The notes beneath the pieces are model-generated. The model was not told the DNA's origin. It was given only the letters and a program-made list of their open reading frames with translations, and did no database searches. This document shows positions 1 through 64,000 of a DNA stretch of 64,000 nucleotides, piece after piece. Within the stretch, counting starts at the first letter, position 1. Each line of letters opens with the position of its first letter. The stretch lies in NCBI RefSeq assembly GCF_019021925.1, contig NZ_CP058990.1:1790001-1854000 (forward strand), in the 5' to 3' direction. The translations under genes and the position numbers were made by a program. The stretch is from Cellulophaga sp. HaHaR_3_176 (GTDB taxonomy: Bacteria; Bacteroidota; Bacteroidia; Flavobacteriales; Flavobacteriaceae).

Positions 1-530
1 GTGGCTCTAAAGAATTTGCTTTGAGAGCTCAAGATTTATTTCACAAAAATGATGTAGAGTTAAACGTACTTCAAGAGTACTTTTTAACAATTGGTATGGC
101 TAAAGTTTCTACTTCAGCTTACGAAGCTTTTGACTTAGGAATACTAAAACATGGTAAAGATATTGTTGTTGTAAATAAAGATCGCCAGATAGCGACAGCT
201 AAAGCTCATGCTAAATTAATGGCTGAAGCGGGTTATACCCAACCTGTTAAAAGAAAAGATATTAAAGTACTTGGGAAGCAAGCCTTAGGTATGTTTTTGG
301 TGGGTACTGACTCTATGGAGGACAGTAAATATATAAGTGAGCATGATAAGAAAATTGCAAACAAGTTGGCATATGTAATGGCTGGTGGTGATTTATCTGA
401 ACCTACGTTGGTTACTGAGCAATATTTATTGGATTTAGAGCGTGAAGCTTTTTTATCGCTTTGTACTGAACGTAAAACGTTAGAAAGAATTCAACACATG
501 TTAAAAACAGGTAAACCTTTAAGAAACTAG
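1..530 (+). CDS. 3-hydroxyacyl-CoA dehydrogenase / enoyl-CoA hydratase, C-terminal part
   Basis: This is the 3' end of a gene that starts left of the window: the frame (codons from base 3) is open to the edge, so a TTG at 21 is not a start. The visible ~175 residues resemble the C-terminal end of the ~800-residue FadN-type beta-oxidation enzymes, in which dehydrogenase domains precede a crotonase domain; the last 30 residues (EREAFLSLCTERKTLERIQ...) are typical of that family. It would hydrate and oxidise acyl-CoA intermediates in the cytosol. The stop lies 6 bases before the thiolase start, so the two are co-transcribed. The N-terminal NAD-binding part is not visible, so the domain order is inferred from the family. 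Confidence 0.85.
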   Translation, partial: GSKEFALRAQDLFHKNDVELNVLQEYFLTIGMAKVSTSAYEAFDLGILKHGKDIVVVNKDRQIATAKAHAKLMAEAGYTQPVKRKDIKVLGKQALGMFLVGTDSMEDSKYISEHDKKIANKLAYVMAGGDLSEPTLVTEQYLLDLEREAFLSLCTERKTLERIQHMLKTGKPLRN

Positions 531-536
531 AAAAAG

Positions 537-1727
537 ATGAAAACAGCATATATAGTAAAAGCATATAGAACAGCAGTAGGAAAAGCACCTAAGGGAGTTT
601 TTCGTTTTAAAAGAGCTGATGAATTAGCTGCTGAAACCATTCAGCATATGATAAGTGAAGTACCTCAACTAGACAAAAAACGTATTGATGATGTTATCGT
701 TGGTAACGCAATGCCTGAAGGTTCTCAAGGATTAAATATGGCTCGATTAATCTCACTTATGGGATTAGATATCGTAGATGTACCCGGTGTAACAGTTAAC
801 CGTTTTTGTTCTTCTGGAATTGAAACTATTGGTATAGCAACAGCTAAAATTCAATCTGGTATGGCCGATTGTATTATTGCTGGTGGTGCAGAAAGCATGA
901 GCTCAGTTCCTATGACAGGAAATAAACCTGAACTAAATTATGATTTAGTAAAATCTGGTCATGAAGATTATTACTGGGGAATGGGAAACACTGCTGAAGC
1001 AGTTGCTAACCAATTTAAAGTATCAAGAGAAGACCAAGATGAGTTTGCTTACAACTCACATATGAAAGCTTTAAAGGCACAAGCAGAAGATCGTTTTCAA
1101 GATCAGATTGTTCCTATAAAAGTAGATCAAACCTATGTAGATGAAAATGGTAAAAAAGCAACAAAAAGCTATACCGTTAATAAAGATGAAGGCCCTAGAA
1201 AAGGAACTAGTAAAGAAGCTTTAGCAGGTTTAAGAGCTGTTTTTGCTGCAGGCGGTAGTGTTACTGCTGGTAATTCATCTCAAATGAGTGATGGTGCTGC
1301 TTTTGTTTTAATCATGAGTGAAGAAATGGTTAAAGAGTTGAATATTGAACCAATTGCTCGTTTAGTTAATTACGCTGCTGCTGGTGTAGAGCCACGTATT
1401 ATGGGAATTGGTCCTGTAAAGGCTATTCCGAAAGCATTAAAACAAGCAGGATTAAAACAAGAAGATATTGAGCTTATAGAATTGAATGAAGCCTTTGCTT
1501 CACAATCTTTAGCAGTAATGCGTGAGTTAAATTTAAATCAAGACATCGTTAACGTAAATGGTGGTGCTATTGCTTTAGGACACCCATTAGGTTGTACTGG
1601 TGCTAAACTTTCTGTTCAATTATTTGATGAAATGCGTAAGCGTAGCATGCAAGGTAAATACGGAATGGTAACCATGTGCGTAGGTACGGGGCAGGGTGCT
1701 GCTGGTATTTTTGAATTTTTAAAATAA
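537..1727 (+). CDS. fadA: acetyl-CoA C-acyltransferase (thiolase)
   Basis: This is a thiolase of usual length (396 residues) that cleaves 3-ketoacyl-CoA in the last step of beta-oxidation. Visible hallmarks are the nucleophile Cys91 in NRFCSSG, the NEAFA motif, the GGAIALGHPLGCTGAK motif with the catalytic His, and the C-terminal MCVGTGQGAAGIFE with the second catalytic Cys. It follows the hydratase/dehydrogenase gene by 6 bases and precedes the acyl-CoA dehydrogenase gene, the normal flavobacterial beta-oxidation operon order. The family assignment is secure. The fadA symbol describes role, not strict orthology. Confidence 0.95.
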   Translation: MKTAYIVKAYRTAVGKAPKGVFRFKRADELAAETIQHMISEVPQLDKKRIDDVIVGNAMPEGSQGLNMARLISLMGLDIVDVPGVTVNRFCSSGIETIGIATAKIQSGMADCIIAGGAESMSSVPMTGNKPELNYDLVKSGHEDYYWGMGNTAEAVANQFKVSREDQDEFAYNSHMKALKAQAEDRFQDQIVPIKVDQTYVDENGKKATKSYTVNKDEGPRKGTSKEALAGLRAVFAAGGSVTAGNSSQMSDGAAFVLIMSEEMVKELNIEPIARLVNYAAAGVEPRIMGIGPVKAIPKALKQAGLKQEDIELIELNEAFASQSLAVMRELNLNQDIVNVNGGAIALGHPLGCTGAKLSVQLFDEMRKRSMQGKYGMVTMCVGTGQGAAGIFEFLK

Positions 1728-1811
1728 TAATCCCAATTAAATCTTTCCTTTTGGAAGGCTTTTTAAATATAAAAAAGTAAAAATCTTAACTTAAAATAAC
1801 AGATCTCAATT

Positions 1812-1835
1812 CCCTTTCTTTTATAAGGGAAAGGG
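1812..1835 (+). other. small hairpin in the leader of the acyl-CoA dehydrogenase gene
   Basis: CCCTTTC and GAAAGGG form a 7-bp stem with a 10-base loop, ending 18 bases before the ATG at 1854. There is no T-run directly after it, so it is not a convincing terminator. It could be an mRNA processing or stability element between thiolase and dehydrogenase, or chance in AT-rich DNA. Confidence 0.3.
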
Positions 1836-1853
1836 AAAAGAAAAATTATAGCA

Positions 1854-3653
1854 ATGGCAGAAAAAGAAATACTTAGAGGTGGTCAATTCCTTGTTAAGGA
1901 AACAAATTGTGAAGACATTTTTACTCTTGAAGATTTATCTGAAGAGCAAAAAATGATGCGTGATAGTACTAAGGAGTTTGTAGACCGCGAACTTTGGGCG
2001 CATTGGGAACGTTTCGAGAAAAAAGATTATGCATATACTGAAGAAACCATGCGTAAAGCTGGTGAGTTAGGTTTACTAAGTGTAGCTGTACCTGAATCTT
2101 ATGGAGGAATGGGAATGGGCTTTGTTTCAACAATGTTAGTGTGTGATTATATTTCTGGAGCAACTGGTTCTTTCAGTACTGCTTTTGGTGCTCATACAGG
2201 AATTGGGACAATGCCAATTACACTTTATGGTACTGAAGAACAGAAACAAAAATATGTACCTAAATTAGCTTCTGGTGAGTGGTTTGGTGCATATTGTTTA
2301 ACTGAGCCTGGTGCTGGATCAGATGCTAATTCAGGAAAAACAAAAGCTGTTTTATCTGATGATGGTAAGCACTATAGTATTACTGGTCAAAAAATGTGGA
2401 TTTCAAATGCAGGTTTCTGCAGTGTTTTTATAGTTTTTGCTAGAATTGGTGATGATAAAAATATTACAGGATTTATTGTAGAGAATGATCCTTCTAACGG
2501 TATTTCTTTAGGTGATGAAGAAAAGAAATTAGGAATCCATTCTTCTTCTACACGCCAAGTTTTCTTTAATGAAACAAAAGTTTCTGTTGAAAATATGCTT
2601 TCAGATAGAGGTAATGGCTTTAAAATAGCTATGAATGCACTTAATGTTGGTAGAATTAAATTGGCTGCTGCCTGTTTAGATGCACAACGTCGTGTAATTG
2701 GTGAGGCTACTAAATATGCAAATGAGCGTATTCAATTTAAAACACCAATAATGAATTTTGGTGCTATAAAAGCTAAAATAGCAAATATGGCTACTAATAT
2801 TTATGCTGATGAATCTGCTGCATATAGAGCTGCTAAAAATATTGAAGATAGAATTGCAATGCGTGAAGCTGCAGGAAACTCTCATCAAGAGGCGGAACTA
2901 AAAGGTGTTGAAGAATATGCTATCGAATGTTCTATTTTAAAAGTAGCTGTGTCTGAAGATTGCCAAAGTACTACCGATGAAGGTATTCAAATTTTTGGAG
3001 GAATGGGCTTTAGCGCAGATACTCCAATGGAATCTGCTTGGAGAGATTCTCGTATCGCTCGTATTTACGAAGGTACAAATGAGATTAACCGTATGTTAGC
3101 TGTAGGTATGCTTGTTAAAAAAGCAATGAAAGGTCATGTTGATCTTTTAGGTCCTGCAACTAAAGTTGGTGAAGAATTAATGGGTATACCTTCTTTCGAC
3201 GCTCCTGATTTTTCTGAGCTTTTTGCTGAAGAAAAAGACTTAATAGCTAGATTGAAAAAAGTATTTTTAATGGTAGCTGGTTCTGCTGTTCAAAAATATG
3301 GTCCTGAATTAGAAAATCACCAACAATTGATGATGTCAGCTTCTGATATATTAATTGAAATATACATGGCAGAATCTACCATATTAAGAACTGAGAAAAA
3401 TGCAAAACGATTTGGAGAAACTGAACAAGCTACACAAATTGCAATGTCTAAATTATACTTATATACCGCTGTAGATACTGTTATACAAAAAGGAAAAGAA
3501 GCTGTAGTTTCTTTTGCTGAAGGAGATGAGCAACGTATGATGTTAATGGGACTTAAACGTTTTACAAAATACACCAATAACCCTAACGTAGTAGCTTTAC
3601 GCACACAAATTGCGGATAAAGTAGCTGCAGATAACGGTTATACCTTTGACTAA
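1854..3653 (+). CDS. acyl-CoA dehydrogenase
   Basis: This FAD enzyme introduces the first double bond in beta-oxidation. At 599 residues it is of the long type (VLCAD/ACAD9-like), with a ~200-residue C-terminal extension after the catalytic domain. Visible signatures are YCLTEPGAGSDA (FAD/substrate contact, ~residues 145-156), QKMWISNAG, and GGMGFSADTPMESAWRDSRI followed by YEGTNEI, which carries the catalytic Glu. The start is supported by the A-rich stretch before the ATG at 1854. It is separated from the thiolase gene by 126 bases but lies in the same orientation, and a strong terminator follows, so it is probably the last gene of the operon. Confidence 0.95.
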   Translation: MAEKEILRGGQFLVKETNCEDIFTLEDLSEEQKMMRDSTKEFVDRELWAHWERFEKKDYAYTEETMRKAGELGLLSVAVPESYGGMGMGFVSTMLVCDYISGATGSFSTAFGAHTGIGTMPITLYGTEEQKQKYVPKLASGEWFGAYCLTEPGAGSDANSGKTKAVLSDDGKHYSITGQKMWISNAGFCSVFIVFARIGDDKNITGFIVENDPSNGISLGDEEKKLGIHSSSTRQVFFNETKVSVENMLSDRGNGFKIAMNALNVGRIKLAAACLDAQRRVIGEATKYANERIQFKTPIMNFGAIKAKIANMATNIYADESAAYRAAKNIEDRIAMREAAGNSHQEAELKGVEEYAIECSILKVAVSEDCQSTTDEGIQIFGGMGFSADTPMESAWRDSRIARIYEGTNEINRMLAVGMLVKKAMKGHVDLLGPATKVGEELMGIPSFDAPDFSELFAEEKDLIARLKKVFLMVAGSAVQKYGPELENHQQLMMSASDILIEIYMAESTILRTEKNAKRFGETEQATQIAMSKLYLYTAVDTVIQKGKEAVVSFAEGDEQRMMLMGLKRFTKYTNNPNVVALRTQIADKVAADNGYTFD

Positions 3654-3690
3654 TTCCGATTACGTTTTTACCTGATAGTAGGTAAAACAG

Positions 3691-3724
3691 AAAAGCCACT
3701 CTAATTTAGAGTGGCTTTTTATTT
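3691..3724. terminator. bidirectional rho-independent terminator
   Basis: AGCCACTCTAA and TTAGAGTGGCT form an 11-bp perfect stem, flanked by A4 on the left and T5 on the right. It sits between the convergent acyl-CoA dehydrogenase and GH15 genes and can serve both strands. Confidence 0.9.
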
Positions 3725-3740
3725 TAAACGTTATTTTATT

Positions 3741-5543
3741 TTAATCTCTCATAGATTCTAATACATTCTCTTCTGCACCTTTTTTAGAAAAATTAATAGC
3801 ACACTCTATTAACGCCAAATGAGAATATGCTTGCGGGAAATTACCTAACAATCTTTTTGTCTTAAAATCAATATCTTCACTAAATAAGCCTAAATGATTG
3901 CTATAACTTAAAAGTTGTTCAAAATGTTTTAAAGCTTTTTCCTCTTGCCCTATTTTAAATAAGCTGTTAATAAACCAGAATGTACAAATTGTAAATGATG
4001 ACGAAGGCTCTCCAAAATCATCTTCGTTTTTATAACGATACATAAGGCCATCATTACATAAATCTTTTTCTACAGCTAATACTGTACTCACAAATTTAGG
4101 ATCTTTTGCATCAATAAAGCCATAAGACTCCATTAAAAGTACAGAAGCATCCATATGTTTAGAACCATACGATTGTGTAAATGCCTGCTTTTCTTCGTTC
4201 CAAGCGTTTTCCATTATATCTTTTCTGATTTTTTCTTCCAATGGTTTCCACTTTTCTATTTTATGCTGTTTGTTCAACATTTCAGCAACCTTAATTGCTC
4301 TATCAATTGCCGTCCAACATAAAACTTTTGAAAACGTAAAATGCCGATCCTCTGATCTAAATTCCCAAATTCCTTTATCAGGTTCTTGCCAGTGCTTTTC
4401 TACAATCCAAACAATACCTTTCGTTATTCCCCAAAGTTCTTCTCCATTTTGGATATCTATACTGTATTGTGATATTAGTTCATGAATAACATCCATCAAA
4501 ATACCATAAATATCGTTCTGTACTTGCTCGTAAGCAGCATTACCTATCCTCACTGGTTTAGAGCCTTTATAGCCGCTTAAATGCTCTAAGGTTTCTTCTG
4601 TAAGCTTCTTTTCTTTATTAATACCATACATGATTTGGAGCTTCTCATCTTTATCTGGTATTAAATCTATTATAAATTGCAAATATCTTTTAGCTATATT
4701 TTTATGACCAAGTTCTGATACTACTTTTATAACCATTGAAGCATCTCTTATCCAACAAAAACGGTAATCCCAATTTCTAACCTCACCTATAGTTTCTGGT
4801 AAAGATGTTGTTGCGGCCGCTAATACAGCTCCAGACTTATCATAACTTAAAAGCTTAAGAGTTAAAGCACTACGCTTTATTTCTTTATCAAATTTACTAT
4901 ATGTTGGTGTTTTTAATGACCAATCCATCCAATAAATACGTGTTCTTTCTAAATCTAAAAAAACTCTCTCTACTGTTGGTAAAAATATCTTTTCATTATA
5001 TGCTAAAAGAAAAAATGCATTTTCTTTTAATTCAATTTCTTCTCCGCTTAATACTTTCTCTTTATCAAAAGATGTATATAAAAAAACAGTATCGAACTTT
5101 ATATCGTGTGTAAGACTCGCTATAAAATCTTTTTTAATAAAAGATTTTGTTTCCCCTTGTGCATATTCCAACTTCGGATCATATACAATTTTAAATTTAG
5201 GGGCTCCTGAAATTAGTTTTATATATCTAATTAATTCTGGTGGAGAAAAATAAGTGTCATCATCTTTGTAATAACGAGGCATAAAATCATGTATTTCAAA
5301 ACAATCTTCACCTGAAGTAAATTTTGTAATTAAAATAGCTGTCTCGGCATCATAAGCTTGGTTAATTTTATAAGTATCATCAACAGTAAAACCGAAGCTC
5401 CCTCCTATTTTTTCATCTAATAAACTAGCAAAAACCGATGGTGAATCAAATTCTGGTAAACAACACCAGTCTATTGAACCATTCTTAGAAACTAATGCCG
5501 CACTTCTACAATTTCCTATTATTCCGTAATCTAAATTATCCAT
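3741..5543 (-). CDS. glycoside hydrolase family 15 protein (possible trehalase)
   Basis: 600 residues, with an N-terminal beta-sandwich beginning YGIIGNCRSAALVSKNGSID and an (alpha/alpha)6-barrel domain starting with the GH15 hallmark NWDYRFCWIRDAS (~residues 257-269). The C-terminal LLGNFPQAYSHLALI is also typical. GH15 includes glucoamylases, glucodextranases and trehalases. No signal peptide is seen, so it acts in the cytosol. It is divergent from the fused OtsA/OtsB gene. That pairing, and the known GH15 trehalases of mycobacteria and Thermoplasma, suggest it hydrolyses trehalose, but substrate choice is inference. The gap of 104 bases to the divergent gene holds both promoters; I found no clear TAnnTTTG box there. 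Confidence 0.88.
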   Translation of the reverse strand: MDNLDYGIIGNCRSAALVSKNGSIDWCCLPEFDSPSVFASLLDEKIGGSFGFTVDDTYKINQAYDAETAILITKFTSGEDCFEIHDFMPRYYKDDDTYFSPPELIRYIKLISGAPKFKIVYDPKLEYAQGETKSFIKKDFIASLTHDIKFDTVFLYTSFDKEKVLSGEEIELKENAFFLLAYNEKIFLPTVERVFLDLERTRIYWMDWSLKTPTYSKFDKEIKRSALTLKLLSYDKSGAVLAAATTSLPETIGEVRNWDYRFCWIRDASMVIKVVSELGHKNIAKRYLQFIIDLIPDKDEKLQIMYGINKEKKLTEETLEHLSGYKGSKPVRIGNAAYEQVQNDIYGILMDVIHELISQYSIDIQNGEELWGITKGIVWIVEKHWQEPDKGIWEFRSEDRHFTFSKVLCWTAIDRAIKVAEMLNKQHKIEKWKPLEEKIRKDIMENAWNEEKQAFTQSYGSKHMDASVLLMESYGFIDAKDPKFVSTVLAVEKDLCNDGLMYRYKNEDDFGEPSSSFTICTFWFINSLFKIGQEEKALKHFEQLLSYSNHLGLFSEDIDFKTKRLLGNFPQAYSHLALIECAINFSKKGAEENVLESMRD

Positions 5544-5647
5544 ATCAATAAATCGTTAACTCAAAAAGCTAATAATATTGCATTTGCTCTTCTTTTTCAC
5601 GAAATTTAGAGAAATTAATTCTAAAAAAAGCCAAAATATAACTAATT

Positions 5648-7858
5648 ATGAGCAAAACTATCATAATCTCAAATAGACTACCAGTACAATTACAAATTCA
5701 CAATGGAAATATTAATGCAGTGCCAAGTGTAGGTGGTTTAGCTACAGGAATGAAATCTGTTCATTCTGGTGGAGATAGTCTTTGGATTGGTTGGAGTGGC
5801 TTGACAGATGAAGAAATACCTGAAGAATTAGCAGGTGACATTGATAAAGCTTTAGCTGAGCATGGCTCCTCAAAAGTAAATTTAACTGCTGAAGAAGTAA
5901 ACGGTTTTTATTTTGGTTTTAGTAATAGAACCATATGGCCTTTATTCCATTATTTCTTACAGTATTCTGAATTTGAATTAGATTATTGGGAAACATACAA
6001 AGCTGCTAATCAAAAATTTGCAGATGCAATTATAGAAAAGGCTAATTCTGATGATACGATTTGGGTACACGATTACCAATTAATGTTAGTTCCACAAATG
6101 GTTAAAGAAAAAATGCCAGATGTATCTATAGGTTTCTTTTTACATATTCCCTTTCCTTCTTATGAAATATTTAGAACACTGCCTTGGCGTACAGAAATTC
6201 TAAGAGGGTTACTTGGTGCAGATTTAATTGGTTTTCACACCTATGATTACGAACGTCATTTTTTAAGCTCCGTTAGGCGTTTGTTAGGCTTAGAAGTAAG
6301 TTTCAATGATATATACCTTGAAGACAGAATTATAAAAGTAGATTCTTTTCCAATGGGAATCGATTACAAAAAATTTAGTGATGCAGCCAAAGAACATTTA
6401 AATAGAAAACCTGAAGAGCTTTCTGAACTTCAGAAAAGATTAAACGCTCACAAAGTTTCTAATCCAGAAGCTAAATTCTTATTATCAATAGATCGTTTAG
6501 ATTACTCTAAAGGAATCGCCAAACGTTTAAATGCATTTGAATACTTTTTAAACAAATACCCTCAATATAAAGAAAAGGTAAGATTGATAATTCTTGCCGT
6601 ACCTTCAAGAAGTAATGTCCCCCAATACAAACTTCTTAAAAGAGAAGTTGATGAGTTAGTGGGACGTATTAATGGAGAATTTTCAACTGTTAGTTGGACT
6701 CCCATTTGGTATTTCTACAGATCTATGCCTTTTGATAATTTAATAGATTTATATACCTCTTCAGATATTGCTTGGTTGACACCTATTAGAGATGGGATGA
6801 ACCTAGTCGCTAAAGAATACATTGCTACGAGAACTGACAAAACAGGGGTTTTAATACTTAGTGAGATGGCAGGTTCGGCTAATGAAATGAATGAATCTTT
6901 ACTAATAAACCCTAATAATTTTGAGCAAATAGCTGATACTATTAAAGAGGCTATAAATATGCCAATTGAAGAGCAGAAAGAAAGAAACGGAATTTTACAA
7001 AAACGATTAGAACGCTACAATGTAGAAAGATGGGCTAATGATTTTATGAGTTCTTTAGAAATTCAAAAAGAAAGTAGCAATGTTTATGTTTCTAGAAAAT
7101 TATCAGAAAAACTAATTAACTCTGTAGAGAAAGAATATAAAAAAGCAAAAAAACGTTTGGTCTTTTTAGATTACGACGGCACACTTGCTGCATTTCATAA
7201 TGACCCACAAAAAGCAAGTCCTGATGATGAACTTTATCAATTATTAGACGCTATTTCTTCTCAAGAAAATACAGATATGTATTTAATTAGTGGTCGTGAT
7301 AAAGAAACATTTGCCAAATGGTTTTTGCCTAAAAAATATAATATGATTGTTGAGCATGGCGTTTGGATATCTAAAAATGGAAATGAATTTTCTATGTTAG
7401 AAAACGTAAAGAAAGATTGGATGGAAAAAATTCTTCCTGTATTAGAGTCTTTTGTTGATAGAACACCAGGGAGTTTCATTGAAGAGAAAAACTATTCTTT
7501 AGCATGGCATTATAGAAAAACGGATCCTGATTTTGGTCAAAAAAGAGCTACAGAACTAAATACCGTATTAACAAGTTTAATTGCAAATGACGATTTAAGT
7601 GTTTTAAATGGTAATAAGGTAATTGAAATAAAAAGTAGTAATGTAAATAAAGGGCGTGCAGCCATGCGTGTTTATAACGAAGCAGATTATGATTTTGTTT
7701 TTGCTATTGGAGATGATTGGACTGATGAATTTATGTTTCAAGAATTACCTGAATCTTCAACAACAGTAAAAGTTGGTTTACAAAAAACAAGCGCTAAATA
7801 CTATGTAGATGGAACTAAAGACGTTCGTGAAATTTTAAAACGTTTTATTATTAATTAG
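5648..7858 (+). CDS. bifunctional trehalose-6-phosphate synthase / phosphatase
   Basis: A 736-residue fusion. The N-terminal GT20 domain (about 1-470) shows SNRLPVQLQ, WVHDYQLMLVPQMV, FLHIPFPSYEIFRTLPWR, SIDRLDYSKGI and RDGMNLVAKEY, the UDP-glucose and glucose-6-phosphate binding segments of OtsA. The C-terminal HAD domain (about 500-736) shows the DxDGT nucleophile motif LDYDGT (residues ~507-512), ISGRDKETF and GDDWTDEFMF, as in OtsB. Together they make trehalose from UDP-glucose and glucose-6-phosphate in the cytosol. The divergent GH15 gene probably degrades the product, so the pair could set trehalose levels under osmotic or desiccation stress. Confidence 0.95.
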   Translation: MSKTIIISNRLPVQLQIHNGNINAVPSVGGLATGMKSVHSGGDSLWIGWSGLTDEEIPEELAGDIDKALAEHGSSKVNLTAEEVNGFYFGFSNRTIWPLFHYFLQYSEFELDYWETYKAANQKFADAIIEKANSDDTIWVHDYQLMLVPQMVKEKMPDVSIGFFLHIPFPSYEIFRTLPWRTEILRGLLGADLIGFHTYDYERHFLSSVRRLLGLEVSFNDIYLEDRIIKVDSFPMGIDYKKFSDAAKEHLNRKPEELSELQKRLNAHKVSNPEAKFLLSIDRLDYSKGIAKRLNAFEYFLNKYPQYKEKVRLIILAVPSRSNVPQYKLLKREVDELVGRINGEFSTVSWTPIWYFYRSMPFDNLIDLYTSSDIAWLTPIRDGMNLVAKEYIATRTDKTGVLILSEMAGSANEMNESLLINPNNFEQIADTIKEAINMPIEEQKERNGILQKRLERYNVERWANDFMSSLEIQKESSNVYVSRKLSEKLINSVEKEYKKAKKRLVFLDYDGTLAAFHNDPQKASPDDELYQLLDAISSQENTDMYLISGRDKETFAKWFLPKKYNMIVEHGVWISKNGNEFSMLENVKKDWMEKILPVLESFVDRTPGSFIEEKNYSLAWHYRKTDPDFGQKRATELNTVLTSLIANDDLSVLNGNKVIEIKSSNVNKGRAAMRVYNEADYDFVFAIGDDWTDEFMFQELPESSTTVKVGLQKTSAKYYVDGTKDVREILKRFIIN

Positions 7859-7902
7859 TTTTTGATGTTTATAACGACTAACGTGATTAATATCTAGATT
7901 CA

Positions 7903-9066
7903 TTGAAATATAAATCGCATATTTTACCTGTACTAATACTAGCACAATTTGCCTGCACATCTTTATGGTTTGCAGGTAATGCAATTGTTAATGAACTTGC
8001 CCTAAAGACAGGGCTAGGATCCGAAATAATTGGATATGTTTTATCGTCTGTTCAATTAGGTTTTATAGCTGGCACTCTAGTTTTTGCCCTAATGATGATT
8101 GCAGATAGGTTTTCACCTTCTAAAGTATTTGCAATATGCGCGCTTTTAGCAGCTTTATGTAATGCATCCTTAGTAGCAGAAGACACTAGTAAATGGCATT
8201 TACTAGTCGCCCGTTTTGGAACAGGTTTTTTTTTAGCAGGAATTTATCCTGTCGGAATGAAAATAGCTGCCGATTACTATAAAGATGGTTTAGGAAAAGC
8301 CTTGGGTTTATTAGTCGGAGCTTTAGTTTTAGGTACAGCTTTCCCTTATTTAATTAGTAGCTTTAAACTTGTTAGTAGTTCTAATTTTATTTTAATAACC
8401 ACATCATTATTATCTTTGATTGGAGGTGCTTTTATTTTATTATTAGTACCAAATGGACCTTATCGTAAAGAAAATAAAAAATTAGAAATAAAAGCAGGCC
8501 TTTCTCTTTTTAAGATTGCTGATTTTAGAAAAGCTTCTTTTGGTTATTTTGGTCACATGTGGGAGCTTTATGCTTTTTGGGCTTTTACACCTTTTGCTTT
8601 AGATACATATAATTCAATGTATCAAAAAACATTATCTGTTCCTTTATGGACATTTATTATTATTGCATTGGGTGCATTATCTTGTGCGCTGGGAGGTTTT
8701 ATTTCTGAAAAAATAGGCAGTTACAAAGTTGCTTTATATGCTCTTTTATTATCTGGTTTATTTTGCATTGTATCGCCTTTTCTCTTTCTACTCCCTTCTA
8801 CTTTTTTTATATTAGCGTGGTGTTTATGGGGTATGGCAGTAACTGCAGATTCTCCTCAATTTTCAAGTTTAATTGCAAATGCTGCTCCTATTAATTTGAA
8901 GGGAACTGGTTTAACATTAGTAAACTGTATTGGTTTTGCCGTTACTATTATAAGCATACAGCTTTTGTCTTTTTTATCTTTAAAAGTAGATGCTACTTTA
9001 ATTTTTATATTTTTATCCTTTGGTCCTATTTTAGGTCTATATCACTTGCTAAAGAAAAAGAATTGA
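7903..9066 (+). CDS. MFS transporter
   Basis: 387 residues with about 12 hydrophobic segments, matching a major facilitator superfamily permease. The loop VARFGTGFFLAGIYPVGMKIAADYY and the second-half repeat are typical. An in-frame TAA at 7888-7890 precedes it, and TTG at 7903 is the only plausible initiator before the first membrane segment, so the start is a TTG. It is 44 bases after the trehalose enzyme gene on the same strand and 2 bases ahead of the peptidase gene. The substrate is unknown; co-transcription with the trehalose gene is possible but unproven. Confidence 0.85.
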   Translation: MKYKSHILPVLILAQFACTSLWFAGNAIVNELALKTGLGSEIIGYVLSSVQLGFIAGTLVFALMMIADRFSPSKVFAICALLAALCNASLVAEDTSKWHLLVARFGTGFFLAGIYPVGMKIAADYYKDGLGKALGLLVGALVLGTAFPYLISSFKLVSSSNFILITTSLLSLIGGAFILLLVPNGPYRKENKKLEIKAGLSLFKIADFRKASFGYFGHMWELYAFWAFTPFALDTYNSMYQKTLSVPLWTFIIIALGALSCALGGFISEKIGSYKVALYALLLSGLFCIVSPFLFLLPSTFFILAWCLWGMAVTADSPQFSSLIANAAPINLKGTGLTLVNCIGFAVTIISIQLLSFLSLKVDATLIFIFLSFGPILGLYHLLKKKN

Positions 9067-9068
9067 TT

Positions 9069-10403
9069 ATGAAAAAAATCCTCCTTTTAATTCCTGTTTT
9101 AATTTTCACCACATTTACTTCTGCTCAAACAGATGTTAGAATTTATGATATTATAGACGCTATTTCTGCTGATAGAATAAAACAAGATATTACTACATTA
9201 ACTGAATTTGGAACTCGAAATACTTTTAGCGATACTATTTCAGAAACACGTGGTATTGGAGCTGCAAGAAGATGGATAAAATCTGAATTTGATAACATAT
9301 CTAAAAATTGTGAAAGCTGTTTGAATGTTTTTTATCAGAAGGATTTTGTTACAAAAGAAATGAGTACTAGAGTACCAAAAGATGCTTGGGTCGTAAATGT
9401 TGTAGCAATACAAAAAGGAACAAAATATCCGAACAGATTTATTATAATGAGTGGCGATATAGATTCTCGTGCTAGTGACACAATGGACTTTACAACTGAT
9501 GCACCTGGAGCTAATGACAATGCAACCGGTATGGCTGGCACTATTGAAGCTGCTCGTGTTTTATCAAAATACAAATTTGAAAATAGTATTATATATGTAG
9601 GCTTATCAGGTGAAGAACAAGGTCTTTTTGGCGGTGGTGGTCTAGCAAAATATGCTAAAGAGCAAGATTGGGATGTTATCGGTATATTAAATAACGATAT
9701 GATTGGTAATATTACTGGTGTAGACGGTGTTACTAGCAATCGCGACTTTAGAATTTTCTCTGAAGCTGTATCTACGACTGAAACTGATAAAGAACGACAA
9801 ATGAGACGCTTTTACGGTGGCGAAGTTGATGGTATTTCTCGTCAATTAGCACGCTACATTCATAAAAACGTAAAAATTTACATGCCTGAAATGAATCCGA
9901 TGATGATTTATCGTTTAGATCGTTTTGGTAGAGGTGGCCATCACAGACCATTTAATGATGCTGGTTTTGCTGGCATTAGAATTATGGAAGCTCATGAAAA
10001 CTACACACAACAGCATCAAAACATTAGAACCGAAAACGGAATAAATTACGGTGATATTTTAGAACATGTTAATTTTGAATATGCAAAAAAACTAACTGCT
10101 GTAAATGCAATAAATTTAGCTTCTATTGCTTGGGCACCACCTGCACCAAAAGAGGTGAAAATTGGTGGTATTGTAGAGCCAGCCGCTAAATTTCAATGGA
10201 GCAAAGTTGATGGCGCTATAGGTTATAAAATTTATTGGCGTGATACTACCTCTCCAACTTGGGATCATAGTAGGTATGTAGGTAATGTAACTGAGTTTAT
10301 TTTAAATGGTATTGTTATAGATAATTACTTTTTCGGAATTTCATCTGTAGGGAAAGATGGATTTGAAAGCCCTGTTGTTTTCCCAAATGCAATCATAAGA
10401 TAA
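9069..10403 (+). CDS. secreted M28-family zinc peptidase with C-terminal Fn3-like domain
   Basis: The ATG at 9069 gives a clean signal peptide (MKKILLLIPVLIFTTFTSAQ); a TTG two codons earlier overlaps the upstream stop and is less likely. The core has the M28 segments SGDIDSR, DAPGANDNATGMAGTIEAAR, GLSGEEQGLFGG and LNNDMIGN, plus a later RGGHHRPFND. The Asp, Glu-Glu and Asp ligands of the two-zinc site are present. The first ligand, usually His in GHxD, reads Asp here (SGDIDSR). The last ~90 residues (from ~APKEVKIGGI) look like a fibronectin III-like beta sandwich ending ISSVGKDGFESPV. It probably degrades peptides outside the inner membrane. The M1 peptidase gene follows 29 bases later. Confidence 0.9.
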   Translation: MKKILLLIPVLIFTTFTSAQTDVRIYDIIDAISADRIKQDITTLTEFGTRNTFSDTISETRGIGAARRWIKSEFDNISKNCESCLNVFYQKDFVTKEMSTRVPKDAWVVNVVAIQKGTKYPNRFIIMSGDIDSRASDTMDFTTDAPGANDNATGMAGTIEAARVLSKYKFENSIIYVGLSGEEQGLFGGGGLAKYAKEQDWDVIGILNNDMIGNITGVDGVTSNRDFRIFSEAVSTTETDKERQMRRFYGGEVDGISRQLARYIHKNVKIYMPEMNPMMIYRLDRFGRGGHHRPFNDAGFAGIRIMEAHENYTQQHQNIRTENGINYGDILEHVNFEYAKKLTAVNAINLASIAWAPPAPKEVKIGGIVEPAAKFQWSKVDGAIGYKIYWRDTTSPTWDHSRYVGNVTEFILNGIVIDNYFFGISSVGKDGFESPVVFPNAIIR

Positions 10404-10432
10404 TAATAGCCACAAACTAATTAAATTAAAAT

Positions 10433-12076
10433 ATGAAAATACTATTAACCTCTCTATTCCTTGCTTTATCATGCACAACTTTATTCTCTCAAGGATTAAT
10501 GTCTGATAAAGATAAATTTACTCAACAAGATACATTAAGAGGTACAATAACGCCTGAACGCGCCTGGTGGGATTTGAATTTTTATCACTTAGATATTGAA
10601 GTAAAACCTGACGAAAAATTTATTACAGGTAGTAACACTATTAGGTATAAAGTACTGGAGGAAAATCAAGTATTGCAAGTAGATTTGCAGCCACCTCTAA
10701 AAATAGAAAAAGTAACACAAGATGGTGAGCAACTAGAAGTTAATTCTAATACCAATGCTCATTATATCACCTTAAAAAAACCTCAAATAAAAGATGAATT
10801 TAACGAAATTATAGTCCATTATTCTGGCAAGCCTAAAGAAGCTATTCGCGCACCTTGGGATGGTGGCTTTTCTTGGAAAAAGGATAAAAATGGGAAAGAT
10901 TTTATTGCGACATCATGTCAAGGTTTGGGTGCTAGTGTTTGGTGGCCAAATAAAGACCATATGTATGATGAGGTTGATAGTATGGCAATAAGTGTAAAAG
11001 TACCTAAAGGATTAATGAACATTTCAAACGGCAGACTCAAATCTATTGATGAGGGAGAAAGTACAACTACATATAATTGGTTTGTTGCTAACCCTATCAA
11101 CAACTATGGTGTTAATGTAAATATTGGAGATTACGTACATTTTGGAGAAAAGTACGACGGAGAAAAAGGAGTTTTAGATATGGATTATTATGTATTAAAA
11201 GACAACCTTGAAACTGCTAAAACCCACTTTAAAGATGCTGCTAGATTAATGGAAGCTTTTGAGCATTGGTTTGGTCCCTACCCTTTTTATGAAGATAGTT
11301 ATAAACTAGTTGAAGTTCCGTATTTAGGAATGGAACACCAGAGTTCTGTTACATACGGTAACAAATACATGAAAGGTTATTTAGGAAGAGATTTATCTGG
11401 TACTGGCTGGGGCTTAAAATTTGATTACATATTAATACATGAATCTGGACACGAGTGGTTTGCTAATAACATCACATATAAAGACATTGCTGATATGTGG
11501 ATACATGAAAGCTTTACTACATATTCTGAAAATTTGTTTGTAGATTATTTCTATGGTAAAGAAGCCTCTTCAGAATACGTTATCGGAACTCGTAAAAGTA
11601 TTATAAATGATAAACCTATTATAGGTAATTATAATGTAAATAACGAAGGTAGTAGAGACATGTATTTTAAAGGTGCTAATATCATACACACCATCCGTCA
11701 ATTAGTCAATGATGATGAAAAATGGAGACAGATACTAAGAGGCTTAAATGAACAATTTTATCATAAAACAGTTACAACAAATGAAATTGAAAACTATGTT
11801 AGTAAAGAGTCTGGAATTGATTTAAAACCTTTTTTCAATCAATATTTACGTAGTATAAAAATACCCATTTTAGAATATAGAACAGAAGGTAAAACACTTA
11901 TTTACCGTTACACAAATATTGTAGATGGTTTTAATATGCCTGTTCGATTATTTTTAAATGAAAACCCTGTTTGGATATCACCTACCGCTGAATGGAAAAA
12001 AGAAAAAATAAAAGGCTTAAACTCTAATATTATAATAGATAAGAATTTTTATATAGATACTAAAAAAACAGAGTAA
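10433..12076 (+). CDS. secreted M1-family metallopeptidase (gluzincin aminopeptidase)
   Basis: 547 residues with a signal peptide (MKILLTSLFLALSCTTLFSQ). Visible are LGMEHQSS, the GxMEN-type substrate exopeptidase motif with His for Asn, and the zinc motif HESGHEWF followed 18 residues later by the Glu ligand in WIHESFTTYSENLF. This is the M1 HExxH-(18)-E pattern. The protein lacks the long C-terminal helical domain of ~850-residue PepN enzymes, so it is of the short bacteroidotal secreted type. It follows the M28 gene with 29 bases between, suggesting one transcript for two extracytoplasmic peptidases used in peptide scavenging. Confidence 0.92.
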   Translation: MKILLTSLFLALSCTTLFSQGLMSDKDKFTQQDTLRGTITPERAWWDLNFYHLDIEVKPDEKFITGSNTIRYKVLEENQVLQVDLQPPLKIEKVTQDGEQLEVNSNTNAHYITLKKPQIKDEFNEIIVHYSGKPKEAIRAPWDGGFSWKKDKNGKDFIATSCQGLGASVWWPNKDHMYDEVDSMAISVKVPKGLMNISNGRLKSIDEGESTTTYNWFVANPINNYGVNVNIGDYVHFGEKYDGEKGVLDMDYYVLKDNLETAKTHFKDAARLMEAFEHWFGPYPFYEDSYKLVEVPYLGMEHQSSVTYGNKYMKGYLGRDLSGTGWGLKFDYILIHESGHEWFANNITYKDIADMWIHESFTTYSENLFVDYFYGKEASSEYVIGTRKSIINDKPIIGNYNVNNEGSRDMYFKGANIIHTIRQLVNDDEKWRQILRGLNEQFYHKTVTTNEIENYVSKESGIDLKPFFNQYLRSIKIPILEYRTEGKTLIYRYTNIVDGFNMPVRLFLNENPVWISPTAEWKKEKIKGLNSNIIIDKNFYIDTKKTE

Positions 12077-12131
12077 TTATACTATCTAACTTATTGAGTT
12101 GCCCTTCAATTATAGAAATATAAAATAAACT

Positions 12132-12139
12132 TATCTTTG
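12132..12139 (+). promoter_or_regulatory. -7 promoter box TATCTTTG
   Basis: A perfect match to the Bacteroidota -7 element TAnnTTTG lies 74 bases before the phosphatidyltransferase start. No TTG lies at the ideal distance upstream; the nearest, at 12099-12101, is 30 bases away. If used, transcription would begin close to 12145, at the first base of the leader hairpin. Confidence 0.55.
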
Positions 12140-12144
12140 CTGTA

Positions 12145-12207
12145 ATCATTTTAAGAAGTGAACTAAGCTAGCGTGTTTCCGTTATTAGTTTTTCTTCTTA
12201 AAATGAT
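12145..12207 (+). promoter_or_regulatory. 14-bp leader stem-loop before the phosphatidyltransferase gene
   Basis: ATCATTTTAAGAAG (12145-12158) and CTTCTTAAAATGAT (12194-12207) form a perfect 14-bp stem enclosing 35 bases. The right arm ends 6 bases before the ATG at 12214, so the stem covers the ribosome loading region. The left arm starts where transcription from the upstream -7 box should begin. No T-run follows the right arm, so it is not an ordinary terminator. A 5' UTR regulatory structure is the simplest reading; a DNA-level operator is the alternative. Confidence 0.6.
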
Positions 12208-12213
12208 CTTCAA

Positions 12214-12981
12214 ATGTCCAAACTACCTTCAAAAAACCAATTTTTAGATCTTTCTGATTATGGAAGACCATTTGCTCGGTTTATAGCACAATCATTAAAA
12301 AACACATCATTCACTCCTATTCATGTAACTATTGGCTTTGTCATATCAGGCTTAATAGCCATTGCTTGTATTTTTCATGAGTATTATTGGGCCACTGCTT
12401 TCTTTTTAATACTAAAATCTATTTTAGATGCTGCTGATGGAGAATTGGCTAGAATAAAAAAAACACCATCATATACCGGCAGATATTTAGATTCGCTTTC
12501 AGATATTATTTTAAACTTTATTTTACTAGCTACTATTTGGCATGTTACTAATGGCAAAATAACTTATACAATTCTCGCTTTTATTAGTATTCAATTACAA
12601 GGCACATTATATAATTATTACTATGTGATTTTGAGAAATAAACACAACGGAGATACGACAAGTCGTGTTTTTGAAGATAATACACCTAAGGCTTTACCTG
12701 GCGAAAAACAACGTACTGTAAATATATTATTTATACTCTATAAAGTATGTTACGGAATTTTTGATAAAATTATTTATAAAATGGATAAGAATGCTGTTTC
12801 TAGTAAAAAGCTTCCTAACTGGCTAATGACAGCTGTTTCAACATTTGGACTTGGTTTTCAGTTACTGATTATATCAATAATGTTTGTGTTGAATTTAAAA
12901 GATTTTATAGTTCCTTTTTTTATTGCTTTTTCTGGTTTAATTTTTATTTTTATTGCTATCCGAAGGTATATAAATCGATAA
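12214..12981 (+). CDS. CDP-alcohol phosphatidyltransferase family protein
   Basis: 255 residues with several membrane helices. The family signature D(x)2DG(x)2AR(x)8G(x)3D(x)3D is complete, from LDAADGELAR to YTGRYLDSLSD at ~residues 71-96, giving the Asp ligands for two metal ions. Such enzymes join a CDP-linked lipid to an alcohol in the inner membrane, as in phosphatidylglycerol phosphate, phosphatidylserine or phosphoinositol synthesis. The acceptor alcohol cannot be told from sequence. No lipid gene adjoins it. Its leader carries the long hairpin, so expression may be controlled after transcription starts. Confidence 0.85.
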   Translation: MSKLPSKNQFLDLSDYGRPFARFIAQSLKNTSFTPIHVTIGFVISGLIAIACIFHEYYWATAFFLILKSILDAADGELARIKKTPSYTGRYLDSLSDIILNFILLATIWHVTNGKITYTILAFISIQLQGTLYNYYYVILRNKHNGDTTSRVFEDNTPKALPGEKQRTVNILFILYKVCYGIFDKIIYKMDKNAVSSKKLPNWLMTAVSTFGLGFQLLIISIMFVLNLKDFIVPFFIAFSGLIFIFIAIRRYINR

Positions 12982-13083
12982 AAGTAATAATAGAAATTCA
13001 AATGTTTTAATAGCTTTTCAAGCTAAATATGCATATTTTTAAATAAACGCCTTCTATAACAGGTAGTTTATAAAACACATTAT

Positions 13084-13494
13084 ATGAGTCCACTACTTCG
13101 AAATATTATGGCAGTTTTAGTAGGTTTATTGATTGGTAGCGTTGTTAACATGGGTATTATTATGGTCAGCAGTTCTATTATTCCTCCTCCGAATGGTGTT
13201 AATACAACCACAATGGAAGGTCTAAAAGAAGCTATGCATTTGTTTCAACCCAAACATTATATAATGCCTTTTTTGGCTCATGCAATAGGTACATTCGCAG
13301 CTGCTTTTATTAGTGTTAAAATTGCTGTTACACACAAACTTAAAATTGCATTTTCAATTGGAATATTATTTTTAATAGGTGGTATTACTAATGTTTTTTT
13401 ATTACCATCTCCTATATGGTTTGCTATTACTGACGTTGTTATCGCATATATACCTATGGCTTGGATAGGAAGTAAAATTGGAACTAAAAAATGA
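13084..13494 (+). CDS. small four-helix membrane protein, unknown function
   Basis: 136 residues with four hydrophobic segments (roughly 8-30, 60-80, 88-106 and 110-130) and a proline-rich loop (SSIIPPPNG) after the first. I do not recognise the family with confidence. The stop overlaps the methyltransferase start by four bases (ATGA), so translation of the two is coupled, which suggests a shared role or at least shared expression. Confidence 0.75.
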   Translation: MSPLLRNIMAVLVGLLIGSVVNMGIIMVSSSIIPPPNGVNTTTMEGLKEAMHLFQPKHYIMPFLAHAIGTFAAAFISVKIAVTHKLKIAFSIGILFLIGGITNVFLLPSPIWFAITDVVIAYIPMAWIGSKIGTKK

Positions 13495-14090
13495 TCACAA
13501 AAAAAGAAGAAGTTTATTGGAGCCAACGCTATAAAGAACAAAACACGGGTTGGGATATTGGTTACCCCTCTACTCCAATTAAAAACTATATAGATCAGCT
13601 TAAAGATAAAAGCTTACATATTCTTATACCTGGAGCTGGTAACGCTTATGAGGCTGAATACTTATTAAAAAATGGTTTTACAAATGTTTCTATTTTAGAT
13701 ATTTCTGAAATTCCGCTTAAAGAATTTAAAAAAAGAAATCCTAATTTTCCTAAAAATCAATTAATTCATGCTAATTTTTTTGAACATATAGGAGCTTATG
13801 ATTTGATTATTGAGCAAACATTTTTCTGCTCATTTATACCTTCAATTGAAAATAGAACTTCTTATGCTAAAAAAATGGCATCTATATTAAAAACGAATGG
13901 AAAACTAGTTGGCTTGTGGTTTGACATTCCCTTATCTGGTAATCTTAAAAAAAGACCATTCGGAGGTAATAAATCTTCTTACCTAAAGTATTTAGAAACT
14001 CATTTTAAAACAATAACATTTGAAGCTTCGTATAACTCTATACCCGCAAGACAAGGGAATGAACTATTCGGAATTTTTATAAAAAAATAA
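13491..14090 (+). CDS. TPMT-family SAM-dependent methyltransferase
   Basis: 199 residues. The N-terminus (YWSQRY...TGWDIGYPSTPI) is the signature of the thiopurine S-methyltransferase family. The SAM-binding loop is LIPGAGNAYEAEYL, followed by the acidic strand end SILDIS. It lacks recognisable membrane segments, so it is cytosolic. Bacterial relatives methylate selenium, tellurium, thiol or halide substrates; the substrate here is not predictable. Translation is coupled to the upstream membrane protein through an ATGA overlap. Confidence 0.85.
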   Translation: MITKKEEVYWSQRYKEQNTGWDIGYPSTPIKNYIDQLKDKSLHILIPGAGNAYEAEYLLKNGFTNVSILDISEIPLKEFKKRNPNFPKNQLIHANFFEHIGAYDLIIEQTFFCSFIPSIENRTSYAKKMASILKTNGKLVGLWFDIPLSGNLKKRPFGGNKSSYLKYLETHFKTITFEASYNSIPARQGNELFGIFIKK

Positions 14091-14193
14091 TATTACAAAC
14101 TATAGTTTTAAAAGCTTCCTTAACATCCTTTTAAGATTTGTCTGTATAGTTTTTGGTATTTTTAGGGCGACTAATTAACCTCTAATTAAAATA

Positions 14194-17100
14194 ATGAAAA
14201 ATTTACTTTCCCTAGTACTACTATTTGGGTTCTTCCAAGTAGTAGCACAAGATTTTGATATGAATCTTGTACAAGATTTAAAACCAAGAAACATAGGACC
14301 CGGCGGAATGAGTGGCCGTGTAACGAGCATAGATGCTGTACATTCAAACCCTGAAATAATATATGTTGGCACAGCTTCTGGCGGCCTATGGAAATCTACC
14401 TCTGGTGGTATAAAATGGGAACCCATTTTTGATAAAGAAGTTACAGCTTCTGTTGGAGCTGTTGCTATACAACAAAGCAACCCTTCTGTTATATGGGTTG
14501 GCACAGGCGAAGGCAACCCTAGAAATAGTTTAAATGGTGGCTACGGTATTTACAAATCATTAGATGGTGGTAAAAGCTGGAAATCTATGGGTTTAGAAAA
14601 AACAAGACACATTCATCGCATTGTTATTGACCCTACAAATCCAAATATTATATATGCTGCCGCAATAGGTTCTCCATGGGGAGAGCATCCTGAACGTGGC
14701 GTATTTAAAACTATTGATGGAGGAGAAACTTGGAAAAAAATACTATTTACCAATAACAAATCTGGCGCTGCTGATTTGGTGATGGACCCTAAAAACCCTA
14801 ACAAACTAATTGCTACCATGTGGGAGCATAAAAGAGATCCTTGGTTTTTTAAATCAGGTGGTGAAGGTAGCGGTTTATATATAACACATGATGGTGGAAA
14901 AAATTGGAAAAAACTTTCTGATAAAGATGGCTTACCTAGTGGAGAATTAGGGAGAATTGGCGTTGCTATCGCTCCTGGGAAACCAGATATTGTTTACGCT
15001 TTAATTGAAGCTAAAAAAAATGCATTATACAAATCTGAAGATGGTGGTTTTAAATGGAAAAAGATTAATGAAAAAGAAGGTATTGGCAACCGCCCTTTTT
15101 ACTATTCTGAAATATATGTAGATCCACAAAATGAAAACCGTATTTACTCAGTCTTTACTTATATAAATGTATCTGAAGATGGAGGTAAAAACTTTACACA
15201 ACTAATGCCTGCTTACCGTGCAGATAACGGAGTACACCCTGATCATCATGCATGGTGGATTCACCCTAAAAATGGCCAGTTCATGATGGATGGGAATGAT
15301 GGTGGAATGAATATTACTAAAGATGGTGGAAAATCTTGGCGTTTTGTTGGCAATATACCTGTTGCCCAATTCTACCATATAAATACTGATAACGAATACC
15401 CTTATAATGTATATGGTGGTATGCAAGATAATGGATCTTGGCGTGGTCCTGCTTATGTTTGGAAAGCCCAAGGTATAAGAAACAGCTATTGGCAAGAAAT
15501 TGCTTTTGGTGATGGTTTTGACGTAGTACCTGACAAAGAAAATTCTAGATTTGGTTACGCAATGAGTCAGCAAGGTAATGTCTCAAGATACGATCATATA
15601 ACAGGTAATAATTACATTGTACGCCCTACACCTCCCGATGCAAAAACTAAATTACGTTTTAATTGGAATGCGGCTATTGGCCAAGATCCTTTCAATAATA
15701 GTACCGTTTATTTTGGTAGTCAATTTGTTCATAAGAGCACCGACAAAGGCTTGACTTGGGAAATAATTTCTCCTGACTTATCTACAAACGACCCCGAAAA
15801 ACAAAAACAAGGCGATAGTGGAGGTTTAACGATGGATGCTACTGGTGCTGAAAATCATTGTACTATTTTAGTTATAGAACCATCTACGCTTGAAAAAAAT
15901 ATGCTTTGGGTAGCTACTGATGACGGACGAGTACATTATACACAAAATAATGGAAATACTTGGGTTGATGTTACTCAAAATATTAAAGGCCTACCTAAAG
16001 GAAGTTGGATTCCACAGATAAAAGCTTCTAATAAAAATAAAGGTGAAGCTTTATTAATTGCAAATGATTATAGAAGGTTTAATTACACACCATATGCTTA
16101 TAGAACAACAAATTATGGTAAAACCTGGGAACGCATTGTTGATGCTACTGATGTAAAAAGCTATACATTATCTATAATTGAAGATCTTGAAAACCCTAAT
16201 CTTTTATTTTTAGGAACTGATGATGGTTTGTATATATCTTTTAATGCAGGTACTAAATGGCAAAAATGGACAGAAGGTTTCCCTACTGTGTCTACAAAAG
16301 ATTTGGTTATTCACCCAAGAGAGCATGATTTAGTAATAGGTACTTTTGGCCGTGCTGCATGGGTTTTAGATGATATTCGACCTTTAAGAGCCCTAGCTTC
16401 AGATTATACTATATTACAAAAAGATGCTAAACTATTTACACCTCCTACAGCATACCAAGCAGCGTATCAACAACCAACGGGTAGCAGGTTTGGTGCTGAT
16501 GCTATATTCAACGCTGAAAATAAAAAATCAGGAGCCATGATAACCTATTTCTTGAAAGAGGGAAAAGCTAAAAAATTGGATACTGAAACAAAATCAAATA
16601 AAAATGACGCTTCTAATACAAATTTAACTGAAGCAAATAATGTTGGGTTAACAGGTGTTCAGAAAAAAGATTCTATTCAGTTTGATATTTATGACGGAGA
16701 AAGACATATACGAACTCTTAAATATAAAACACCTGAGAAAGCTGGGTTTCACCGAGTATATTGGAAAATGGATGAAAAAGGTGCTGATTCTCCTTCAAGA
16801 AAAATTAGTAAGATTAAAAAAGAACAAGGTGGTGTGGATGTAAAACCTGGTTTTTACACTATTAAAATGTCATATGACACTATATCTGAAAAAACTCAAA
16901 TCGAAGTAAAATCAGACCCTAGATTAGATATTTCTGAAACTAATATTAATGAAGTTTATGCTACATCTAAAAAAATAGAAAACTTAACACAAATAGCTGC
17001 CGATGCTGTACTGCAGTTAGTAACATCTAAAAATATTGCTATAAAATATCAGAAAGAATTAAAAGAAATTGATAAAGAAAAATACCAAGATGCTATTAAA

Positions 17101-17418
17101 TTATCAACTGAAATAATTAAAAAAATTGATAAAGAAATAGCTTTATACTTAGGTAAAGATGACAAACGACAAGGTATTACTCGTAATCCTGAAATTACCG
17201 TTATGCAAAGGATAGGTAACGCTCGTTACTATAGTTCTACAAGACAAACAGGAATAACATCAACAGAAAAAAACCTCATTCGTTTTGCTGAACAAGAATT
17301 AAAACAAGCTGTAGAGAAAACAAATATCTTTTTTGATTCTGAATGGAAAACATACAGAACATCTATAGAAAATTTAAATAGCACACCTTTTAAAGAAACA
17401 AAAACGATTAAATTTTAA
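14194..17418 (+). CDS. secreted Asp-box (BNR) beta-propeller protein, VPS10/sortilin-like
   Basis: 1074 residues with a signal peptide (MKNLLSLVLLFGFFQVVAQ). Roughly ten Asp-box hairpins of the S/TxDxGxxW type are visible, among them SLDGGKSW, TIDGGETW, THDGGKNW, SEDGGFKW, TKDGGKSW, STDKGLTW and TQNNGNTW. They spread over about residues 60-700 and indicate two stacked propellers as in sortilin/VPS10 and xyloglucanase-like folds. The last ~300 residues are a beta-sandwich followed by a Lys/Glu-rich helical stretch. Databases often name such proteins glycosyl hydrolase or sialidase, but I see no catalytic residues that justify that. The DUF2490 gene starts 3 bases after its stop. Confidence 0.85.
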   Translation: MKNLLSLVLLFGFFQVVAQDFDMNLVQDLKPRNIGPGGMSGRVTSIDAVHSNPEIIYVGTASGGLWKSTSGGIKWEPIFDKEVTASVGAVAIQQSNPSVIWVGTGEGNPRNSLNGGYGIYKSLDGGKSWKSMGLEKTRHIHRIVIDPTNPNIIYAAAIGSPWGEHPERGVFKTIDGGETWKKILFTNNKSGAADLVMDPKNPNKLIATMWEHKRDPWFFKSGGEGSGLYITHDGGKNWKKLSDKDGLPSGELGRIGVAIAPGKPDIVYALIEAKKNALYKSEDGGFKWKKINEKEGIGNRPFYYSEIYVDPQNENRIYSVFTYINVSEDGGKNFTQLMPAYRADNGVHPDHHAWWIHPKNGQFMMDGNDGGMNITKDGGKSWRFVGNIPVAQFYHINTDNEYPYNVYGGMQDNGSWRGPAYVWKAQGIRNSYWQEIAFGDGFDVVPDKENSRFGYAMSQQGNVSRYDHITGNNYIVRPTPPDAKTKLRFNWNAAIGQDPFNNSTVYFGSQFVHKSTDKGLTWEIISPDLSTNDPEKQKQGDSGGLTMDATGAENHCTILVIEPSTLEKNMLWVATDDGRVHYTQNNGNTWVDVTQNIKGLPKGSWIPQIKASNKNKGEALLIANDYRRFNYTPYAYRTTNYGKTWERIVDATDVKSYTLSIIEDLENPNLLFLGTDDGLYISFNAGTKWQKWTEGFPTVSTKDLVIHPREHDLVIGTFGRAAWVLDDIRPLRALASDYTILQKDAKLFTPPTAYQAAYQQPTGSRFGADAIFNAENKKSGAMITYFLKEGKAKKLDTETKSNKNDASNTNLTEANNVGLTGVQKKDSIQFDIYDGERHIRTLKYKTPEKAGFHRVYWKMDEKGADSPSRKISKIKKEQGGVDVKPGFYTIKMSYDTISEKTQIEVKSDPRLDISETNINEVYATSKKIENLTQIAADAVLQLVTSKNIAIKYQKELKEIDKEKYQDAIKLSTEIIKKIDKEIALYLGKDDKRQGITRNPEITVMQRIGNARYYSSTRQTGITSTEKNLIRFAEQELKQAVEKTNIFFDSEWKTYRTSIENLNSTPFKETKTIKF

Positions 17419-17421
17419 TCC

Positions 17422-18096
17422 ATGAAAAAAATTGCCTTTTTAATTGCCCTTAGCTTTTTATCAATCAGTAATGCCCAAGAAACCGGAGAAGATAATTGGG
17501 GTGCTTGGTATATGTATTTTGGTACTAATAAAATATCAGAGAAATTAAGTATACACACCGAAGCTCAATTTAGATACTATGAAACTTCTAATAATTTTAA
17601 CCAAATGCTTTTACGTACAGGTTTAAATTATCATATAAACCCTAATGCAATTGCAACAATTGGCTATGGTTATATTAGTACCGATGGTACTTTTGATGAG
17701 TTACCTGATGAAGAAAATAGTAATGAAAATAGAATTTTTGAACAATTTATACTTAAAAATAAATTAGGCAATGTTTTATTTGAACATCGTTATAGATTAG
17801 AGCAACGTTTTTTATCAAACCAAAACACAACTGACACACAACATAGAGCTCGATATCGATTACAAGTTACACTACCATTAACTGATATTTTCTTTTTGAA
17901 TTTTTATGACGAAGTGTTTTTAAATTTACAAGATGATGTTTTTGGACAAAATCGTTTATACGCGGCCTTAGGTGTTAATGTAACTGAAAACTTAGCGCTA
18001 CAAACTGGATATTTAAAAAACCACTTTTCGAACGCCAATTTTGATAGAATACAAATCGGAGTTTTTTACAACCCCGACTTAAGAAAAAAGAAATAG
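17422..18096 (+). CDS. DUF2490 outer-membrane-type protein
   Basis: 224 residues with a signal peptide (MKKIAFLIALSFLSISNAQ). The start of the mature part (NWGAWYMYFGTNKISEKLSI) and the alternating amphipathic strands up to VFYNPDL fit DUF2490, a family predicted to form a small outer-membrane beta-barrel. Function is unknown. It begins 3 bases after the Asp-box protein stop, so the two are one transcript and may act together at the cell surface. Confidence 0.85.
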   Translation: MKKIAFLIALSFLSISNAQETGEDNWGAWYMYFGTNKISEKLSIHTEAQFRYYETSNNFNQMLLRTGLNYHINPNAIATIGYGYISTDGTFDELPDEENSNENRIFEQFILKNKLGNVLFEHRYRLEQRFLSNQNTTDTQHRARYRLQVTLPLTDIFFLNFYDEVFLNLQDDVFGQNRLYAALGVNVTENLALQTGYLKNHFSNANFDRIQIGVFYNPDLRKKK

Positions 18097-18166
18097 ATTA
18101 AGGTTATATACCATTGATTGCAATTAAAATAAACGTAATTTTATACTTACTTATAAAACAATAAAA

Positions 18167-18799
18167 ATGAAAAAGACATTATTAGTATTATCATTAGTTA
18201 TTGCTGGATTAACTTACAGTTGTAAAGAAACTAAAAAAGATAACAGTGCTGCTGCAAAAACTGAAACTGTAGAAGAGCCGTTTTCATTAATTAAAGATTC
18301 TACAAAAGTTAGTTTCACGGCATATAAAACAACAGATAAAATACCAGTTGGAGGTATTTTTAAAACAATTAATATTAAAAACGAAGGAACAGGTGCTACA
18401 GCTTTAGAAGCTATGGATGGTACTGAATTTAGTATACCCGTTTCTAGTTTATTTACTAATGATGGTACTGGCACGAGAGATCCTAAATTATTAGAATTCT
18501 TTTTTGGCGTTATGGATAATACTGAATTAATTTCTGGTATTTTTAATGTAGATGGTGATGCATGTTCTTTAGAAATTACCTTAAATGGAGAAACTGGAAC
18601 TATTGCATTAGAAACTCTAAAAAATTCTGAAACTAAATACACTTTTACAGGAGTATTGAAATTAGGGGACTGGAATGCTTTAGATGCTGTTGCTTCGATA
18701 AATAAAGCTTGTGAAGCATTGCACACTGGACCAGATGGTGTTAGTAAAACATGGGAAGATGTTGCTATAGAAGGTGTAGTTGTTTTTGAAAAAAAATAA
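18167..18799 (+). CDS. YceI-like lipoprotein
   Basis: 210 residues. The signal peptide ends in a lipobox (LTYSC), so the protein is lipid-anchored. After a Lys-rich linker, the domain begins with SLIKDSTKVSFTAYKTTDK, continues with GTRDPKLLEFFFG, and fits the YceI lipocalin-like fold, which binds isoprenoid or amide-type lipids. It precedes the SodC lipoprotein gene by ~100 bases. A role in envelope oxidative or lipid stress is plausible from context only. Confidence 0.8.
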   Translation: MKKTLLVLSLVIAGLTYSCKETKKDNSAAAKTETVEEPFSLIKDSTKVSFTAYKTTDKIPVGGIFKTINIKNEGTGATALEAMDGTEFSIPVSSLFTNDGTGTRDPKLLEFFFGVMDNTELISGIFNVDGDACSLEITLNGETGTIALETLKNSETKYTFTGVLKLGDWNALDAVASINKACEALHTGPDGVSKTWEDVAIEGVVVFEKK

Positions 18800-18902
18800 T
18801 CACATTTTAGGGATTGAGTTAACAATAAACTCTGATAAGCGCATTTCTTTTTAAGCTCTTTTATACTTTTAGTGTTAATTATAAATAACAAAAAACACTA
18901 CT

Positions 18903-19490
18903 ATGAAAAATACAATATTTCTTTTATCTATTACAGCATTAAGCTTTTCTTACGGCTGTAAAGATGCAAAAAAAGAAACAAAAGAAATGAATTCTGAAGT
19001 TGAAGCTACTATTATGGATGTAGAATCAGAAAAAGAGTCTAAATCTATTACTATAACGCTAGAACCTAAAAGTGAAAGTGATGTCAAGGGAGAGGTAACT
19101 TTTACGCAAGATGGAGAAACTGTTGCAATGATGGCTACTCTATCTGGCTTAAGCGAAGGTGAACATGCCATACACATTCACGAAACTGCAGATTGTTCAT
19201 CTGCAGATGGTAAATCGGCTGGCGGACACTGGAACCCAACATTTCAACCACATGGAAAATGGGGTACTGAAGAAGGTTATCATAAAGGAGATATTGGTAA
19301 TTTTGCTGCTGATGTAGATGGAAATGCTACGGTTGAATTTAGTACTGACGAATGGTGTATTGATTGTGACGATGAAACAAAAAACATACTAGAAAAAGGT
19401 GTTATAGTTCACCAAGGTACTGATGATTATACATCGCAACCAAGTGGCGATGCTGGAGCTAGAGTTAGTTGTGCTGGTATAATTCAATAA
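18903..19490 (+). CDS. sodC: Cu/Zn superoxide dismutase lipoprotein
   Basis: 195 residues with a lipoprotein signal (LSFSYGC) and a Lys/Glu-rich linker of ~35 residues. The SodC domain carries the copper ligands in HAIHIHE, the disulphide Cys in TADCSS, the bridging/zinc His residues in GGHWNP and HKGDIGN, and a C-terminal HQGTDDY with GARVSCAG. All key residues appear present, so the enzyme should convert periplasmic or surface superoxide to peroxide. A terminator follows, separating it from the sigma-factor operon, although YceI, SodC and the sigma/anti-sigma pair lie in the same direction. Confidence 0.95.
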   Translation: MKNTIFLLSITALSFSYGCKDAKKETKEMNSEVEATIMDVESEKESKSITITLEPKSESDVKGEVTFTQDGETVAMMATLSGLSEGEHAIHIHETADCSSADGKSAGGHWNPTFQPHGKWGTEEGYHKGDIGNFAADVDGNATVEFSTDEWCIDCDDETKNILEKGVIVHQGTDDYTSQPSGDAGARVSCAGIIQ

Positions 19491-19510
19491 ATTAAAATAT
19501 AAACAAATTA

Positions 19511-19539
19511 AAAACTGCCTTTAGTGCAGTTTTTTTTTA
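19511..19539 (+). terminator. rho-independent terminator after sodC
   Basis: AAAACTGC and GCAGTTTT form a stem with a short loop (CTTTAGT) followed by a run of T. It lies 20 bases after the sodC stop and 24 before the sigma factor start. Confidence 0.85.
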
Positions 19540-19562
19540 TCTTACATTATTAAATTCATTCT

Positions 19563-20093
19563 ATGGAATTAGAACTTTTAGTTGACAATTTTCGGAATAA
19601 AGACCAAAAAGCTTTTGAAAAGCTATATGGTATGTATTCTGATAATATCTGCGGCGTTATTAATACAATCGTAAAAAATAATGATATCGCTGAAGAAATT
19701 TGTCAAGATGTTTTTGTGAAGGCTTGGAATAACTGTGAAAGTTACAATTCTTCAAAAGGACGATTTTTTACTTGGATATTAAATATTGCTAGAAATGCAG
19801 CTATTGATCAAGTACGTTCAAAAGCACATAAAAATAGTAAACAAAACCTATCCTCTGATTTTTTCGTAAATATACTTGAAGACAGTAATGACCTTAATAC
19901 TGAGGTTGATACAATAGGATTAAAGAGTTTACTTAAGAATTTAAAAGAAAAATGTGTTCAAATTATAGATTTACTATATTTTCAGGGCTATACACAAAAA
20001 GAAGCCTCTGAAGAATTAGAAATTCCGATAGGAACCGTTAAAACAAGAAATAGGAGTTGTATCTCTCAAATTCGAAGCAATATAGCAATATAG
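19563..20093 (+). CDS. ECF-type RNA polymerase sigma factor
   Basis: 176 residues. Region 2 is visible as AFEKLYGMYSDNICGVI, then AEEICQDVFVKAWNN and FFTWILNIARNAAIDQVRSK. Region 4 is ECVQI-like (EKCVQIIDLLYFQGYTQKEA, then IPIGTVKTRNRSCISQIR), the helix-turn-helix that reads the -35 region. The next gene is an RskA-type membrane anti-sigma factor starting one base after the stop, so the pair is co-expressed and probably autoregulated. Similarity is to the SigK/RpoE-like group. Confidence 0.92.
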   Translation: MELELLVDNFRNKDQKAFEKLYGMYSDNICGVINTIVKNNDIAEEICQDVFVKAWNNCESYNSSKGRFFTWILNIARNAAIDQVRSKAHKNSKQNLSSDFFVNILEDSNDLNTEVDTIGLKSLLKNLKEKCVQIIDLLYFQGYTQKEASEELEIPIGTVKTRNRSCISQIRSNIAI

Positions 20094-20094
20094 C

Positions 20095-20901
20095 ATGGAT
20101 ATAGAAAAATACATAGAGACAGGAGTTTTGGAGCTTTACGTAGCTGGCATACTTTCAGAAAAAGAAAATCTGGAAGTGGTCGATAATGCTAAACAATATC
20201 CAGAAATTAAAAAAGAAATTGTAGCTATTGAAGCTTCTATATTAGCACTATCAAAAGCTGCTGCACCAAAATCTCGTTCTTTTGAAAAAGAATTTATAGG
20301 TGTAAAAAATAGAATTCAAAAAGCATTTGAATCTAAGGTTATTGAAATGCCTTCTGAAAAATCATCTAATTGGTCATCATACCTTGGTTGGGCTGCATCT
20401 GTTATTTTAGCAGCAAGCTTACTTTGGATGTATTCTGAAAACAATTCATTAAAGTCAGAAATCAATGTAGCTTCTCAAAATAATGAAACTTTAGAAATTC
20501 AAATTGAAGAAGCTAAAATTTCTCTAGAAAAATCTAAAGACCTTTTAACTACGATTAGAGATAAAGACATACAAGTAGTCGCTTTAGGCGGGCAAGCTGT
20601 TGACCCTGACTCTTATGCAAAAGCATATTGGAATAAGAAAGAACAAAAAGTATTTATTGATGCTCAAGGTTTACCAGAACCACCAGATGGAATGGTTTAC
20701 CAAGTATGGTCTTTAAAATTAGACCCACTTACACCTACGAGTATGGGATTATTAGAGGATTTTATATCTGATGATAATAAGGTTTTTGCCTTAGCTAACC
20801 CTAATGAATCTGAAGCATTCGGAATTACATTAGAGCCAGCTGGAGGTAGTGAATCTCCTAACCTAGAACAACTTTATACTTTAGGAGCTGTAAATTCTTA
20901 A
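20095..20901 (+). CDS. RskA-type transmembrane anti-sigma factor
   Basis: 268 residues: a cytosolic N-terminal sigma-binding part (MDIEKYIETGVLELYVAG, lacking the ZAS Cys/His cluster), one membrane helix (WSSYLGWAASVILAASLLWM, ~100-120), a coiled-coil stretch (~120-160), and an extracytoplasmic C-terminal RskA domain (~170-265) with PEPPDGMVYQVWSLK and the terminal FGITLEPAGGSESP. It should hold the upstream sigma factor inactive until a periplasmic signal triggers release. The ATG lies one base after the sigma factor stop. Confidence 0.9.
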   Translation: MDIEKYIETGVLELYVAGILSEKENLEVVDNAKQYPEIKKEIVAIEASILALSKAAAPKSRSFEKEFIGVKNRIQKAFESKVIEMPSEKSSNWSSYLGWAASVILAASLLWMYSENNSLKSEINVASQNNETLEIQIEEAKISLEKSKDLLTTIRDKDIQVVALGGQAVDPDSYAKAYWNKKEQKVFIDAQGLPEPPDGMVYQVWSLKLDPLTPTSMGLLEDFISDDNKVFALANPNESEAFGITLEPAGGSESPNLEQLYTLGAVNS

Positions 20902-20920
20902 AATAGAATCTAAACATTAA

Positions 20921-20952
20921 AAAAGCCGCTGAATTATTTCAGCGGCTTTTTA
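20921..20952. terminator. bidirectional rho-independent terminator
   Basis: AAAAGCCGCTGAA and TTCAGCGGCTTTT form a strong stem with a small AT loop between the convergent anti-sigma and VOC genes. T-runs are present on both strands. Confidence 0.9.
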
Positions 20953-20971
20953 TTTTTAATATCTTTTTATT

Positions 20972-22027
20972 TTATAAATCGCTTTTTACACGATGTACTT
21001 GCATTGCTCTTATGAGCCATTTAGATAAAGGTTTGAATGGGTCTCTTTTTTTCAAATCAATATAAATACCTAGCTTTTTCAATATTGGTACTTTATGAGT
21101 TTCTACAAACTCAATTAATGTACCATCTGGATCTTCAATATAACTAAAATGTCCTGCAGCGTCTCCCATATCAAAACTATCTGCACTATCTACTGTAAAC
21201 GGAAAATTTAATCTTTTTGCTTCATTTCTAAAGGTTTTCATTCCGTTAATATCAAAACAAAGGTGAATATACCCTAAGTCACCCCATAAACGATCTTTAT
21301 AAATTTTGTTAGGCTTACGGTCTAAAACTTGTATTAATTCTATTTCTGTCGGACCTAATAATTCACCAAAACCTCCAACTTTTCTAGCGCTATGCTTCAA
21401 AATAATTCTTCTGAACGAATTTTCACCACCTGGCACACCTTTAAAATCATCTTGAACTCCTATTTTATCAGAAACTAAAATATCGTACCCTAAAAGTTTT
21501 TGATAAAAAAGTAGAGACTTATCCATATCTGCAACACCAATTACAGTTCCTAAAACACCTCCGTTACTTACGTTGCAATTAATATAATTATAATCATCTT
21601 TTACCACTTGAACTAAGTTATCCCAAGGGTCAGCAAATATAAAACGATCTTCTTTTTCAAAATTTTCACTCAAAAAAGGTATGCTAATTTTATTTAATTT
21701 TTGATGAACTACAGTTGTATCTTTAGCTCTAATTTTCATTATATTAATTCCTAAATCGCCGAGTAAAAAAATATTTTTATTCGCTTTAGGAATCCTATCT
21801 TTAAATTGCCAAATTTCTAACCCTCCCCCTCCTACTAAGTTTAAGGCCAATAACGCATGACGTTTTTGAACAACATCATTTGTGTATTGAGTCATTAAAT
21901 TTGCGCTAGCTACATCTTCGAAAACTAAAATATCAAAGCCTAAGTACTCTCTATACCAATTAAATACAGATTTTGCATTAGCAACTCCAATACCTATTTG
22001 TTGAATGCCATTAATAATTTTACTCAT
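20972..22027 (-). CDS. double-domain VOC (glyoxalase/dioxygenase fold) protein
   Basis: 351 residues made of two vicinal-oxygen-chelate modules: one at ~5-125 (GIQQIGIGVANAKSVFNWYREYLGFD) and one at ~155-320 (VIGVADMDKSLLFYQKLLGYDILV ... YIEDPDGTLIEFVETHK). The second contains the metal-ligand-like His and Glu of LGYIHLCFD and LIEFVE, whereas the first looks poorer in ligands. The exact reaction is unknown; ring-cleaving dioxygenase, lyase or resistance roles are all possible. It is 10 bases downstream of a GT2 glycosyltransferase gene on the same strand. Confidence 0.8.
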   Translation of the reverse strand: MSKIINGIQQIGIGVANAKSVFNWYREYLGFDILVFEDVASANLMTQYTNDVVQKRHALLALNLVGGGGLEIWQFKDRIPKANKNIFLLGDLGINIMKIRAKDTTVVHQKLNKISIPFLSENFEKEDRFIFADPWDNLVQVVKDDYNYINCNVSNGGVLGTVIGVADMDKSLLFYQKLLGYDILVSDKIGVQDDFKGVPGGENSFRRIILKHSARKVGGFGELLGPTEIELIQVLDRKPNKIYKDRLWGDLGYIHLCFDINGMKTFRNEAKRLNFPFTVDSADSFDMGDAAGHFSYIEDPDGTLIEFVETHKVPILKKLGIYIDLKKRDPFKPLSKWLIRAMQVHRVKSDL

Positions 22028-22037
22028 AAAAACAATG

Positions 22038-22745
22038 TTATTTTGTGCTATATGGCATCTTTAATAATTTACTATGTAAACTTTTTAATTTGTTTGCAGG
22101 ATATCCGAGATTAAATAATACAACCATTACAAGGTTTGATATATTTACTTTTAGATATGAGTTTGTTTCATATTTACGTGCTGAAACAATAAGATTGTTT
22201 TTTATAATTTTATAGTTGACTTTTTCTTTTTTCATTCTCTTGAAAAATTCAAAATCTTCCATGATTACTTGTGCTTCATTAAATTTCCCTAATTGAAAAA
22301 AAACATCTTTTTTAATAAAAAGACATTGATCACCACCCCCTGTAAAAATGCCATCTTTTGCTGTAAATGAAGAATTGATATTTAAAAAAAAACTTTCTTT
22401 ATCAAATTTATAAGAGAAAAACCCTGCTTCATATTTATTATTAATGGTAGCCTTTATATCTTCAATAAAATTAATTGGCGGTATTACATCTGCATGTAAA
22501 AAAACTAAAATATCTCCCTTTGCTTTATTTGCTGCATAATTCATTTGAATTGCACGGCCATTTGTTGGACATTTATAAAAAATAATTTTAGAATTTAATT
22601 TCTCGAAAGCTGTACAATCTGAATTTGATGCCGATATAGAAATAAGAATTTCTGTATCATCAACTTTTATAAGCTCTTGTAAATAAGGAAGTAACTTATC
22701 TAAATTTTGCTTCTCATTATGTGCTGGTATAATAATAGATATCAT
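22038..22745 (-). CDS. family 2 glycosyltransferase (TIGR04283-like)
   Basis: 235 residues, GT-A fold. It starts ISIIIPAHNEKQNLDKLLP and has NGRAIQMNYAANKAKGDILV with FLHADV, matching the subgroup sometimes called arsenosugar-biosynthesis-type glycosyltransferase (RGRARQMN...LHAD). GDQCLFIKK and VIMEDFEFFKRMKK supply the acceptor-side and catalytic acidic residues. It lacks a membrane anchor. The arsenosugar role is known only for some relatives, and no arsenic gene is nearby, so the substrate is open. It lies upstream of the VOC gene in one minus-strand operon. Confidence 0.85.
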   Translation of the reverse strand: MISIIIPAHNEKQNLDKLLPYLQELIKVDDTEILISISASNSDCTAFEKLNSKIIFYKCPTNGRAIQMNYAANKAKGDILVFLHADVIPPINFIEDIKATINNKYEAGFFSYKFDKESFFLNINSSFTAKDGIFTGGGDQCLFIKKDVFFQLGKFNEAQVIMEDFEFFKRMKKEKVNYKIIKNNLIVSARKYETNSYLKVNISNLVMVVLFNLGYPANKLKSLHSKLLKMPYSTK

Positions 22746-22893
22746 AAAAAAATGCAGTCTATATTTTATTTAATATAATTAACTAACTTTAATAAATACG
22801 TAATTTTATAAGAAAGGGTTCATAAATAATTACGACCAAACCATCTAACTTCTAAAACCGTATATAATAATATACGATACTAATAAAGATATT

Positions 22894-23682
22894 ATGATAA
22901 CACGTTCGATTAAGTTAAACTTACTATTGATTCTTACATTTTTTGTCTCTTTTTCTATCTCTTCTCAAGACAACAAAAGTAATGGTTCTAATTTCAATAA
23001 ACTATCTGAAGAGTTTTTAATAAAAATTAAAAATGGAGAAAACACAGAAGCTATAAGAGAGCAACTTGCCTCAACAACCATAGAGGAATTAGAGGATGGT
23101 TTACAAACTGATACTCAAAAATTAGCATTTTGGCTTAATATATATAACGGTTATATTCAATTTATTTTACAAGAAAACCCTGATTCATATAGCGATAGAG
23201 GTTCTTTCTTCAAAAAAGAACAAATTAAAATTGCTGGCACCACTATTGCTTTTGAAAAAATAGAGCATGGTATTATTCGTAAATCGCAATGGCCATTAGG
23301 TTTAGGAATGATCAGAAAATGGTTTCCTAATAAGTTAGAAAGAAAATTGAGAGTTGAGGAAAGAGATTACAGGGTGCATTTTGCTTTAAACTGTGGTGCT
23401 AAAGATTGCCCACCTGTTGCTATTTATTACGCTGAAAAATTAGATGAACAATTAGATTTAGGAACCAAAAAATATTTAACTCAAACTACGGTATATAATA
23501 AAGAAGAAAATACAGTAAGCGTTACTCCTTTATTTAGTTGGTTTAGAGGTGATTTTGGCTGTAAAAAAGGAGTTAAAGAAATTTTGAAAGCTCACAACAT
23601 TGTAGATGACACAAAAGGTCTTGATATTACATACAAAGGTTACGATTGGACTTTAGATTTAGACAATTGGATTAAATTATAA
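22894..23682 (+). CDS. DUF547 secreted protein
   Basis: 262 residues with a signal peptide (LLLILTFFVSFSISSQ). The DUF547 core is clear: KLAFWLNIYNGYIQF, ..FEKIEHGIIRKS and VHFALNCGAKDCPPVAIY, with conserved Cys, His and Asn that resemble a papain/transglutaminase-like site. The biochemical function of DUF547 is not known. A promoter for the next gene overlaps its 3' end. Confidence 0.88.
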   Translation: MITRSIKLNLLLILTFFVSFSISSQDNKSNGSNFNKLSEEFLIKIKNGENTEAIREQLASTTIEELEDGLQTDTQKLAFWLNIYNGYIQFILQENPDSYSDRGSFFKKEQIKIAGTTIAFEKIEHGIIRKSQWPLGLGMIRKWFPNKLERKLRVEERDYRVHFALNCGAKDCPPVAIYYAEKLDEQLDLGTKKYLTQTTVYNKEENTVSVTPLFSWFRGDFGCKKGVKEILKAHNIVDDTKGLDITYKGYDWTLDLDNWIKL

Positions 23683-23695
23683 CAATCTATATTTG
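23667..23695 (+). promoter_or_regulatory. Bacteroidota-type promoter TTG-N18-TATATTTG
   Basis: TTG at 23667-23669 and TATATTTG at 23688-23695 match both promoter elements with 18-base spacing, inside and just after the end of the DUF547 gene. It would drive the MMPL/RND gene whose ATG is at 23727. Confidence 0.7.
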
Positions 23696-23726
23696 CTAAG
23701 TTTTTATTAGGGTACAGATATATTTT

Positions 23727-25967
23727 ATGCAAAAAATTTTAGCGTTTAAAAAAGTAATACTTGTCTGCTTTTTGTTTTTAGCAATTGGTTCTTGTTTTTT
23801 AATCAGTAATTTAAAATTCGCTTTCGATTTTAATCAATTTTTTCCAACGGGGGATAAAGATCTAATTTTTTACGAAAAATTTGTAGAAGATTTTTCTACT
23901 GATGATAACTTTTTACTTATCGCGGTTGAAAATGACTCAACTGTTTTCAACAAAGAGTTTTTAAGCAAAATTAATTCGCTTTCTGAAGATGCTAAAAAAT
24001 TGCCTTATGTAACTGAAGTCAGTTCTTTAACAACACTATCATACCCATTAAAAACATCTTTTGGTTATACAAAAATTCCCGTTTTACACTGGGACGATAA
24101 AACCCAATATCAAAAAGATTGGTCTAAAATTAAAGAAGATGGTCTTTTCATCAATTCATTTATTGATGAAAAAGCCACCTCTTTAATTATCGTTTTAGAA
24201 ACTGATGATAATTTAGATTATAAACAATCAATAGCACTACTAACCAGTACTCGTAATTTATTAGAAGGTAAAGATTTAAAAGAATACCATTTAATGGGTC
24301 GAAGCTTTTTTTATGAAGCTTTGGTTAATATGCAAAAACGAGAGCTAATAGTAACTTCTATTATTTCACTTATACTTGTACTTATTGTTCTGTTTATAAT
24401 ATATAGGCGTGGTGTCATTATTTTTATAACACTGATATCTATATTTATAGCGCTATTAATATTTCTAGGAACATTATCATTATTAGGTAAAGAACTTAGT
24501 GTTTTAGCAGCCCTATATCCTATTTTAATGCTTATCGTAGGTACATCTGATGTAATACATATTCTAGATAATTATCTAGAGAAGTTAAAACAAGGTATTG
24601 AACAAATAACAGCAATTACAAGTACTTTAAAAGAAGTTGGCCTATCAACCCTTTTAACATCAATAACTACGGCCATTGGCTTTTTATCTTTACTGTTCTC
24701 AAAGCTTGTTGGTATCAGAGATTTTGGAGTAAATTCAGCAATAGGAGTACTAATAGCCTATTTTACTGTTATATTTTTCACAAGCTCACTTCTTTTAATT
24801 TTCAAAAACAAAACACTTTTATCCGATAAAAAAGATAGCTCTTTTTGGGAAGAAAAATTACTAAAAATAAATAGAATTACTTTTTTACACCCTAAAAAAA
24901 TATTGATTTTCACTCTTATTTTTGGACTATTTTGTTTTTGGGGTGCAAGCTTAGTTAATACTAACTATAAGTTTAAAACTAGTTTACCAAACAAAAGCGC
25001 TATTTCGAGTGATTTTGATTTTTTTCAAAAAAATTATTTTGGTTTTAGATCATTAGAACTAGCCGTAACTAGTAAAGAAAATTTTAAAATTACCGATTTT
25101 GAAATTGCGAATGAGATTGAAAAAGTAACTCAAAATTTAGAAAAAATAAATACTATAAAAAATGTTCAGTCTGTAAACTTAATTCCTAAAGCTTTTAATA
25201 AAGCCAATAACCTTAACAAGGCTGATTTTTTTGTTTTACCACAAGATAAAAAAACCTTTAATACGTATAAAAAAGATGCTAATAGGTATGCTAGAAAACA
25301 ACTTAATAAATTTATGGATACCTCTAAAACAAAATCTAGAATCATTTCTAAAATTTTAGATATTGGTACCGATAGTTTAAATACAACATACAGTAGAATT
25401 AATACATTTATTGCTAAAAATACAGACACTACAATAGTAAACTTCAAAATTACAGGAAAAGGCTTTTTAATGGATAAAAATGCCGAATACATACAGCTTA
25501 GTCTTTTTCAAGGTTTAGCTATGGGGTTATTATTAGTTGGTATTATTATGGGATTGTTGTATAAAAATATTAAGCTCGTTATTATATCTATGATTCCTAA
25601 TTTATTGCCTTTAGTATTTGCGGGAGCCTTATTAGGGTTTTTAAAAATACCGTTAGATGCACCTACAAGTATTGTATTTGCAATTGTATTTGGCATAGCG
25701 GTAGATGACACTATTCACTTTTTAGGAAAATTTAAAATAATGCTATCTAAAGGTTATTCTAAAGAAGAAGCCATAAAGGTTACCTTTTTAGAAACAGGAA
25801 GAGCACTTATAATTACCACTTTAGTTCTATTTTTTGGTTTTATGGTTTTGTTATTTTCAATACACAACCCGAGTGTTATCATAGGTCTTTTAATTAGCTC
25901 AACACTAGTTACCGCTCTAATTTTAGACTTATTACTATTACCTGTATTACTCCGAAAATTTATGTGA
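23727..25967 (+). CDS. MMPL/RND-superfamily membrane exporter
   Basis: 746 residues with the duplicated RND plan: one helix, a large extracytoplasmic loop, five helices, then the same again. The first half has the sterol-sensing-like helices RRGVIIFITLISIFIALLI and LMLIVGTSDVIHILDNYLEK (Asp in helix 4). The second half has SIVFAIVFGIAVDDTIHFLG, again with charged Asp residues that would carry protons. Relatives move lipids or hopanoids to the outer membrane (MmpL, HpnN). Its own promoter precedes it, and it converges on the BamA/TamA-like gene with only 8 bases between stops. Confidence 0.9.
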   Translation: MQKILAFKKVILVCFLFLAIGSCFLISNLKFAFDFNQFFPTGDKDLIFYEKFVEDFSTDDNFLLIAVENDSTVFNKEFLSKINSLSEDAKKLPYVTEVSSLTTLSYPLKTSFGYTKIPVLHWDDKTQYQKDWSKIKEDGLFINSFIDEKATSLIIVLETDDNLDYKQSIALLTSTRNLLEGKDLKEYHLMGRSFFYEALVNMQKRELIVTSIISLILVLIVLFIIYRRGVIIFITLISIFIALLIFLGTLSLLGKELSVLAALYPILMLIVGTSDVIHILDNYLEKLKQGIEQITAITSTLKEVGLSTLLTSITTAIGFLSLLFSKLVGIRDFGVNSAIGVLIAYFTVIFFTSSLLLIFKNKTLLSDKKDSSFWEEKLLKINRITFLHPKKILIFTLIFGLFCFWGASLVNTNYKFKTSLPNKSAISSDFDFFQKNYFGFRSLELAVTSKENFKITDFEIANEIEKVTQNLEKINTIKNVQSVNLIPKAFNKANNLNKADFFVLPQDKKTFNTYKKDANRYARKQLNKFMDTSKTKSRIISKILDIGTDSLNTTYSRINTFIAKNTDTTIVNFKITGKGFLMDKNAEYIQLSLFQGLAMGLLLVGIIMGLLYKNIKLVIISMIPNLLPLVFAGALLGFLKIPLDAPTSIVFAIVFGIAVDDTIHFLGKFKIMLSKGYSKEEAIKVTFLETGRALIITTLVLFFGFMVLLFSIHNPSVIIGLLISSTLVTALILDLLLLPVLLRKFM

Positions 25968-25975
25968 TTTGTTGC

Positions 25976-27061
25976 TTAAAACGCTTCTAATATTGTAAAA
26001 CTGATGTTACCTCCTTCTTTTGAGTAGCCATAATCTGCTCTAAGGCGAACACCATCTCTTTTATTAATTATATAACGTAAACCTGCACCACCAGAGTTTT
26101 TTAAAGGAGAAGAAAATAAGTCTTTAAAATTTGGTGCAACAGTACTTGTTGATCCAAAAACAGCAGCGCCAAACCTACCACTTATATGAAAACGATATTC
26201 GAGTGCTAATGAAGCTTCTGCGTTATCTTGAAACCTACGACTGCTAAAACCTCTAGTACGTTTCCCTCCGATATAGAATTGATCTAAAAAAGGTGTACCA
26301 CTTGAGCTACTTCCAAAGAAAAGGTTTGTAGCTATTATTTTACGCTTACCAACCTTTTTATAATATCTACTATCTAAATTGAATTTAGAATATTTAAATG
26401 ATGAACCTAAAAAATTTGAAGAAGTAAAAAAGTTACCTTGAATAAAAAATCCTTTAGTCGGGTAAAAAATATCATCACGAGTATCATAAAATGCTAAAAG
26501 TCCAACATTAGATACCATACCACCATCTTTACCAATTACGGTTGAATTAGCGAGTAAGCCATCTTCCTCTTCTTTTAAATTCGTGAAATTATCTAATTGA
26601 TACCCTAATCCTACTGAAAAATCAGGCAATACTTCTCTTAAAACTGACATACGTAATCTAGGAAAAGTAACTTCGTAATTCTCGCTATCTTCTTCTAAAC
26701 TAGTAATTCCTTGCCCATAATAATTATAAACGTATTTATAATAACCTAGCTCACCAATAACACGCCATTTTTCGTTATCAGAATAAATCTCAAAAGGAAA
26801 ATATAATAAAAATTGGTTTTTAGTTGTATAACTTACTCCCAATTGAACTGATGATGACCGTGTTGATCTTTTTTCGCCATGTAACCAAAAGCTTGCAATA
26901 CCTAATGCTCCAAAACCAAAATCTGTTTCTGGAGTATAAAAAGCTACCGGAAATAATGTGATATCTAAGTTTTTTGTAGAATCTTTCTTAACTTCTTCTT
27001 GTGCTTTCAAAGCAAAAGAGAATAGTATACTTAAAATATATAAAACCTTTTTTAAATTCAT
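25976..27061 (-). CDS. BamA/TamA-family outer-membrane barrel protein
   Basis: 361 residues with a signal peptide (VLYILSILFSFALKAQ). There are no POTRA domains; almost the whole mature protein is a D15/Omp85-like barrel (PETDFGFGALGIASFWL, FYDTRDDIFYPTKGFFI, YIGGKRTRGFSSRRF, GLRYIINKRDGVRLRADYGY), with an aromatic C-terminal residue region (FTILEAF). The VRGF/Y-type motif is GKRTRGF. Such POTRA-less members are surface antigen-like; cargo is unknown. It converges on the MMPL gene, so an envelope lipid or protein export link is possible but unproven. Confidence 0.88.
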   Translation of the reverse strand: MNLKKVLYILSILFSFALKAQEEVKKDSTKNLDITLFPVAFYTPETDFGFGALGIASFWLHGEKRSTRSSSVQLGVSYTTKNQFLLYFPFEIYSDNEKWRVIGELGYYKYVYNYYGQGITSLEEDSENYEVTFPRLRMSVLREVLPDFSVGLGYQLDNFTNLKEEEDGLLANSTVIGKDGGMVSNVGLLAFYDTRDDIFYPTKGFFIQGNFFTSSNFLGSSFKYSKFNLDSRYYKKVGKRKIIATNLFFGSSSSGTPFLDQFYIGGKRTRGFSSRRFQDNAEASLALEYRFHISGRFGAAVFGSTSTVAPNFKDLFSSPLKNSGGAGLRYIINKRDGVRLRADYGYSKEGGNISFTILEAF

Positions 27062-27201
27062 TTTTAAAAATTAAATCACAAATCGAAATATTAAAAAAAA
27101 ATATGACAATTTGTAATGTGGATAGTTATTGTACTGCAAAATACTCAACTTAATTAAGTATTATTTTATGAATAAAAAGATTAAAATATTGTTATAAAAA
27201 G
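27062..27201. other. intergenic region upstream of the BamA/TamA-like gene
   Basis: AT-rich DNA between the barrel gene and the small membrane ORF, both on the minus strand. I saw no clear TAnnTTTG box, terminator or coding remnant. Confidence 0.4.
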
Positions 27202-27333
27202 CTATTTTTTTTGCTTTTCATAAAGCGAATTACATTCTTCAGTCTCTTTATGCAGTCTATGCAAGGCTAAATATACTATTATACATACATGTAACATAAC
27301 ATAAAACCAAACTCCTAATAAAAAATAAGTCAT
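27202..27333 (-). CDS. putative 43-residue single-pass membrane protein
   Basis: A short minus-strand frame (ATG at 27333, TAG at 27202-27204) encodes 43 residues. Residues ~3-24 (YFLLGVWFYVMLHVCIIVYL) form a convincing membrane helix, followed by a charged tail (HRLHKETEECNSLYEKQKK). An AT-rich leader and an upstream hairpin suggest its own transcript. It lies beyond the TonB-receptor terminator on the same strand. I do not recognise a family. The hydrophobic-then-charged layout is more protein-like than expected of random AT-rich DNA, but conservation must decide. Confidence 0.45.
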   Translation of the reverse strand: MTYFLLGVWFYVMLHVCIIVYLALHRLHKETEECNSLYEKQKK

Positions 27334-27353
27334 AATTAAAAGGTTTAGATTAA

Positions 27354-27387
27354 AAACTAAAGTATTTATGCCATAATACCTTAGTTT
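27354..27387 (-). terminator. 13-bp imperfect hairpin, possible minus-strand terminator or attenuator
   Basis: AAACTAAAGTATT (27354-27366) and AATACCTTAGTTT (27375-27387) pair at 12 of 13 positions around an 8-base loop. Read on the minus strand it is followed by a short T-run (TTTTTAATC). It lies 20 bases before the small membrane ORF, so it could terminate residual read-through or act as an attenuator for that ORF. Confidence 0.45.
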
Positions 27388-27450
27388 GTAATACCTACGA
27401 AAAAAAAACGAAGTAGGTTTTACCTTGTTAATTTAATTTAACATATTTTC

Positions 27451-27485
27451 AAAAAAAAAGCACCGTAGTACCACTACTACGGTGC
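27451..27485 (-). terminator. rho-independent terminator of the TonB-receptor operon
   Basis: GCACCGTAGTA and TACTACGGTGC form an 11-bp perfect stem with loop CCAC. The A9 run on the left becomes a T-run on the minus strand. It starts 50 bases after the TonB receptor stop. Confidence 0.92.
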
Positions 27486-27535
27486 AAACAACCTAAAAAC
27501 AAAAAAACAACCACTTGCTTCTTTTCTATTGAGGA

Positions 27536-29767
27536 CTAAAAAGTGAATGTGATATTACCTTTTATAAAAAATGGTGTCCCTGGTATAAAATGAATTTCTT
27601 CTACCGATGCTGTTTCATTTTGCAAACGTGATTCTGTTGCAAATTGAGTCTCATTCCATTCCGTATCGAATAAATTTTCGATAGAAATTCCTAAATCTAA
27701 ATTTTTTGAAAGCTTATAATTAGCATTCATATCTGTTACAAAATATCCTGCTGCTACAATAGAATTATCTTCATTAGCAGGTCTATCTCCTATATATCGG
27801 TATTTTATACCACCCGAAAATCTTCCTAAATCTAATACGTTTAAACCACCTGCCAGTGTAAAGTCAGGTGCTAATGGTATATAATCTGATCCATTTTCTT
27901 CTTCTATACTTCGTGCATTTGTATATGTTGCATCTGTATTAAAAAATAACCAGTCTGTTACTTGATATCTAACACCTAAGTCTAAACCTAAACGGCGTGT
28001 TTTTCCACTAGGTTCTACAATACCTGCATCACCTACATAAACAAACTCTTGCTCTAAGTAAAGATACCATGCTGCTGCGTTTACAAATACTTTTGAAAAA
28101 GGTCTCCAAATAGTTCCTAAATCTGCTCCGTAAGAAGCTGGCAAGATGTCTTCACCTTGCTGTGCTACAACAACTCTAGCATCATTAGAATGAAAACCTA
28201 TACCTGTTTTTAAGAATAACTGTAAATCAGGACTGCTACTATATAATATATTCAATTTAGGTGATATTGTTGTTTTAGATTCTGATAGGTTTGTATATTC
28301 TTCTTGCAAAGCATCTACATAACCAAAATTAAAATTATCAACTCTAATACCTGGTATTATAGACCATTTGTCTTTTTTATAATCTAAACTAGCGTATCCA
28401 AAAACAGAAGTTTCTTGTACATCTCCTAATTGTATGTTGTTTATTGTAGTTTTTCTATTTAAGGTATGAGAAAGCTCTACATCATCAACATTATCTGTTC
28501 TAAAACCTGCGCCAGCTTTTAAAATAACATCTGCACTGCCCCATTTCATACTTTTATTTAATTCGGTATTAAAACCAAATATATCACGTTCTTCTTGTTG
28601 CTTTATTTGATCTCCATTTGTAGGGTCATCTAAAAAGAATGTAAAATTAGAGTACAACTCAAAATTATAATTAGAATAAAAAACATTAGACTTTACAAAC
28701 GTATTATCATCAATAATTTTCAACAACGATGCATTTATATTTGTTCTTCCTGTTGTACCTCCTTCAGTATCATCAATAGCTCCAAAGCGAGAAATGCTAC
28801 CATTATCTACTGCTCGTTGTGGTATTTGACCTGATGCATCCCAAGTACTTGTAAAATGTGATGCAGTTAATGAAAACTTACTTGCGTCTTTTAATACAGT
28901 CGTATATTTTCCAAAAATATTCAATCTTGAAAAATTTTGTGGAGATTCAAAAGCACCATCAAATTGAGTATATTCTGTTGCTATAAATGCTTGGTCAGTA
29001 TCAGAATCAATAACATTAAACATTCCTAATGTTCTATTCCATCCAAAATCTCCATATTCAAAACGAACCATGCTTTTATCTATACTTTCTTTTGTTTGAA
29101 AATTGACATAGCCTGCTGTAGCAAAATCGCCTTTACTTGCATAATAACTACCCTTACCAAAATCAATCTGGTCTAATGTTTCTGGTATTAAAAAGTGTAG
29201 ATCTGCATAACCTTGTCCATGCGCATGAGAAACCATATTTACAGGCATACCATCTACAGAAATTGAAATATCTGTACCATGATCAATATCAAAACCTCTT
29301 AAAAATATTTGTTCTGCTTTACCTCCACCAGCATGTTGGCCTATAATTAAACCTGGTACTTTTTGTAATAATTCTTGTGATGATCGTACTGGAGCTGTTT
29401 TTAAATCTATTTCAGAAATTGCATTTAAGCTATTCAAATTTGGTCTTATAACCACTTCATCAAGCTCAAAAGACTGCTCTTTTAATACAAGTGATATTCG
29501 TTTACTAAAATTATCTTTACCACCTATTACAAAATTAATTTTTTCAAAGCCTAAAGCTCCTATTCTTAATGTATCGCCAACTGAATTGTTATCTAATTTA
29601 AAGTACCCCAACTCATTACTATGAGTATGATTTTCAGTATTTACATTAAAAATGTAAGCACCTTCTATTGCTTTAGCATCCTTATTAATAAGTTTGCCTT
29701 TAAACTCTTGTGCGTTACTTACAAAAGCAAATAGTAAAACGATCATCAATGTTATATTTTTCAACAT
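27536..29767 (-). CDS. TonB-dependent outer-membrane receptor with carboxypeptidase-regulatory-like N-domain
   Basis: 743 residues: signal peptide (MLKNITLMIVLLFAFVSNAQ), a ~75-residue CarboxypepD_reg-like domain (FKGKLINKDAKAIEGAYIFN ... LGYFKL), a plug domain (SSQELLQKVPGLIIGQHAGGGKAEQIF ... LRGFDIDHGTDISISVDGMP) and a 22-strand-type barrel ending in FFIKGNITFTF. The plug contains a His cluster, VSHAHGQGYADLHF, suggestive of metal or metal-complex handling. Downstream of the TPR lipoprotein and DUF4331 genes, it probably imports whatever those proteins process. It is not a SusC with a SusD partner, as no SusD gene is present. Confidence 0.92.
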   Translation of the reverse strand: MLKNITLMIVLLFAFVSNAQEFKGKLINKDAKAIEGAYIFNVNTENHTHSNELGYFKLDNNSVGDTLRIGALGFEKINFVIGGKDNFSKRISLVLKEQSFELDEVVIRPNLNSLNAISEIDLKTAPVRSSQELLQKVPGLIIGQHAGGGKAEQIFLRGFDIDHGTDISISVDGMPVNMVSHAHGQGYADLHFLIPETLDQIDFGKGSYYASKGDFATAGYVNFQTKESIDKSMVRFEYGDFGWNRTLGMFNVIDSDTDQAFIATEYTQFDGAFESPQNFSRLNIFGKYTTVLKDASKFSLTASHFTSTWDASGQIPQRAVDNGSISRFGAIDDTEGGTTGRTNINASLLKIIDDNTFVKSNVFYSNYNFELYSNFTFFLDDPTNGDQIKQQEERDIFGFNTELNKSMKWGSADVILKAGAGFRTDNVDDVELSHTLNRKTTINNIQLGDVQETSVFGYASLDYKKDKWSIIPGIRVDNFNFGYVDALQEEYTNLSESKTTISPKLNILYSSSPDLQLFLKTGIGFHSNDARVVVAQQGEDILPASYGADLGTIWRPFSKVFVNAAAWYLYLEQEFVYVGDAGIVEPSGKTRRLGLDLGVRYQVTDWLFFNTDATYTNARSIEEENGSDYIPLAPDFTLAGGLNVLDLGRFSGGIKYRYIGDRPANEDNSIVAAGYFVTDMNANYKLSKNLDLGISIENLFDTEWNETQFATESRLQNETASVEEIHFIPGTPFFIKGNITFTF

Positions 29768-29786
29768 TTTTTTATCTTTAAAAAGG

Positions 29787-31070
29787 TTATAGTGCTTCTA
29801 TTTTATTTTTCATATTAGGTCCTAATTCATATATAGCTCCTAATAACTCTTCTTTTATCTCTGCTGTTTTTTCTAAACTACCGTTCTCTTTATAAATTTC
29901 AGCAGCGTTGTATAATATTGCTGGCTCAAAAGTTTTACCTTCGATATGGTTTAAAACAATATTTAATGCTTTTTGTTTTTCGCCTAACTTTAAATAACTA
30001 TAGGCTAAAAAGCTATACGATTCTGGTGTTGGTCTATTAGCAACCTCTTTTTCTGCTAATTTAAAAGCATTTGATATTTCATTTGCATCTGATAAATACA
30101 AATCAATATTATATGCATTATACATATCTCCGTATTTTTTATTCTTAACTCTTAAAAAATATTGATCTAAATTTTTAGCATAATTTTCTTCGTCACCCAT
30201 AAATTCTGCTATTTCAGATTTCAAAAGGTAATAATCGGGAGCATCGTAATTTTTAGTAATAGAATCTAGTATTCGTAATGCTTCTTTTGGGTTATTTTCA
30301 TGAGAAAAAACAATCCAAGCAATACCTTTTTTAGCATATGCATTCTGACTATCGATAGCTAATGACTTTAAAAAATTTGAATAAGAATCTTTTATTCTAC
30401 CAGCATGGCCGTAATAATCTGCCAAATTAGTATATGACCAAAGCATTAAACCTTTATTTTTTTTATTTTCTGCAATTTTTTCGGCTTGCTCCATGTAGTT
30501 AATTGTAGAGGCTAAATCACCTTTATAATCATTCCATTTTGCAGCACGTATTAAATACCCAAATTTAGATAAATCTGTAATACTATCTAAATAGTTTTTT
30601 GCTAATTTGTAATTACCTAACTCCATGTGCACATCAAACAATAAACTTTGTGTTTCAGTTAAACCTGCTCCAATTTCTCTTGCATTTTCTGCTAATTCTA
30701 AAGCTTCTTTAAACCTATGCTGAGAAATATAATTTCTAGCTAAAGCTCTTCTAAAGCCCGACCTGCCTATGTTTGCTTTTTCTACCGCTTTAGTTAAAGC
30801 TTGTTCTGATTTTTTTAAAAAATCAATATTACCTGTTTCGTTAAAATAAGTATTGTATTCTCCTGCAACAATACCAAAAGACATTAATTGAATACTGTCT
30901 GGTTTTATTTTTGAATTCCAAAGCTCAAAATATTTTGAAGTGGTTTTTGGCTTTTCTGAGACTAAAAATTGATTGTAATCATCTTTGTCTGTAATTTTTT
31001 TTAAAGCAGTATCTGAATCTTTACATGAAAAAATCAGTAAGGCTGAAAATATTAAAAGTATATATTTCAT
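29787..31070 (-). CDS. TPR-repeat lipoprotein
   Basis: 427 residues with a lipoprotein signal (LIFSALLIFSC). The rest is alpha-helical with repeated TPR-like pairs (RALARNYISQHRFKEALELA, MLWSYTNLADYYGHAGRI, SYSFLAYSYLKLGEKQKALN, PAILYNAAEIYKENGSLEKT). It probably acts as a periplasmic or surface scaffold. It is 19 bases upstream of the TonB receptor and shares its transcript. A partial terminator lies between it and the DUF4331 genes, so receptor and scaffold may be expressed at a lower level than the DUF4331 pair. Confidence 0.85.
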   Translation of the reverse strand: MKYILLIFSALLIFSCKDSDTALKKITDKDDYNQFLVSEKPKTTSKYFELWNSKIKPDSIQLMSFGIVAGEYNTYFNETGNIDFLKKSEQALTKAVEKANIGRSGFRRALARNYISQHRFKEALELAENAREIGAGLTETQSLLFDVHMELGNYKLAKNYLDSITDLSKFGYLIRAAKWNDYKGDLASTINYMEQAEKIAENKKNKGLMLWSYTNLADYYGHAGRIKDSYSNFLKSLAIDSQNAYAKKGIAWIVFSHENNPKEALRILDSITKNYDAPDYYLLKSEIAEFMGDEENYAKNLDQYFLRVKNKKYGDMYNAYNIDLYLSDANEISNAFKLAEKEVANRPTPESYSFLAYSYLKLGEKQKALNIVLNHIEGKTFEPAILYNAAEIYKENGSLEKTAEIKEELLGAIYELGPNMKNKIEAL

Positions 31071-31127
31071 TTTGTGGTAATTTTAGAAATGTTTTTAGGG
31101 AAAATTAGGTGGTTTTAGGTGTTGTTT

Positions 31128-31155
31128 AAAAAAATGGGAGGGGTTAAATCCTCCC
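31128..31155 (-). terminator. minus-strand terminator after the DUF4331 pair
   Basis: GGGAGG and CCTCCC form a 6-bp GC-rich stem; on the minus strand it is followed by ATTTTTTT. It lies 26 bases after the stop of the second DUF4331 gene and before the TPR gene, suggesting attenuation inside the operon. Confidence 0.75.
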
Positions 31156-31180
31156 AAATTCTCCTCTTCATAGCTTCCTT

Positions 31181-31870
31181 TTATTCAGGGTTACCTAAAT
31201 AAGGAAAAGTACTTGTTGGGTTAGCAGTAATACTAACACCATCAGATGTCAATCTTGGTAAATCTTGAACACCATCATTATCGGTATCTTGACCACTAAA
31301 ACGGATTCCATCTTCGCCACCAAAAAATAATATTAAAGAAACATCAATAACATCATCTTGTATTGTTCTACCAGTTAAACCAATAACTGCAGGGTCGTTT
31401 AAAACATTCCCATCCATATCAGCATCTTCACCTGGTAAAAAGTAAGTTGTAACATTATTAGGCGCAACTTCTAAAACATCTGCAGCTAAATAACCCGTTA
31501 ATGTTGCAATATCTAATCCTAAAATGTTATTCTGATAATCTACATCAGCAGGTGTAAAACCTAAAGCAACTGCATAAGCATCATGTAAACCTTCTAATCT
31601 AGCTTCAAAACTTGCTTGAAAAGCAGCACCCATTTCTGAAGGTATTGTAACGTTTTGCATATCTTTTGTAGCATCATCACCACTTAAAACTGTATTTACA
31701 CCAGGGCGTCCCATATGGTCTGCTTGAATGTATGTGCCAGAAAAATCTGCCATCATTTCCATTTCTTCTTCTTCGATAATTTGTACATTATCGTCATCAT
31801 TATCACATGATACAAAAAGGGTAAGTGCTACTGCATAAGAAAATGCGTAAAATATATTTGATAGTTTCAT
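31181..31870 (-). CDS. DUF4331 C-terminal half, separately exported lipoprotein
   Basis: 229 residues with its own lipoprotein signal (YAVALTLFVSC), followed by an acidic stretch (DNDDDN) like the surface-export signals of flavobacterial lipoproteins. The domain resembles the C-terminal half of DUF4331: DHMGRPGVNTVLSGDD, LTGYLAADVLEV, LTGRTIQDDVIDVSLILFFGG and the ending TSTFPYLGNPE. The N-terminal half is the gene just upstream. Two independent signal sequences show this is a genuine split into two proteins and not a frameshift. Function is unknown; the two halves may reassociate at the cell surface. Confidence 0.8.
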   Translation of the reverse strand: MKLSNIFYAFSYAVALTLFVSCDNDDDNVQIIEEEEMEMMADFSGTYIQADHMGRPGVNTVLSGDDATKDMQNVTIPSEMGAAFQASFEARLEGLHDAYAVALGFTPADVDYQNNILGLDIATLTGYLAADVLEVAPNNVTTYFLPGEDADMDGNVLNDPAVIGLTGRTIQDDVIDVSLILFFGGEDGIRFSGQDTDNDGVQDLPRLTSDGVSITANPTSTFPYLGNPE

Positions 31871-31898
31871 ATTTTTATTTTTTTAGATATTTAATTAT

Positions 31899-32576
31899 TT
31901 ATTGTTTGATGTTTGATGTTACCCATGTTTTATAAACAACAACTCCTAAAGCATTTTGAGCAGTTGGTGCTCCTAACATTGAATTTGGTATTTCAATAGC
32001 AATAGACATTGTATTAGCGCCATCAAAAGTATCAGCAGCATCTCCTGGAGCTTTAAATCCTTCTGGTGTAGCAGTTAAAACCTCATTAAATTGAAAAAAA
32101 TCAAAAAAGAAAGCATCTTGTCTAGGTCCAGCAAATAATTTAACACCTGTTGATGTATTTGTAGTAATTGCAGTATTTGTAGAAATATCTACACTACCTA
32201 AAGGAGAATCTACCATTACTTCACCTGATAAGCCTTTTTGCGTTGGAGTAACTGGTCCAAAGAAATACATTTTACCATCTCTAGGAATAGCTTGTATAAC
32301 AGTATCTTCAATTAAATCACCATCTAAATCAATATTAATTTCTGTAAGCACATTTTCGTCAAATGTTCCGTAAGCTAAATCTGGTAATACATTAGATTGT
32401 AGATCTACAATAAATACAGTGTTATCAGAACCTTCTGTAGGCTCAAAAGCATAAAAATCTGCAATATCAGCAGTAGTACCTGTAGTCGATGGCGCATCAA
32501 TATGATCGGCAGCAACTAAAATTACACCCGTCACAACAGCAAGTGCAAGTCCTAAATAAATTTTTGTTTTTTTCAT
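31899..32576 (-). CDS. DUF4331 N-terminal half, exported
   Basis: 225 residues with an N-terminal hydrophobic signal (KIYLGLALAVVTGVILVAA) and the DUF4331 opening DHIDAPSTTGTTADIADFYA, then FIVDLQSN, EINIDLDGDLIEDTV and GARQDAFFFDFF-like GPRQDAFFFDFFQFNE. It ends near TWVTSNIKQ, where full-length members continue into the MGRP segment found in the next gene. It is first in the minus-strand operon that leads to the TPR lipoprotein and TonB receptor. The upstream region (32577-32752) contains GTTAA-N7-TTAAC but no clear TAnnTTTG box on the minus strand. Confidence 0.8.
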   Translation of the reverse strand: MKKTKIYLGLALAVVTGVILVAADHIDAPSTTGTTADIADFYAFEPTEGSDNTVFIVDLQSNVLPDLAYGTFDENVLTEINIDLDGDLIEDTVIQAIPRDGKMYFFGPVTPTQKGLSGEVMVDSPLGSVDISTNTAITTNTSTGVKLFAGPRQDAFFFDFFQFNEVLTATPEGFKAPGDAADTFDGANTMSIAIEIPNSMLGAPTAQNALGVVVYKTWVTSNIKQ

Positions 32577-32752
32577 GTTACTAATTTTTAGATTATTAAT
32601 TCAACAACACTTACGAGATCTAGTTTAGCAGGGTTTGGTTTTATTATGTTAAAATTATGTTAACACGTTTTTGAAGAGTCATTTTAAATATTTAAGAAAT
32701 GATTTACTAAAAGCTTTTGATGTAATTTCGCAATTGAAAAACATATAGTATA

Positions 32753-33940
32753 ATGAACCCTTCAGCAACCGGTTGGATTGATAAGTTTGGACACATTGTA
32801 AAGGACTACAATACCCTTTATGATAATTTTGATGAACTATATAATCATTTAAAAAGCTTAGGCTTTATATATGGAGTAAACATTAGCAATCCTGAATTTA
32901 TAATTCACGAACACCCTTTATCAGACGATGAGAAAGCGAAAGTTAACCTTTTAACCGCTTTATACTTTACATATAGAGAACAGGAGAAAGAAACTGATTT
33001 TTCTAAATTTTTAGATTGTATTTTTGAGTTTTATAAACAATTAGGCTTTGGAAAAGTATCTCTATTAAACAAAATTCTTACTGGAAAAAAAACATCTTCG
33101 CAATTAGAGTTGCTTATAGACTCTAGAGTTTATTTAGATGATAATGTTATCAGCAAAACTTTTAATAGCATCATTACAAACTCACTTTTGTTTATTGATG
33201 TTTTAACTTTTAAAAGGTATTTAACAACAACCGATAACATAAAAGAGCATGCTCAAAAGTTAGAGTACATCACTATCAATATAACATATCACGCATTAAA
33301 CTCTAAAGAAAAAAATAAAAAAGACGAGAAATTAGCTAGTCTTTTTGCTTCTTCCTTAACATTTATTGATAGTAGTAAAGATAGTTTTGATGGCTCGTAC
33401 AGAGACCAATTAACTAACGATTTTACGCTTTGTGAAAATCAATATTTTTTTGATGTTGCATGTTTAACTGTTTGGGAAGATTTATCGTTAGATTATAAAG
33501 AATCTGACTTTATAATTAATATAGGAAAAGACCTTGGTTTAAATGCTGATTCCATTCTAAAATCGATAGAAGACATAGGTGCTTTTTTTGATAAAAATGC
33601 ATCAAAAATACCGCACTTAAAAAACCACAATTTGGCGACTCAATTTTATGATAGTATGGCCAAAATTGTAAATAAATTAATTCTAAGAAACAGTAAGCGA
33701 TTACAAAAAGAGCTTTCTGAAAGTAAAGAATTGGTGACTCTTTTATCTAAATCAACCATGAAAGATTTAACGGAAGAAGAGAAGAAGAAAGTACAAAACC
33801 AGTTATTAGATATTTTCAAAAGCATCCCTTCTTTAGCTATTTTCATATTGCCTGGCGGAGCTGTTTTATTACCTATTTTCATTAAGTTAATACCAAAATT
33901 ACTACCTTCGTCTTTTGATGATAACCGTTTAGATAATTAA
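32753..33940 (+). CDS. LETM1-related protein
   Basis: 395 residues, mostly helical. The C-terminus (FKSIPSLAIFILPGGAVLLPIF, then IKLIPKLLPSSF) matches the LETM1-like segment that in mitochondria belongs to a cation/proton exchanger and in Bacteroidota occurs in LETM1-related, biofilm-associated proteins. Only that short C-terminal region is hydrophobic; the first 340 residues look soluble with many charged helices. Function in this group is not established. Possible -7 box TAATTTCG (one mismatch) at 32723. It converges on the LytTR operon. Confidence 0.75.
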   Translation: MNPSATGWIDKFGHIVKDYNTLYDNFDELYNHLKSLGFIYGVNISNPEFIIHEHPLSDDEKAKVNLLTALYFTYREQEKETDFSKFLDCIFEFYKQLGFGKVSLLNKILTGKKTSSQLELLIDSRVYLDDNVISKTFNSIITNSLLFIDVLTFKRYLTTTDNIKEHAQKLEYITINITYHALNSKEKNKKDEKLASLFASSLTFIDSSKDSFDGSYRDQLTNDFTLCENQYFFDVACLTVWEDLSLDYKESDFIINIGKDLGLNADSILKSIEDIGAFFDKNASKIPHLKNHNLATQFYDSMAKIVNKLILRNSKRLQKELSESKELVTLLSKSTMKDLTEEEKKKVQNQLLDIFKSIPSLAIFILPGGAVLLPIFIKLIPKLLPSSFDDNRLDN

Positions 33941-33956
33941 ACGAAAAAATCATAAA

Positions 33957-33995
33957 AAAAACCACTATAAGAAAAGCTTATAGTGGTTTTTTTAT
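33957..33995. terminator. bidirectional rho-independent terminator
   Basis: ACCACTATAAG and CTTATAGTGGT form a perfect 11-bp stem around AAAAG, with A-runs left and T7 right. It lies between the convergent LETM1-related and LytTR genes. Confidence 0.92.
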
Positions 33996-34033
33996 TTTAC
34001 ACAAAACACTTAAGTCCAGTTATTTTAATAAGA

Positions 34034-34789
34034 CTACTCCAACCACAACTTAAAGTCTTTAACACGCTCTCTACTCACTATTACATCTTGACCATTATAT
34101 GTATTAAACTTAATTTGAAGCCTAGAATTTGTGTATGAAATGATGTCTTTTATATGTTTTATATTGATATAAAATTTACGACTAACTCTAAAGAAAATCT
34201 CAGGATCCAAATCTAATTCCAACCCCTCTAGTGTCGTTTCTAAAAGATAATTTCTACCATCTGTAGTTGCCGCATAAGTCCCTTTATTTTCACTATAAAA
34301 ACACTCCACCTCTTCTGCATTAATAATTTTTAAATGCTGCCCAACTTTAATCGTAAATCGTTTTTTGTATTCGCGTTCAACAGGGTTTACAAGAAGCTTT
34401 TTTATGTCTTCAAAATCAATCGCTATTTTCTCTTTTTTAGGTTGCAAATATTTGTATTTTTCAACTGCAACCTCGAGTTCTTCATCATCAATAGGTTTCA
34501 ATAAATAATCTATACTATTTAACTTAAAAGCTTGCAATGCATACTCATCAAAAGCGGTTGTAAATATGACAGAACTTTTAATTTCTACAGCATCAAATAT
34601 CTCAAACGAAAGACCATCTGAAAGTTGAATGTCTAAGAAAATTAAATCAGGGTGTTCGTTGTTTTTAAACCACTCAACAGACTCTTCTACCGAATGCAAC
34701 AAAACGGACACTTGTATATTTAAATCTGCTAACAGTCTACCTAGCCTTCTTGCTGATGGTTTTTCATCTTCTATAATAATTACATTCAT
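34034..34789 (-). CDS. LytTR-family response regulator
   Basis: 251 residues: a receiver domain (1-120; phospho-acceptor Asp in PDLIFLDIQLSDG, Lys in DYLLKPIDD) and a LytTR DNA-binding domain (~150-250; FTIKVGQHLKIINAEEVECF ... FFRVSRKFYINIKHI). It is the last gene of a minus-strand operon that begins with the LytS-like kinase at 37255, with three 2TM-domain proteins in between. It should bind DNA after phosphorylation by that kinase. Confidence 0.93.
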   Translation of the reverse strand: MNVIIIEDEKPSARRLGRLLADLNIQVSVLLHSVEESVEWFKNNEHPDLIFLDIQLSDGLSFEIFDAVEIKSSVIFTTAFDEYALQAFKLNSIDYLLKPIDDEELEVAVEKYKYLQPKKEKIAIDFEDIKKLLVNPVEREYKKRFTIKVGQHLKIINAEEVECFYSENKGTYAATTDGRNYLLETTLEGLELDLDPEIFFRVSRKFYINIKHIKDIISYTNSRLQIKFNTYNGQDVIVSRERVKDFKLWLE

Positions 34790-34858
34790 TATTTCTTATT
34801 CAATTAGTCGTTAGCTTTACCCGTTTAAAAATCGTTTTTTGTAAATCTGTCTAGTTTT

Positions 34859-35152
34859 TTATCCTTCCTTATTTTTAAAAAATATAGATGAAAATTTAAA
34901 AATAACCACCCAGTGAATCAATAATACTATTCCCCAAAATATTGGTGTACCATATAAATTTAAATCTATCCAATTTAAAATTTGAGGGTTTTTAAGCAAA
35001 TTTTCACTAAACAAGTTTGCTACGATTCTTTCTTTAAAAATTAATAATACGAGGTTAATAACTACATATATTGTTACATGATCGTAAAAACCTTTAATAG
35101 CCTCAACATGCTTATAAGCCCTTTCTAACTTTCTTAGTTCGCCTTTCTCCAT
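34859..35152 (-). CDS. 2TM-domain protein
   Basis: From ATG at 35152 the protein has 97 residues; an alternative start at 35176 would overlap the previous gene. The 2TM module reads ERAYKHVEAIKGFYDHVTIY, a first helix (VVINLVLLIF), then a second helix (TPIFWGIVLLIHWVVIFK) and a Lys-rich end. It is the third free-standing 2TM protein in the operon and the most divergent, lacking the usual C-terminal W-E-xR-K signature. Function of 2TM domains is unknown; here they lie between a sensor kinase and its regulator. Confidence 0.78.
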   Translation of the reverse strand: MEKGELRKLERAYKHVEAIKGFYDHVTIYVVINLVLLIFKERIVANLFSENLLKNPQILNWIDLNLYGTPIFWGIVLLIHWVVIFKFSSIFFKNKEG

Positions 35153-35153
35153 A

Positions 35154-35486
35154 TTACCTGTATTTGCTAACATCATTTTGGTTTTCTTCTAAGTATTGTT
35201 TAATTTTTCTTTCTTCCCAATCTTTACTAAAAAACAGATTAAAACCAAAAACCTTAGCTCCATGAAAAAAAATACCTATGCCCCAAAAAATCCACGTAGA
35301 AAAAGTACCGAAATTAAAAAAAGCCCCTGTAAAGCTTTCTCCTGCACTTATATTAATAACAATGTGTACAGCACTAATTATTATATTTACAACAGCATAA
35401 ACCATAAGATGCGAGTAAAAGCCTTTTAAATCTTTAATTCGTTTTTCTGCTCTTTCTCTTTTACTACTATTATTGCGTGTTTTCAT
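35154..35486 (-). CDS. 2TM-domain protein
   Basis: 110 residues from ATG 35486, which gives a typical Lys/Arg-rich 2TM start (MKTRNNSSKRERAEKRIKDL); an upstream ATG at 35540 would overlap the preceding gene by 29 bases. It has two membrane helices (HLMVYAVVNIIISAVHIVIN and FSTWIFWGIGIFFHGAKVFG) and the family ending FFSKDWEERKIKQYLEEN. Part of the kinase-2TM-2TM-2TM-LytTR operon. Confidence 0.82.
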   Translation of the reverse strand: MKTRNNSSKRERAEKRIKDLKGFYSHLMVYAVVNIIISAVHIVINISAGESFTGAFFNFGTFSTWIFWGIGIFFHGAKVFGFNLFFSKDWEERKIKQYLEENQNDVSKYR

Positions 35487-35511
35487 TTCTAACGTATTTT
35501 TTTTGTGAATA

Positions 35512-35814
35512 TTAATTCCATTTTTTTTTAGTATCATCATCTCTCATAAGTTCTTCTATTTTTCGCTGCTCCCAATTTTTACCCATAAATATCTCATATC
35601 CAAAAAGCTTTACAGCTTTTAATATTAGAGATATTGAAACACCTAACACCACCCATAAAAACCAAGGGTTGCTCCACTCGTTAAGATAATAGTTAATGCT
35701 TCCTGTAATTACAATAGCTAAAATGTATTTAAAAACTTTCCCGTAAAATACTTTAACAGCAGCTACTCTCTCCTTTGCTCTAAAATATTTACTATCATTA
35801 TCTGTATTACTCAT
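35512..35814 (-). CDS. 2TM-domain protein
   Basis: 100 residues: amphipathic start (YFRAKERVAAVKVFYGKVFK), two helices (YILAIVITGSINYYL and WFLWVVLGVSISLILKAV) and the conserved ending MGKNWEQRKIEELM. It lies 109 bases downstream of the kinase, whose own C-terminus carries the same module, which suggests that the array arose by duplication. Confidence 0.85.
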   Translation of the reverse strand: MSNTDNDSKYFRAKERVAAVKVFYGKVFKYILAIVITGSINYYLNEWSNPWFLWVVLGVSISLILKAVKLFGYEIFMGKNWEQRKIEELMRDDDTKKKWN

Positions 35815-35923
35815 AGGTTTTAATTTTATAGTTTAAAGATCGCACCATACAATTGCTTTTCTAAATATGATATACCGAACTGTACTATTTTGATACCCAA
35901 TTGGTATATGACTCTTAATAATT

Positions 35924-37255
35924 TTAAAATTCATCATCATTCATATATTCACGCATCTTGCGTTCTTCCCATTTTTTGCCTAATAAAGGGTTATAGCCAA
36001 AGGCACTCATACCATGCGCTAAAACTCCAAAACCCCAACCTAATGCAGGAAAAATCACCCATAAAAAACTAGATGTTTTATAATTTATCAAAGCTAGTAT
36101 AGGTATTACAATGCAGTACGCCATTAAGTTACCGTAAAAGCCTTTAATTTTTTCCACACGTTCTTTTGCATTTTTATAACGCTTATCATCTAAGTAATTA
36201 GCTTGAGTTTCCATATTTGAAATCTGTTTGGTTAAAATAGGAAGCTCAACAACAAACTCTTTTTCTGTTTTAAAAATGTTTACTGTTTTATCTGACAATA
36301 TCTTATATCGTTCTTGAATGTTTTGCAAGCCCACACCACTACTCTTTTTTACCACTTGTTTTTCTTGCAAATTATTAGAAACAATAAGTCTACCTGATTC
36401 TTCTACCACTTTTAAATGCAATGGTCTATTTGAGTTTACTACGTTATGTTTTACCGCGTTTTCAAGCAATAACTGTAAAGAAAGAGGTATAATTTTAGCA
36501 TTGGGATTTATAGATTTATCTGGTACCGTAAACACAATACTATCTTCAAACCGCATTTTAAGTAACCGTATATATGTTTTTGCAAACTGCAATTCTTCAT
36601 CTACAGACACTAAATCTTTATTTTTCTGTTCTAATACATACCTATATACTTTAGATAAGGAAGTTGTAAATTTTTGAGCTTGTTTCGGGTCTTCTTCTAT
36701 TAGACTTGTTAATACATTAAGGCTATTGAATAAAAAATGCGGATCTAATTGATTTTTTAAAGCGTCAAATTTTGCTGAAGCCGTACCCGCTATAATTTTT
36801 TGTTCTTTTACTTTTTTATTCTGCGCTGCTTTGTAAAAATAAATAGCGTGAAAAAATATAGTTGCAATTAGCGTTATTAATAAACATACTCCATAAAACC
36901 CAGGTTGCTCACCAGATAAAAATTGCACCCAAGTGCTACCTTCTATTACTACCTTCGTAAAAAAACGAATAGCAAATATACCTGCCATACTCAAAAAAAT
37001 ACTTCCTATACCACCAATTAAAAGCCTTAACCTTCCGTATTTTTCCCAAAGTACTTTTTTATTTAAATAGTCAAAATAACTCGTATTTATTATAGTTAAA
37101 ATAACTGAATACAAAATATAGTTTCCTAAATCGCTAATAAATTCAGCATTAAAAACTACCGTTTCGTTACCTAAAAATCGAAGTCCTATATCTACAAAAG
37201 CGATCACTAGGCCTACTAAAATGCCTATTAAAATTATCTTTGTTATATATTTCAT
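35924..37255 (-). CDS. LytS-like histidine kinase fused to a C-terminal 2TM domain
   Basis: 443 residues. Four membrane helices occupy ~5-145. The His_kinase domain has the phospho-acceptor LDPHFLFNSLNVLTSL, and the ATPase part has LQLLLENAVKHNV with a degenerate G-box (SSGVGLQNIQERYKIL). From ~350 onward a complete 2TM module follows (RYKNAKERVEKIKGFYGNLM ... LGKKWEERKMREYMND). It heads the operon ending in the LytTR regulator. The fusion ties 2TM domains directly to this signalling pathway. A promoter is seen at 37312-37341. Confidence 0.9.
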   Translation of the reverse strand: MKYITKIILIGILVGLVIAFVDIGLRFLGNETVVFNAEFISDLGNYILYSVILTIINTSYFDYLNKKVLWEKYGRLRLLIGGIGSIFLSMAGIFAIRFFTKVVIEGSTWVQFLSGEQPGFYGVCLLITLIATIFFHAIYFYKAAQNKKVKEQKIIAGTASAKFDALKNQLDPHFLFNSLNVLTSLIEEDPKQAQKFTTSLSKVYRYVLEQKNKDLVSVDEELQFAKTYIRLLKMRFEDSIVFTVPDKSINPNAKIIPLSLQLLLENAVKHNVVNSNRPLHLKVVEESGRLIVSNNLQEKQVVKKSSGVGLQNIQERYKILSDKTVNIFKTEKEFVVELPILTKQISNMETQANYLDDKRYKNAKERVEKIKGFYGNLMAYCIVIPILALINYKTSSFLWVIFPALGWGFGVLAHGMSAFGYNPLLGKKWEERKMREYMNDDEF

Positions 37256-37311
37256 ATGTGCATTTGTAATTATACTTGCCTAAAATAATAAAAATCAAGG
37301 CTTAGCCATTC

Positions 37312-37341
37312 CAAACTTATTGCTTACCAAGCGCTCTACAA
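37312..37341 (-). promoter_or_regulatory. Bacteroidota-type promoter of the kinase-2TM-LytTR operon
   Basis: On the minus strand TTG (37341-37339), 19 bases, then TAAGTTTG (37319-37312) match both elements. The kinase ATG is 57 bases further on. Confidence 0.7.
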
Positions 37342-37646
37342 ATATTATTATTAAAAAAGAACTATTAAATTTAGAATAACTGAACTGTCCTATTTAATAG
37401 ATGAAATGTTATTTTTTACATACATATACCTTCTTCTCTTCATAACTAAATGAAAATCAAAACAATACAACTTAAAAAATAAGCATTTATTTTTATAAAC
37501 AATTTCCTACATTTTTAAGTATATTTATCGCAAAATGTAGTACTTTATTTATGAACTTTTTTTATTTTTGAAGAATTGAAGTTTTTTATCCCCCTAATAA
37601 ATTTTTCAAAAACAAACCTACATTACTCAGCATTAAAAGGATTTTT
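37342..37646. other. divergent intergenic region with a plus-strand -7 box
   Basis: This AT-rich spacer separates the LytS-like operon (minus) from the HisKA_2 kinase (plus). It contains TATTTTTG at 37563-37570, a match to TAnnTTTG that would start the plus-strand transcript ~70 bases before the ATG; no TTG lies at the right distance. The stretch 37342-37540 shows no coding potential or strong hairpin to me. Confidence 0.5.
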
Positions 37647-39224
37647 ATGGGGAAAAAATTGATTGTAATTTCAGTAATAATATTTGTAATTCTTACAATT
37701 ACAGTATGGTTTGTTGCCATAACAAGAGTTAACATTTATACTGAAAATTTAAATCATATAGAATCTTCTAAATCTGAGAATCGTTTATCTCGGGCTAATA
37801 CAGAACTATTAAACCTCTACGAAACAAGTAAGAAAAAAGTTTTATTCTTAAGTGATTTGGTTCAGTTAGATTATAATGAAAATTTATCTTTTGAAAAATC
37901 AAAAGACATACTACTGCTCTTTTTAAAAAATAATGATGGTTATTTTCAAGCTAGGGTAATAGATAGCTCAGGAATGGAGCTTATAAATATTGAAAATGTT
38001 CACAACAATATTACGGTTTTTAAACAGCAAAACTTAGAAAATAAATTTAATCGCTATTACTTTCAAGAAGCTATTAAATTAAAAAAAGGGAAAGTTTACA
38101 CTTCCGATTTAGATTTAAATATAGAAAACAATGAAATCGAAATTCCGTATCGTCCAACTATTCGGTTTTTTACTAGTTTTTATGATTCTGAACATAAAAC
38201 AATAGGTGTTGTCGGCTTAAATTTAGATGCTGAAGAGTGGCTAAACTTTGTGGGTAGTGATTATATATCTATTTTAAACTCTAAAAAAGAACTTTACTAT
38301 TCAAATGAAGAAGATATTAAACTTTATGACAAATCTGCAATAGATTTGACTACAAAAGATGTTTTTGGAAACCCTATTTATAAAAGTAAAAAAATTATTT
38401 TAGAAGGTCATAATGATTGGACAATTTATACCAGCCTTAATACTCCTTTAATAAAAAAGAAAATAGATTCATTTAAGAAAACTACTTATTTAATGACTTT
38501 GTTTTTAAATCTAGGGATTTTATTTTTCGCTTATACAATTCACAAATTTTATTTCAAAAACAAATATATCTCTTCATTAAACACATCAATAAATTTACGT
38601 TTAGAAGAAAGAAATACACTTTTAAAAGAAATACACCATAGGGTAAAAAACAACTTACAAGTAATCACCAGTTTACTTAACCTTCAAGCGCGCTATATAA
38701 AAGATGAAGAGGTAAAAAGTATGCTTAAATACAGCCAATATAGAATACAATCAATGGCTTTACTGCATGAAACTTTATATAAAAGTACCGATTTAAGTAA
38801 AATCAATTATTCTGACTATGTAAATCAATTAGTAAGTGGCTTAATCGTTTCAATGAAAGGGAGTAATAATAAAATTGACTTAGAATTAGATATTGACAAT
38901 ATTCATTTTAATATCGATACTTCTATACCACTTGGTTTAACTATAAACGAAATTGTAACAAACTCACTAAAATATGCCTTTATAAATGAAAAAGGTATTA
39001 TTAGTATAAAATTAAAAAAAAATACCAATAACTCTTATTTATTAGAAATTGGTGATAATGGAAAAGGATTCCCAAAAGATGTTACTTTTAGAAACACAGA
39101 AACACTTGGCTTAAAACTAGTACATAAACTAGTAGTACAGCTAAATGGGAACATTGAAAAAGACAATACCAAAACCGGCACAAATTACATCATAAATTTC
39201 GAAGAAATACAAGAACTATCGTAA
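37647..39224 (+). CDS. HisKA_2-type sensor histidine kinase
   Basis: 525 residues: N-terminal helix ([20 protein letters not shown]), an extracytoplasmic sensor of ~240 residues (Cache/PAS-like; contains [19 protein letters not shown]), a second helix ([17 protein letters not shown], ~275-292), then a HisKA_2 dimerisation domain with [20 protein letters not shown] (phospho-His) and an HATPase with [20 protein letters not shown] and [11 protein letters not shown]. The receiver gene follows one base after the stop, so the pair forms a two-component system. Confidence 0.92.
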
Positions 39225-39225
39225 C

Positions 39226-39630
39226 ATGGCATATAACATATTAGTAGTTGAAGACAATTTTATTATTCAAATGTTTATTGAAGAAATTTTATTAAGCATT
39301 GGTAATACCGTGAGCACAGCCAATAACGCAAAAACTGCTCTAGAACATCTTTCTAACCACAAACCAGATCTTATTTTTATGGATATTGGTATTGGTAAAG
39401 GACTAGATGGTATTGAAGTAACCACTATTATTAATGAAAAATACAAAATACCTGTAGTTTACCTAACAGGTAATTCTGATTTATCAACACTTGAAAGAGC
39501 TCAAAACACCAATCCTATTCACGTTATTTTTAAACCTATAGATGAGAGTAAATTAATAAAAGAGTTTAGCCACATTATCGAAAAAGTAGCTGAATACAAC
39601 AGACATCAGTTATTAGCGAATAACAGCTAA
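39226..39630 (+). CDS. single-domain response regulator
   Basis: 134 residues, receiver domain only: acidic pocket ILVVEDNF, phospho-Asp in PDLIFMDIGIG, Thr in VVYLTGNSD and Lys in VIFKPIDE. There is no output domain, so it would act by protein contact or phosphotransfer. It starts one base after the HisKA_2 kinase. Its stop and the stop of the convergent Lrp gene are one base apart, without room for a terminator. Confidence 0.92.
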   Translation: MAYNILVVEDNFIIQMFIEEILLSIGNTVSTANNAKTALEHLSNHKPDLIFMDIGIGKGLDGIEVTTIINEKYKIPVVYLTGNSDLSTLERAQNTNPIHVIFKPIDESKLIKEFSHIIEKVAEYNRHQLLANNS

Positions 39631-39631
39631 A

Positions 39632-40093
39632 CTATAAGGGCACGGCATAAGTATGTTTTATAGTACCAATCACAAAAGTACTGTGTGCACTACCTATGTT
39701 TTCTACTGAGCCTAAGCTATTTATTACAAAGTCTTGATAATCTTTCATGTTTTTAACCATTACTTTTAGCATAAAATCATAATCGCCCGAAATATTATAA
39801 CATTCCGTTACTTCATTTAATGACAAAATATCTTCAACAAACTTATTACCAATTGCTTTGGTGTGTTGTTTTAATGTAATGTTACAGAAAACAATTAGTT
39901 CTCTGCCTAGCTTTTCAGCATCAAGTATTGCTGTATATTTTTTTACATATCCCTCTTTTTCTAATTTTCGAACACGCTCATACACGGGTGTTGATGATAA
40001 ATTTACTAACGCAGCAAGCTCTTTTGTCGTGTAATTAGAATTTAATTGTAGGTGTTTCAATAGTTCTAAATCTGTTACATCTAAATTATTCAT
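39632..40093 (-). CDS. Lrp/AsnC-family transcriptional regulator
   Basis: I prefer the ATG at 40093 (153 residues, MNNLDVTDLELLKHLQ), the usual Lrp beginning; an ATG at 40129 would add 12 residues. The N-terminal HTH is LNSNYTTKELAALVNLSSTP followed by VYERVRKLEKEGYVKKYTA, and the C-terminal RAM ligand domain includes CYNISGDYDFMLKVMVKN. It is divergent from metE, so it may control methionine synthesis in response to an amino acid. Confidence 0.9.
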   Translation of the reverse strand: MNNLDVTDLELLKHLQLNSNYTTKELAALVNLSSTPVYERVRKLEKEGYVKKYTAILDAEKLGRELIVFCNITLKQHTKAIGNKFVEDILSLNEVTECYNISGDYDFMLKVMVKNMKDYQDFVINSLGSVENIGSAHSTFVIGTIKHTYAVPL

Positions 40094-40217
40094 AGATAAA
40101 TTTTCTTTTAAAGTGTATTTCAATATCAAAGATCATTATTATTATCTTCAAAACATCAATTTAAAAGTTAAATAAACCTAATTAATTCATTTAATAAGAT
40201 AATAAAACCAATATATA

Positions 40218-40225
40218 TAATTTTG
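40218..40225 (+). promoter_or_regulatory. -7 box TAATTTTG before metE
   Basis: A match to TAnnTTTG, 36 bases before the metE ATG. No TTG occurs at the expected upstream distance, so activation (possibly by the divergent Lrp protein) may be needed. No SAM or B12 riboswitch structure is recognisable in the 168-base gap. Confidence 0.55.
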
Positions 40226-40261
40226 TAAAGAAAATATATCTAAAACAATACATCACAACAA

Positions 40262-42586
40262 ATGAAAACTACAAATTTAGGGTACCCAAGAATTGGAAAT
40301 CAAAGAGAGCTTAAAAAAGCTTTAGAAAACTATTGGGCAGGTAAAGAGCCTGTAGAAACATTGTTAGAAACAGCAAAATTAATTAGAAGACAAAACTGGC
40401 TATTGCAAAAAGAGCAAGGAATAGACCTTATACCTTCTAACGATTTTTCATTATACGATCAAGTTTTAGATATGTGCATGACTTTAAATGCAATACCAGA
40501 TCGTTATATTTCTATAAAACACAACAAAAATTTTTCTTCTGAAGATCTTTATTTTGCAATGGCTAGAGGTATTCAAAAAGATGGTGTTGATATTACTGCT
40601 ATGGAAATGACTAAGTGGTTTGATACTAATTATCATTATTTAGTACCAGAATTTTCTGAAGGTCAAAAATTCTCTTTTGTAAATTCAAAAATAATTGACG
40701 AATATAAAGAGGCTTTAGCGCTAGGTATAAAAACAAAACCTGTTTTAATAGGTCCTGTTTCATTCTTACTTTTAGGTAAAGAAAAAAACGGAAACTTTAA
40801 TAGAATCGATTTATTGAATGAATTGTTACCATCGTACTACGAAATATTAAAGCAATTGACCGCTTTAGACGCTGAACATGTTCAGTTTGATGAGCCTTAC
40901 CTTGCAACAGAGTTATCAAATAAAGAGCGAGAAGCTATTCGCTTTACATACACACAAATAGCAGATAAATTCCCAGAATTAAAAATAACTTTAGCAAACT
41001 ATTTTGATTGCTTTGGTGAGAATTTAAATACCGTTCTTGAGTTACCTGTACATACATTACATTTAGATTTAGTACGTTGTAATTTACAGTTAGATGATAT
41101 TTTAAATTCAAACAAATTAAAATCAAACACCCATTTATCATTAGGGGTAGTTGATGGTAGAAATATTTGGAAGAATGATTTTGAAAAATCTTTAGAATTA
41201 ATTCAAAAAGCAGTAAACAACATTGGTGAAGATCGCATTTTAATTGCTCCATCATGCTCTTTAATTCATTCGCCATGCGATTTAGAATTAGAAAAAAACG
41301 AAGCTAATTTAAGTGCTGAAGTAAAGCAATGGTTAGCATTTGCAAAACAAAAGTTAGAAGAGGTAAAAACATTACGTGATTTTGCTGCTAAGAAAAACTT
41401 AGCTACTACAATAGATAAAGTAAAAGCCAATGTTTTAGCAAATAAAAATCGAAAAACTTCAACAACTATACACAACCCAGAGGTAAAACAACGTGTTGAA
41501 GCATTAACAACAAAAGATGATCAACGAATAAACTCTTTTTCTGTTAGGCAAAAACTACAACAAACAGCATTAAACTTACCATTATACCCAACAACAACTA
41601 TCGGTTCTTTCCCTCAAACTAAAGAAGTTCGTAGCCAAAGAGCCAATTTTAAAAAAGGCAATATTTCTACTGAAGACTATAATACTTTTCTTGAAAAAGA
41701 GACAAGAGAAACTATTAAATTTCAAGAAAATGCAGGCTTAGATGTACTGGTACATGGCGAGTTTGAGCGTAATGACATGGTCGAGTATTTTGGAGAAAAA
41801 CTAAACGGATTTGCCTTTACTAGTTTTGGTTGGGTACAGAGTTATGGTAGTAGATGTGTAAAACCACCTATTATTTTTGGTGATGTATCTAGAGAAAATC
41901 CAATGACGGTAGAATGGTCATCATACGCACAATCGTTAACCAAAAAACCCGTAAAAGGTATGTTAACAGGCCCTGTAACTATTTTACAATGGTCATTTGT
42001 TCGTAATGATCAGCCACGCTCACAAACTTGTGCTCAAATAGCATTAGCTATACGTGATGAAGTGGTAGATTTAGAAAAAGCTGGTTTACAAATTATACAG
42101 ATTGATGAACCTGCGATACGAGAAGGTTTACCATTGCGAAAAGCAGATTGGGAAGTATACTTAAATTGGGCAATTAAATCGTTCCGTATATCGGCAAGTG
42201 GTGTACAAGATCAAACTCAAATACATACCCACATGTGTTATTCTGAATTTAATGATATTATTCAAAATATTGCTGATATGGATGCTGATGTAATTACTAT
42301 TGAGTGCTCAAGATCGCAAATGGAGCTTTTAGATGTTTTTCATGAGTTTAAATATCCTAACGAAATAGGACCTGGAGTTTATGACATTCACTCTCCAAGA
42401 GTACCTGAACGTTCAGAAATGGTAGCGTTGATTGAAAAGGCAAATAAACTAATTCCTGCAGAGCAACTTTGGATTAACCCCGATTGTGGCCTTAAAACCA
42501 GACATTGGGAAGAAACAAAAAAAGCCTTAATTGAAATGGTAGCAGCCGCTCAAGAATGTAGAAAAAAGGTAGCTGCAATAGCATAA
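40262..42586 (+). CDS. metE: cobalamin-independent methionine synthase
   Basis: 774 residues, the normal MetE length. It transfers a methyl group from 5-methyltetrahydropteroyl-triglutamate to homocysteine. The start TTNLGYPRIGNQRELKKALE is the family N-terminus. The catalytic C-terminal barrel has TTIGSFPQTKEVR, HGEFERNDMVEYFGE and the zinc ligands in HTHMCYSEF, ECSRS and PDCGLKTR. It is transcribed from a promoter facing the divergent Lrp-type regulator and ends in a strong terminator, so it stands alone. Confidence 0.97.
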   Translation: MKTTNLGYPRIGNQRELKKALENYWAGKEPVETLLETAKLIRRQNWLLQKEQGIDLIPSNDFSLYDQVLDMCMTLNAIPDRYISIKHNKNFSSEDLYFAMARGIQKDGVDITAMEMTKWFDTNYHYLVPEFSEGQKFSFVNSKIIDEYKEALALGIKTKPVLIGPVSFLLLGKEKNGNFNRIDLLNELLPSYYEILKQLTALDAEHVQFDEPYLATELSNKEREAIRFTYTQIADKFPELKITLANYFDCFGENLNTVLELPVHTLHLDLVRCNLQLDDILNSNKLKSNTHLSLGVVDGRNIWKNDFEKSLELIQKAVNNIGEDRILIAPSCSLIHSPCDLELEKNEANLSAEVKQWLAFAKQKLEEVKTLRDFAAKKNLATTIDKVKANVLANKNRKTSTTIHNPEVKQRVEALTTKDDQRINSFSVRQKLQQTALNLPLYPTTTIGSFPQTKEVRSQRANFKKGNISTEDYNTFLEKETRETIKFQENAGLDVLVHGEFERNDMVEYFGEKLNGFAFTSFGWVQSYGSRCVKPPIIFGDVSRENPMTVEWSSYAQSLTKKPVKGMLTGPVTILQWSFVRNDQPRSQTCAQIALAIRDEVVDLEKAGLQIIQIDEPAIREGLPLRKADWEVYLNWAIKSFRISASGVQDQTQIHTHMCYSEFNDIIQNIADMDADVITIECSRSQMELLDVFHEFKYPNEIGPGVYDIHSPRVPERSEMVALIEKANKLIPAEQLWINPDCGLKTRHWEETKKALIEMVAAAQECRKKVAAIA

Positions 42587-42610
42587 ACCTTATACTAAAC
42601 AATACCACAA

Positions 42611-42645
42611 AGCGCATCTCTAAAACAGAGATGCGCTTTTATTTT
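42611..42645 (+). terminator. rho-independent terminator after metE
   Basis: AGCGCATCTCT and AGAGATGCGCT form an 11-bp stem around AAAAC, followed by TTTATTTTTT. Confidence 0.92.
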
Positions 42646-42676
42646 TTCTACATTTAGTTTTTCATATAAATTCGAG

Positions 42677-42684
42677 TAATTTTG
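42677..42684 (+). promoter_or_regulatory. -7 box TAATTTTG almost abutting the start codon
   Basis: TAATTTTG matches TAnnTTTG and ends only 4 bases before the ATG at 42689. If it is the real -7 element, the mRNA of the dehydrogenase gene would begin at or within a few bases of the ATG, that is, be leaderless. Confidence 0.5.
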
Positions 42685-42688
42685 TGCT

Positions 42689-44242
42689 ATGGTTAGAACA
42701 TTTCAGCTCCGCGTATCTTTAAAAGAAGAAACTATAGAAGGCATTCTTAAAAAGAAAGCGGCAAAGCATGTAGGCGCTCATGAAAACGATATTGTAGTTA
42801 AGGTACTCCGAAAATCAATCGATGCTCGTAAACCGCGCATTTACTTTAACTATAAACTACAAGTTTTTATTAGAGAAAAACCATCTGAAACACCTGAGTA
42901 TTCTTTTGAATATAAAGATGTTTCGAAAGCCAAAGAAATTCATATTATCGGTTTTGGCCCCGCAGGTATGTGGGCAGCATTGCGTTGTTTAGAACTAGGT
43001 TTCAAACCTATTGTTTTAGAGCGTGGTAAAAATGTAAGAGACAGACGTAAAGATTTAAAAGCAATTAACCAAGATCATATTGTTGGCGAAGACTCAAACT
43101 ACTGCTTTGGAGAAGGCGGAGCTGGCACTTATTCCGATGGCAAATTATACACACGTAGTTTAAAACGTGGTGATGTTCGTCGGGTTTTTGAAAGCTTAGT
43201 ACACCATGGTGCTACTGATCAAATTTTGGTAGATGCTCACCCACATATCGGCACCAATAAATTGCCTAAAATTGTAGAAAACATGCGTGAAACCATCCTT
43301 AAATGTGGTGGTGAAATTCATTTTGATACTCGCGTGGTAGATTTTACTATTACGAACAATAAAATAAAAGCCATTCAATTACAAAATGGTAATGAAATGG
43401 CTGTAAATAAAGTTATACTAGCCACAGGTCATTCCGCTCGCGATATTTATTATTTATTACATAAAAAAGAAATAGCATTACAAGCAAAATCATTTGCAAT
43501 GGGTGTTCGCGTAGAGCACCCACAACATATTATAGATAGTATTCAATACCATTGCTCTGGTGATCGTCATGAGCTTTTACCTGCAGCATCATATAGTTTA
43601 GTAGAACAAGTAAAAAACAGAGGAGTTTATTCTTTCTGTATGTGTCCTGGTGGGTTTATTGTTCCTGCTGCTACTGCACCTGGCGAAGTTGTTGTAAACG
43701 GTATGTCGCCTTCTAAACGAAATAATTTATATGCAAACTCAGGTATTGTTGTTGAAATTAATGTTGATGAAGATTTAAGAAAATACGAGCAGCATGGCGA
43801 ACTAAGAGGTTTAGAATATCAGAAAGATTTAGAACGGTTGGCTTTTACCGCAGGTGGGAGAAACCAAACTGCACCTGCACAACGGTTGACAGATTTTGTG
43901 GAAGGTAAACTATCAAACGACCTTAACCCTACCTCTTACCAACCAGGTCTGAAATCGATGCCATTACACTCACTATTACCAAAATTGATAGGCAGTAGAT
44001 TGCGTGGTGGTTTTCAGGCTTTCGGAGAAAAAATGAAAGGGTATTATACTGCAGAAGCTAATATTGTTGGTGTAGAATCAAGAACGTCTTCTCCTGTAAA
44101 CATCCCAAGAAAAGATAACTTACAACACCCTGAAATTGAAGGTTTATACCCTTGTGGTGAAGGTGGTGGTTACGCTGGTGGTATTGTATCGGCTGCTATG
44201 GATGGTGAACGCTGTGCTGAAGCTGCAATTGCAAGTTTATAA
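42689..44242 (+). CDS. FAD-dependent dehydrogenase of the COG2509 type
   Basis: 517 residues. A small N-terminal domain (~1-90, VRTFQLRVSLKEETIEGILK) precedes a Rossmann FAD-binding fold with HIIGFGPAGMWAALRCLELG, LERGKNVRDRRKD and CFGEGGAGTYSDGKLYTR. Near the C-terminus are the second FAD contact YPCGEGGGYAGGIVSAAMDG and the segment ANIVGVESRTSSPV. Members are conserved, cytosolic and of unknown substrate. Its 3' end is followed after 10 bases by the SMR exporter gene. Confidence 0.88.
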   Translation: MVRTFQLRVSLKEETIEGILKKKAAKHVGAHENDIVVKVLRKSIDARKPRIYFNYKLQVFIREKPSETPEYSFEYKDVSKAKEIHIIGFGPAGMWAALRCLELGFKPIVLERGKNVRDRRKDLKAINQDHIVGEDSNYCFGEGGAGTYSDGKLYTRSLKRGDVRRVFESLVHHGATDQILVDAHPHIGTNKLPKIVENMRETILKCGGEIHFDTRVVDFTITNNKIKAIQLQNGNEMAVNKVILATGHSARDIYYLLHKKEIALQAKSFAMGVRVEHPQHIIDSIQYHCSGDRHELLPAASYSLVEQVKNRGVYSFCMCPGGFIVPAATAPGEVVVNGMSPSKRNNLYANSGIVVEINVDEDLRKYEQHGELRGLEYQKDLERLAFTAGGRNQTAPAQRLTDFVEGKLSNDLNPTSYQPGLKSMPLHSLLPKLIGSRLRGGFQAFGEKMKGYYTAEANIVGVESRTSSPVNIPRKDNLQHPEIEGLYPCGEGGGYAGGIVSAAMDGERCAEAAIASL

Positions 44243-44252
44243 ATGTATAGAA

Positions 44253-44579
44253 ATGAACTGGATTTTATTAATTATTGCAGGTCTGTTTGAAGTTGCGTTT
44301 GCTGCTTGTTTGGGTAAAGCTCAACAAGCAACCGGTAACGATACAGCTTACTGGTATATTGGGTTTTTAGCATGCTTAATGGCAAGTATGGCACTACTTA
44401 TGAAAGCAACTCAAGAGCTACCTATTGGCACAGCCTATGCTGTTTGGACAGGTATTGGTGCTGTAGGTACGGTACTTTTAGGTATTTTAGTATTTAAAGA
44501 ACCCGCTACCTTTTGGAGGTTATTTTTCATTACTACATTAATTGCTTCTATTATTGGGTTAAAAATAACTTCTCATTAA
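44253..44579 (+). CDS. SMR-family exporter, Gdx/SugE-like
   Basis: 108 residues from ATG 44253 (MNWILLIIAGLFEVAFAACL); a longer frame opens inside the dehydrogenase gene, but its extra 39 residues are shadow translation. Four helices, with the essential membrane Glu in GLFEVAFA and the diagnostic segment LPIGTAYAVWTGIGAVG. The sequence resembles the SugE/Gdx branch that exports guanidinium in dimer form rather than the EmrE branch. No guanidine riboswitch is recognisable upstream, and it is probably co-transcribed with the dehydrogenase gene. Confidence 0.9.
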   Translation: MNWILLIIAGLFEVAFAACLGKAQQATGNDTAYWYIGFLACLMASMALLMKATQELPIGTAYAVWTGIGAVGTVLLGILVFKEPATFWRLFFITTLIASIIGLKITSH

Positions 44580-44667
44580 GTAACTGATTGATTTATAACA
44601 ACTTCTCAATTCATATACTTTAAAAAAATAAAAATTCTCTTATATTAACTAAACTTATAAAGTAGAT

Positions 44668-44689
44668 ATATCCGTAATTGTACGGATAT
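44668..44689. repeat. palindrome and cassette-like spacer fragment
   Basis: ATATCCGTA and TACGGATAT (loop ATTG) form a 9-bp perfect inverted repeat, followed by CCGCATGTTACCAACAAG, a variant of the GTTRSCAAC-type ends seen in the spacers further right. It lies ~37 bases before the first accessory gene and marks the left edge of the accessory region. Confidence 0.5.
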
Positions 44690-44726
44690 CCGCATGTTAC
44701 CAACAAGCTGAACAAAAATCCTGCTA

Positions 44727-45473
44727 ATGAACAAACTTTCCTCTGAAAACCTAAATCTTCTGCCAAACCCGAATGAATTACAAAAAATTTGCAAATCCAT
44801 TTCTGCTTTGGAAGCTATTATCTGTCCTGAATGGGAATACAGATATTATTCTTACCAAAAAGATTGGAGTGAAACAGAAGAATTTTGTGAAATGAGAAAC
44901 GGACAAGGAGACCAAATGCTAATGGTTTTTAGCAAAAACGGAACTTGTATTAACGGATTTGCTCACGAAAGCGAAATGAATGGTTGGAAAAACATTCCAA
45001 TTGAAGAAAAAAAATCTTTTGTCGAGAAAATATTTAGCTCAAAAAAAGAAACCAAAACGGAATTGACTCAAATAATTCCAAAAGGAGTTGTGGACAATTT
45101 GCCAAAAGTATTTAATGACTTTATATACGGAGAACCTGTAAAAAGTATTGGAACAACTTTTTGTATTTGGCAAACTGAATCAGATAATAATTGGAAAATA
45201 GGAGAAATCAATTTACCTAAAGGCGATTACAAAGATGGTTCAAATGATTTACTTCAGTTATTAGATGGAAAACCGTTGACTTACAAAAATTGGGCGGAAG
45301 AATATTACGAGGAAAATTTTGAGGAACACGAACTCAAATTGGAACTTGTAGAAAAGATTTATAACGGAATTATAATAACAAAAGAATTGGTTCTAGAATT
45401 AAATCCAGAATTAGATGATTTTGAACAATTGCAATCGGATTTAAACGAAATCGGATATGAACATAAAATATAA
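44727..45473 (+). CDS. accessory protein of unknown function
   Basis: 248 residues, no signal peptide or membrane helix. It is acidic, rich in aromatic residues (ICPEWEYRYYSYQKDW) and ends in two acidic helices (WAEEYYEENFEEHELKLELV, NPELDDFEQLQSDLNEIGYE). I do not recognise the family; similar single-gene units occur in accessory regions of Bacteroidota. The stop lies 7 bases before a cassette-like spacer at 45480, and the spacer fragment at 44690 precedes it, so it is flanked on both sides like a cassette. Confidence 0.75.
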   Translation: MNKLSSENLNLLPNPNELQKICKSISALEAIICPEWEYRYYSYQKDWSETEEFCEMRNGQGDQMLMVFSKNGTCINGFAHESEMNGWKNIPIEEKKSFVEKIFSSKKETKTELTQIIPKGVVDNLPKVFNDFIYGEPVKSIGTTFCIWQTESDNNWKIGEINLPKGDYKDGSNDLLQLLDGKPLTYKNWAEEYYEENFEEHELKLELVEKIYNGIIITKELVLELNPELDDFEQLQSDLNEIGYEHKI

Positions 45474-45479
45474 AAGCCA

Positions 45480-45622
45480 GTTGGTAACACCGTGTATAAT
45501 TAATTGCTAGGTTCTTCCCTACTTGCGAATATTCCTGCGGAATATTCACGGGTTCGTAAAAGTTTACTAATTTAGTTGCTAACCACGCAACTAACCATAC
45601 ACAAAACCGTTGGTATTAATAT
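45480..45622. repeat. cassette-like spacer element A, partly palindromic
   Basis: It begins GTTGGTAACACCG and ends AAACCGTTGG, TATTAAT. GTGTATAATTAATTGC (45492-45507) pairs with GCAACTAACCATACAC (45587-45602) at 13 of 16 positions. An inner hairpin is GAATATTC-CTGCG-GAATATTC (45527-45547). The first ~70 bases align without gaps to spacer C at 49467 with about 75% identity by eye. The IS3 element begins at 45623, directly after this spacer. Confidence 0.7.
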
Positions 45623-45638
45623 TGACCCGTCCTGAAAT

Positions 45639-46034
45639 ATGTATACAAAACACTTCAAGTATATGTATAAAAATGATGGATATGTAAAACGCTATAGTGA
45701 GAGCTTTAAGCTCAAAGTCTTGGCAGAACTTACCAAAGGAAACCATTCCAAAAGACAAATTGCATTAACTTACGGTATTCAATCCAGTACTATAAACGTA
45801 TGGATCAAAAAGTATGATCGTAAAGATTTAATGAATACCCGTGTAACCGTGCAAACAGACGATGAACTTTCCCGTATCAAAGCCCTTCAAAAAGAGCTCA
45901 ATCAACTTAAGGACCTTCTCATTAAAAAGGACCTGGACAAACTGGTGACCGATAGCTATCTCGAGGTAGCGGCCGAGAACCTAGGCTATAGAGATGTTGA
46001 AGAATTAAAAAAAAACTTAAACATAAAGCCCTAA
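45639..46034 (+). CDS. IS3-family transposase OrfA (helix-turn-helix)
   Basis: 131 residues. The HTH is YSESFKLKVLAELTKGNHSK, RQIALTYGIQSSTINVWIKK, and a leucine-zipper-like coil follows (LSRIKALQKELNQLKDLLIK). It binds the IS ends. A second ATG at 45663 (MYKNDGYVKRYS) could be the true start. The stop overlaps the orfB ATG by one base (TAATG), so reinitiation or frameshifting may give the full transposase. Confidence 0.92.
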   Translation: MYTKHFKYMYKNDGYVKRYSESFKLKVLAELTKGNHSKRQIALTYGIQSSTINVWIKKYDRKDLMNTRVTVQTDDELSRIKALQKELNQLKDLLIKKDLDKLVTDSYLEVAAENLGYRDVEELKKNLNIKP

Positions 46035-46891
46035 TGAAAGTAGCACCGATAAACCGTAATGAAAGGCTCTATTCAATTTGTACTATCTGTAATGCCTTTG
46101 ATCTGAAAAGAGATGCCTATTACAAATTCCAAAAACGTTTTGTTATCAAAAAACAGATAGAACAAGATGTAATCCAACTTGTTCGGGAAAGTAGAAGAAC
46201 ACTACCTCGAGAAGGTACCAGAAAACTCATGAGATCATTAAAAAATGAGTTTCAAAAGTACGACCTTAAAGTCGGTAGAGACCAGCTGTTCCGTATCCTA
46301 AGAGAAAATCGATTACTCGTTAGAAGAAAAAAATATTCTTCTAGAACCACAAATTCATATCATAGGTTTTATAAGTATGGTAATATTATAAAAGACTTGA
46401 AAATCAATAGACCTAATCAAGTCTGGGCTTCCGATATAACCTACATCAGAACCATTAAAGGATTCTGTTACCTAGCATTGATTACAGATATGTACTCACG
46501 TAAAATCGTTGGATATGACCTAAGTGATAGCCTAGAACTAAAAGGGTGTGTCAGAGCTTTAAATAAGGCTATTTACAATGCCAAGAATATTGACCAACTT
46601 ATTCATCACTCGGACAGAGGTATTCAATATTGCAGTAATGTCTATACTCAAATATTGAAAAGAAAGAAAATTAAAATCAGTATGACTGAAGAAAACCATT
46701 GCTATGAAAATGCCCTAGCAGAAAGGGTAAACGGTATTCTAAAAGATGAATTCTATCTTGACCAAACCTTTACCAGCGTGATACATGCGAAAAAAGCAGC
46801 CAAAAATGCAATCAAATTATACAACTCTAAAAGATTGCATTTATCTTTAGATTATAAAACACCTAATTACGTGCATCAATATGCCGCTTAA
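46034..46891 (+). CDS. IS3-family transposase OrfB (DDE integrase core)
   Basis: 285 residues: an HTH_21-like part (LVRESRRTLPREGTRKLMRS) and an rve catalytic core with Asp134 (WASDITYI), Asp194 (HHSDRGIQY) and Glu230 (ENALAERVNG), the DD(35)E spacing of the family. No stop or frameshift interrupts it. The start overlaps orfA by one base. Confidence 0.95.
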   Translation: MKVAPINRNERLYSICTICNAFDLKRDAYYKFQKRFVIKKQIEQDVIQLVRESRRTLPREGTRKLMRSLKNEFQKYDLKVGRDQLFRILRENRLLVRRKKYSSRTTNSYHRFYKYGNIIKDLKINRPNQVWASDITYIRTIKGFCYLALITDMYSRKIVGYDLSDSLELKGCVRALNKAIYNAKNIDQLIHHSDRGIQYCSNVYTQILKRKKIKISMTEENHCYENALAERVNGILKDEFYLDQTFTSVIHAKKAAKNAIKLYNSKRLHLSLDYKTPNYVHQYAA

Positions 46892-46959
46892 AACTAATAT
46901 TAATCTGTAGCCGTATTTTAGGACGTGACATTTTCAAAAATACAGTACACATTATTTCT

Positions 46960-47622
46960 ATGCGATTTTTTTATTTAGGAGAAACTAGAGAATTAAGTAT
47001 AATTGGGCATTACCCTCAAACTATGCGGACTAAAAATGTAGGATATAACGTAGATGCATTTAATTCTGAGCGTAAAGTAAAAGCAGACATATTCCCCGAT
47101 TTTGAGCCAAAGTATGGTTTGGATTTACAAATGGGAGCCAATGCTACTGATGCACTAGACAAATCTACTTTACCTTATGGTTTTGTAGTAAGTGAAAAGC
47201 TTAAAAAGCTTCTAATGAATTTTATGTTACCGCCTCATCGCTTTTACAAGATCGATGTTTACGGTACTGACAGAACATACTACTGGTTTCATTATATCAC
47301 GAACATTTGGAATTATATTGACTTTGAAAATACAGAAATCGAAGTCATTCATAAGTTTAAATTTGAAGTAGAGGAAATAAAAACATTTAGTTCTTTTGAA
47401 GAAATCATGACCTTTAAAAAAAGTTTGCCACGTCAAAATACCATTCGATTTGGCTCAATAAAATTGAGAAATAACTTTCCAAATTATGACTTATTTGAAA
47501 TGACTGGTCCTAAATATTATACTTTGATAAGCAATAAGTTGAAGCAAAGATTTGAAGAAGAAAAAATTACAGGAATTGGCTTAAAAGAATACACCAAAAT
47601 AAAACTAAACCAAAAGCTTTAG
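46960..47622 (+). CDS. Imm11-like accessory protein
   Basis: 220 residues, soluble. The segment LPYGFVVSEKLKKLLMNFML, then PHRFYKIDVYG and YYWFHYI, resembles the Imm11 (DUF1629) immunity family that protects against polymorphic toxins. No toxin gene adjoins it, so it would be an orphan immunity gene. It starts 29 bases after the IS3 element and is followed directly by spacer E. The assignment rests on a weak pattern match. Confidence 0.5.
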   Translation: MRFFYLGETRELSIIGHYPQTMRTKNVGYNVDAFNSERKVKADIFPDFEPKYGLDLQMGANATDALDKSTLPYGFVVSEKLKKLLMNFMLPPHRFYKIDVYGTDRTYYWFHYITNIWNYIDFENTEIEVIHKFKFEVEEIKTFSSFEEIMTFKKSLPRQNTIRFGSIKLRNNFPNYDLFEMTGPKYYTLISNKLKQRFEEEKITGIGLKEYTKIKLNQKL

Positions 47623-47700
47623 CTTCGTGCGAAGACGGAAACGAAAAGTTTCCTTGCTACCGCACTACGCTTAGCTAAACCGTTGCCAGTAATTAAACCG
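47623..47700. repeat. cassette-like spacer element E
   Basis: Directly after the stop of the Imm11-like gene come two hairpins, CTTCG-TG-CGAAG (47623-47634) and GGAAAC-GAAAA-GTTTCC (47637-47653), then CGCACTACGCTTAGCTAAAC and CGTTGCCAGTAATT. The last part matches the AAACCGTTG end of spacer A. The next gene starts 14 bases later. Confidence 0.6.
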
Positions 47701-47713
47701 AACCAGAAAAACT

Positions 47714-48142
47714 ATGGAAATTACATTAGAATATTGGAATGAATTAGCAAAACAAACTCTCCTAATTACTTCTTTATTAAGTGGTTTTTCAATTACGGTA
47801 GTAGCGAATCTATTGGTTTCTGACAAAAATGATAAACTGACTAATCGAATTTTGAAATCTGCGACTTTATCAGCTGGTTGTTTTCTTGTAACTGTTTTTG
47901 CAATGGTTCATATAATAATGACGACAACACCAGGTGGATATATTAAAAACGTTTCAATAGATGATTTTCAAATTGCTAGAATAATTGGAATGTTAACCTT
48001 TATGATTGGACTTTTCTCTCTATCTACTATGATCGGATTATCAGGTTGGACGAAATCTAAAAAAGTGGGCATATTTACAACTGCGATTGGTATACTGACA
48101 TTAATAATGATATTTATAACGATGACTAGATTTAACACCTAA
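47714..48142 (+). CDS. accessory four-helix membrane protein, unknown
   Basis: 142 residues with four hydrophobic helices (~14-34, 50-72, 88-110, 117-138) and a short soluble N-terminus (MEITLEYWNELAKQTLLIT). I do not recognise a family; size and layout fit small accessory membrane proteins, including possible toxin immunity proteins. It lies between two cassette-like spacers in the same orientation as the other genes here. Confidence 0.7.
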   Translation: MEITLEYWNELAKQTLLITSLLSGFSITVVANLLVSDKNDKLTNRILKSATLSAGCFLVTVFAMVHIIMTTTPGGYIKNVSIDDFQIARIIGMLTFMIGLFSLSTMIGLSGWTKSKKVGIFTTAIGILTLIMIFITMTRFNT

Positions 48143-48482
48143 ATACTGAAAACCTATTGAATAAAAAAGAACTACTGGCAACAATGGCTATAATTAATAC
48201 GGGTTTAGCTGTTTAAGATATAAAGCTGGAATATCAGCTATCACCACCAAATTTTTAAATTTGGCTTTTAAGATTGATAAGTTAAAAATAAAATATAAAA
48301 ATTCGGCTCTGTATTAATCCGAAACGAAAGTGCTTATTAACTGCCCTACTTGCCACAGCCGAGCTCTTGGTAACAATTTCACAGCTCATCCTTAGAAAAC
48401 CACAACTGAGAATCCTATTTTTCTATTAATAAGATTTGAGATTTATTATTGCTGTAAATAATAAATTAAAAAAAATTATAAT
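48143..48482. repeat. cassette-like spacer element B and flanks
   Basis: The 340-base gap holds no gene. It starts its recognisable part with CTGGCAACAATGGC, TATAATTAAT (48174-48199), the same core as spacer A, contains a palindrome CCAAATTT-TT-AAATTTGG, and ends in TTGGTAACA at 48367-48375. The remaining ~100 bases before the hydrolase gene are AT-rich without recognised signals. Confidence 0.6.
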
Positions 48483-49490
48483 ATGAAAATTTTAAATAAG
48501 ATTGGAAAAATAATTGTAATAAGTTGCTGCATTTATGCAATAATATCCTTAGCTCTAATTTGTTGGCCTATAAAGCTTGAAGAAAATGTCAAAAATTATG
48601 ATTATAGCTCAATAAAAACTCAAACTAATACACATTTAGGAGTTGAACAATGGACAAAAATGAGAGATAATAAAAAAATTTTTAATCGAGTTTATAAAAG
48701 TCAAAGTAAAGACATTATGATACTAATTCATGGTTCCGGATCTGACAGCAGATATTTGGCAGATATTGCCAATGCAATCGCTAATAAAAATATAGCAACT
48801 GTAATAACACCCGATATGAGAGGACACGGAAGAAACACAGGTAAAAGAGGTGATATTGATTTTATTGGGCAATTAGAAAATGACATTGAAGATTTTATTC
48901 AATTTAGTAAGAACAATTTCAATGCTCATAATATCATTCTTGCTGGACACTCTTCAGGTGGTGGGTTTGTATTAAGGTTTATTGGAAATCCAAAAAACAA
49001 AAAAGTAGATAAAGCAGTTTTAATTTCACCTTATTTAGGATATAAAGCACCGACAGTAAAATCAAATAGTGGTGGTTGGGTAAAAGTAGCCTTGAAAAGA
49101 ATAATCGGCCTTTCGATGCTTAATAATGTGTCTGTAAAAAACTTTAACCATTTGCCTGTGTTATTTTTTAACCGCCCAGAAACAATGAATGACAGTCTAC
49201 AAGTTCCGTCTTACTCATATAATATGACTATGAATTTTGACACAGAAGACTATCAAAAAGAGATAGATAACATTAATATACCTTGCATGGTTTTAGTTGG
49301 AAAAGAAGACGAAAGTTTTTATTCTGAACAATTCCTCACTGTATTTGAACCTGCCAAAAAATTTGTTCAGGTAAAAATTATGGAAAATGTAAAACATTTG
49401 GATATTGTAAAAAACAATAAAACATTCGGATTAATTCAGGAATGGAATAAAAAACAATTAAAAAATGTTGCCAATACGGTGTATCATTAA
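48483..49490 (+). CDS. alpha/beta hydrolase, membrane-anchored (S33-like)
   Basis: 335 residues with an N-terminal helix (IIVISCCIYAIISLALICW) that should anchor it facing the periplasm. The oxyanion-region loop is LIHGSGSDSRY, the nucleophile elbow GHSSGGG (Ser ~159), and the later acidic and His positions GKEDES and VKHLDIV fit a Ser-Asp-His triad. It could be a lysophospholipase- or monoacylglycerol-lipase-like enzyme. Its last seven codons and stop (VANTVYH) lie inside spacer C, so the end of the protein is supplied by the repeat. Confidence 0.82.
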   Translation: MKILNKIGKIIVISCCIYAIISLALICWPIKLEENVKNYDYSSIKTQTNTHLGVEQWTKMRDNKKIFNRVYKSQSKDIMILIHGSGSDSRYLADIANAIANKNIATVITPDMRGHGRNTGKRGDIDFIGQLENDIEDFIQFSKNNFNAHNIILAGHSSGGGFVLRFIGNPKNKKVDKAVLISPYLGYKAPTVKSNSGGWVKVALKRIIGLSMLNNVSVKNFNHLPVLFFNRPETMNDSLQVPSYSYNMTMNFDTEDYQKEIDNINIPCMVLVGKEDESFYSEQFLTVFEPAKKFVQVKIMENVKHLDIVKNNKTFGLIQEWNKKQLKNVANTVYH

Positions 49491-49545
49491 TTGCTTGATC
49501 ATTGCCGACTTACGTACATTCTTGTGAAATATTCTATCTGTGATT
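49467..49545. repeat. cassette-like spacer element C
   Basis: GTTGCCAATACGGTGTATC, then ATTAATTGC and ACTTACG and AATATTC, align to spacer A from its first base with about 51 of 68 identical positions by eye. It overlaps the 3' end of the hydrolase gene by 24 bases. I could not locate a clear right end before the aminopeptidase gene. Confidence 0.6.
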
Positions 49546-49606
49546 TATTTGCTAAATTTAAAACTTAAAACACGTAAAAAACTACAGAGGCAAATAAAAA
49601 AACAAT

Positions 49607-50371
49607 ATGTCAATAACAAAGGAAGCCGAATTAATCGGAATGAAAAAAATAAGTGAAGTTGTTGGAACTACGCTAAAATTAATGAGAGAGTACGCTAAAG
49701 TTGGTATGTCAACTAAAGAGCTCGATGAATATGGCGGTGAAATTTTAAAGAGTTATGGAGCTAAATCTGCACCTTATGAGACTTATGGTTTTCCTGGTTA
49801 TTCTTGTATTAGTATAAATAAAGAAGCCGCACACGGAATACCTTCAGAGAAAAAAATATTAAAAGAAGGAGATTTAATTAATATTGATGTATCTGCAGAA
49901 CTAAATGGATTTTGGTCTGATAATGGTGGCTCTTTTGTTCTTGGAAAAGACATTCATAAGCATCAACCTCTTGTAGATGCTTCTAAAGATATTTTGCGCA
50001 AAGCAATAAACAATATCAAAGGTGGAGTGAAAATATCTGATATTGGATATTTAATAGAAACTGAAGCAAAAAAATCTGGATTCAAAGTCATTAAAAACTT
50101 GGCTGGTCACGGAGTTGGTAGAAGTTTACATGAAGAGCCGGAAAATATATTAAACTACAGAGTTAAAAGTAATAGAGAACGATTTAAAAAAAATACAACG
50201 GTTGCAATTGAAACTTTTATTTCAACAAAATCTACTATTGCGGTTGAACTGAATGACGGTTGGACTTTAGTAGGAAATAAAGGTGGGTTTGTAACCCAAC
50301 ACGAACAGACAATATTAATTACAGACAAGAGCCCTATTATTTTGACAGAATCAAATGGAATGTGGAATTAA
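49607..50371 (+). CDS. map: type I methionine aminopeptidase
   Basis: 254 residues, normal length. The metal ligands are visible: Asp in NIDVSAELNGFWSDNGG (two Asp), His in NLAGHGVGRSLHEEP, Glu in AIETFIST and Glu in VTQHEQTILIT. His ~79 (AAHGIP) is the substrate-contact His. It removes the initiator Met of new proteins. Its place among accessory genes suggests a second copy, because the housekeeping copy is usually in the ribosomal-protein operon. It may be specialised or supply resistance to an inhibitor. Confidence 0.9.
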   Translation: MSITKEAELIGMKKISEVVGTTLKLMREYAKVGMSTKELDEYGGEILKSYGAKSAPYETYGFPGYSCISINKEAAHGIPSEKKILKEGDLINIDVSAELNGFWSDNGGSFVLGKDIHKHQPLVDASKDILRKAINNIKGGVKISDIGYLIETEAKKSGFKVIKNLAGHGVGRSLHEEPENILNYRVKSNRERFKKNTTVAIETFISTKSTIAVELNDGWTLVGNKGGFVTQHEQTILITDKSPIILTESNGMWN

Positions 50372-50409
50372 TCATTTGGTAAAATAACCTTATCTGAACC
50401 CATTAAAAC

Positions 50410-50789
50410 TTACGAACAGTCATTACAAACCCAAGTTAGAACACAGTTAGCGTTTTGGACTTCATAACCATTGGGAAATGAATATGCTACAGCTACTTGC
50501 AAGCATTCAATGGAATCATACAACAAATATCGAAAATGAAAATAATGTTGAATAACCGCTGCTTTATTCTTACATTTTTTTTATAAATAACAAAGTGCTT
50601 TTTCCCATCCTTTGCAACAATTTTATGAATGATATCGGCTTCACAAAATCTATTTAAAACTCTATAAATTGTAGCCCTATTGATATCAATAGTCAATGCC
50701 CTTTCAATTGCATCTTGACTTAGCGCTTTCCTTGAACTTAAAAGCAACTTCAATATTGCCTCTTTTGTAGGCGTATTTCTTCGATTCAT
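50410..50789 (-). pseudogene. Zur/Fur-family regulator gene with frameshift
   Basis: From ATG 50789 the frame reads a typical Fur/Zur winged helix (NTPTKEAILKLLLSSRKALS, DINRATIYRVLNRFCEADII, KDGKKHFVIYKK). At an A8 run on the minus strand (T8 at 50575-50582) the frame is lost. In another frame the Fur C-terminus continues (QHYFHFRYLLYDSIECL, FPNGYEVQNANCVLTWVCND) to a TAA at 50410-50412. Adding one A would restore one protein. The first zinc-binding CxxC is changed to YLLY, which favours real decay over a sequencing error. Read as is, the product stops at 50493 with a nonsense tail. Confidence 0.8.
50575..50582 (-). other. homopolymer A8 tract at the frameshift
   Basis: The minus strand reads TAT, eight A, TGT. 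Nine A would give Tyr-Lys-Lys-Lys-Cys and join both halves of the Fur protein. The tract is therefore the likely site of a one-base deletion, of polymerase slippage, or of an assembly error. Confidence 0.75.
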
Positions 50790-50795
50790 ATTTTT

Positions 50796-50816
50796 TATTG
50801 CAACTAAGTTGCAATA
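50796..50816. promoter_or_regulatory. Zur/Fur-type operator palindrome
   Basis: TATTGCAAC-TAA-GTTGCAATA is a perfect 9-bp inverted repeat with a 3-base centre, between the zur-like gene and the divergent oxidoreductase. It ends 7 bases before the zur-like ATG and overlaps the TTG (-33) of the oxidoreductase promoter. A related palindrome lies at the aztD-like promoter (53422-53446). Confidence 0.75.
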
Positions 50817-50842
50817 ACACAACATATATATATATATATTTG
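50809..50842 (+). promoter_or_regulatory. promoter with (AT)8 spacer tract
   Basis: TTG (50809-50811) and TATATTTG (50835-50842) form a promoter with a 23-base spacer, at the long end of the accepted range. Sixteen bases of (AT)8 (50824-50839) make up most of the spacer and the start of the -7 box. A gain or loss of one AT unit changes the spacing by 2 bases, which could switch promoter strength. Confidence 0.55.
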
Positions 50843-50887
50843 GCAAAAATTACTATTGCGACAAAATCGCGTTTAAAGTTTTGTTTA

Positions 50888-51889
50888 ATGAATAGAAGAG
50901 AACTTATAAAACAACTTGGAGTATTTGGTTTAGCATATACATTACCAGGGTCTTTATCGCTCTTCGCTCAATACAATAGCAGCATGGATACAAAAGAATT
51001 TGAAGTAATAATTGTTGGTGGGAGTTATGCAGGGCTCTCTGCCGCAATGAGTTTAGGACGTTCATTGAGAGAAACATTGATCATAGATGCGGGAAAACCG
51101 TGTAACCGCCAAACACCACATTCTCATAATTTTCTGACCCAAGACGGAAGTACACCAAAAGAAATAGCTGAAATCGCTAAAAACCAACTAGCGATATATG
51201 ACAGCATCAAATTTTATAACGGCCTTGCCGTAAGTGCCAAGAAGATTAAAAAAGGTTTTGAAATCACAACTTCAAATGGTGATGTTTTTACAGCAAAAAA
51301 ATTGGTTTTTGCTTCAGGAATTAAAGACATAATGCCTGATATACCTGGATTTTCTCAATGTTGGGGAATTTCAGTAGTTCACTGTCCTTATTGCCACGGT
51401 TACGAAATACGAAATAAAAAAACTGCTATAATCGCTAACGGAGAAAGAGCATTTCACCTTGCATCTTTAGTGAACAATTTAACAAAAGAAATTACAATCA
51501 TCACTTCGGGAACGAAGGAATTCAAAGAAAACCAACTCGATACGTTAAAGCAGTACAATATTAAAATTGTAGAAAAAGAAATTACAACGCTTGAACATAA
51601 AAATGGGCAATTAGAAACTATTGTATTTAAAGATGGTAGTAAAGAAAATTATGAGTGTGCATATGCTTCAATCCCATTTGAACAAAATTCTAGCATACCA
51701 AAACAATTAGGCTGTGCATTTACGGAACACGGCCATATTGAGGTCAATTCTATGCAGAAAACTACAGAAGAAGGCGTTTTTGCTTGTGGCGACAATAGTA
51801 CGTTAATGCGCTCTGTAGCAATAGCAGTTTCTGGAGGAAACATTTCTGGAGCTGTTGTTAATAATGAATTAACACAGGAAATTTTTTAA
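50888..51889 (+). CDS. thioredoxin-reductase-like FAD/NAD(P) oxidoreductase with Tat-like leader
   Basis: ATG 50888 gives 333 residues with an RR leader (MNRRELIKQLGVFGLAYTLP); ATG 50984 (MDTKEFEVIIVGGSYAGLSA) would give the usual cytosolic form of 301 residues. The FAD loop is VGGSYAGLSAAMSLGR, the redox site CPYCHG (~residues 172-177), and the C-terminal FAD motif EGVFACGDNS. The NAD(P)-binding part has NGERAFHLASLV in place of a classic GxGxxG, so cofactor use may be altered. It is divergent from the zur-like gene, with the operator on its -33 box, suggesting zinc control. Confidence 0.82.
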   Translation: MNRRELIKQLGVFGLAYTLPGSLSLFAQYNSSMDTKEFEVIIVGGSYAGLSAAMSLGRSLRETLIIDAGKPCNRQTPHSHNFLTQDGSTPKEIAEIAKNQLAIYDSIKFYNGLAVSAKKIKKGFEITTSNGDVFTAKKLVFASGIKDIMPDIPGFSQCWGISVVHCPYCHGYEIRNKKTAIIANGERAFHLASLVNNLTKEITIITSGTKEFKENQLDTLKQYNIKIVEKEITTLEHKNGQLETIVFKDGSKENYECAYASIPFEQNSSIPKQLGCAFTEHGHIEVNSMQKTTEEGVFACGDNSTLMRSVAIAVSGGNISGAVVNNELTQEIF

Positions 51890-51898
51890 TATGGATGA

Positions 51899-52069
51899 AA
51901 TATTATAATAAACATAAAATCAGAATGTCACTCAGAAGAAATTCTGCAATTTTTAAAAAATAAGTATCCAAATCTGAAAATCAATTTCGACTCGGAAGAT
52001 TTCAACAAACCACATCTTTACGGTCATTATATTTTAAGAATTGAAAAAGAAACCATTGATATAAATTGA
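51899..52069 (+). pseudogene. open frame without start codon, gene remnant
   Basis: 56 sense codons without ATG, GTG or TTG initiator after an in-frame TGA at 51896. The translation (KSECHSEEILQFLKNKYPNL, FDSEDFNKPHLYGHYILRIE) has a normal protein-like composition, which suggests the 3' end of a lost gene. No family recognised. Confidence 0.35.
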
Positions 52070-52120
52070 ATTTAGATACCACTTAATGGCTAAAGAATTA
52101 AGCTATTTTAAGAAACAAAA

Positions 52121-52143
52121 AAACCGAGTCAAAACTCGGTTTT
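52121..52143. terminator. bidirectional rho-independent terminator
   Basis: AAACCGAGT and ACTCGGTTT form a 9-bp stem with loop CAAA, with extra A on the left and a TTT-rich right side. It lies just downstream of the aztD-like gene (minus strand). Confidence 0.85.
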
Positions 52144-52165
52144 ATATAAATTAAGTAATCTTATT

Positions 52166-53377
52166 TTAATGTTCTATATCGTATGCTAATATTGTAAATT
52201 GATATGGTGTTATAGCTAATTGAAACTCTTTAGTAAGCACCATTTCTTCTAAATTGTATTGTATTATTTTTTCTTCAGAAGGTATAGATATGTATAAGGA
52301 ATTATCAAAATAATCTATATTACTAATAACAGAATCGTGGTCAGTAGATTCTGTATCCATTGGAACAGGTACTTGGTCTGCATATATTACAGCTTTAGAG
52401 GCAACATCGGTAACTTTAAAATCTCCATTTTTAGTTAAACTTAATACTTCTTTTTTGTCTCTAGAAACTATACATTTAAATAAATCTGTAGTTTCATGTA
52501 TTGGACTAATTTCTTCACTATCTATATCAATAAAATAGGCTCCTTTACTCGTTGTATAGCCAACAAAAATATTAGAAGAATTGGTAGCTAATATACTTCC
52601 AAACCACTCATTATCTTCAAAATTAGTTGGGTAACTAATAATTTTTTGTTCACCAGTATCATTAACAACTAATACCCCTGTATTAGAACCAAAAAGAGCT
52701 GTTGTATTGTTACCCGCACTACCGTGAATTCCAGATGTACTTAAACTTTGTTCTTCTTGTGATACAATTTCACCTTCTTGATTTATAATGTGAACTTTTT
52801 CTGGTAATACAGCTCCATTTCCTAAATTGGTAACTGCTATGTTTCCATTTCTAAAAATTACCATTGCTCCATGATGCGCTGTGGTTCCTGTAGAAATACT
52901 TTTAACTAGTTCATTAGTTTCTATTGTTTTTTCATTAAAAAGACTAAGGGTTGCATCTCCGTCGTTATAAATAGCAACGTAATCTTGTTCAGATTTAAAA
53001 TGTGTTGGTTCTGAGCTTTCAAATTTTACCGCAGCAAACCCTGTTTCTCCTAAATCATGACTGTGATCTCCATGATCTATTTCTCCACCAATATTAAATG
53101 TTTCTGTAAAGTTGTTATCTCTATGAGTAATAACACCATACCTGCCAGATTCTGTAGCATAGATGCTACCTTTTGCATATGATGCCTGGTAAGTTTTAAC
53201 TTCTTCACTATCCAGATTTATAAAATTTAATGTGGGCGAATTAGTATCAGAAATTAATAAAGAGATATTTTCATGGGTTTCATGATCTTCTTCAATACTA
53301 ACTGCATCATCATCTTTTGAACAAGCCGTAAATAGAACTGTTAAAGCTAAAAGAGGTAAAAAAGTAATCTTTTTCAT
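52166..53377 (-). CDS. AztD-like zinc-binding beta-propeller lipoprotein
   Basis: 403 residues with lipoprotein signal LTVLFTAC and acidic SKDDD after the Cys, the pattern linked to surface export in Flavobacteriia. The rest repeats WD/YVTN-like blades (GSIYATESGRYGVITHRD, SILATNSSNIFVGYTT, KCIVSRDKKEVLSLT). It has His-rich loops EEDHETHEN, GEIDHGDHSHDLG and TTAHHGAM like AztD, the periplasmic zinc chaperone of AztABCD transporters. No zinc ABC transporter gene is beside it. The promoter carries a Zur-type palindrome, so expression in zinc starvation is likely. Confidence 0.75.
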   Translation of the reverse strand: MKKITFLPLLALTVLFTACSKDDDAVSIEEDHETHENISLLISDTNSPTLNFINLDSEEVKTYQASYAKGSIYATESGRYGVITHRDNNFTETFNIGGEIDHGDHSHDLGETGFAAVKFESSEPTHFKSEQDYVAIYNDGDATLSLFNEKTIETNELVKSISTGTTAHHGAMVIFRNGNIAVTNLGNGAVLPEKVHIINQEGEIVSQEEQSLSTSGIHGSAGNNTTALFGSNTGVLVVNDTGEQKIISYPTNFEDNEWFGSILATNSSNIFVGYTTSKGAYFIDIDSEEISPIHETTDLFKCIVSRDKKEVLSLTKNGDFKVTDVASKAVIYADQVPVPMDTESTDHDSVISNIDYFDNSLYISIPSEEKIIQYNLEEMVLTKEFQLAITPYQFTILAYDIEH

Positions 53378-53401
53378 ATTTTGTTTTTATTTGTTGGAGC
53401 G

Positions 53402-53446
53402 CAAATATATAAAAACGAATCATTAACGCAACAAAGTTGCATTAAT
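53402..53446 (-). promoter_or_regulatory. promoter and Zur-type operator of the aztD-like gene
   Basis: On the minus strand TTG (53431-53429), 19 bases, TATATTTG (53409-53402). The palindrome ATTAA-C-GCAAC-AAA-GTTGC-A-TTAAT (53422-53446) covers the -33 element. Its core differs from the operator at 50796 by one centre base (AAA against TAA) and keeps GCAAC-N3-GTTGC. Confidence 0.75.
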
Positions 53447-53520
53447 TTTCAAAATAACAATTAGTTTAAAAAAAACTCTATTATAAATTTCAACTTGATA
53501 AAATAAGACTTAGAATTTAA
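53447..53520. other. AT-rich gap upstream of the aztD-like promoter
   Basis: Short AT-rich stretch between the operator and the gene remnant at 53521. I see nothing specific in it. Confidence 0.3.
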
Positions 53521-53676
53521 ATGGTAACAACCTATATCCAAAGTCCTAATAAATTAAAAGGAAAATATCAAATACCCGATTATTAAATTATATACCCCAT
53601 AGAAGATTTAGAAAGTGGAATAGACCTATATTGGGAAAAAGAACAAGAGTTAATTGTTGAAAAAGCCAGCAGGTAA
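53521..53676 (+). pseudogene. short gene remnant with one in-frame stop
   Basis: From ATG 53521 one frame reads MVTTYIQSPNKLKGKYQIPD, then TAA at 53584, and continues in the same frame as YPIEDLESGIDLYWEKEQEL to a TAA at 53674 that lies inside the GGTAACA end of spacer D. One substitution separates it from a continuous 51-residue protein. It looks like the tail of an inactivated cassette gene. Confidence 0.45.
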
Positions 53677-53797
53677 CAAAACGTATAAAAAATAAGGGCT
53701 TCGGGCTTAAATGAAAGGTTTGTGTATATTTATGAAGTCCGCAAAATCTTATAGATTTTAATTTAAAAAATAAAGCCTTGGCTCAACCGTTAATAAT
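53671..53797. repeat. cassette-like spacer element D
   Basis: It begins AGGTAACAAAACGTATAAAA and ends GGCTCAACCGTTAATAAT, the same end types as spacers A and E. GGGCTT on the left and AAGCCTT on the right give a partial inverted repeat. The next gene starts 4 bases later. Confidence 0.55.
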
Positions 53798-53800
53798 AAT

Positions 53801-54676
53801 ATGAAAAAATTATTTTTCACTTTTTTAATAATCATTACAATTAATACATCATTTGCGCAAACTGAACTATTGGTTAAAGCTAAAAATGGATTAAATATTC
53901 GATCTGAGTCTAATTTAAAATCTGAAAAAGTTGGAAAATTTAAATACGCTGAAAAAATAGAAGTCTTAGAAAAAACAGATATATATTTTGAAATAATTGA
54001 TAATGAAGAAATAATAAAAGGACAATGGTATAAAGTAAAAGGCAAGTCCCTTACCGGCGAAATTGTTACCGGTTATGTGTTCAGTGGCTTTTTAACAAAT
54101 CCTAAGCAAAAAGACACCTTTGAATTTATTTTTTACGATGATAATTACGACCATTTTTATTTCACTGCAAAAAAAGAAAAAAAGACATACAGTTTTATAA
54201 CAAATGGTGAAGAAATAAATTTCTTAAGAGGTGATATTATTGAAATAGAATGGAAAGAGGTTTTTATTATCAGTGCTGGAGATGAAGATATAAAAGAATT
54301 AAACAATCGTTTACTTAGTATTAAAAAAATTAAAAATGGTATTGTTTCTAACTTTAGAAAGATTTATAATAAAGAAATTAAATATCATTATACAGATAAT
54401 TATTCGCAATGGTATTTAGATTATATCTATTTAAATATTGAATATTATATAGCCAATTCAAAAAATAAGTTGATTAGAAACTTAATCGAAAAAAAGGAGC
54501 AACTTGAATATTCAATAGAAAATAGAAATAGAAATGGTACAAATTATTTAGTTATTGGATTAAGTCATTCGTCTGAATTTAAGACATCACCTTTACAATG
54601 GTTATACTATAATGAGAAAAACAGCAAATTTTATGAATATGACCTACCAAATGATGAATTGATTGAATATAAATAA
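53801..54676 (+). CDS. exported SH3b-domain protein
   Basis: 291 residues with a signal peptide (MKKLFFTFLIIITINTSFAQ). A bacterial SH3 domain follows (KAKNGLNIRSESNLKSEKVG, KGQWYKVKGKSLTGEIVTGY, VFSGFL; ~25-98). The remaining ~190 residues are rich in Tyr, Lys and Asp and I do not recognise them. SH3b domains often bind cell-wall peptides. It heads three plus-strand genes after spacer D, the last of which is a DUF1287 protein, so cell-wall recognition is plausible. Confidence 0.72.
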   Translation: MKKLFFTFLIIITINTSFAQTELLVKAKNGLNIRSESNLKSEKVGKFKYAEKIEVLEKTDIYFEIIDNEEIIKGQWYKVKGKSLTGEIVTGYVFSGFLTNPKQKDTFEFIFYDDNYDHFYFTAKKEKKTYSFITNGEEINFLRGDIIEIEWKEVFIISAGDEDIKELNNRLLSIKKIKNGIVSNFRKIYNKEIKYHYTDNYSQWYLDYIYLNIEYYIANSKNKLIRNLIEKKEQLEYSIENRNRNGTNYLVIGLSHSSEFKTSPLQWLYYNEKNSKFYEYDLPNDELIEYK

Positions 54677-54777
54677 TACAGTTTAGTTTATTAGGAATCG
54701 TATTTTGTGAACTTTACTTATGTTCAGACGCACAAATTATAATAAAAAATAAAAAACACCTGGTAAAAATTGAAATT

Positions 54778-55182
54778 ATGGAAAAACCTTGTTCAATAGC
54801 TCCAACTAATAAAAAAGAATATATCTCTAATCTTGGGAAGGTATTAGTTGAACAAAATGGGAAAAAGAAATATTACAAACCTGAAGAAGTTAAAAAAGCT
54901 CATAAAAACAGAAACAGGGATGATTATTTTGATATAGATTTTGAATGTTATGGTATGAGTATTTTTTGTTCTCATTCAGATTTTGATACGTACCATCAAG
55001 AAACTGGTGAAGTATGTGATTATGTAGCTATGAAAACCGAAATGCTATCTGGATTATCTGTTTCTACAAATGCTGACTGGACTGATATATCTGATTTAAA
55101 TATTGATGCTTCTTGGTTAGATTTTGGAGATGTTTTTGAAGGTATTGGAGAGTTTATTGGTGGAATATTTGATGGCTTATAA
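54778..55182 (+). CDS. small acidic protein of unknown function
   Basis: 134 residues without a signal peptide. The N-terminal half is basic (KVLVEQNGKKKYYKPEEVKK), the middle Cys-rich (DFECYGMSIFCSHSDFD, GEVCDYVAM), and the C-terminus strongly acidic and glycine-rich (DFGDVFEGIGEFIGGIFDGL). I do not recognise it. Its stop overlaps the start of the DUF1287 gene by one base (TAATG), so translation is coupled, pointing to a partner or chaperone role. Confidence 0.65.
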   Translation: MEKPCSIAPTNKKEYISNLGKVLVEQNGKKKYYKPEEVKKAHKNRNRDDYFDIDFECYGMSIFCSHSDFDTYHQETGEVCDYVAMKTEMLSGLSVSTNADWTDISDLNIDASWLDFGDVFEGIGEFIGGIFDGL

Positions 55183-55793
55183 TGAAGTTTAAATTTAGTT
55201 GTAAAATGATAAAAACACTCTTAATACTATTATTTTTTAATATTACTTTTTGTTTTTCACAATCAGAAACCGTCCAAATTGGGTTATCGGAAAGTGCTCT
55301 TGAGTTAATTGAACAAAAAGTTGTTTATGACCCTAGCTACTTTTCAATTGATTACCCTAATGGTGACGTACCTAGTGGTAAAGGTGTTTGTACAGACGTT
55401 ATCATTCGTGCATATCGAAAAATTGGAATTGATTTACAAAAAAATGTCCATGAAGATATGAAAGCTAACTTTAGTGCTTATCCAAAAAATTGGGGCCTTA
55501 AAACAACGGATAAAAATATTGACCACCGAAGAGTTCCGAACTTAATGACCTATTTTAAAAGAAAAGGAGCCGAAAAACCTATTACTAATGAAGCGGCAGA
55601 TTATGTACCAGGAGATGTTGTTTGTTGGAATTTAGGTGGAGCAATAACTCATATAGGAATTGTGGTTGATAAAAAATCTGCAGATTGTAAACGAAATTTA
55701 ATTGTTCATAATATTGGTGGAGGACAAGTTTTATCAGATTGCTTGTTCGATTATAAAATTATTGGGCATTACGCATTTGAAAACAATCAATAA
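55182..55793 (+). CDS. DUF1287 exported protein (NlpC/P60-like fold)
   Basis: 203 residues from ATG 55182; an ATG at 55206 gives a tidier signal peptide (MIKTLLILLFFNITFCFSQ). The DUF1287 core shows YDPSYFSIDYPNGDVPSGKG, VCTDVIIRAYRKIGIDLQK, and AITHIGIVVD. The Cys in VCTD and His in ITHIG fit a Cys-His catalytic pair of the NlpC/P60-like fold, so it may hydrolyse peptidoglycan or another amide. Translational coupling to the 134-residue protein and nearness to the SH3b protein suggest a small cell-wall-acting unit. Confidence 0.8.
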   Translation: MKFKFSCKMIKTLLILLFFNITFCFSQSETVQIGLSESALELIEQKVVYDPSYFSIDYPNGDVPSGKGVCTDVIIRAYRKIGIDLQKNVHEDMKANFSAYPKNWGLKTTDKNIDHRRVPNLMTYFKRKGAEKPITNEAADYVPGDVVCWNLGGAITHIGIVVDKKSADCKRNLIVHNIGGGQVLSDCLFDYKIIGHYAFENNQ

Positions 55794-55878
55794 AGTTATA
55801 CTACGCTGCATTAACTATTTGAAATTATAACAACACGAATTAAGCGCGACTATAAATGCAGTATAGAACTTAAATTAT

Positions 55879-56622
55879 CTATTTTGATGATAATCGCTTT
55901 AACTCAGCATCTAACTGGTTTATTCTAGCTTCTAACTTCGAACCAAATTTTGGGTATTGTTTTAAAAATATATACGAAACCTTCCAGAAATATACAGAAA
56001 CATCATACGGTATTAATACTGGAGGAATATTAATATGATCGGCTAACAAATTATATCCTGTATCTGAATTATCGTATCTTCTAACAAACAATTCTTCATC
56101 TAAGAGTACAATTACAACATCTCCCTGAACAAGATCTTTTGGCTCTACATATTCACCAATAACAACATCGTTAAGAAATAAGCCTTCACCATTAGATTCC
56201 ATAAATAAATCTTGAACGGTATAAGCTAATAAGTGAGAGCTAGCCTCTACAGGTATCGTAATTTTAGGTAATGAGCTATAAGTTTGCGAGATTTTAAATT
56301 CTTCAATAAAAATTTTACTATTAAGTGCATTAACAAATGGTACTCCTGAGAAACCTGCTTTTACAATTTGATTTACATCTGTAGTTATATCACCATCAAA
56401 ACTCAATAATTTGTTAACAGTAATATCTTTTGTTAATATATCATCAATAGATATACTAAAATAATTAGCAACTTTTATAATCGTATCAATCTTAGGTTCG
56501 CTCCTACCCTCTTCATAAGCGCCTAAAGTGGCTCTTTTTAAGTGAAATACATTTGCAAAAGCTTCTTGACTTAATCCTTTTATTCCTCTAATTTTTTTTA
56601 TATTTTTCCCGAAGAATGACAT
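55879..56622 (-). CDS. XRE-type regulator with S24-like C-terminal domain
   Basis: 247 residues: HTH_3 (FGKNIKKIRGIKGLSQEAFA, HLKRATLGAYEEGRSEPKID) and a C-terminal S24/LexA-like fold (IPVEASSHLLAYTVQDLFME, LVQGDVVIVLLDEELFVRRY). I cannot identify a Ser-Lys dyad with confidence, so self-cleavage is uncertain. It is divergent from the PspA locus, with promoters facing each other, so it may regulate that locus. Confidence 0.85.
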   Translation of the reverse strand: MSFFGKNIKKIRGIKGLSQEAFANVFHLKRATLGAYEEGRSEPKIDTIIKVANYFSISIDDILTKDITVNKLLSFDGDITTDVNQIVKAGFSGVPFVNALNSKIFIEEFKISQTYSSLPKITIPVEASSHLLAYTVQDLFMESNGEGLFLNDVVIGEYVEPKDLVQGDVVIVLLDEELFVRRYDNSDTGYNLLADHINIPPVLIPYDVSVYFWKVSYIFLKQYPKFGSKLEARINQLDAELKRLSSK

Positions 56623-56639
56623 AATTTAGCTAATTAAAT

Positions 56640-56669
56640 TTGCAATTAAGATGATAATGGTTATATTTG
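56640..56669 (+). promoter_or_regulatory. promoter of the PspA locus
   Basis: TTG (56640-56642), 19 bases, TATATTTG (56662-56669): a full match. Transcription would start near 56676, leaving a ~100-base leader before the first gene. Confidence 0.7.
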
Positions 56670-56700
56670 ATACATCAAAAGTAACAAAATTTAGAGAAAA

Positions 56701-56727
56701 CAAAGATAGTTCTAAAATAATTAGCAA
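56701..56727 (-). promoter_or_regulatory. promoter of the XRE-type regulator
   Basis: On the minus strand TTG (56727-56725), 16 bases, TATCTTTG (56708-56701). The two divergent transcripts would overlap by ~20 bases, so the promoters probably interfere. Confidence 0.55.
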
Positions 56728-56778
56728 AAACTTAAAGAATCGAAAACTCTGAAAAGTTAAAAAAATTCGTAAAAACCT

Positions 56779-57174
56779 ATGAAAGAACAATTTAAAATTA
56801 TTAAAAATTACTTACTTGAGTTGAACTATAATATTACTCATGAAAACGAGAAAGATGGAATTTTAATGATCCAAAATCACGATGAAGGTATCAACAATTT
56901 AATTATAGGAATTGCTAATCCTATTTTAATAATTGAGCAGTATATTTTTAAAATTACAAAGCCTAGTGAAGATATTTTTAAACAATTATTACAGAAAAAC
57001 AGAGATATTATACATGGTGCTTTTGTTTTAGATGAAACAGGAGAAAAAGTAATTTTTAGAGATACTTTACAAATTGAAAATCTTGATTTAAACGAATTAG
57101 AAGGTTCTATAAACTCTCTAAGTTTATTATTGAGTGAATATTCTGAAAACATAATTCAGTTTTCTAAAGCCTAA
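56779..57174 (+). CDS. YjfI/YbjN-like protein (Tir-chaperone-type fold)
   Basis: 131 residues, soluble. The segment HGAFVLDETGEKVIFRDTLQ followed by IENLDLNELEGSINSLSLLL is typical of the small proteins encoded before pspA-type genes (E. coli YjfI, DUF2170) and often annotated as Tir chaperones. It probably binds a partner protein of the locus. It starts 27 bases before the pspA-like gene and shares its promoter. Confidence 0.7.
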   Translation: MKEQFKIIKNYLLELNYNITHENEKDGILMIQNHDEGINNLIIGIANPILIIEQYIFKITKPSEDIFKQLLQKNRDIIHGAFVLDETGEKVIFRDTLQIENLDLNELEGSINSLSLLLSEYSENIIQFSKA

Positions 57175-57200
57175 TTACAAACAATTAACAAGAAAAAATT

Positions 57201-57899
57201 ATGAATATATTTAAAAGACTATTTAACGTAGGTAAAGCTGAAGCTCATTCGGCTATTGATAAAATGGAAGATCCTATTAAAATGACTGAACAAGGCATTA
57301 AGGATATGAAAGGTGATTTAGGCGAAGCTCTTGAAGGGCTTGCTCAAGTAAAAGCAATGCTTATTCGTTCTCAAAATGAAAAAGTACAGTTTGAAACAAA
57401 AGCTAAAGATTACCAAAACAAAGCCATGTTAATTTTACAAAAAGTTGGTAAAGAAGAACTTTCTAATGTAGATGGAGATCGATTAGCAACTGAAGCTTTA
57501 GTTAAAAAAGAAGAAAACACAGAACACGCAAACCGTTGTACTGTTGAAGTTGAGAAATTTTCTCAATCAGTTTCTCAATTAGAGACTAATGTAAACGTTT
57601 TAAGAAATAACATTAGCAAATGGGAAAATGAATTGAAAACACTTAAAGCTCGTGTAAAAGTTTCGAAAGCTACCAAAAACTTAAACAAGCAAATGGCAGC
57701 AATTGATAGTTCTAGCACTGTAAATATGTTAGAAAAAATGAAAGAAAAAGTTACCGAAGAAGAAGCGCTAGCTGAAGCTTACGGAGACATTGCTAATGAA
57801 TCTAAAAGTATTGACGAAGAGCTTGATAAGGTTTTAGATGGTAAACAAATAAATGCAGAAAACGATCTTGAAGCACTTAAGAAAAAAATGGGGTTATAA
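57201..57899 (+). CDS. pspA: PspA/IM30-family membrane stress protein
   Basis: 232 residues, nearly all coiled coil. The N-terminus (MNIFKRLFNVGKAEAHSAID, KMEDPIKMTEQGIKDMKGDL) is the ESCRT-III-like PspA start with amphipathic helix 0. Long Lys/Glu-rich helices follow (~25-180), ending in a helix after VTEEEALAEAYGDI. It should polymerise on damaged inner membrane. In the YjfJ branch it occurs with DUF350 and related genes, as here. A very long hairpin follows. Confidence 0.9.
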   Translation: MNIFKRLFNVGKAEAHSAIDKMEDPIKMTEQGIKDMKGDLGEALEGLAQVKAMLIRSQNEKVQFETKAKDYQNKAMLILQKVGKEELSNVDGDRLATEALVKKEENTEHANRCTVEVEKFSQSVSQLETNVNVLRNNISKWENELKTLKARVKVSKATKNLNKQMAAIDSSSTVNMLEKMKEKVTEEEALAEAYGDIANESKSIDEELDKVLDGKQINAENDLEALKKKMGL

Positions 57900-57922
57900 A
57901 ATTGATTTAATTTTATAACTTC

Positions 57923-57970
57923 AGTAAACAACAAGCTCTTCTTTAACTAAAGAAGAGCTTGTTGTTTACT
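57923..57970. terminator. 23-bp perfect hairpin after pspA
   Basis: Bases 57923-57945 and 57948-57970 are perfectly complementary (outer AGTAAACAACAAG with CTTGTTGTTTACT) around a 2-base loop AC. The tail is TTAATA rather than a clean T-run. It probably ends the pspA transcript in both directions and separates it from the helicase gene. Confidence 0.8.
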
Positions 57971-58041
57971 TTAATACCAATATTTCAAAAAAAATTACGT
58001 TACTAGTAAACCTTTAAAAATTAGTTTCAAACTGTTATAAT

Positions 58042-60738
58042 ATGCATGTTAATTCGGCAACGAACTTTTTTAATTACTTCAAAGATTGTTATAAGCTAGA
58101 CTATAAAGAGTTTACTGTAAATAACATACTAAATAATAAGTATAAATTTAAATGGTTTGTAAAGGATAACGAGCAGCTGATCAATCAAAGATCTCCTATA
58201 ATTTATTATGACAATAAAGATCTTGAAAAGCTCGAGAAAGAACTACACTTATACAAGTTAGAAAAATCGTTGTATTATGCTAGTTTTTATTTTATAGGTA
58301 AAGAAACACCAACAGGGTTAAGTACTGACCCTTTAATTTGTAGTCCCTTAGTATTGTTCCCCTGTGAAATTATAGAAAAAGATGACGATAAATTTATTAG
58401 AATAAACCAGAGTGATTTTTTATTAAACACCTCTTTTTTAAATAAAATTGCTAAAGATGATGTTTCAAAAGATAAGTTAGAGAATAGGCTAACGGAGCTA
58501 TTTTCTGATAAAATTGAAGATGCTTTTGAAATAGAAAAAGCTTTCAATTCATTTGCTCAAAATATAGATACGTCAGCGCTTGCCTTTTTTCCTCAAAACT
58601 GGAACATTACAAAAATTAGGAAGCAACTTAAAAACCATACCACCGAAGATCCTTTTAAAATTGTTCCGGCTAGTGGAACTGTATTTATTGAAAAATCAAT
58701 TTCTTCAACAAAAATCATTAACGATTTAGAAAGTATTGCAAGTAATAATGAGTTTAACACTGCTTTAAACGAATTGTTCAACCAAAAAACAAATACAAAT
58801 AGCCAATCAGAAACTTACCTTGAAAACAGACTGAATCCGGAGCAGCTAAAAGCACTTTACAACAGTCAAAAATATAATAACTCGGTAATTATTGGCCCAC
58901 CTGGCACAGGAAAATCATACAGTATAAGTGCTATTGCTATAGATGCTATACTTAAAAAAAAATCAGTGCTTGTTGTTTCTAAAACAAAGCAGGCTGTTGA
59001 AGTTATTAGAGAAAACCTGATAAAAGATTTTGAGTTGAATGACTTACTTATTCATACCTCTGGCAATCGGTTTAAAATAAGCTTAAAAACTAAAATTCAG
59101 AAAAAAATCAGCGGTATTATATCTAGAAGTAATACTGACTCAAGTAACATACATTCTTTACATAAAAGATCAAAGTCACTTATTACAAAGTATGAAAAGA
59201 TAGTTGCGAAAGAATTAGAGCTTTCGAACCTAACTTTCAAAGATAAATTGACTTTAAAAGAAAAAATTCATCTAATACTATTACAATTTATTAAAAATGA
59301 AAATCTTGCTTTTTTAGATACAATACATTACGCAAATGTAAATACAGGCCTAATTGTTAGTGAGCTTAAAAAGTATGTAAAAAAAATAAGTCTTGAGCAG
59401 AGTAATGAAAAAGCTACTAAAAACAGACAAACATTAGTTCGCTATCATGATGCATTATCTGCATCTAGTTTTAGTGAATCTAAAAAAATAATTGAAGAAC
59501 TAGATTTTAAAAAAATTCTTGACGTTTTTCCTCTTTGGTTAGCTCATTTATCAGAATTAAACACTGTTTTTCCATTAAAAAAAGAAATCTTTGATTTAGT
59601 AATTATTGATGAAGCAACACAATGCGATATAGCCACTGCCCTACCTGCTATTTATAGAGCAAAACATGTTGTTATATGCGGAGATCCAAATCAATTAAGG
59701 CATTACTCATTTATAAGTAAAGCCCAACAGTTAACTTTATTAGATAAGCATAAGCTACCTAATGATCCTATTTTTGATTATCGTAATAGAAGTATTTTAG
59801 ATATTTACATAAGTAAAGTTTCTAACCAAGATCAAGTTACTTTTTTAAGAGAACATTACAGATCAACACCTTCATTGATAGAGTTTAATAATCAAGAATT
59901 TTACGATCAACAATTAGAAATAATAAAATCGACAACTGAGTTTACCTCTAAAAAACAAATTGAAATAAATTATATTAATGGTGAGCGTAACAGCCAAGGT
60001 GTTAACATAAAAGAAGCTGACAAGGTAATTGAAAAACTTACCGAACTTATTAAACTGCACGAAGGCAATACAACAGTACCTTCTTTAGGTATTATTACAC
60101 CATTTGCAAACCAAGCAAAACACATCAATAAATTAATTGGTGACATGTTTGATATAAAAATAATTAAACGCTTTGATTTACTTTGTGGTACACCCTATAA
60201 TTTTCAGGGTTCAGAAAGAGAAATTATTATTATTTCTTTTACTGTTTGCAAAAACACGCACCACTCTGCTTATAACCATTTGAATAAAAGTGAAGTTTTA
60301 AATGTAGGTACTACCAGAGCTAAATCTTTTCAATACATCTTTACATCTATAGCGAAAAAAGATTTAAAACAAGATTCTTTATTTTTGAAGTATTTGAGTT
60401 TTATTGAAAATTATCAGTATCAGAATAAAGAAAACGAATTATCTGAAGATGTTTTTCAAAAAGAAATTACATCCTATTTGAAAAGTATCGAAATTGAAGA
60501 AATTAATTGCGGATACCCTTATGCTGGGTCTATTTTAGATATATTTTTCACTCATAAGGGTGAAAATTATTTTATTGATCTTATAGGTTATCCTGGTCAA
60601 TTTTATAGTGCATTTACTATTGAACGTTACAAAACTTTTGCTAGGGTTGGTATAAACACAATACCACTACATTATAGGTTTTGGAGTGAAAATAAAATAC
60701 AAGCTAAAGGAAAATTAAAACAGCTTATAAACAAATAA
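58042..60738 (+). CDS. SF1 helicase (Upf1/Dna2-type) with C-terminal nuclease-like domain
   Basis: 898 residues. The helicase core has Walker A IIGPPGTGKSYSISAIA (~residues 282-298), DEAD-type IIDEATQC (~521-528), CGDPNQLRH, LREHYRSTPSLIEFNN, and motifs V/VI QGSEREIIIISF and NVGTTRAKSF. The first 260 residues are a unique N-terminal domain. The last ~90 (SILDIFFTHKGENYFIDLIG at ~829) resemble a Vsr/PD-(D/E)xK fold, but the usual E-x-D/K is DLIG, so nuclease activity is doubtful. It starts 71 bases after the hairpin and ends 3 bases before the DUF4178 gene. Confidence 0.88.
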   Translation: MHVNSATNFFNYFKDCYKLDYKEFTVNNILNNKYKFKWFVKDNEQLINQRSPIIYYDNKDLEKLEKELHLYKLEKSLYYASFYFIGKETPTGLSTDPLICSPLVLFPCEIIEKDDDKFIRINQSDFLLNTSFLNKIAKDDVSKDKLENRLTELFSDKIEDAFEIEKAFNSFAQNIDTSALAFFPQNWNITKIRKQLKNHTTEDPFKIVPASGTVFIEKSISSTKIINDLESIASNNEFNTALNELFNQKTNTNSQSETYLENRLNPEQLKALYNSQKYNNSVIIGPPGTGKSYSISAIAIDAILKKKSVLVVSKTKQAVEVIRENLIKDFELNDLLIHTSGNRFKISLKTKIQKKISGIISRSNTDSSNIHSLHKRSKSLITKYEKIVAKELELSNLTFKDKLTLKEKIHLILLQFIKNENLAFLDTIHYANVNTGLIVSELKKYVKKISLEQSNEKATKNRQTLVRYHDALSASSFSESKKIIEELDFKKILDVFPLWLAHLSELNTVFPLKKEIFDLVIIDEATQCDIATALPAIYRAKHVVICGDPNQLRHYSFISKAQQLTLLDKHKLPNDPIFDYRNRSILDIYISKVSNQDQVTFLREHYRSTPSLIEFNNQEFYDQQLEIIKSTTEFTSKKQIEINYINGERNSQGVNIKEADKVIEKLTELIKLHEGNTTVPSLGIITPFANQAKHINKLIGDMFDIKIIKRFDLLCGTPYNFQGSEREIIIISFTVCKNTHHSAYNHLNKSEVLNVGTTRAKSFQYIFTSIAKKDLKQDSLFLKYLSFIENYQYQNKENELSEDVFQKEITSYLKSIEIEEINCGYPYAGSILDIFFTHKGENYFIDLIGYPGQFYSAFTIERYKTFARVGINTIPLHYRFWSENKIQAKGKLKQLINK

Positions 60739-60741
60739 CAC

Positions 60742-61293
60742 ATGGGAATATTTGATTTTTTAAAGAAAAAAAAGGAAGAAAGACATTACGATCCTACCAA
60801 TATAACTGTTAGAGACTTAGGTAAAGGCTATATTTTTGAATATGGTATAGAAACTTGGACCGTTACTGCATTATTTGAATATGATTGGGGTGATAATTAT
60901 TTTACGCGTGAATTTGTAATCAAAAATGGCACAACTGAAAAGTTTTTACATATTGAAGATGATGGAGGTTTGGTTGTTACTTTATCTGAAAAAGTAAAAT
61001 TAAGAAAACTTGGCGAAGATGTATGTGACTACATGGAGTCTAACCAGAAACCTCCGAAAAAAATAAATTATAAAGGTGTTACGTATTATTTAGACGAGAA
61101 ATCACCTGGTTATTCTAAAGAAATTGACGCTGCTAATTGGGAAGAATTAGTAGCCTATAATTATTTAGATGAAGAGGAAGAAAAAATACTTTCTATTGAA
61201 CAATATGACAACGAAGAATTTGAAGTAAGTAAGGGTATTATTATTAAAGAAATTGAGATTTCTAACATTTTACCTGTCGCAGATAAATATTAA
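60742..61293 (+). CDS. DUF4178 protein
   Basis: 183 residues, soluble. It starts MGIFDFLKKKKEER, then a beta-rich DUF4178 domain: ITVRDLGKGYIFEYGIETWT, FLHIEDDGGLVVTLSE, INYKGVTYYLDEKSPGYSKE, ILSIEQYDNEEFEVSKG. Function unknown; the family accompanies PspA, DUF350 and spermidine-synthase-like genes. It starts 3 bases after the helicase stop, so the helicase is transcribed with it. Confidence 0.85.
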   Translation: MGIFDFLKKKKEERHYDPTNITVRDLGKGYIFEYGIETWTVTALFEYDWGDNYFTREFVIKNGTTEKFLHIEDDGGLVVTLSEKVKLRKLGEDVCDYMESNQKPPKKINYKGVTYYLDEKSPGYSKEIDAANWEELVAYNYLDEEEEKILSIEQYDNEEFEVSKGIIIKEIEISNILPVADKY

Positions 61294-61322
61294 ACGTTAA
61301 ATTTGATTTTAAACCAACTACA

Positions 61323-62120
61323 ATGAAACTATTTAAAACTATACTTTTTACAAGTATGCTTCTGCTAATTGTATCATGTGGAGAAGAGCGTAAAAAATAC
61401 CTCAAATCTCCTTTAGACACTATTATCACAACACATATTGACACACAGAATTACAGTGTAATTCTTGCTGATATGGACTACAAAGAAGATACTGATAAAT
61501 ATTTTCACAAATATAAAATCATTGTTGAAAAAGCTAAAAACACTACAGAAACTGTTGAAGATGATTTTGATATAAAAACAACAGAATGGCAAGAAGTTTC
61601 TGCCATTACTTTTGAAGATTATCAGGAAGATTTAGGCATGACTATATTATCTAAAAAAGAAGGGGTTTTAGATAAACAATCTACGCCTGCAGGTTATAGC
61701 AATTATGTAGGTAACGAAAAATATGGCCGTTGGCAAACACAAAGCAATGGTAGCTCTTTCTGGGCTTTTTATGGCCAATATCACTTTATGAGTTCACTTT
61801 TTTATGGTTCTAGCCATAGATACTACAGAAACGATTATGATTACTATAGAACCAATCATTACGGAAGAAGTAGCTATTACGGTAGAAATAAAAATTTTGG
61901 TACTTCTACATATAAAAATGCAAACTCAAGCTGGAATTCGAAACCTAAAACATTTAAAGATAAGGTTAGAACTAATGTAACGAGAAGCTCTTCAGCTTTA
62001 AAATCAAAAGGCTACAGCTCAAGTAAAAGTTACAAAGGTTCAAGCCAAACTTCAAGAAATACAAACAGGTATAGTAATTCAAGTTCTTCTCGCTCTCGAA
62101 GCGGAGGTTTCGGAAAATAA
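61323..62120 (+). CDS. lipoprotein with Tyr/Ser/Arg-rich tail
   Basis: 265 residues: lipobox LLLIVSC, then a ~130-residue domain (DTIITTHIDTQNYSVILADM; GYSNYVGNEKYGRWQTQSNG), then a low-complexity tail (HRYYRNDYDYYRTNHYGRSS; SSSKSYKGSSQTSR; SSSSRSRSGGFGK). Its position matches the YjfM/DUF1190 proteins of E. coli-type loci, with similar YGxW content, but I do not call it orthologous. It would sit in the envelope, near the DUF350 membrane protein. Confidence 0.75.
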   Translation: MKLFKTILFTSMLLLIVSCGEERKKYLKSPLDTIITTHIDTQNYSVILADMDYKEDTDKYFHKYKIIVEKAKNTTETVEDDFDIKTTEWQEVSAITFEDYQEDLGMTILSKKEGVLDKQSTPAGYSNYVGNEKYGRWQTQSNGSSFWAFYGQYHFMSSLFYGSSHRYYRNDYDYYRTNHYGRSSYYGRNKNFGTSTYKNANSSWNSKPKTFKDKVRTNVTRSSSALKSKGYSSSKSYKGSSQTSRNTNRYSNSSSSRSRSGGFGK

Positions 62121-62145
62121 TAGGTAATAAAACGCTAGAAAAAAC

Positions 62146-63015
62146 ATGGACAAATACGTAGATATTTTAGATTTATCACATTCATTGGGGTACATCTTAA
62201 GTGGGTTTATCATTTTTATTATTGGAAAATTAGCTTACAAACTTTTACACCCAAGTATTAATATTCAAGAAGAACTGGTTGAAAAAGATAACTTCGCTTT
62301 TATCATTTCTTATGTAGGTTATTTTGCTGCTTTAATTATCGCTATTGGTGGCGCTATTGTTGGTGAGAGTTTTGACTTTATTACAGATATTCAACATATT
62401 TTTATTTACGGAATTTTTGCTATTTTACTATTATTATTAGCTGCTTGGGTTAGTAATAAAGTAATTCTGAATAAGTTCGATTTAAAAAAAGAAATAATTA
62501 CTGATAAAAATGAAGGTTCAGGAGTTATTGAAGCGGCTATATACATCGCTAACGGTCTTATTTTATATGGTGCGTTAGTTGGTGAATCTGAAACATTAAT
62601 AGAAGGACTTTCTACATTTTTCATGTATTGGATTATTGGTAATGTTGTTTTAATTATTGCTTCTAAGATATTTATCGCTTGGATGGGTTATAGCATTCAT
62701 GACGAAGTAGAAAAAGACAATGTTGCTGCTGGAGTTAGTTTTTCTGGTGCAATATTAGCTATCGGTATTATTACCATGAATGCTATTTTAGATCCTTTTG
62801 TAGATTGGACAACAACATTAATTGATATTTCATTACAAACAGTATTAGGGTGTATTCTACTTCCTATAATGCGTATGTTTACTGATAAAATTTTATTGCC
62901 AGGAAGAAAACTTACAGATGAAATTATCAACCAAGAAAAACCAAATGTCGGTGCAGGGTTAATTGAAGCCTTTGCTTATGTTGCTTCTGCTATATTAATT
63001 ACATGGAGTATCTAA
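62146..63015 (+). CDS. DUF350 membrane protein (duplicated)
   Basis: 289 residues with about eight helices arranged as two DUF350 repeats: AFIISYVGYFAALIIAIGGA near residue 50 and AAGVSFSGAILAIGIITMN near 195, each followed by further helices. DUF350 (YjfL) proteins are of unknown function, linked to PspA and polyamine-type genes. The last 13 bases overlap the next gene. Confidence 0.85.
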   Translation: MDKYVDILDLSHSLGYILSGFIIFIIGKLAYKLLHPSINIQEELVEKDNFAFIISYVGYFAALIIAIGGAIVGESFDFITDIQHIFIYGIFAILLLLLAAWVSNKVILNKFDLKKEIITDKNEGSGVIEAAIYIANGLILYGALVGESETLIEGLSTFFMYWIIGNVVLIIASKIFIAWMGYSIHDEVEKDNVAAGVSFSGAILAIGIITMNAILDPFVDWTTTLIDISLQTVLGCILLPIMRMFTDKILLPGRKLTDEIINQEKPNVGAGLIEAFAYVASAILITWSI

Positions 63016-64000
63016 AAAAAAACTCTTTCATATTAAAAGCAGCCATTTTTGCAACAGGTTTTGCAGGAATTGTAGCTGAATATACCTTATCTACATTAGC
63101 TACCTATTTTATTGGAAATTCAATTTTTCAATGGACAATGATTGTATCTCTAATGTTATTCTGCATGGGGTTAGGTAGTCGATTAAGTAAGCTAATTACT
63201 AAGAATTTAATTCAGAATTTTTTAATTCTAGAAGCTTCACTATCATTGATAGTCGCTTTTTCGTCTGTATTGGTATATACCCTTGCTTCTGTAAGTGAAT
63301 ATTACGGCATTGTAATTTATTCTTTATGTATGCTAATCGGATTATTAATTGGCCTAGAAATTCCGTTAGTCGTAAGAATTAATAAAGAATACGAAGATCT
63401 AAAAAGCAACATTTCATCTATATTAGAAAAAGACTATTATGGAAGCCTTATCGGAGGTGTGTTTTTTGCTTTTATAGGCTTGCCAATTTTAGGCTTATCT
63501 TATACCCCATTTGTACTCGGAATTATTAACTTTCTAGTAGCCCTGATTGTTTTTTATCGTTTTAAAGACAAAATTAAAAAGCGGCAAACATTACAATTAA
63601 AAGCAGTTTTAACCATTGTATTTGGTGTTTTAATTACGGGGATCGCTTTTACAGAGCCTATTATACAATGGGGAGAGCAAAAAAAATATAAAGATAAAAT
63701 TGTCTATTCTGAACAAACTAAATACCAAAATATCGTTTTAACCGAATGGAAAGATGAACATTGGTTGTATTTAAACGGAAACTTACAATTTTGTTCTATT
63801 GATGAAAAAATGTATCATGAGCCTTTGGTTCACCCAATCATGCAATTACATCCAAATCCGCAACGTATATTAATACTTGGTGGTGGCGATGGTTGTGCTG
63901 TCAGAGAAATTTTAAAATACCCAAGTGTCGAAAAAATTGATATGGTAGATTTAGATCCGAAAATGACAGATTTAGGAACCAATCACCCTGTGTTAATAAA
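63003..64000 (+). CDS. membrane-anchored spermidine-synthase-like protein, 5' part
   Basis: The frame from ATG 63003 (MEYLKKNSFILKAAIFATGF) stays open to the right edge, so the gene is incomplete (332 codons visible). Six or seven helices occupy ~10-205. Then comes a polyamine aminopropyltransferase domain with YQNIVLTEW, YLNGNLQFCSIDE, the SAM-type loop ILILGGGDGCAVREIL (~290-305) and IDMVDLDP. It would transfer aminopropyl groups from decarboxylated SAM, though the acceptor is unknown. The start overlaps the DUF350 gene by 13 bases, so the two are coupled. Confidence 0.88.
   Translation, partial: MEYLKKNSFILKAAIFATGFAGIVAEYTLSTLATYFIGNSIFQWTMIVSLMLFCMGLGSRLSKLITKNLIQNFLILEASLSLIVAFSSVLVYTLASVSEYYGIVIYSLCMLIGLLIGLEIPLVVRINKEYEDLKSNISSILEKDYYGSLIGGVFFAFIGLPILGLSYTPFVLGIINFLVALIVFYRFKDKIKKRQTLQLKAVLTIVFGVLITGIAFTEPIIQWGEQKKYKDKIVYSEQTKYQNIVLTEWKDEHWLYLNGNLQFCSIDEKMYHEPLVHPIMQLHPNPQRILILGGGDGCAVREILKYPSVEKIDMVDLDPKMTDLGTNHPVLI

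Follow-up and report, generated by a model that had tools for sequence, protein, structure and literature searches.

The features of IntI integrons used for comparison here are in part general background on these elements. In the class 1 integron and in the V. cholerae superintegron with its VCR attC sites, single-gene cassettes carry attC sites that fold as bottom-strand hairpins and cross over at G|TT, attI lies next to the integrase gene, and the chromosomal arrays are long, as set out in part in PMC3053210. IntI integrases read extrahelical attC bases with a domain that passages of PMC8138268 and PMC3053210 describe as essential, and the former, a classification paper, calls the IntI-specific insertion essential for integron function. 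In Flavobacteriaceae, attC-like sites have been described from Polaribacter phage P12002L, one of them active with IntI1; in PMC9892861, these sites are predicted by HattCI/Infernal, are divergent and have no recombinase, a description that sets them apart from the sites reported below.

We analysed a 64,000-nucleotide stretch of DNA (the window) containing an array that is very probably a decayed segment of an integron-like system, with cassettes joined at G|TT by a tyrosine recombinase. Judged from its sequence, the system works like an integron yet departs from IntI integrons in three of the defining features tested. The initial annotation had proposed a cassette system with the spacers as recombination sites and a logic similar to that of integrons, and our results bear this proposal out.

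Layout of the window array

All five spacers reported in the initial annotation were found again when the window sequence was re-examined (Table 1), and they fall into two families of attC-like site, one of about 132 bp (A and D) and one of ~200 bp (B, C and E). Two fragments listed there, at 44690 and 48367, are also real, but the former belongs to an attI-like site and is not a piece of a spacer, and the latter corresponds to where spacer C has its right end. The reported agreement of spacers A and C at about 51 of 68 positions was not reproduced: the best ungapped 68-mer contained 34 identities, and the gapped alignment scored 14, against 300 shuffles that averaged 11 and reached at most 17; A and C are members of the two separate families. 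Contrary to the initial annotation, not every gene is plus-strand: a FUR-like gene (50493-50846) and an ORF (52166-53377), both located between D and E, lie on the minus strand. The array is therefore contiguous only for 44.7-49.6 kb, where an attI-like site and four cassettes, ending at spacer D, form a decayed array, and spacer E is a lone remnant.

Table 1. Features of the array, with matches to the R1 covariance model of the 132-bp class (built on 60 sites from other genomes) or to the ~200-bp-class profile (35 sites from other genomes).
Feature	Coordinates	Strand	Description	Match
attI-like site	44668..44698	+	22-bp inverted repeat 44668-44689, then crossover GTT 44696-44698	
Cassette 1	44697..45609	+	gene 44727-45473 + attC A	gene: no Pfam match
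Spacer A	45478..45619	+	full-length attC-like site, ~132-bp class; bottom strand folds	R1, 119.8 bits, E 1.1e-25
Cassette 2	45610..47682	+	gene 46960-47622 + decayed attC B; IS-interrupted	gene: Imm11-like immunity family (Pfam Imm11, E 2.8e-6)
IS3-type insertion sequence	45623..46930	+	HTH_Tnp_1 ORF 45639-46034, rve ORF 46034-46891	Pfam
Spacer B	47596..47691	+	right half of attC-like site, ~200-bp class	profile positions 109-205, E 2e-7
Cassette 3	47683..48366	+	gene 47714-48142 + attC C	gene: no Pfam family above cut-off
Spacer C	48172..48368	+	attC-like site, ~200-bp class; right core CTT, not GTT	profile positions 1-193, E 2e-30
Cassette 4	48367..49604	+	gene 48483-49490 + attC D	gene: alpha/beta hydrolase (Pfam Hydrolase_4, E 4.7e-25)
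Spacer D	49465..49604	+	attC-like site, 132-bp class, right end decayed	R1, 51.9 bits, E 6.1e-10
Spacer E	53668..53791	+	lone attC-like remnant, ~200-bp class	profile positions 3-139, E 1.8e-15; R1 not significant (10.9 bits, E 1.9)

Three of the four cassettes retain matching ends. The first ten bases of cassette 1 and its last ten before the stem are complementary at 9/10 positions (GTTACCAAC / GTTGGTAAC), the ends of cassette 3 at 10/10 (5′ GTTGCCAGTA, 3′ TACTGGCAAC) and those of cassette 4 at 8/10; a search for such complementarity in cassette 2, and for an own-end partner of spacer E, found none. The self-fold described for spacer A was confirmed, with 13 of 16 pairs of the Watson-Crick type and the remaining three A.C. 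No recombinase gene adjoins the attI-like site, which is laid out in the same way as the region immediately 3′ of the recombinase gene, both in relatives and in this genome (L178). The annotated absence of an integrase holds beside the window attI, but this genome has an intact recombinase gene with attI and an array 24 kb beyond spacer D and outside the window. That intact copy could act in trans on the window attI and its four cassettes.

attC-like sites and the cassette unit

Because the covariance model of the 132-bp class recovered more sites than a sequence-only profile (18 versus 11 in L174), model matches were used. The first site set comprised 103 of 105 matches, omitting one cut by a contig end and one weak opposite-strand shadow; the second, covering 40 of 119 loci, comprised 240 of 250, omitting nine cut at locus ends and one of 24 bits. 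After removal of two L180 sites overlapping L179, both ends could be placed in 333 sites.

In the 132-bp class, the 960 stem cells of 60 sites included 765 Watson-Crick pairs, 168 A.C and 9 G.T. Since an A.C on the top strand is a G.T on the bottom strand, this polarity favours folding of the bottom strand. RNAalifold likewise gave -13.35 for the bottom and -3.44 for the top strand of this class, and of 394 sites, 382 fold more stably as the bottom strand. The 132-bp class thus has a conserved hairpin with bottom-strand preference, as in integrons. Its 16-bp stem, however, has no bulge in 55 of 60 sites, that is, no extrahelical base of the kind found in IntI integrons; the internal loop is asymmetric instead, with 3 vs 6 nt in 48 sites and 3 vs 5 nt in 12. 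The canonical boxes, annotated as absent in the window, are also rare: exact RYYYAAC occurred in 23 and exact GTTRRRY in 22 of the 333 sites, and what remains of the boxes is YAAC/GTTR together with a 7-bp stem specific to each cassette.

The unit boundaries could be read from the ends of the cassettes. The comparison covered 266 cassettes taken from other genomes. In 237 of them, the 7 bases that follow GTT were complementary (at least 6/7) to the 7 preceding AAC at the far end of the same cassette, while 29 failed this test; the corresponding counts were 8/266 between the two halves of one array site and 1,077/26,600 for shuffled pairs. Such complementarity across the gene indicates that the mobile unit is TT-gene-attC-G. 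In three within-genome duplicates, with genes 99-100% identical, the matching stretch begins at G|TT, runs across the cassette's own attC and ends at the next G|TT, so that duplicated cassettes switch neighbours exactly at G|TT. Whole cassettes have also been transferred, although those common to different genera can have genes 89-93% identical with attC sites of just 65-67% identity, which counts against the cassette reading.

In the arrays examined, the sites lie at gene borders and flank mostly single co-oriented ORFs, as anticipated in the initial annotation. The longest ORF was on the top strand in 236 of the 266 cassettes and on the opposite strand in 10, while 20 had no ORF of 40 aa. 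The sites lie a median of 12 bp behind stop codons, and the median distance from the cassette start to the ATG that follows is 36 bp. In all 53 multi-site loci for which strands were counted, the sites share a single strand; one opposite-strand site (L220:4945, 46.5 bits) lies outside this set. Co-oriented single-ORF cassettes with an attC, mobile as units, are therefore found here as in integrons.

The linked recombinase, attI and their distribution

A tyrosine recombinase of the XerA/IntI kind is linked to the arrays, as the initial annotation had suggested looking for. Among 26 fetched loci with recombinase and sites, the sites lie downstream on the same strand in 24 and are divergent in 2. 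In three others, the recombinase was found without any site (L185 and L189, both near a contig end; L192, with no site in the 9.7 kb downstream), and in L183 it is split into two frames. A 298-aa recombinase inside the L188 array, on the opposite strand and 28.7% identical, was left out as unrelated.

In five species that share a locus (3.9-5 kb upstream, 76-84% identical), the recombinase gene and attI are conserved and the sequences diverge from GTT on. The first cassettes differ among these species and break at G|TT in this comparison of one genome per species. The system thus shares with integrons an attI beside the recombinase gene and the joining of cassettes at G|TT, the window attI being without an adjacent integrase.

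Arg, Lys, His-X-X-Arg, His and Tyr, which we take to be the tyrosine-recombinase active site, are invariant across 25 aligned members. The Arg-to-His spacing is 89 in 30/30 members and 131 in 19/21 IntI, the other two having no readable motif, as well as in the IntI of G202. The IntI-specific insertion of ~42 residues is absent; against 2a3v, the recombinase has 22 residues where IntI4 has 65. The enzyme falls below the TIGR02249 cut-off, which is passed in none of the 18 genus genomes, and the first Foldseek matches were XerA and IntI4. As in XerA, XerC and XerD, there is no IntI insertion, and the best NCBIfam match is NF040815 (XerA; 207 bits, under its cut-off of 220); the present recombinase differs in its linkage to cassette arrays and a separate attI. 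In a quick tree it groups with IntI and not with same-genus XerC/D, and the XerC/D-like genes of three genus genomes branch apart (6 rows, support 99). This tree, from which rows INTI_L207 and NEW_L053 were omitted, has SH-aLRT support only and several long branches, and does not settle a single origin of the new group.

The covariance-model search proposed in the initial annotation recovered sites across Flavobacteriaceae, in 107 of 120 genomes (one per genus), and the recombinase was found in 84 of the 120. Recombinase and sites occurred together in 82, sites only in 25, recombinase only in 2 and neither in 11 (Fisher p 2.5e-5). One array has 89 sites; in genus g121, just 5 of 17 genomes had sites at E<=1e-7. 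A relative is located on a mobilizable plasmid. A 171-bp site of the present kind had no match in the phage collection, and none of the fetched stretches of 17 viral contigs with an exact left-arm match contained the recombinase. We found no description of such a system in the open-access library searched.

Alternative explanations and relation to IntI integrons

The sites are palindromic, occur in many copies per genome and are in some cases scattered singly, as would be expected of dispersed REP/MITE-like repeats piling up between genes. Such repeats, however, should not have cassette-specific ends complementary across a gene, nor lie on one strand per multi-site locus shortly behind stop codons, nor lose copy identity at G|TT and form attI junctions; own-end complementarity and the cassette duplications already contradict this explanation, which we regard as highly improbable. 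The position of the hairpins directly behind stop codons would also suit transcription terminators or conserved untranslated RNA structures. This reading is just as improbable, since the pairing bias favours the bottom, non-coding strand, no Rfam family lies at the window spacers (nothing relevant over 44.0-56.5 kb), and a terminator does not account for ends that match across genes.

Ordinary attC clusters without an integrase (CALINs), mobilised by a canonical IntI elsewhere or by XerCD, are an unlikely source of the arrays, although several observations point that way: no recombinase adjoins the window array, the linked type is missing at the threshold used from 25 of the 107 site-bearing genomes, IntI1 recombined the Polaribacter phage attC noted above, and G202 has one R1-like site close to a canonical IntI. 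Against this, strong canonical IntI matches were found in 108 of 395 phylum genomes, none of them from Flavobacteriaceae, of which at least 20 genomes had been drawn; no genus genome reaches the IntI cut-off; and the arrays are linked to a different recombinase with its attI.

Under the integron-like reading, each cassette would be TT-RNNNNNN-gene-attC-G, its attC probably recognised as a folded single (bottom) strand, and the linked tyrosine recombinase would catalyse joining at G|TT to other attCs or to attI, found immediately 3′ of the recombinase gene in most of the arrays seen. The strand would be chosen through the asymmetric internal loop (3 vs 5-6 nt) and conserved G.T wobbles, and not, as in IntI, through extrahelical bases recognised by the alpha-I2 helix. 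Most cassettes presumably lack promoters. Weighing against this reading are the missing insertion, the cassettes that fail the own-end test or have no co-oriented ORF, the genomes and loci with only one of the two components, the split L183 copy, the few site-bearing genomes in g121 and the window attI with no recombinase beside it. Besides the missing insertion, the reduced boxes and the unbulged stems, the flavobacterial system differs from IntI integrons in that recombinase and cassettes usually share a strand and attI lies at the 3′ end of the recombinase gene.

We lean towards the view that a second integron lineage is widespread in Flavobacteriaceae, with a recombinase lacking the alpha-I2 domain and folded single-strand attC sites lacking extrahelical bases. 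If so, it would represent either the state that preceded IntI or a case in which integron logic evolved independently, and the alpha-I2 domain and extrahelical bases would be one solution and not a requirement. As a common marine family has integron-like arrays with neither feature, this requirement is directly testable. A large mobile-gene pool in Flavobacteriaceae would also be implied, which searches based on RYYYAAC/GTTRRRY would probably miss.

Array orientation relative to replication was mixed and gave no rule (dnaA placed in 15 genomes, terminus assumed opposite): most G000 clusters and those of G031 and G085 are co-directional, and the window array, the recombinase array and that of G130 are head-on. 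The IS3-type element sits inside cassette 2, 13 nt past the crossover G|TT of spacer A, and 8/8 copies of the same IS in this genome lie at equal distance behind an attC-like site. IS1111-attC insertion sequences, a family inserting at one end of attC sites according to PMC11187229, similarly insert at attC, but have a DEDD IS1111 transposase where the window element has HTH_Tnp_1 and rve.

Cassette units and their own ends

Judged from its sequences, the system to which the spacers of the window belong would work like an integron; it departs from IntI integrons in three features that were tested. To tell whether the ends are part of the spacer or of the gene unit, we compared the 7 bases after GTT with the 7 before AAC in 266 units from 56 loci, which contained 333 sites with both ends placed. 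When the start of a unit was set against its own far end, at least 6 of 7 positions were complementary in 237/266 units, compared with 8/266 for the two ends of the same site and 1,077/26,600 for shuffled pairs. Of the 266 units, 229 had C/A at the eighth position, which reads as G.T on the bottom strand. Because the complementarity runs across a unit's own ends and not within the same site, we interpret the unit as one that, like an integron cassette, would circularise with its site complete, its array neighbours probably having come from elsewhere. In the window, own ends matched at 9/10 positions in cassette 1, 10/10 in cassette 3 and 8/10 in cassette 4; no own-end partner was found in the window for cassette 2, which contains an insertion sequence (IS), or for spacer E. 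The longest ORF lay on the top strand in 236 of the 266 units and on the other strand in 10, and 20 had no ORF of 40 aa; the median unit had its ATG 36 bp after the unit start and its stop 12 bp before AAC.

Eleven homologous cassette pairs, found within and between genomes, had different neighbours wherever these were in view. For three of the pairs, both copies lay in one genome and the genes were 99-100% identical; these copies matched from the crossover G|TT through the unit's own attC to the next G|TT. Outside this shared stretch, the left attC was 46-80% and the previous gene 49-56% identical. Gene and attC were 93% and 65% identical in one intergenus pair (Polaribacter sp. WD7 and strain ALC-1; L060:3249, L087:1125) and 89% and 67% in another (L073:3177, L115:2938), and this low attC identity may reflect exchange or faster evolution of the attC. 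An exact match to the left arm of the site occurred in 17 viral contigs (loci L255-L271), which suggests that phages may carry cassettes; the stretches fetched from these contigs held no recombinase.

Putative attachment sites and their insertion sequence

All five spacers were present where the initial annotation had placed them. A covariance model (R1) built from 60 sites, all from other genomes, matched spacers A (119.8 bits) and D (51.9 bits), the next best match in the window reaching 16.9 bits. A profile of 35 longer sites of the ~200-bp class, again all from other genomes, matched C (2e-30, profile positions 1-193), E (1.8e-15) and B, the last in its right half (2e-7). Since A and D were found by one model and B, C and E by the other, the sites form two families; A and C belong to different ones, and their supposed identity at 51/68 positions was not upheld. 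The supposed spacer fragment at 44690 is a real element of another kind, an attI-like site with a 22-bp inverted repeat and then GTT. Most of the relatives compared have this layout immediately 3' of their recombinase gene. Five related species share a common chromosomal locus (3.9-5 kb upstream 76-84% identical), where the sequence is identical up to the crossover (L183 differs at one base) and diverges beyond it.

In the 132-bp class, DNA folding favoured the bottom strand in 382/394 sites. Across 60 sites of this class, the 16-bp stem comprised 765/960 Watson-Crick cells, 168 A.C and 9 G.T, where A.C on the top strand corresponds to G.T on the bottom strand; two stem positions were nearly invariant A.C (58/60 sites each). 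Compensatory changes occurred in 10 of the 12 pairs of the RNAalifold top-strand prediction for this class. Its stem was bulge-free in 55/60 sites, with an asymmetric internal loop of 3 nt against 6 nt (48 sites) or 5 nt (12 sites). The canonical boxes, which the initial annotation had judged absent, were rare among 333 sites of both classes (RYYYAAC in only 23, GTTRRRY in only 22). In a published structure, as given in excerpts of PMC3053210, an extrahelical attC base is contacted by the alpha-I2 helix of IntI, whereas the recombinase here lacks this insertion and most sites here lack an extrahelical base.

The window genome carries eight copies of an IS3-type element, one of them in the window (loci L247-L254), all of which start 13 nt after the crossover, directly behind an attC-like site and in the same orientation. 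Seven of these sites are of the ~200-bp class (E<=5.2e-23) and that of the window copy is of the 132-bp class. The core is followed by N7-ATNT in seven copies and N7-AATT in one; one copy follows a mutated GTT core. This IS targets attC and does not belong to the IS1111 family.

Features located in the window
Feature	Position	Observation
SMR (small multidrug resistance) family transporter gene	44253-44579	Directly upstream of the attI-like site
IS3-type element, window copy	45623-46930	Preceding site matched at 4.9e-31
Imm11 immunity family cassette gene	46960-47622	Separated by the IS from its preceding site

Recombinase and array architecture

Cassette recombination is presumably catalysed by the array-linked tyrosine recombinase. 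Its Arg-to-His spacing was 89 in 30/30 members, compared with 131 in 19/21 IntI (2 unread) and 94-96 in 6/6 Xer proteins, and active-site residues were invariant across 25 members. NCBIfam ranked XerA (207 bits, cut-off 220) and TIGR02249 (206.8, cut-off 265) at the top, and Foldseek, queried with a predicted model (mean pLDDT 81.1, pTM 0.51), ranked XerA 5hxy and IntI4 2a3v first. A quick tree placed the recombinase with IntI, apart from XerC/D of the genus (support 99). TIGR02249 matches adjoin arrays and score under the cut-off, with 0/18 genus genomes above it. According to excerpts of PMC8138268, the insertion is not fully conserved within its integron-like subgroup. Several members bear the NCBI name 'site-specific tyrosine recombinase/integron integrase', a name and not a description of an integron.

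Among fetched loci holding both recombinase and sites, 24 had them on the same strand with the sites downstream and 2 were divergent (L091, L238), plasmid locus L234 being scored by eye; no sites were found beside the recombinase in L185, L189 and L192. Among the matches listed, same-contig pairs were co-oriented in at least 19 cases and divergent in at least 4 (genomes G018, G046, G053, G102); G031, G085 and G130 enter both counts. Shorter recombinases (277-284 aa) were divergent from their arrays in L238, L091 and G018:C13, as in classical integrons. The region at 531-610 kb of G085:C1 (L243, L226, L227, L242) is a superintegron-like array, with 89 sites, one of them weak, all lying on a single strand within 533-609 kb and the recombinase at its head. 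The window genome's own recombinase (P0001, 375 aa) is intact and lies outside the window, at a distance of 24 kb beyond spacer D and 20 kb beyond E, followed downstream by an attI and four ~200-bp-class sites.

Distribution among Bacteroidota

Sites were found in 107/120 Flavobacteriaceae genomes (E<=1e-4) and the recombinase in 84/120; 82 had both, 25 sites only, 2 recombinase only and 11 neither (Fisher p 2.5e-5). Across the phylum, 53/296 genomes had sites (E<=1e-7), and within the family the genus g121 had them in only 5/17. Strong canonical IntI matches occurred in 108/395 phylum genomes, 105 above the TIGR02249 cut-off, and none of the 108 was from Flavobacteriaceae. With 105/395 Bacteroidota genomes, all of other families, canonical IntI is commoner than excerpts of a complete-genome survey suggest (PMC9024848); those excerpts give a single complete integron by IntegronFinder 2.0 in Bacteroidetes proper, in Salinibacter.

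The open-access literature searched contained no account of the system. The nearest published case, from excerpts of PMC9892861, is a Polaribacter phage attC recombined by IntI1. A relative of the recombinase (51%) is encoded on the mobilizable plasmid pls1 of Pontibacter kalidii (NZ_CP111080.1, L234), where it is followed by single-gene units with short attCs (60-80 bp) whose own ends match by eye.
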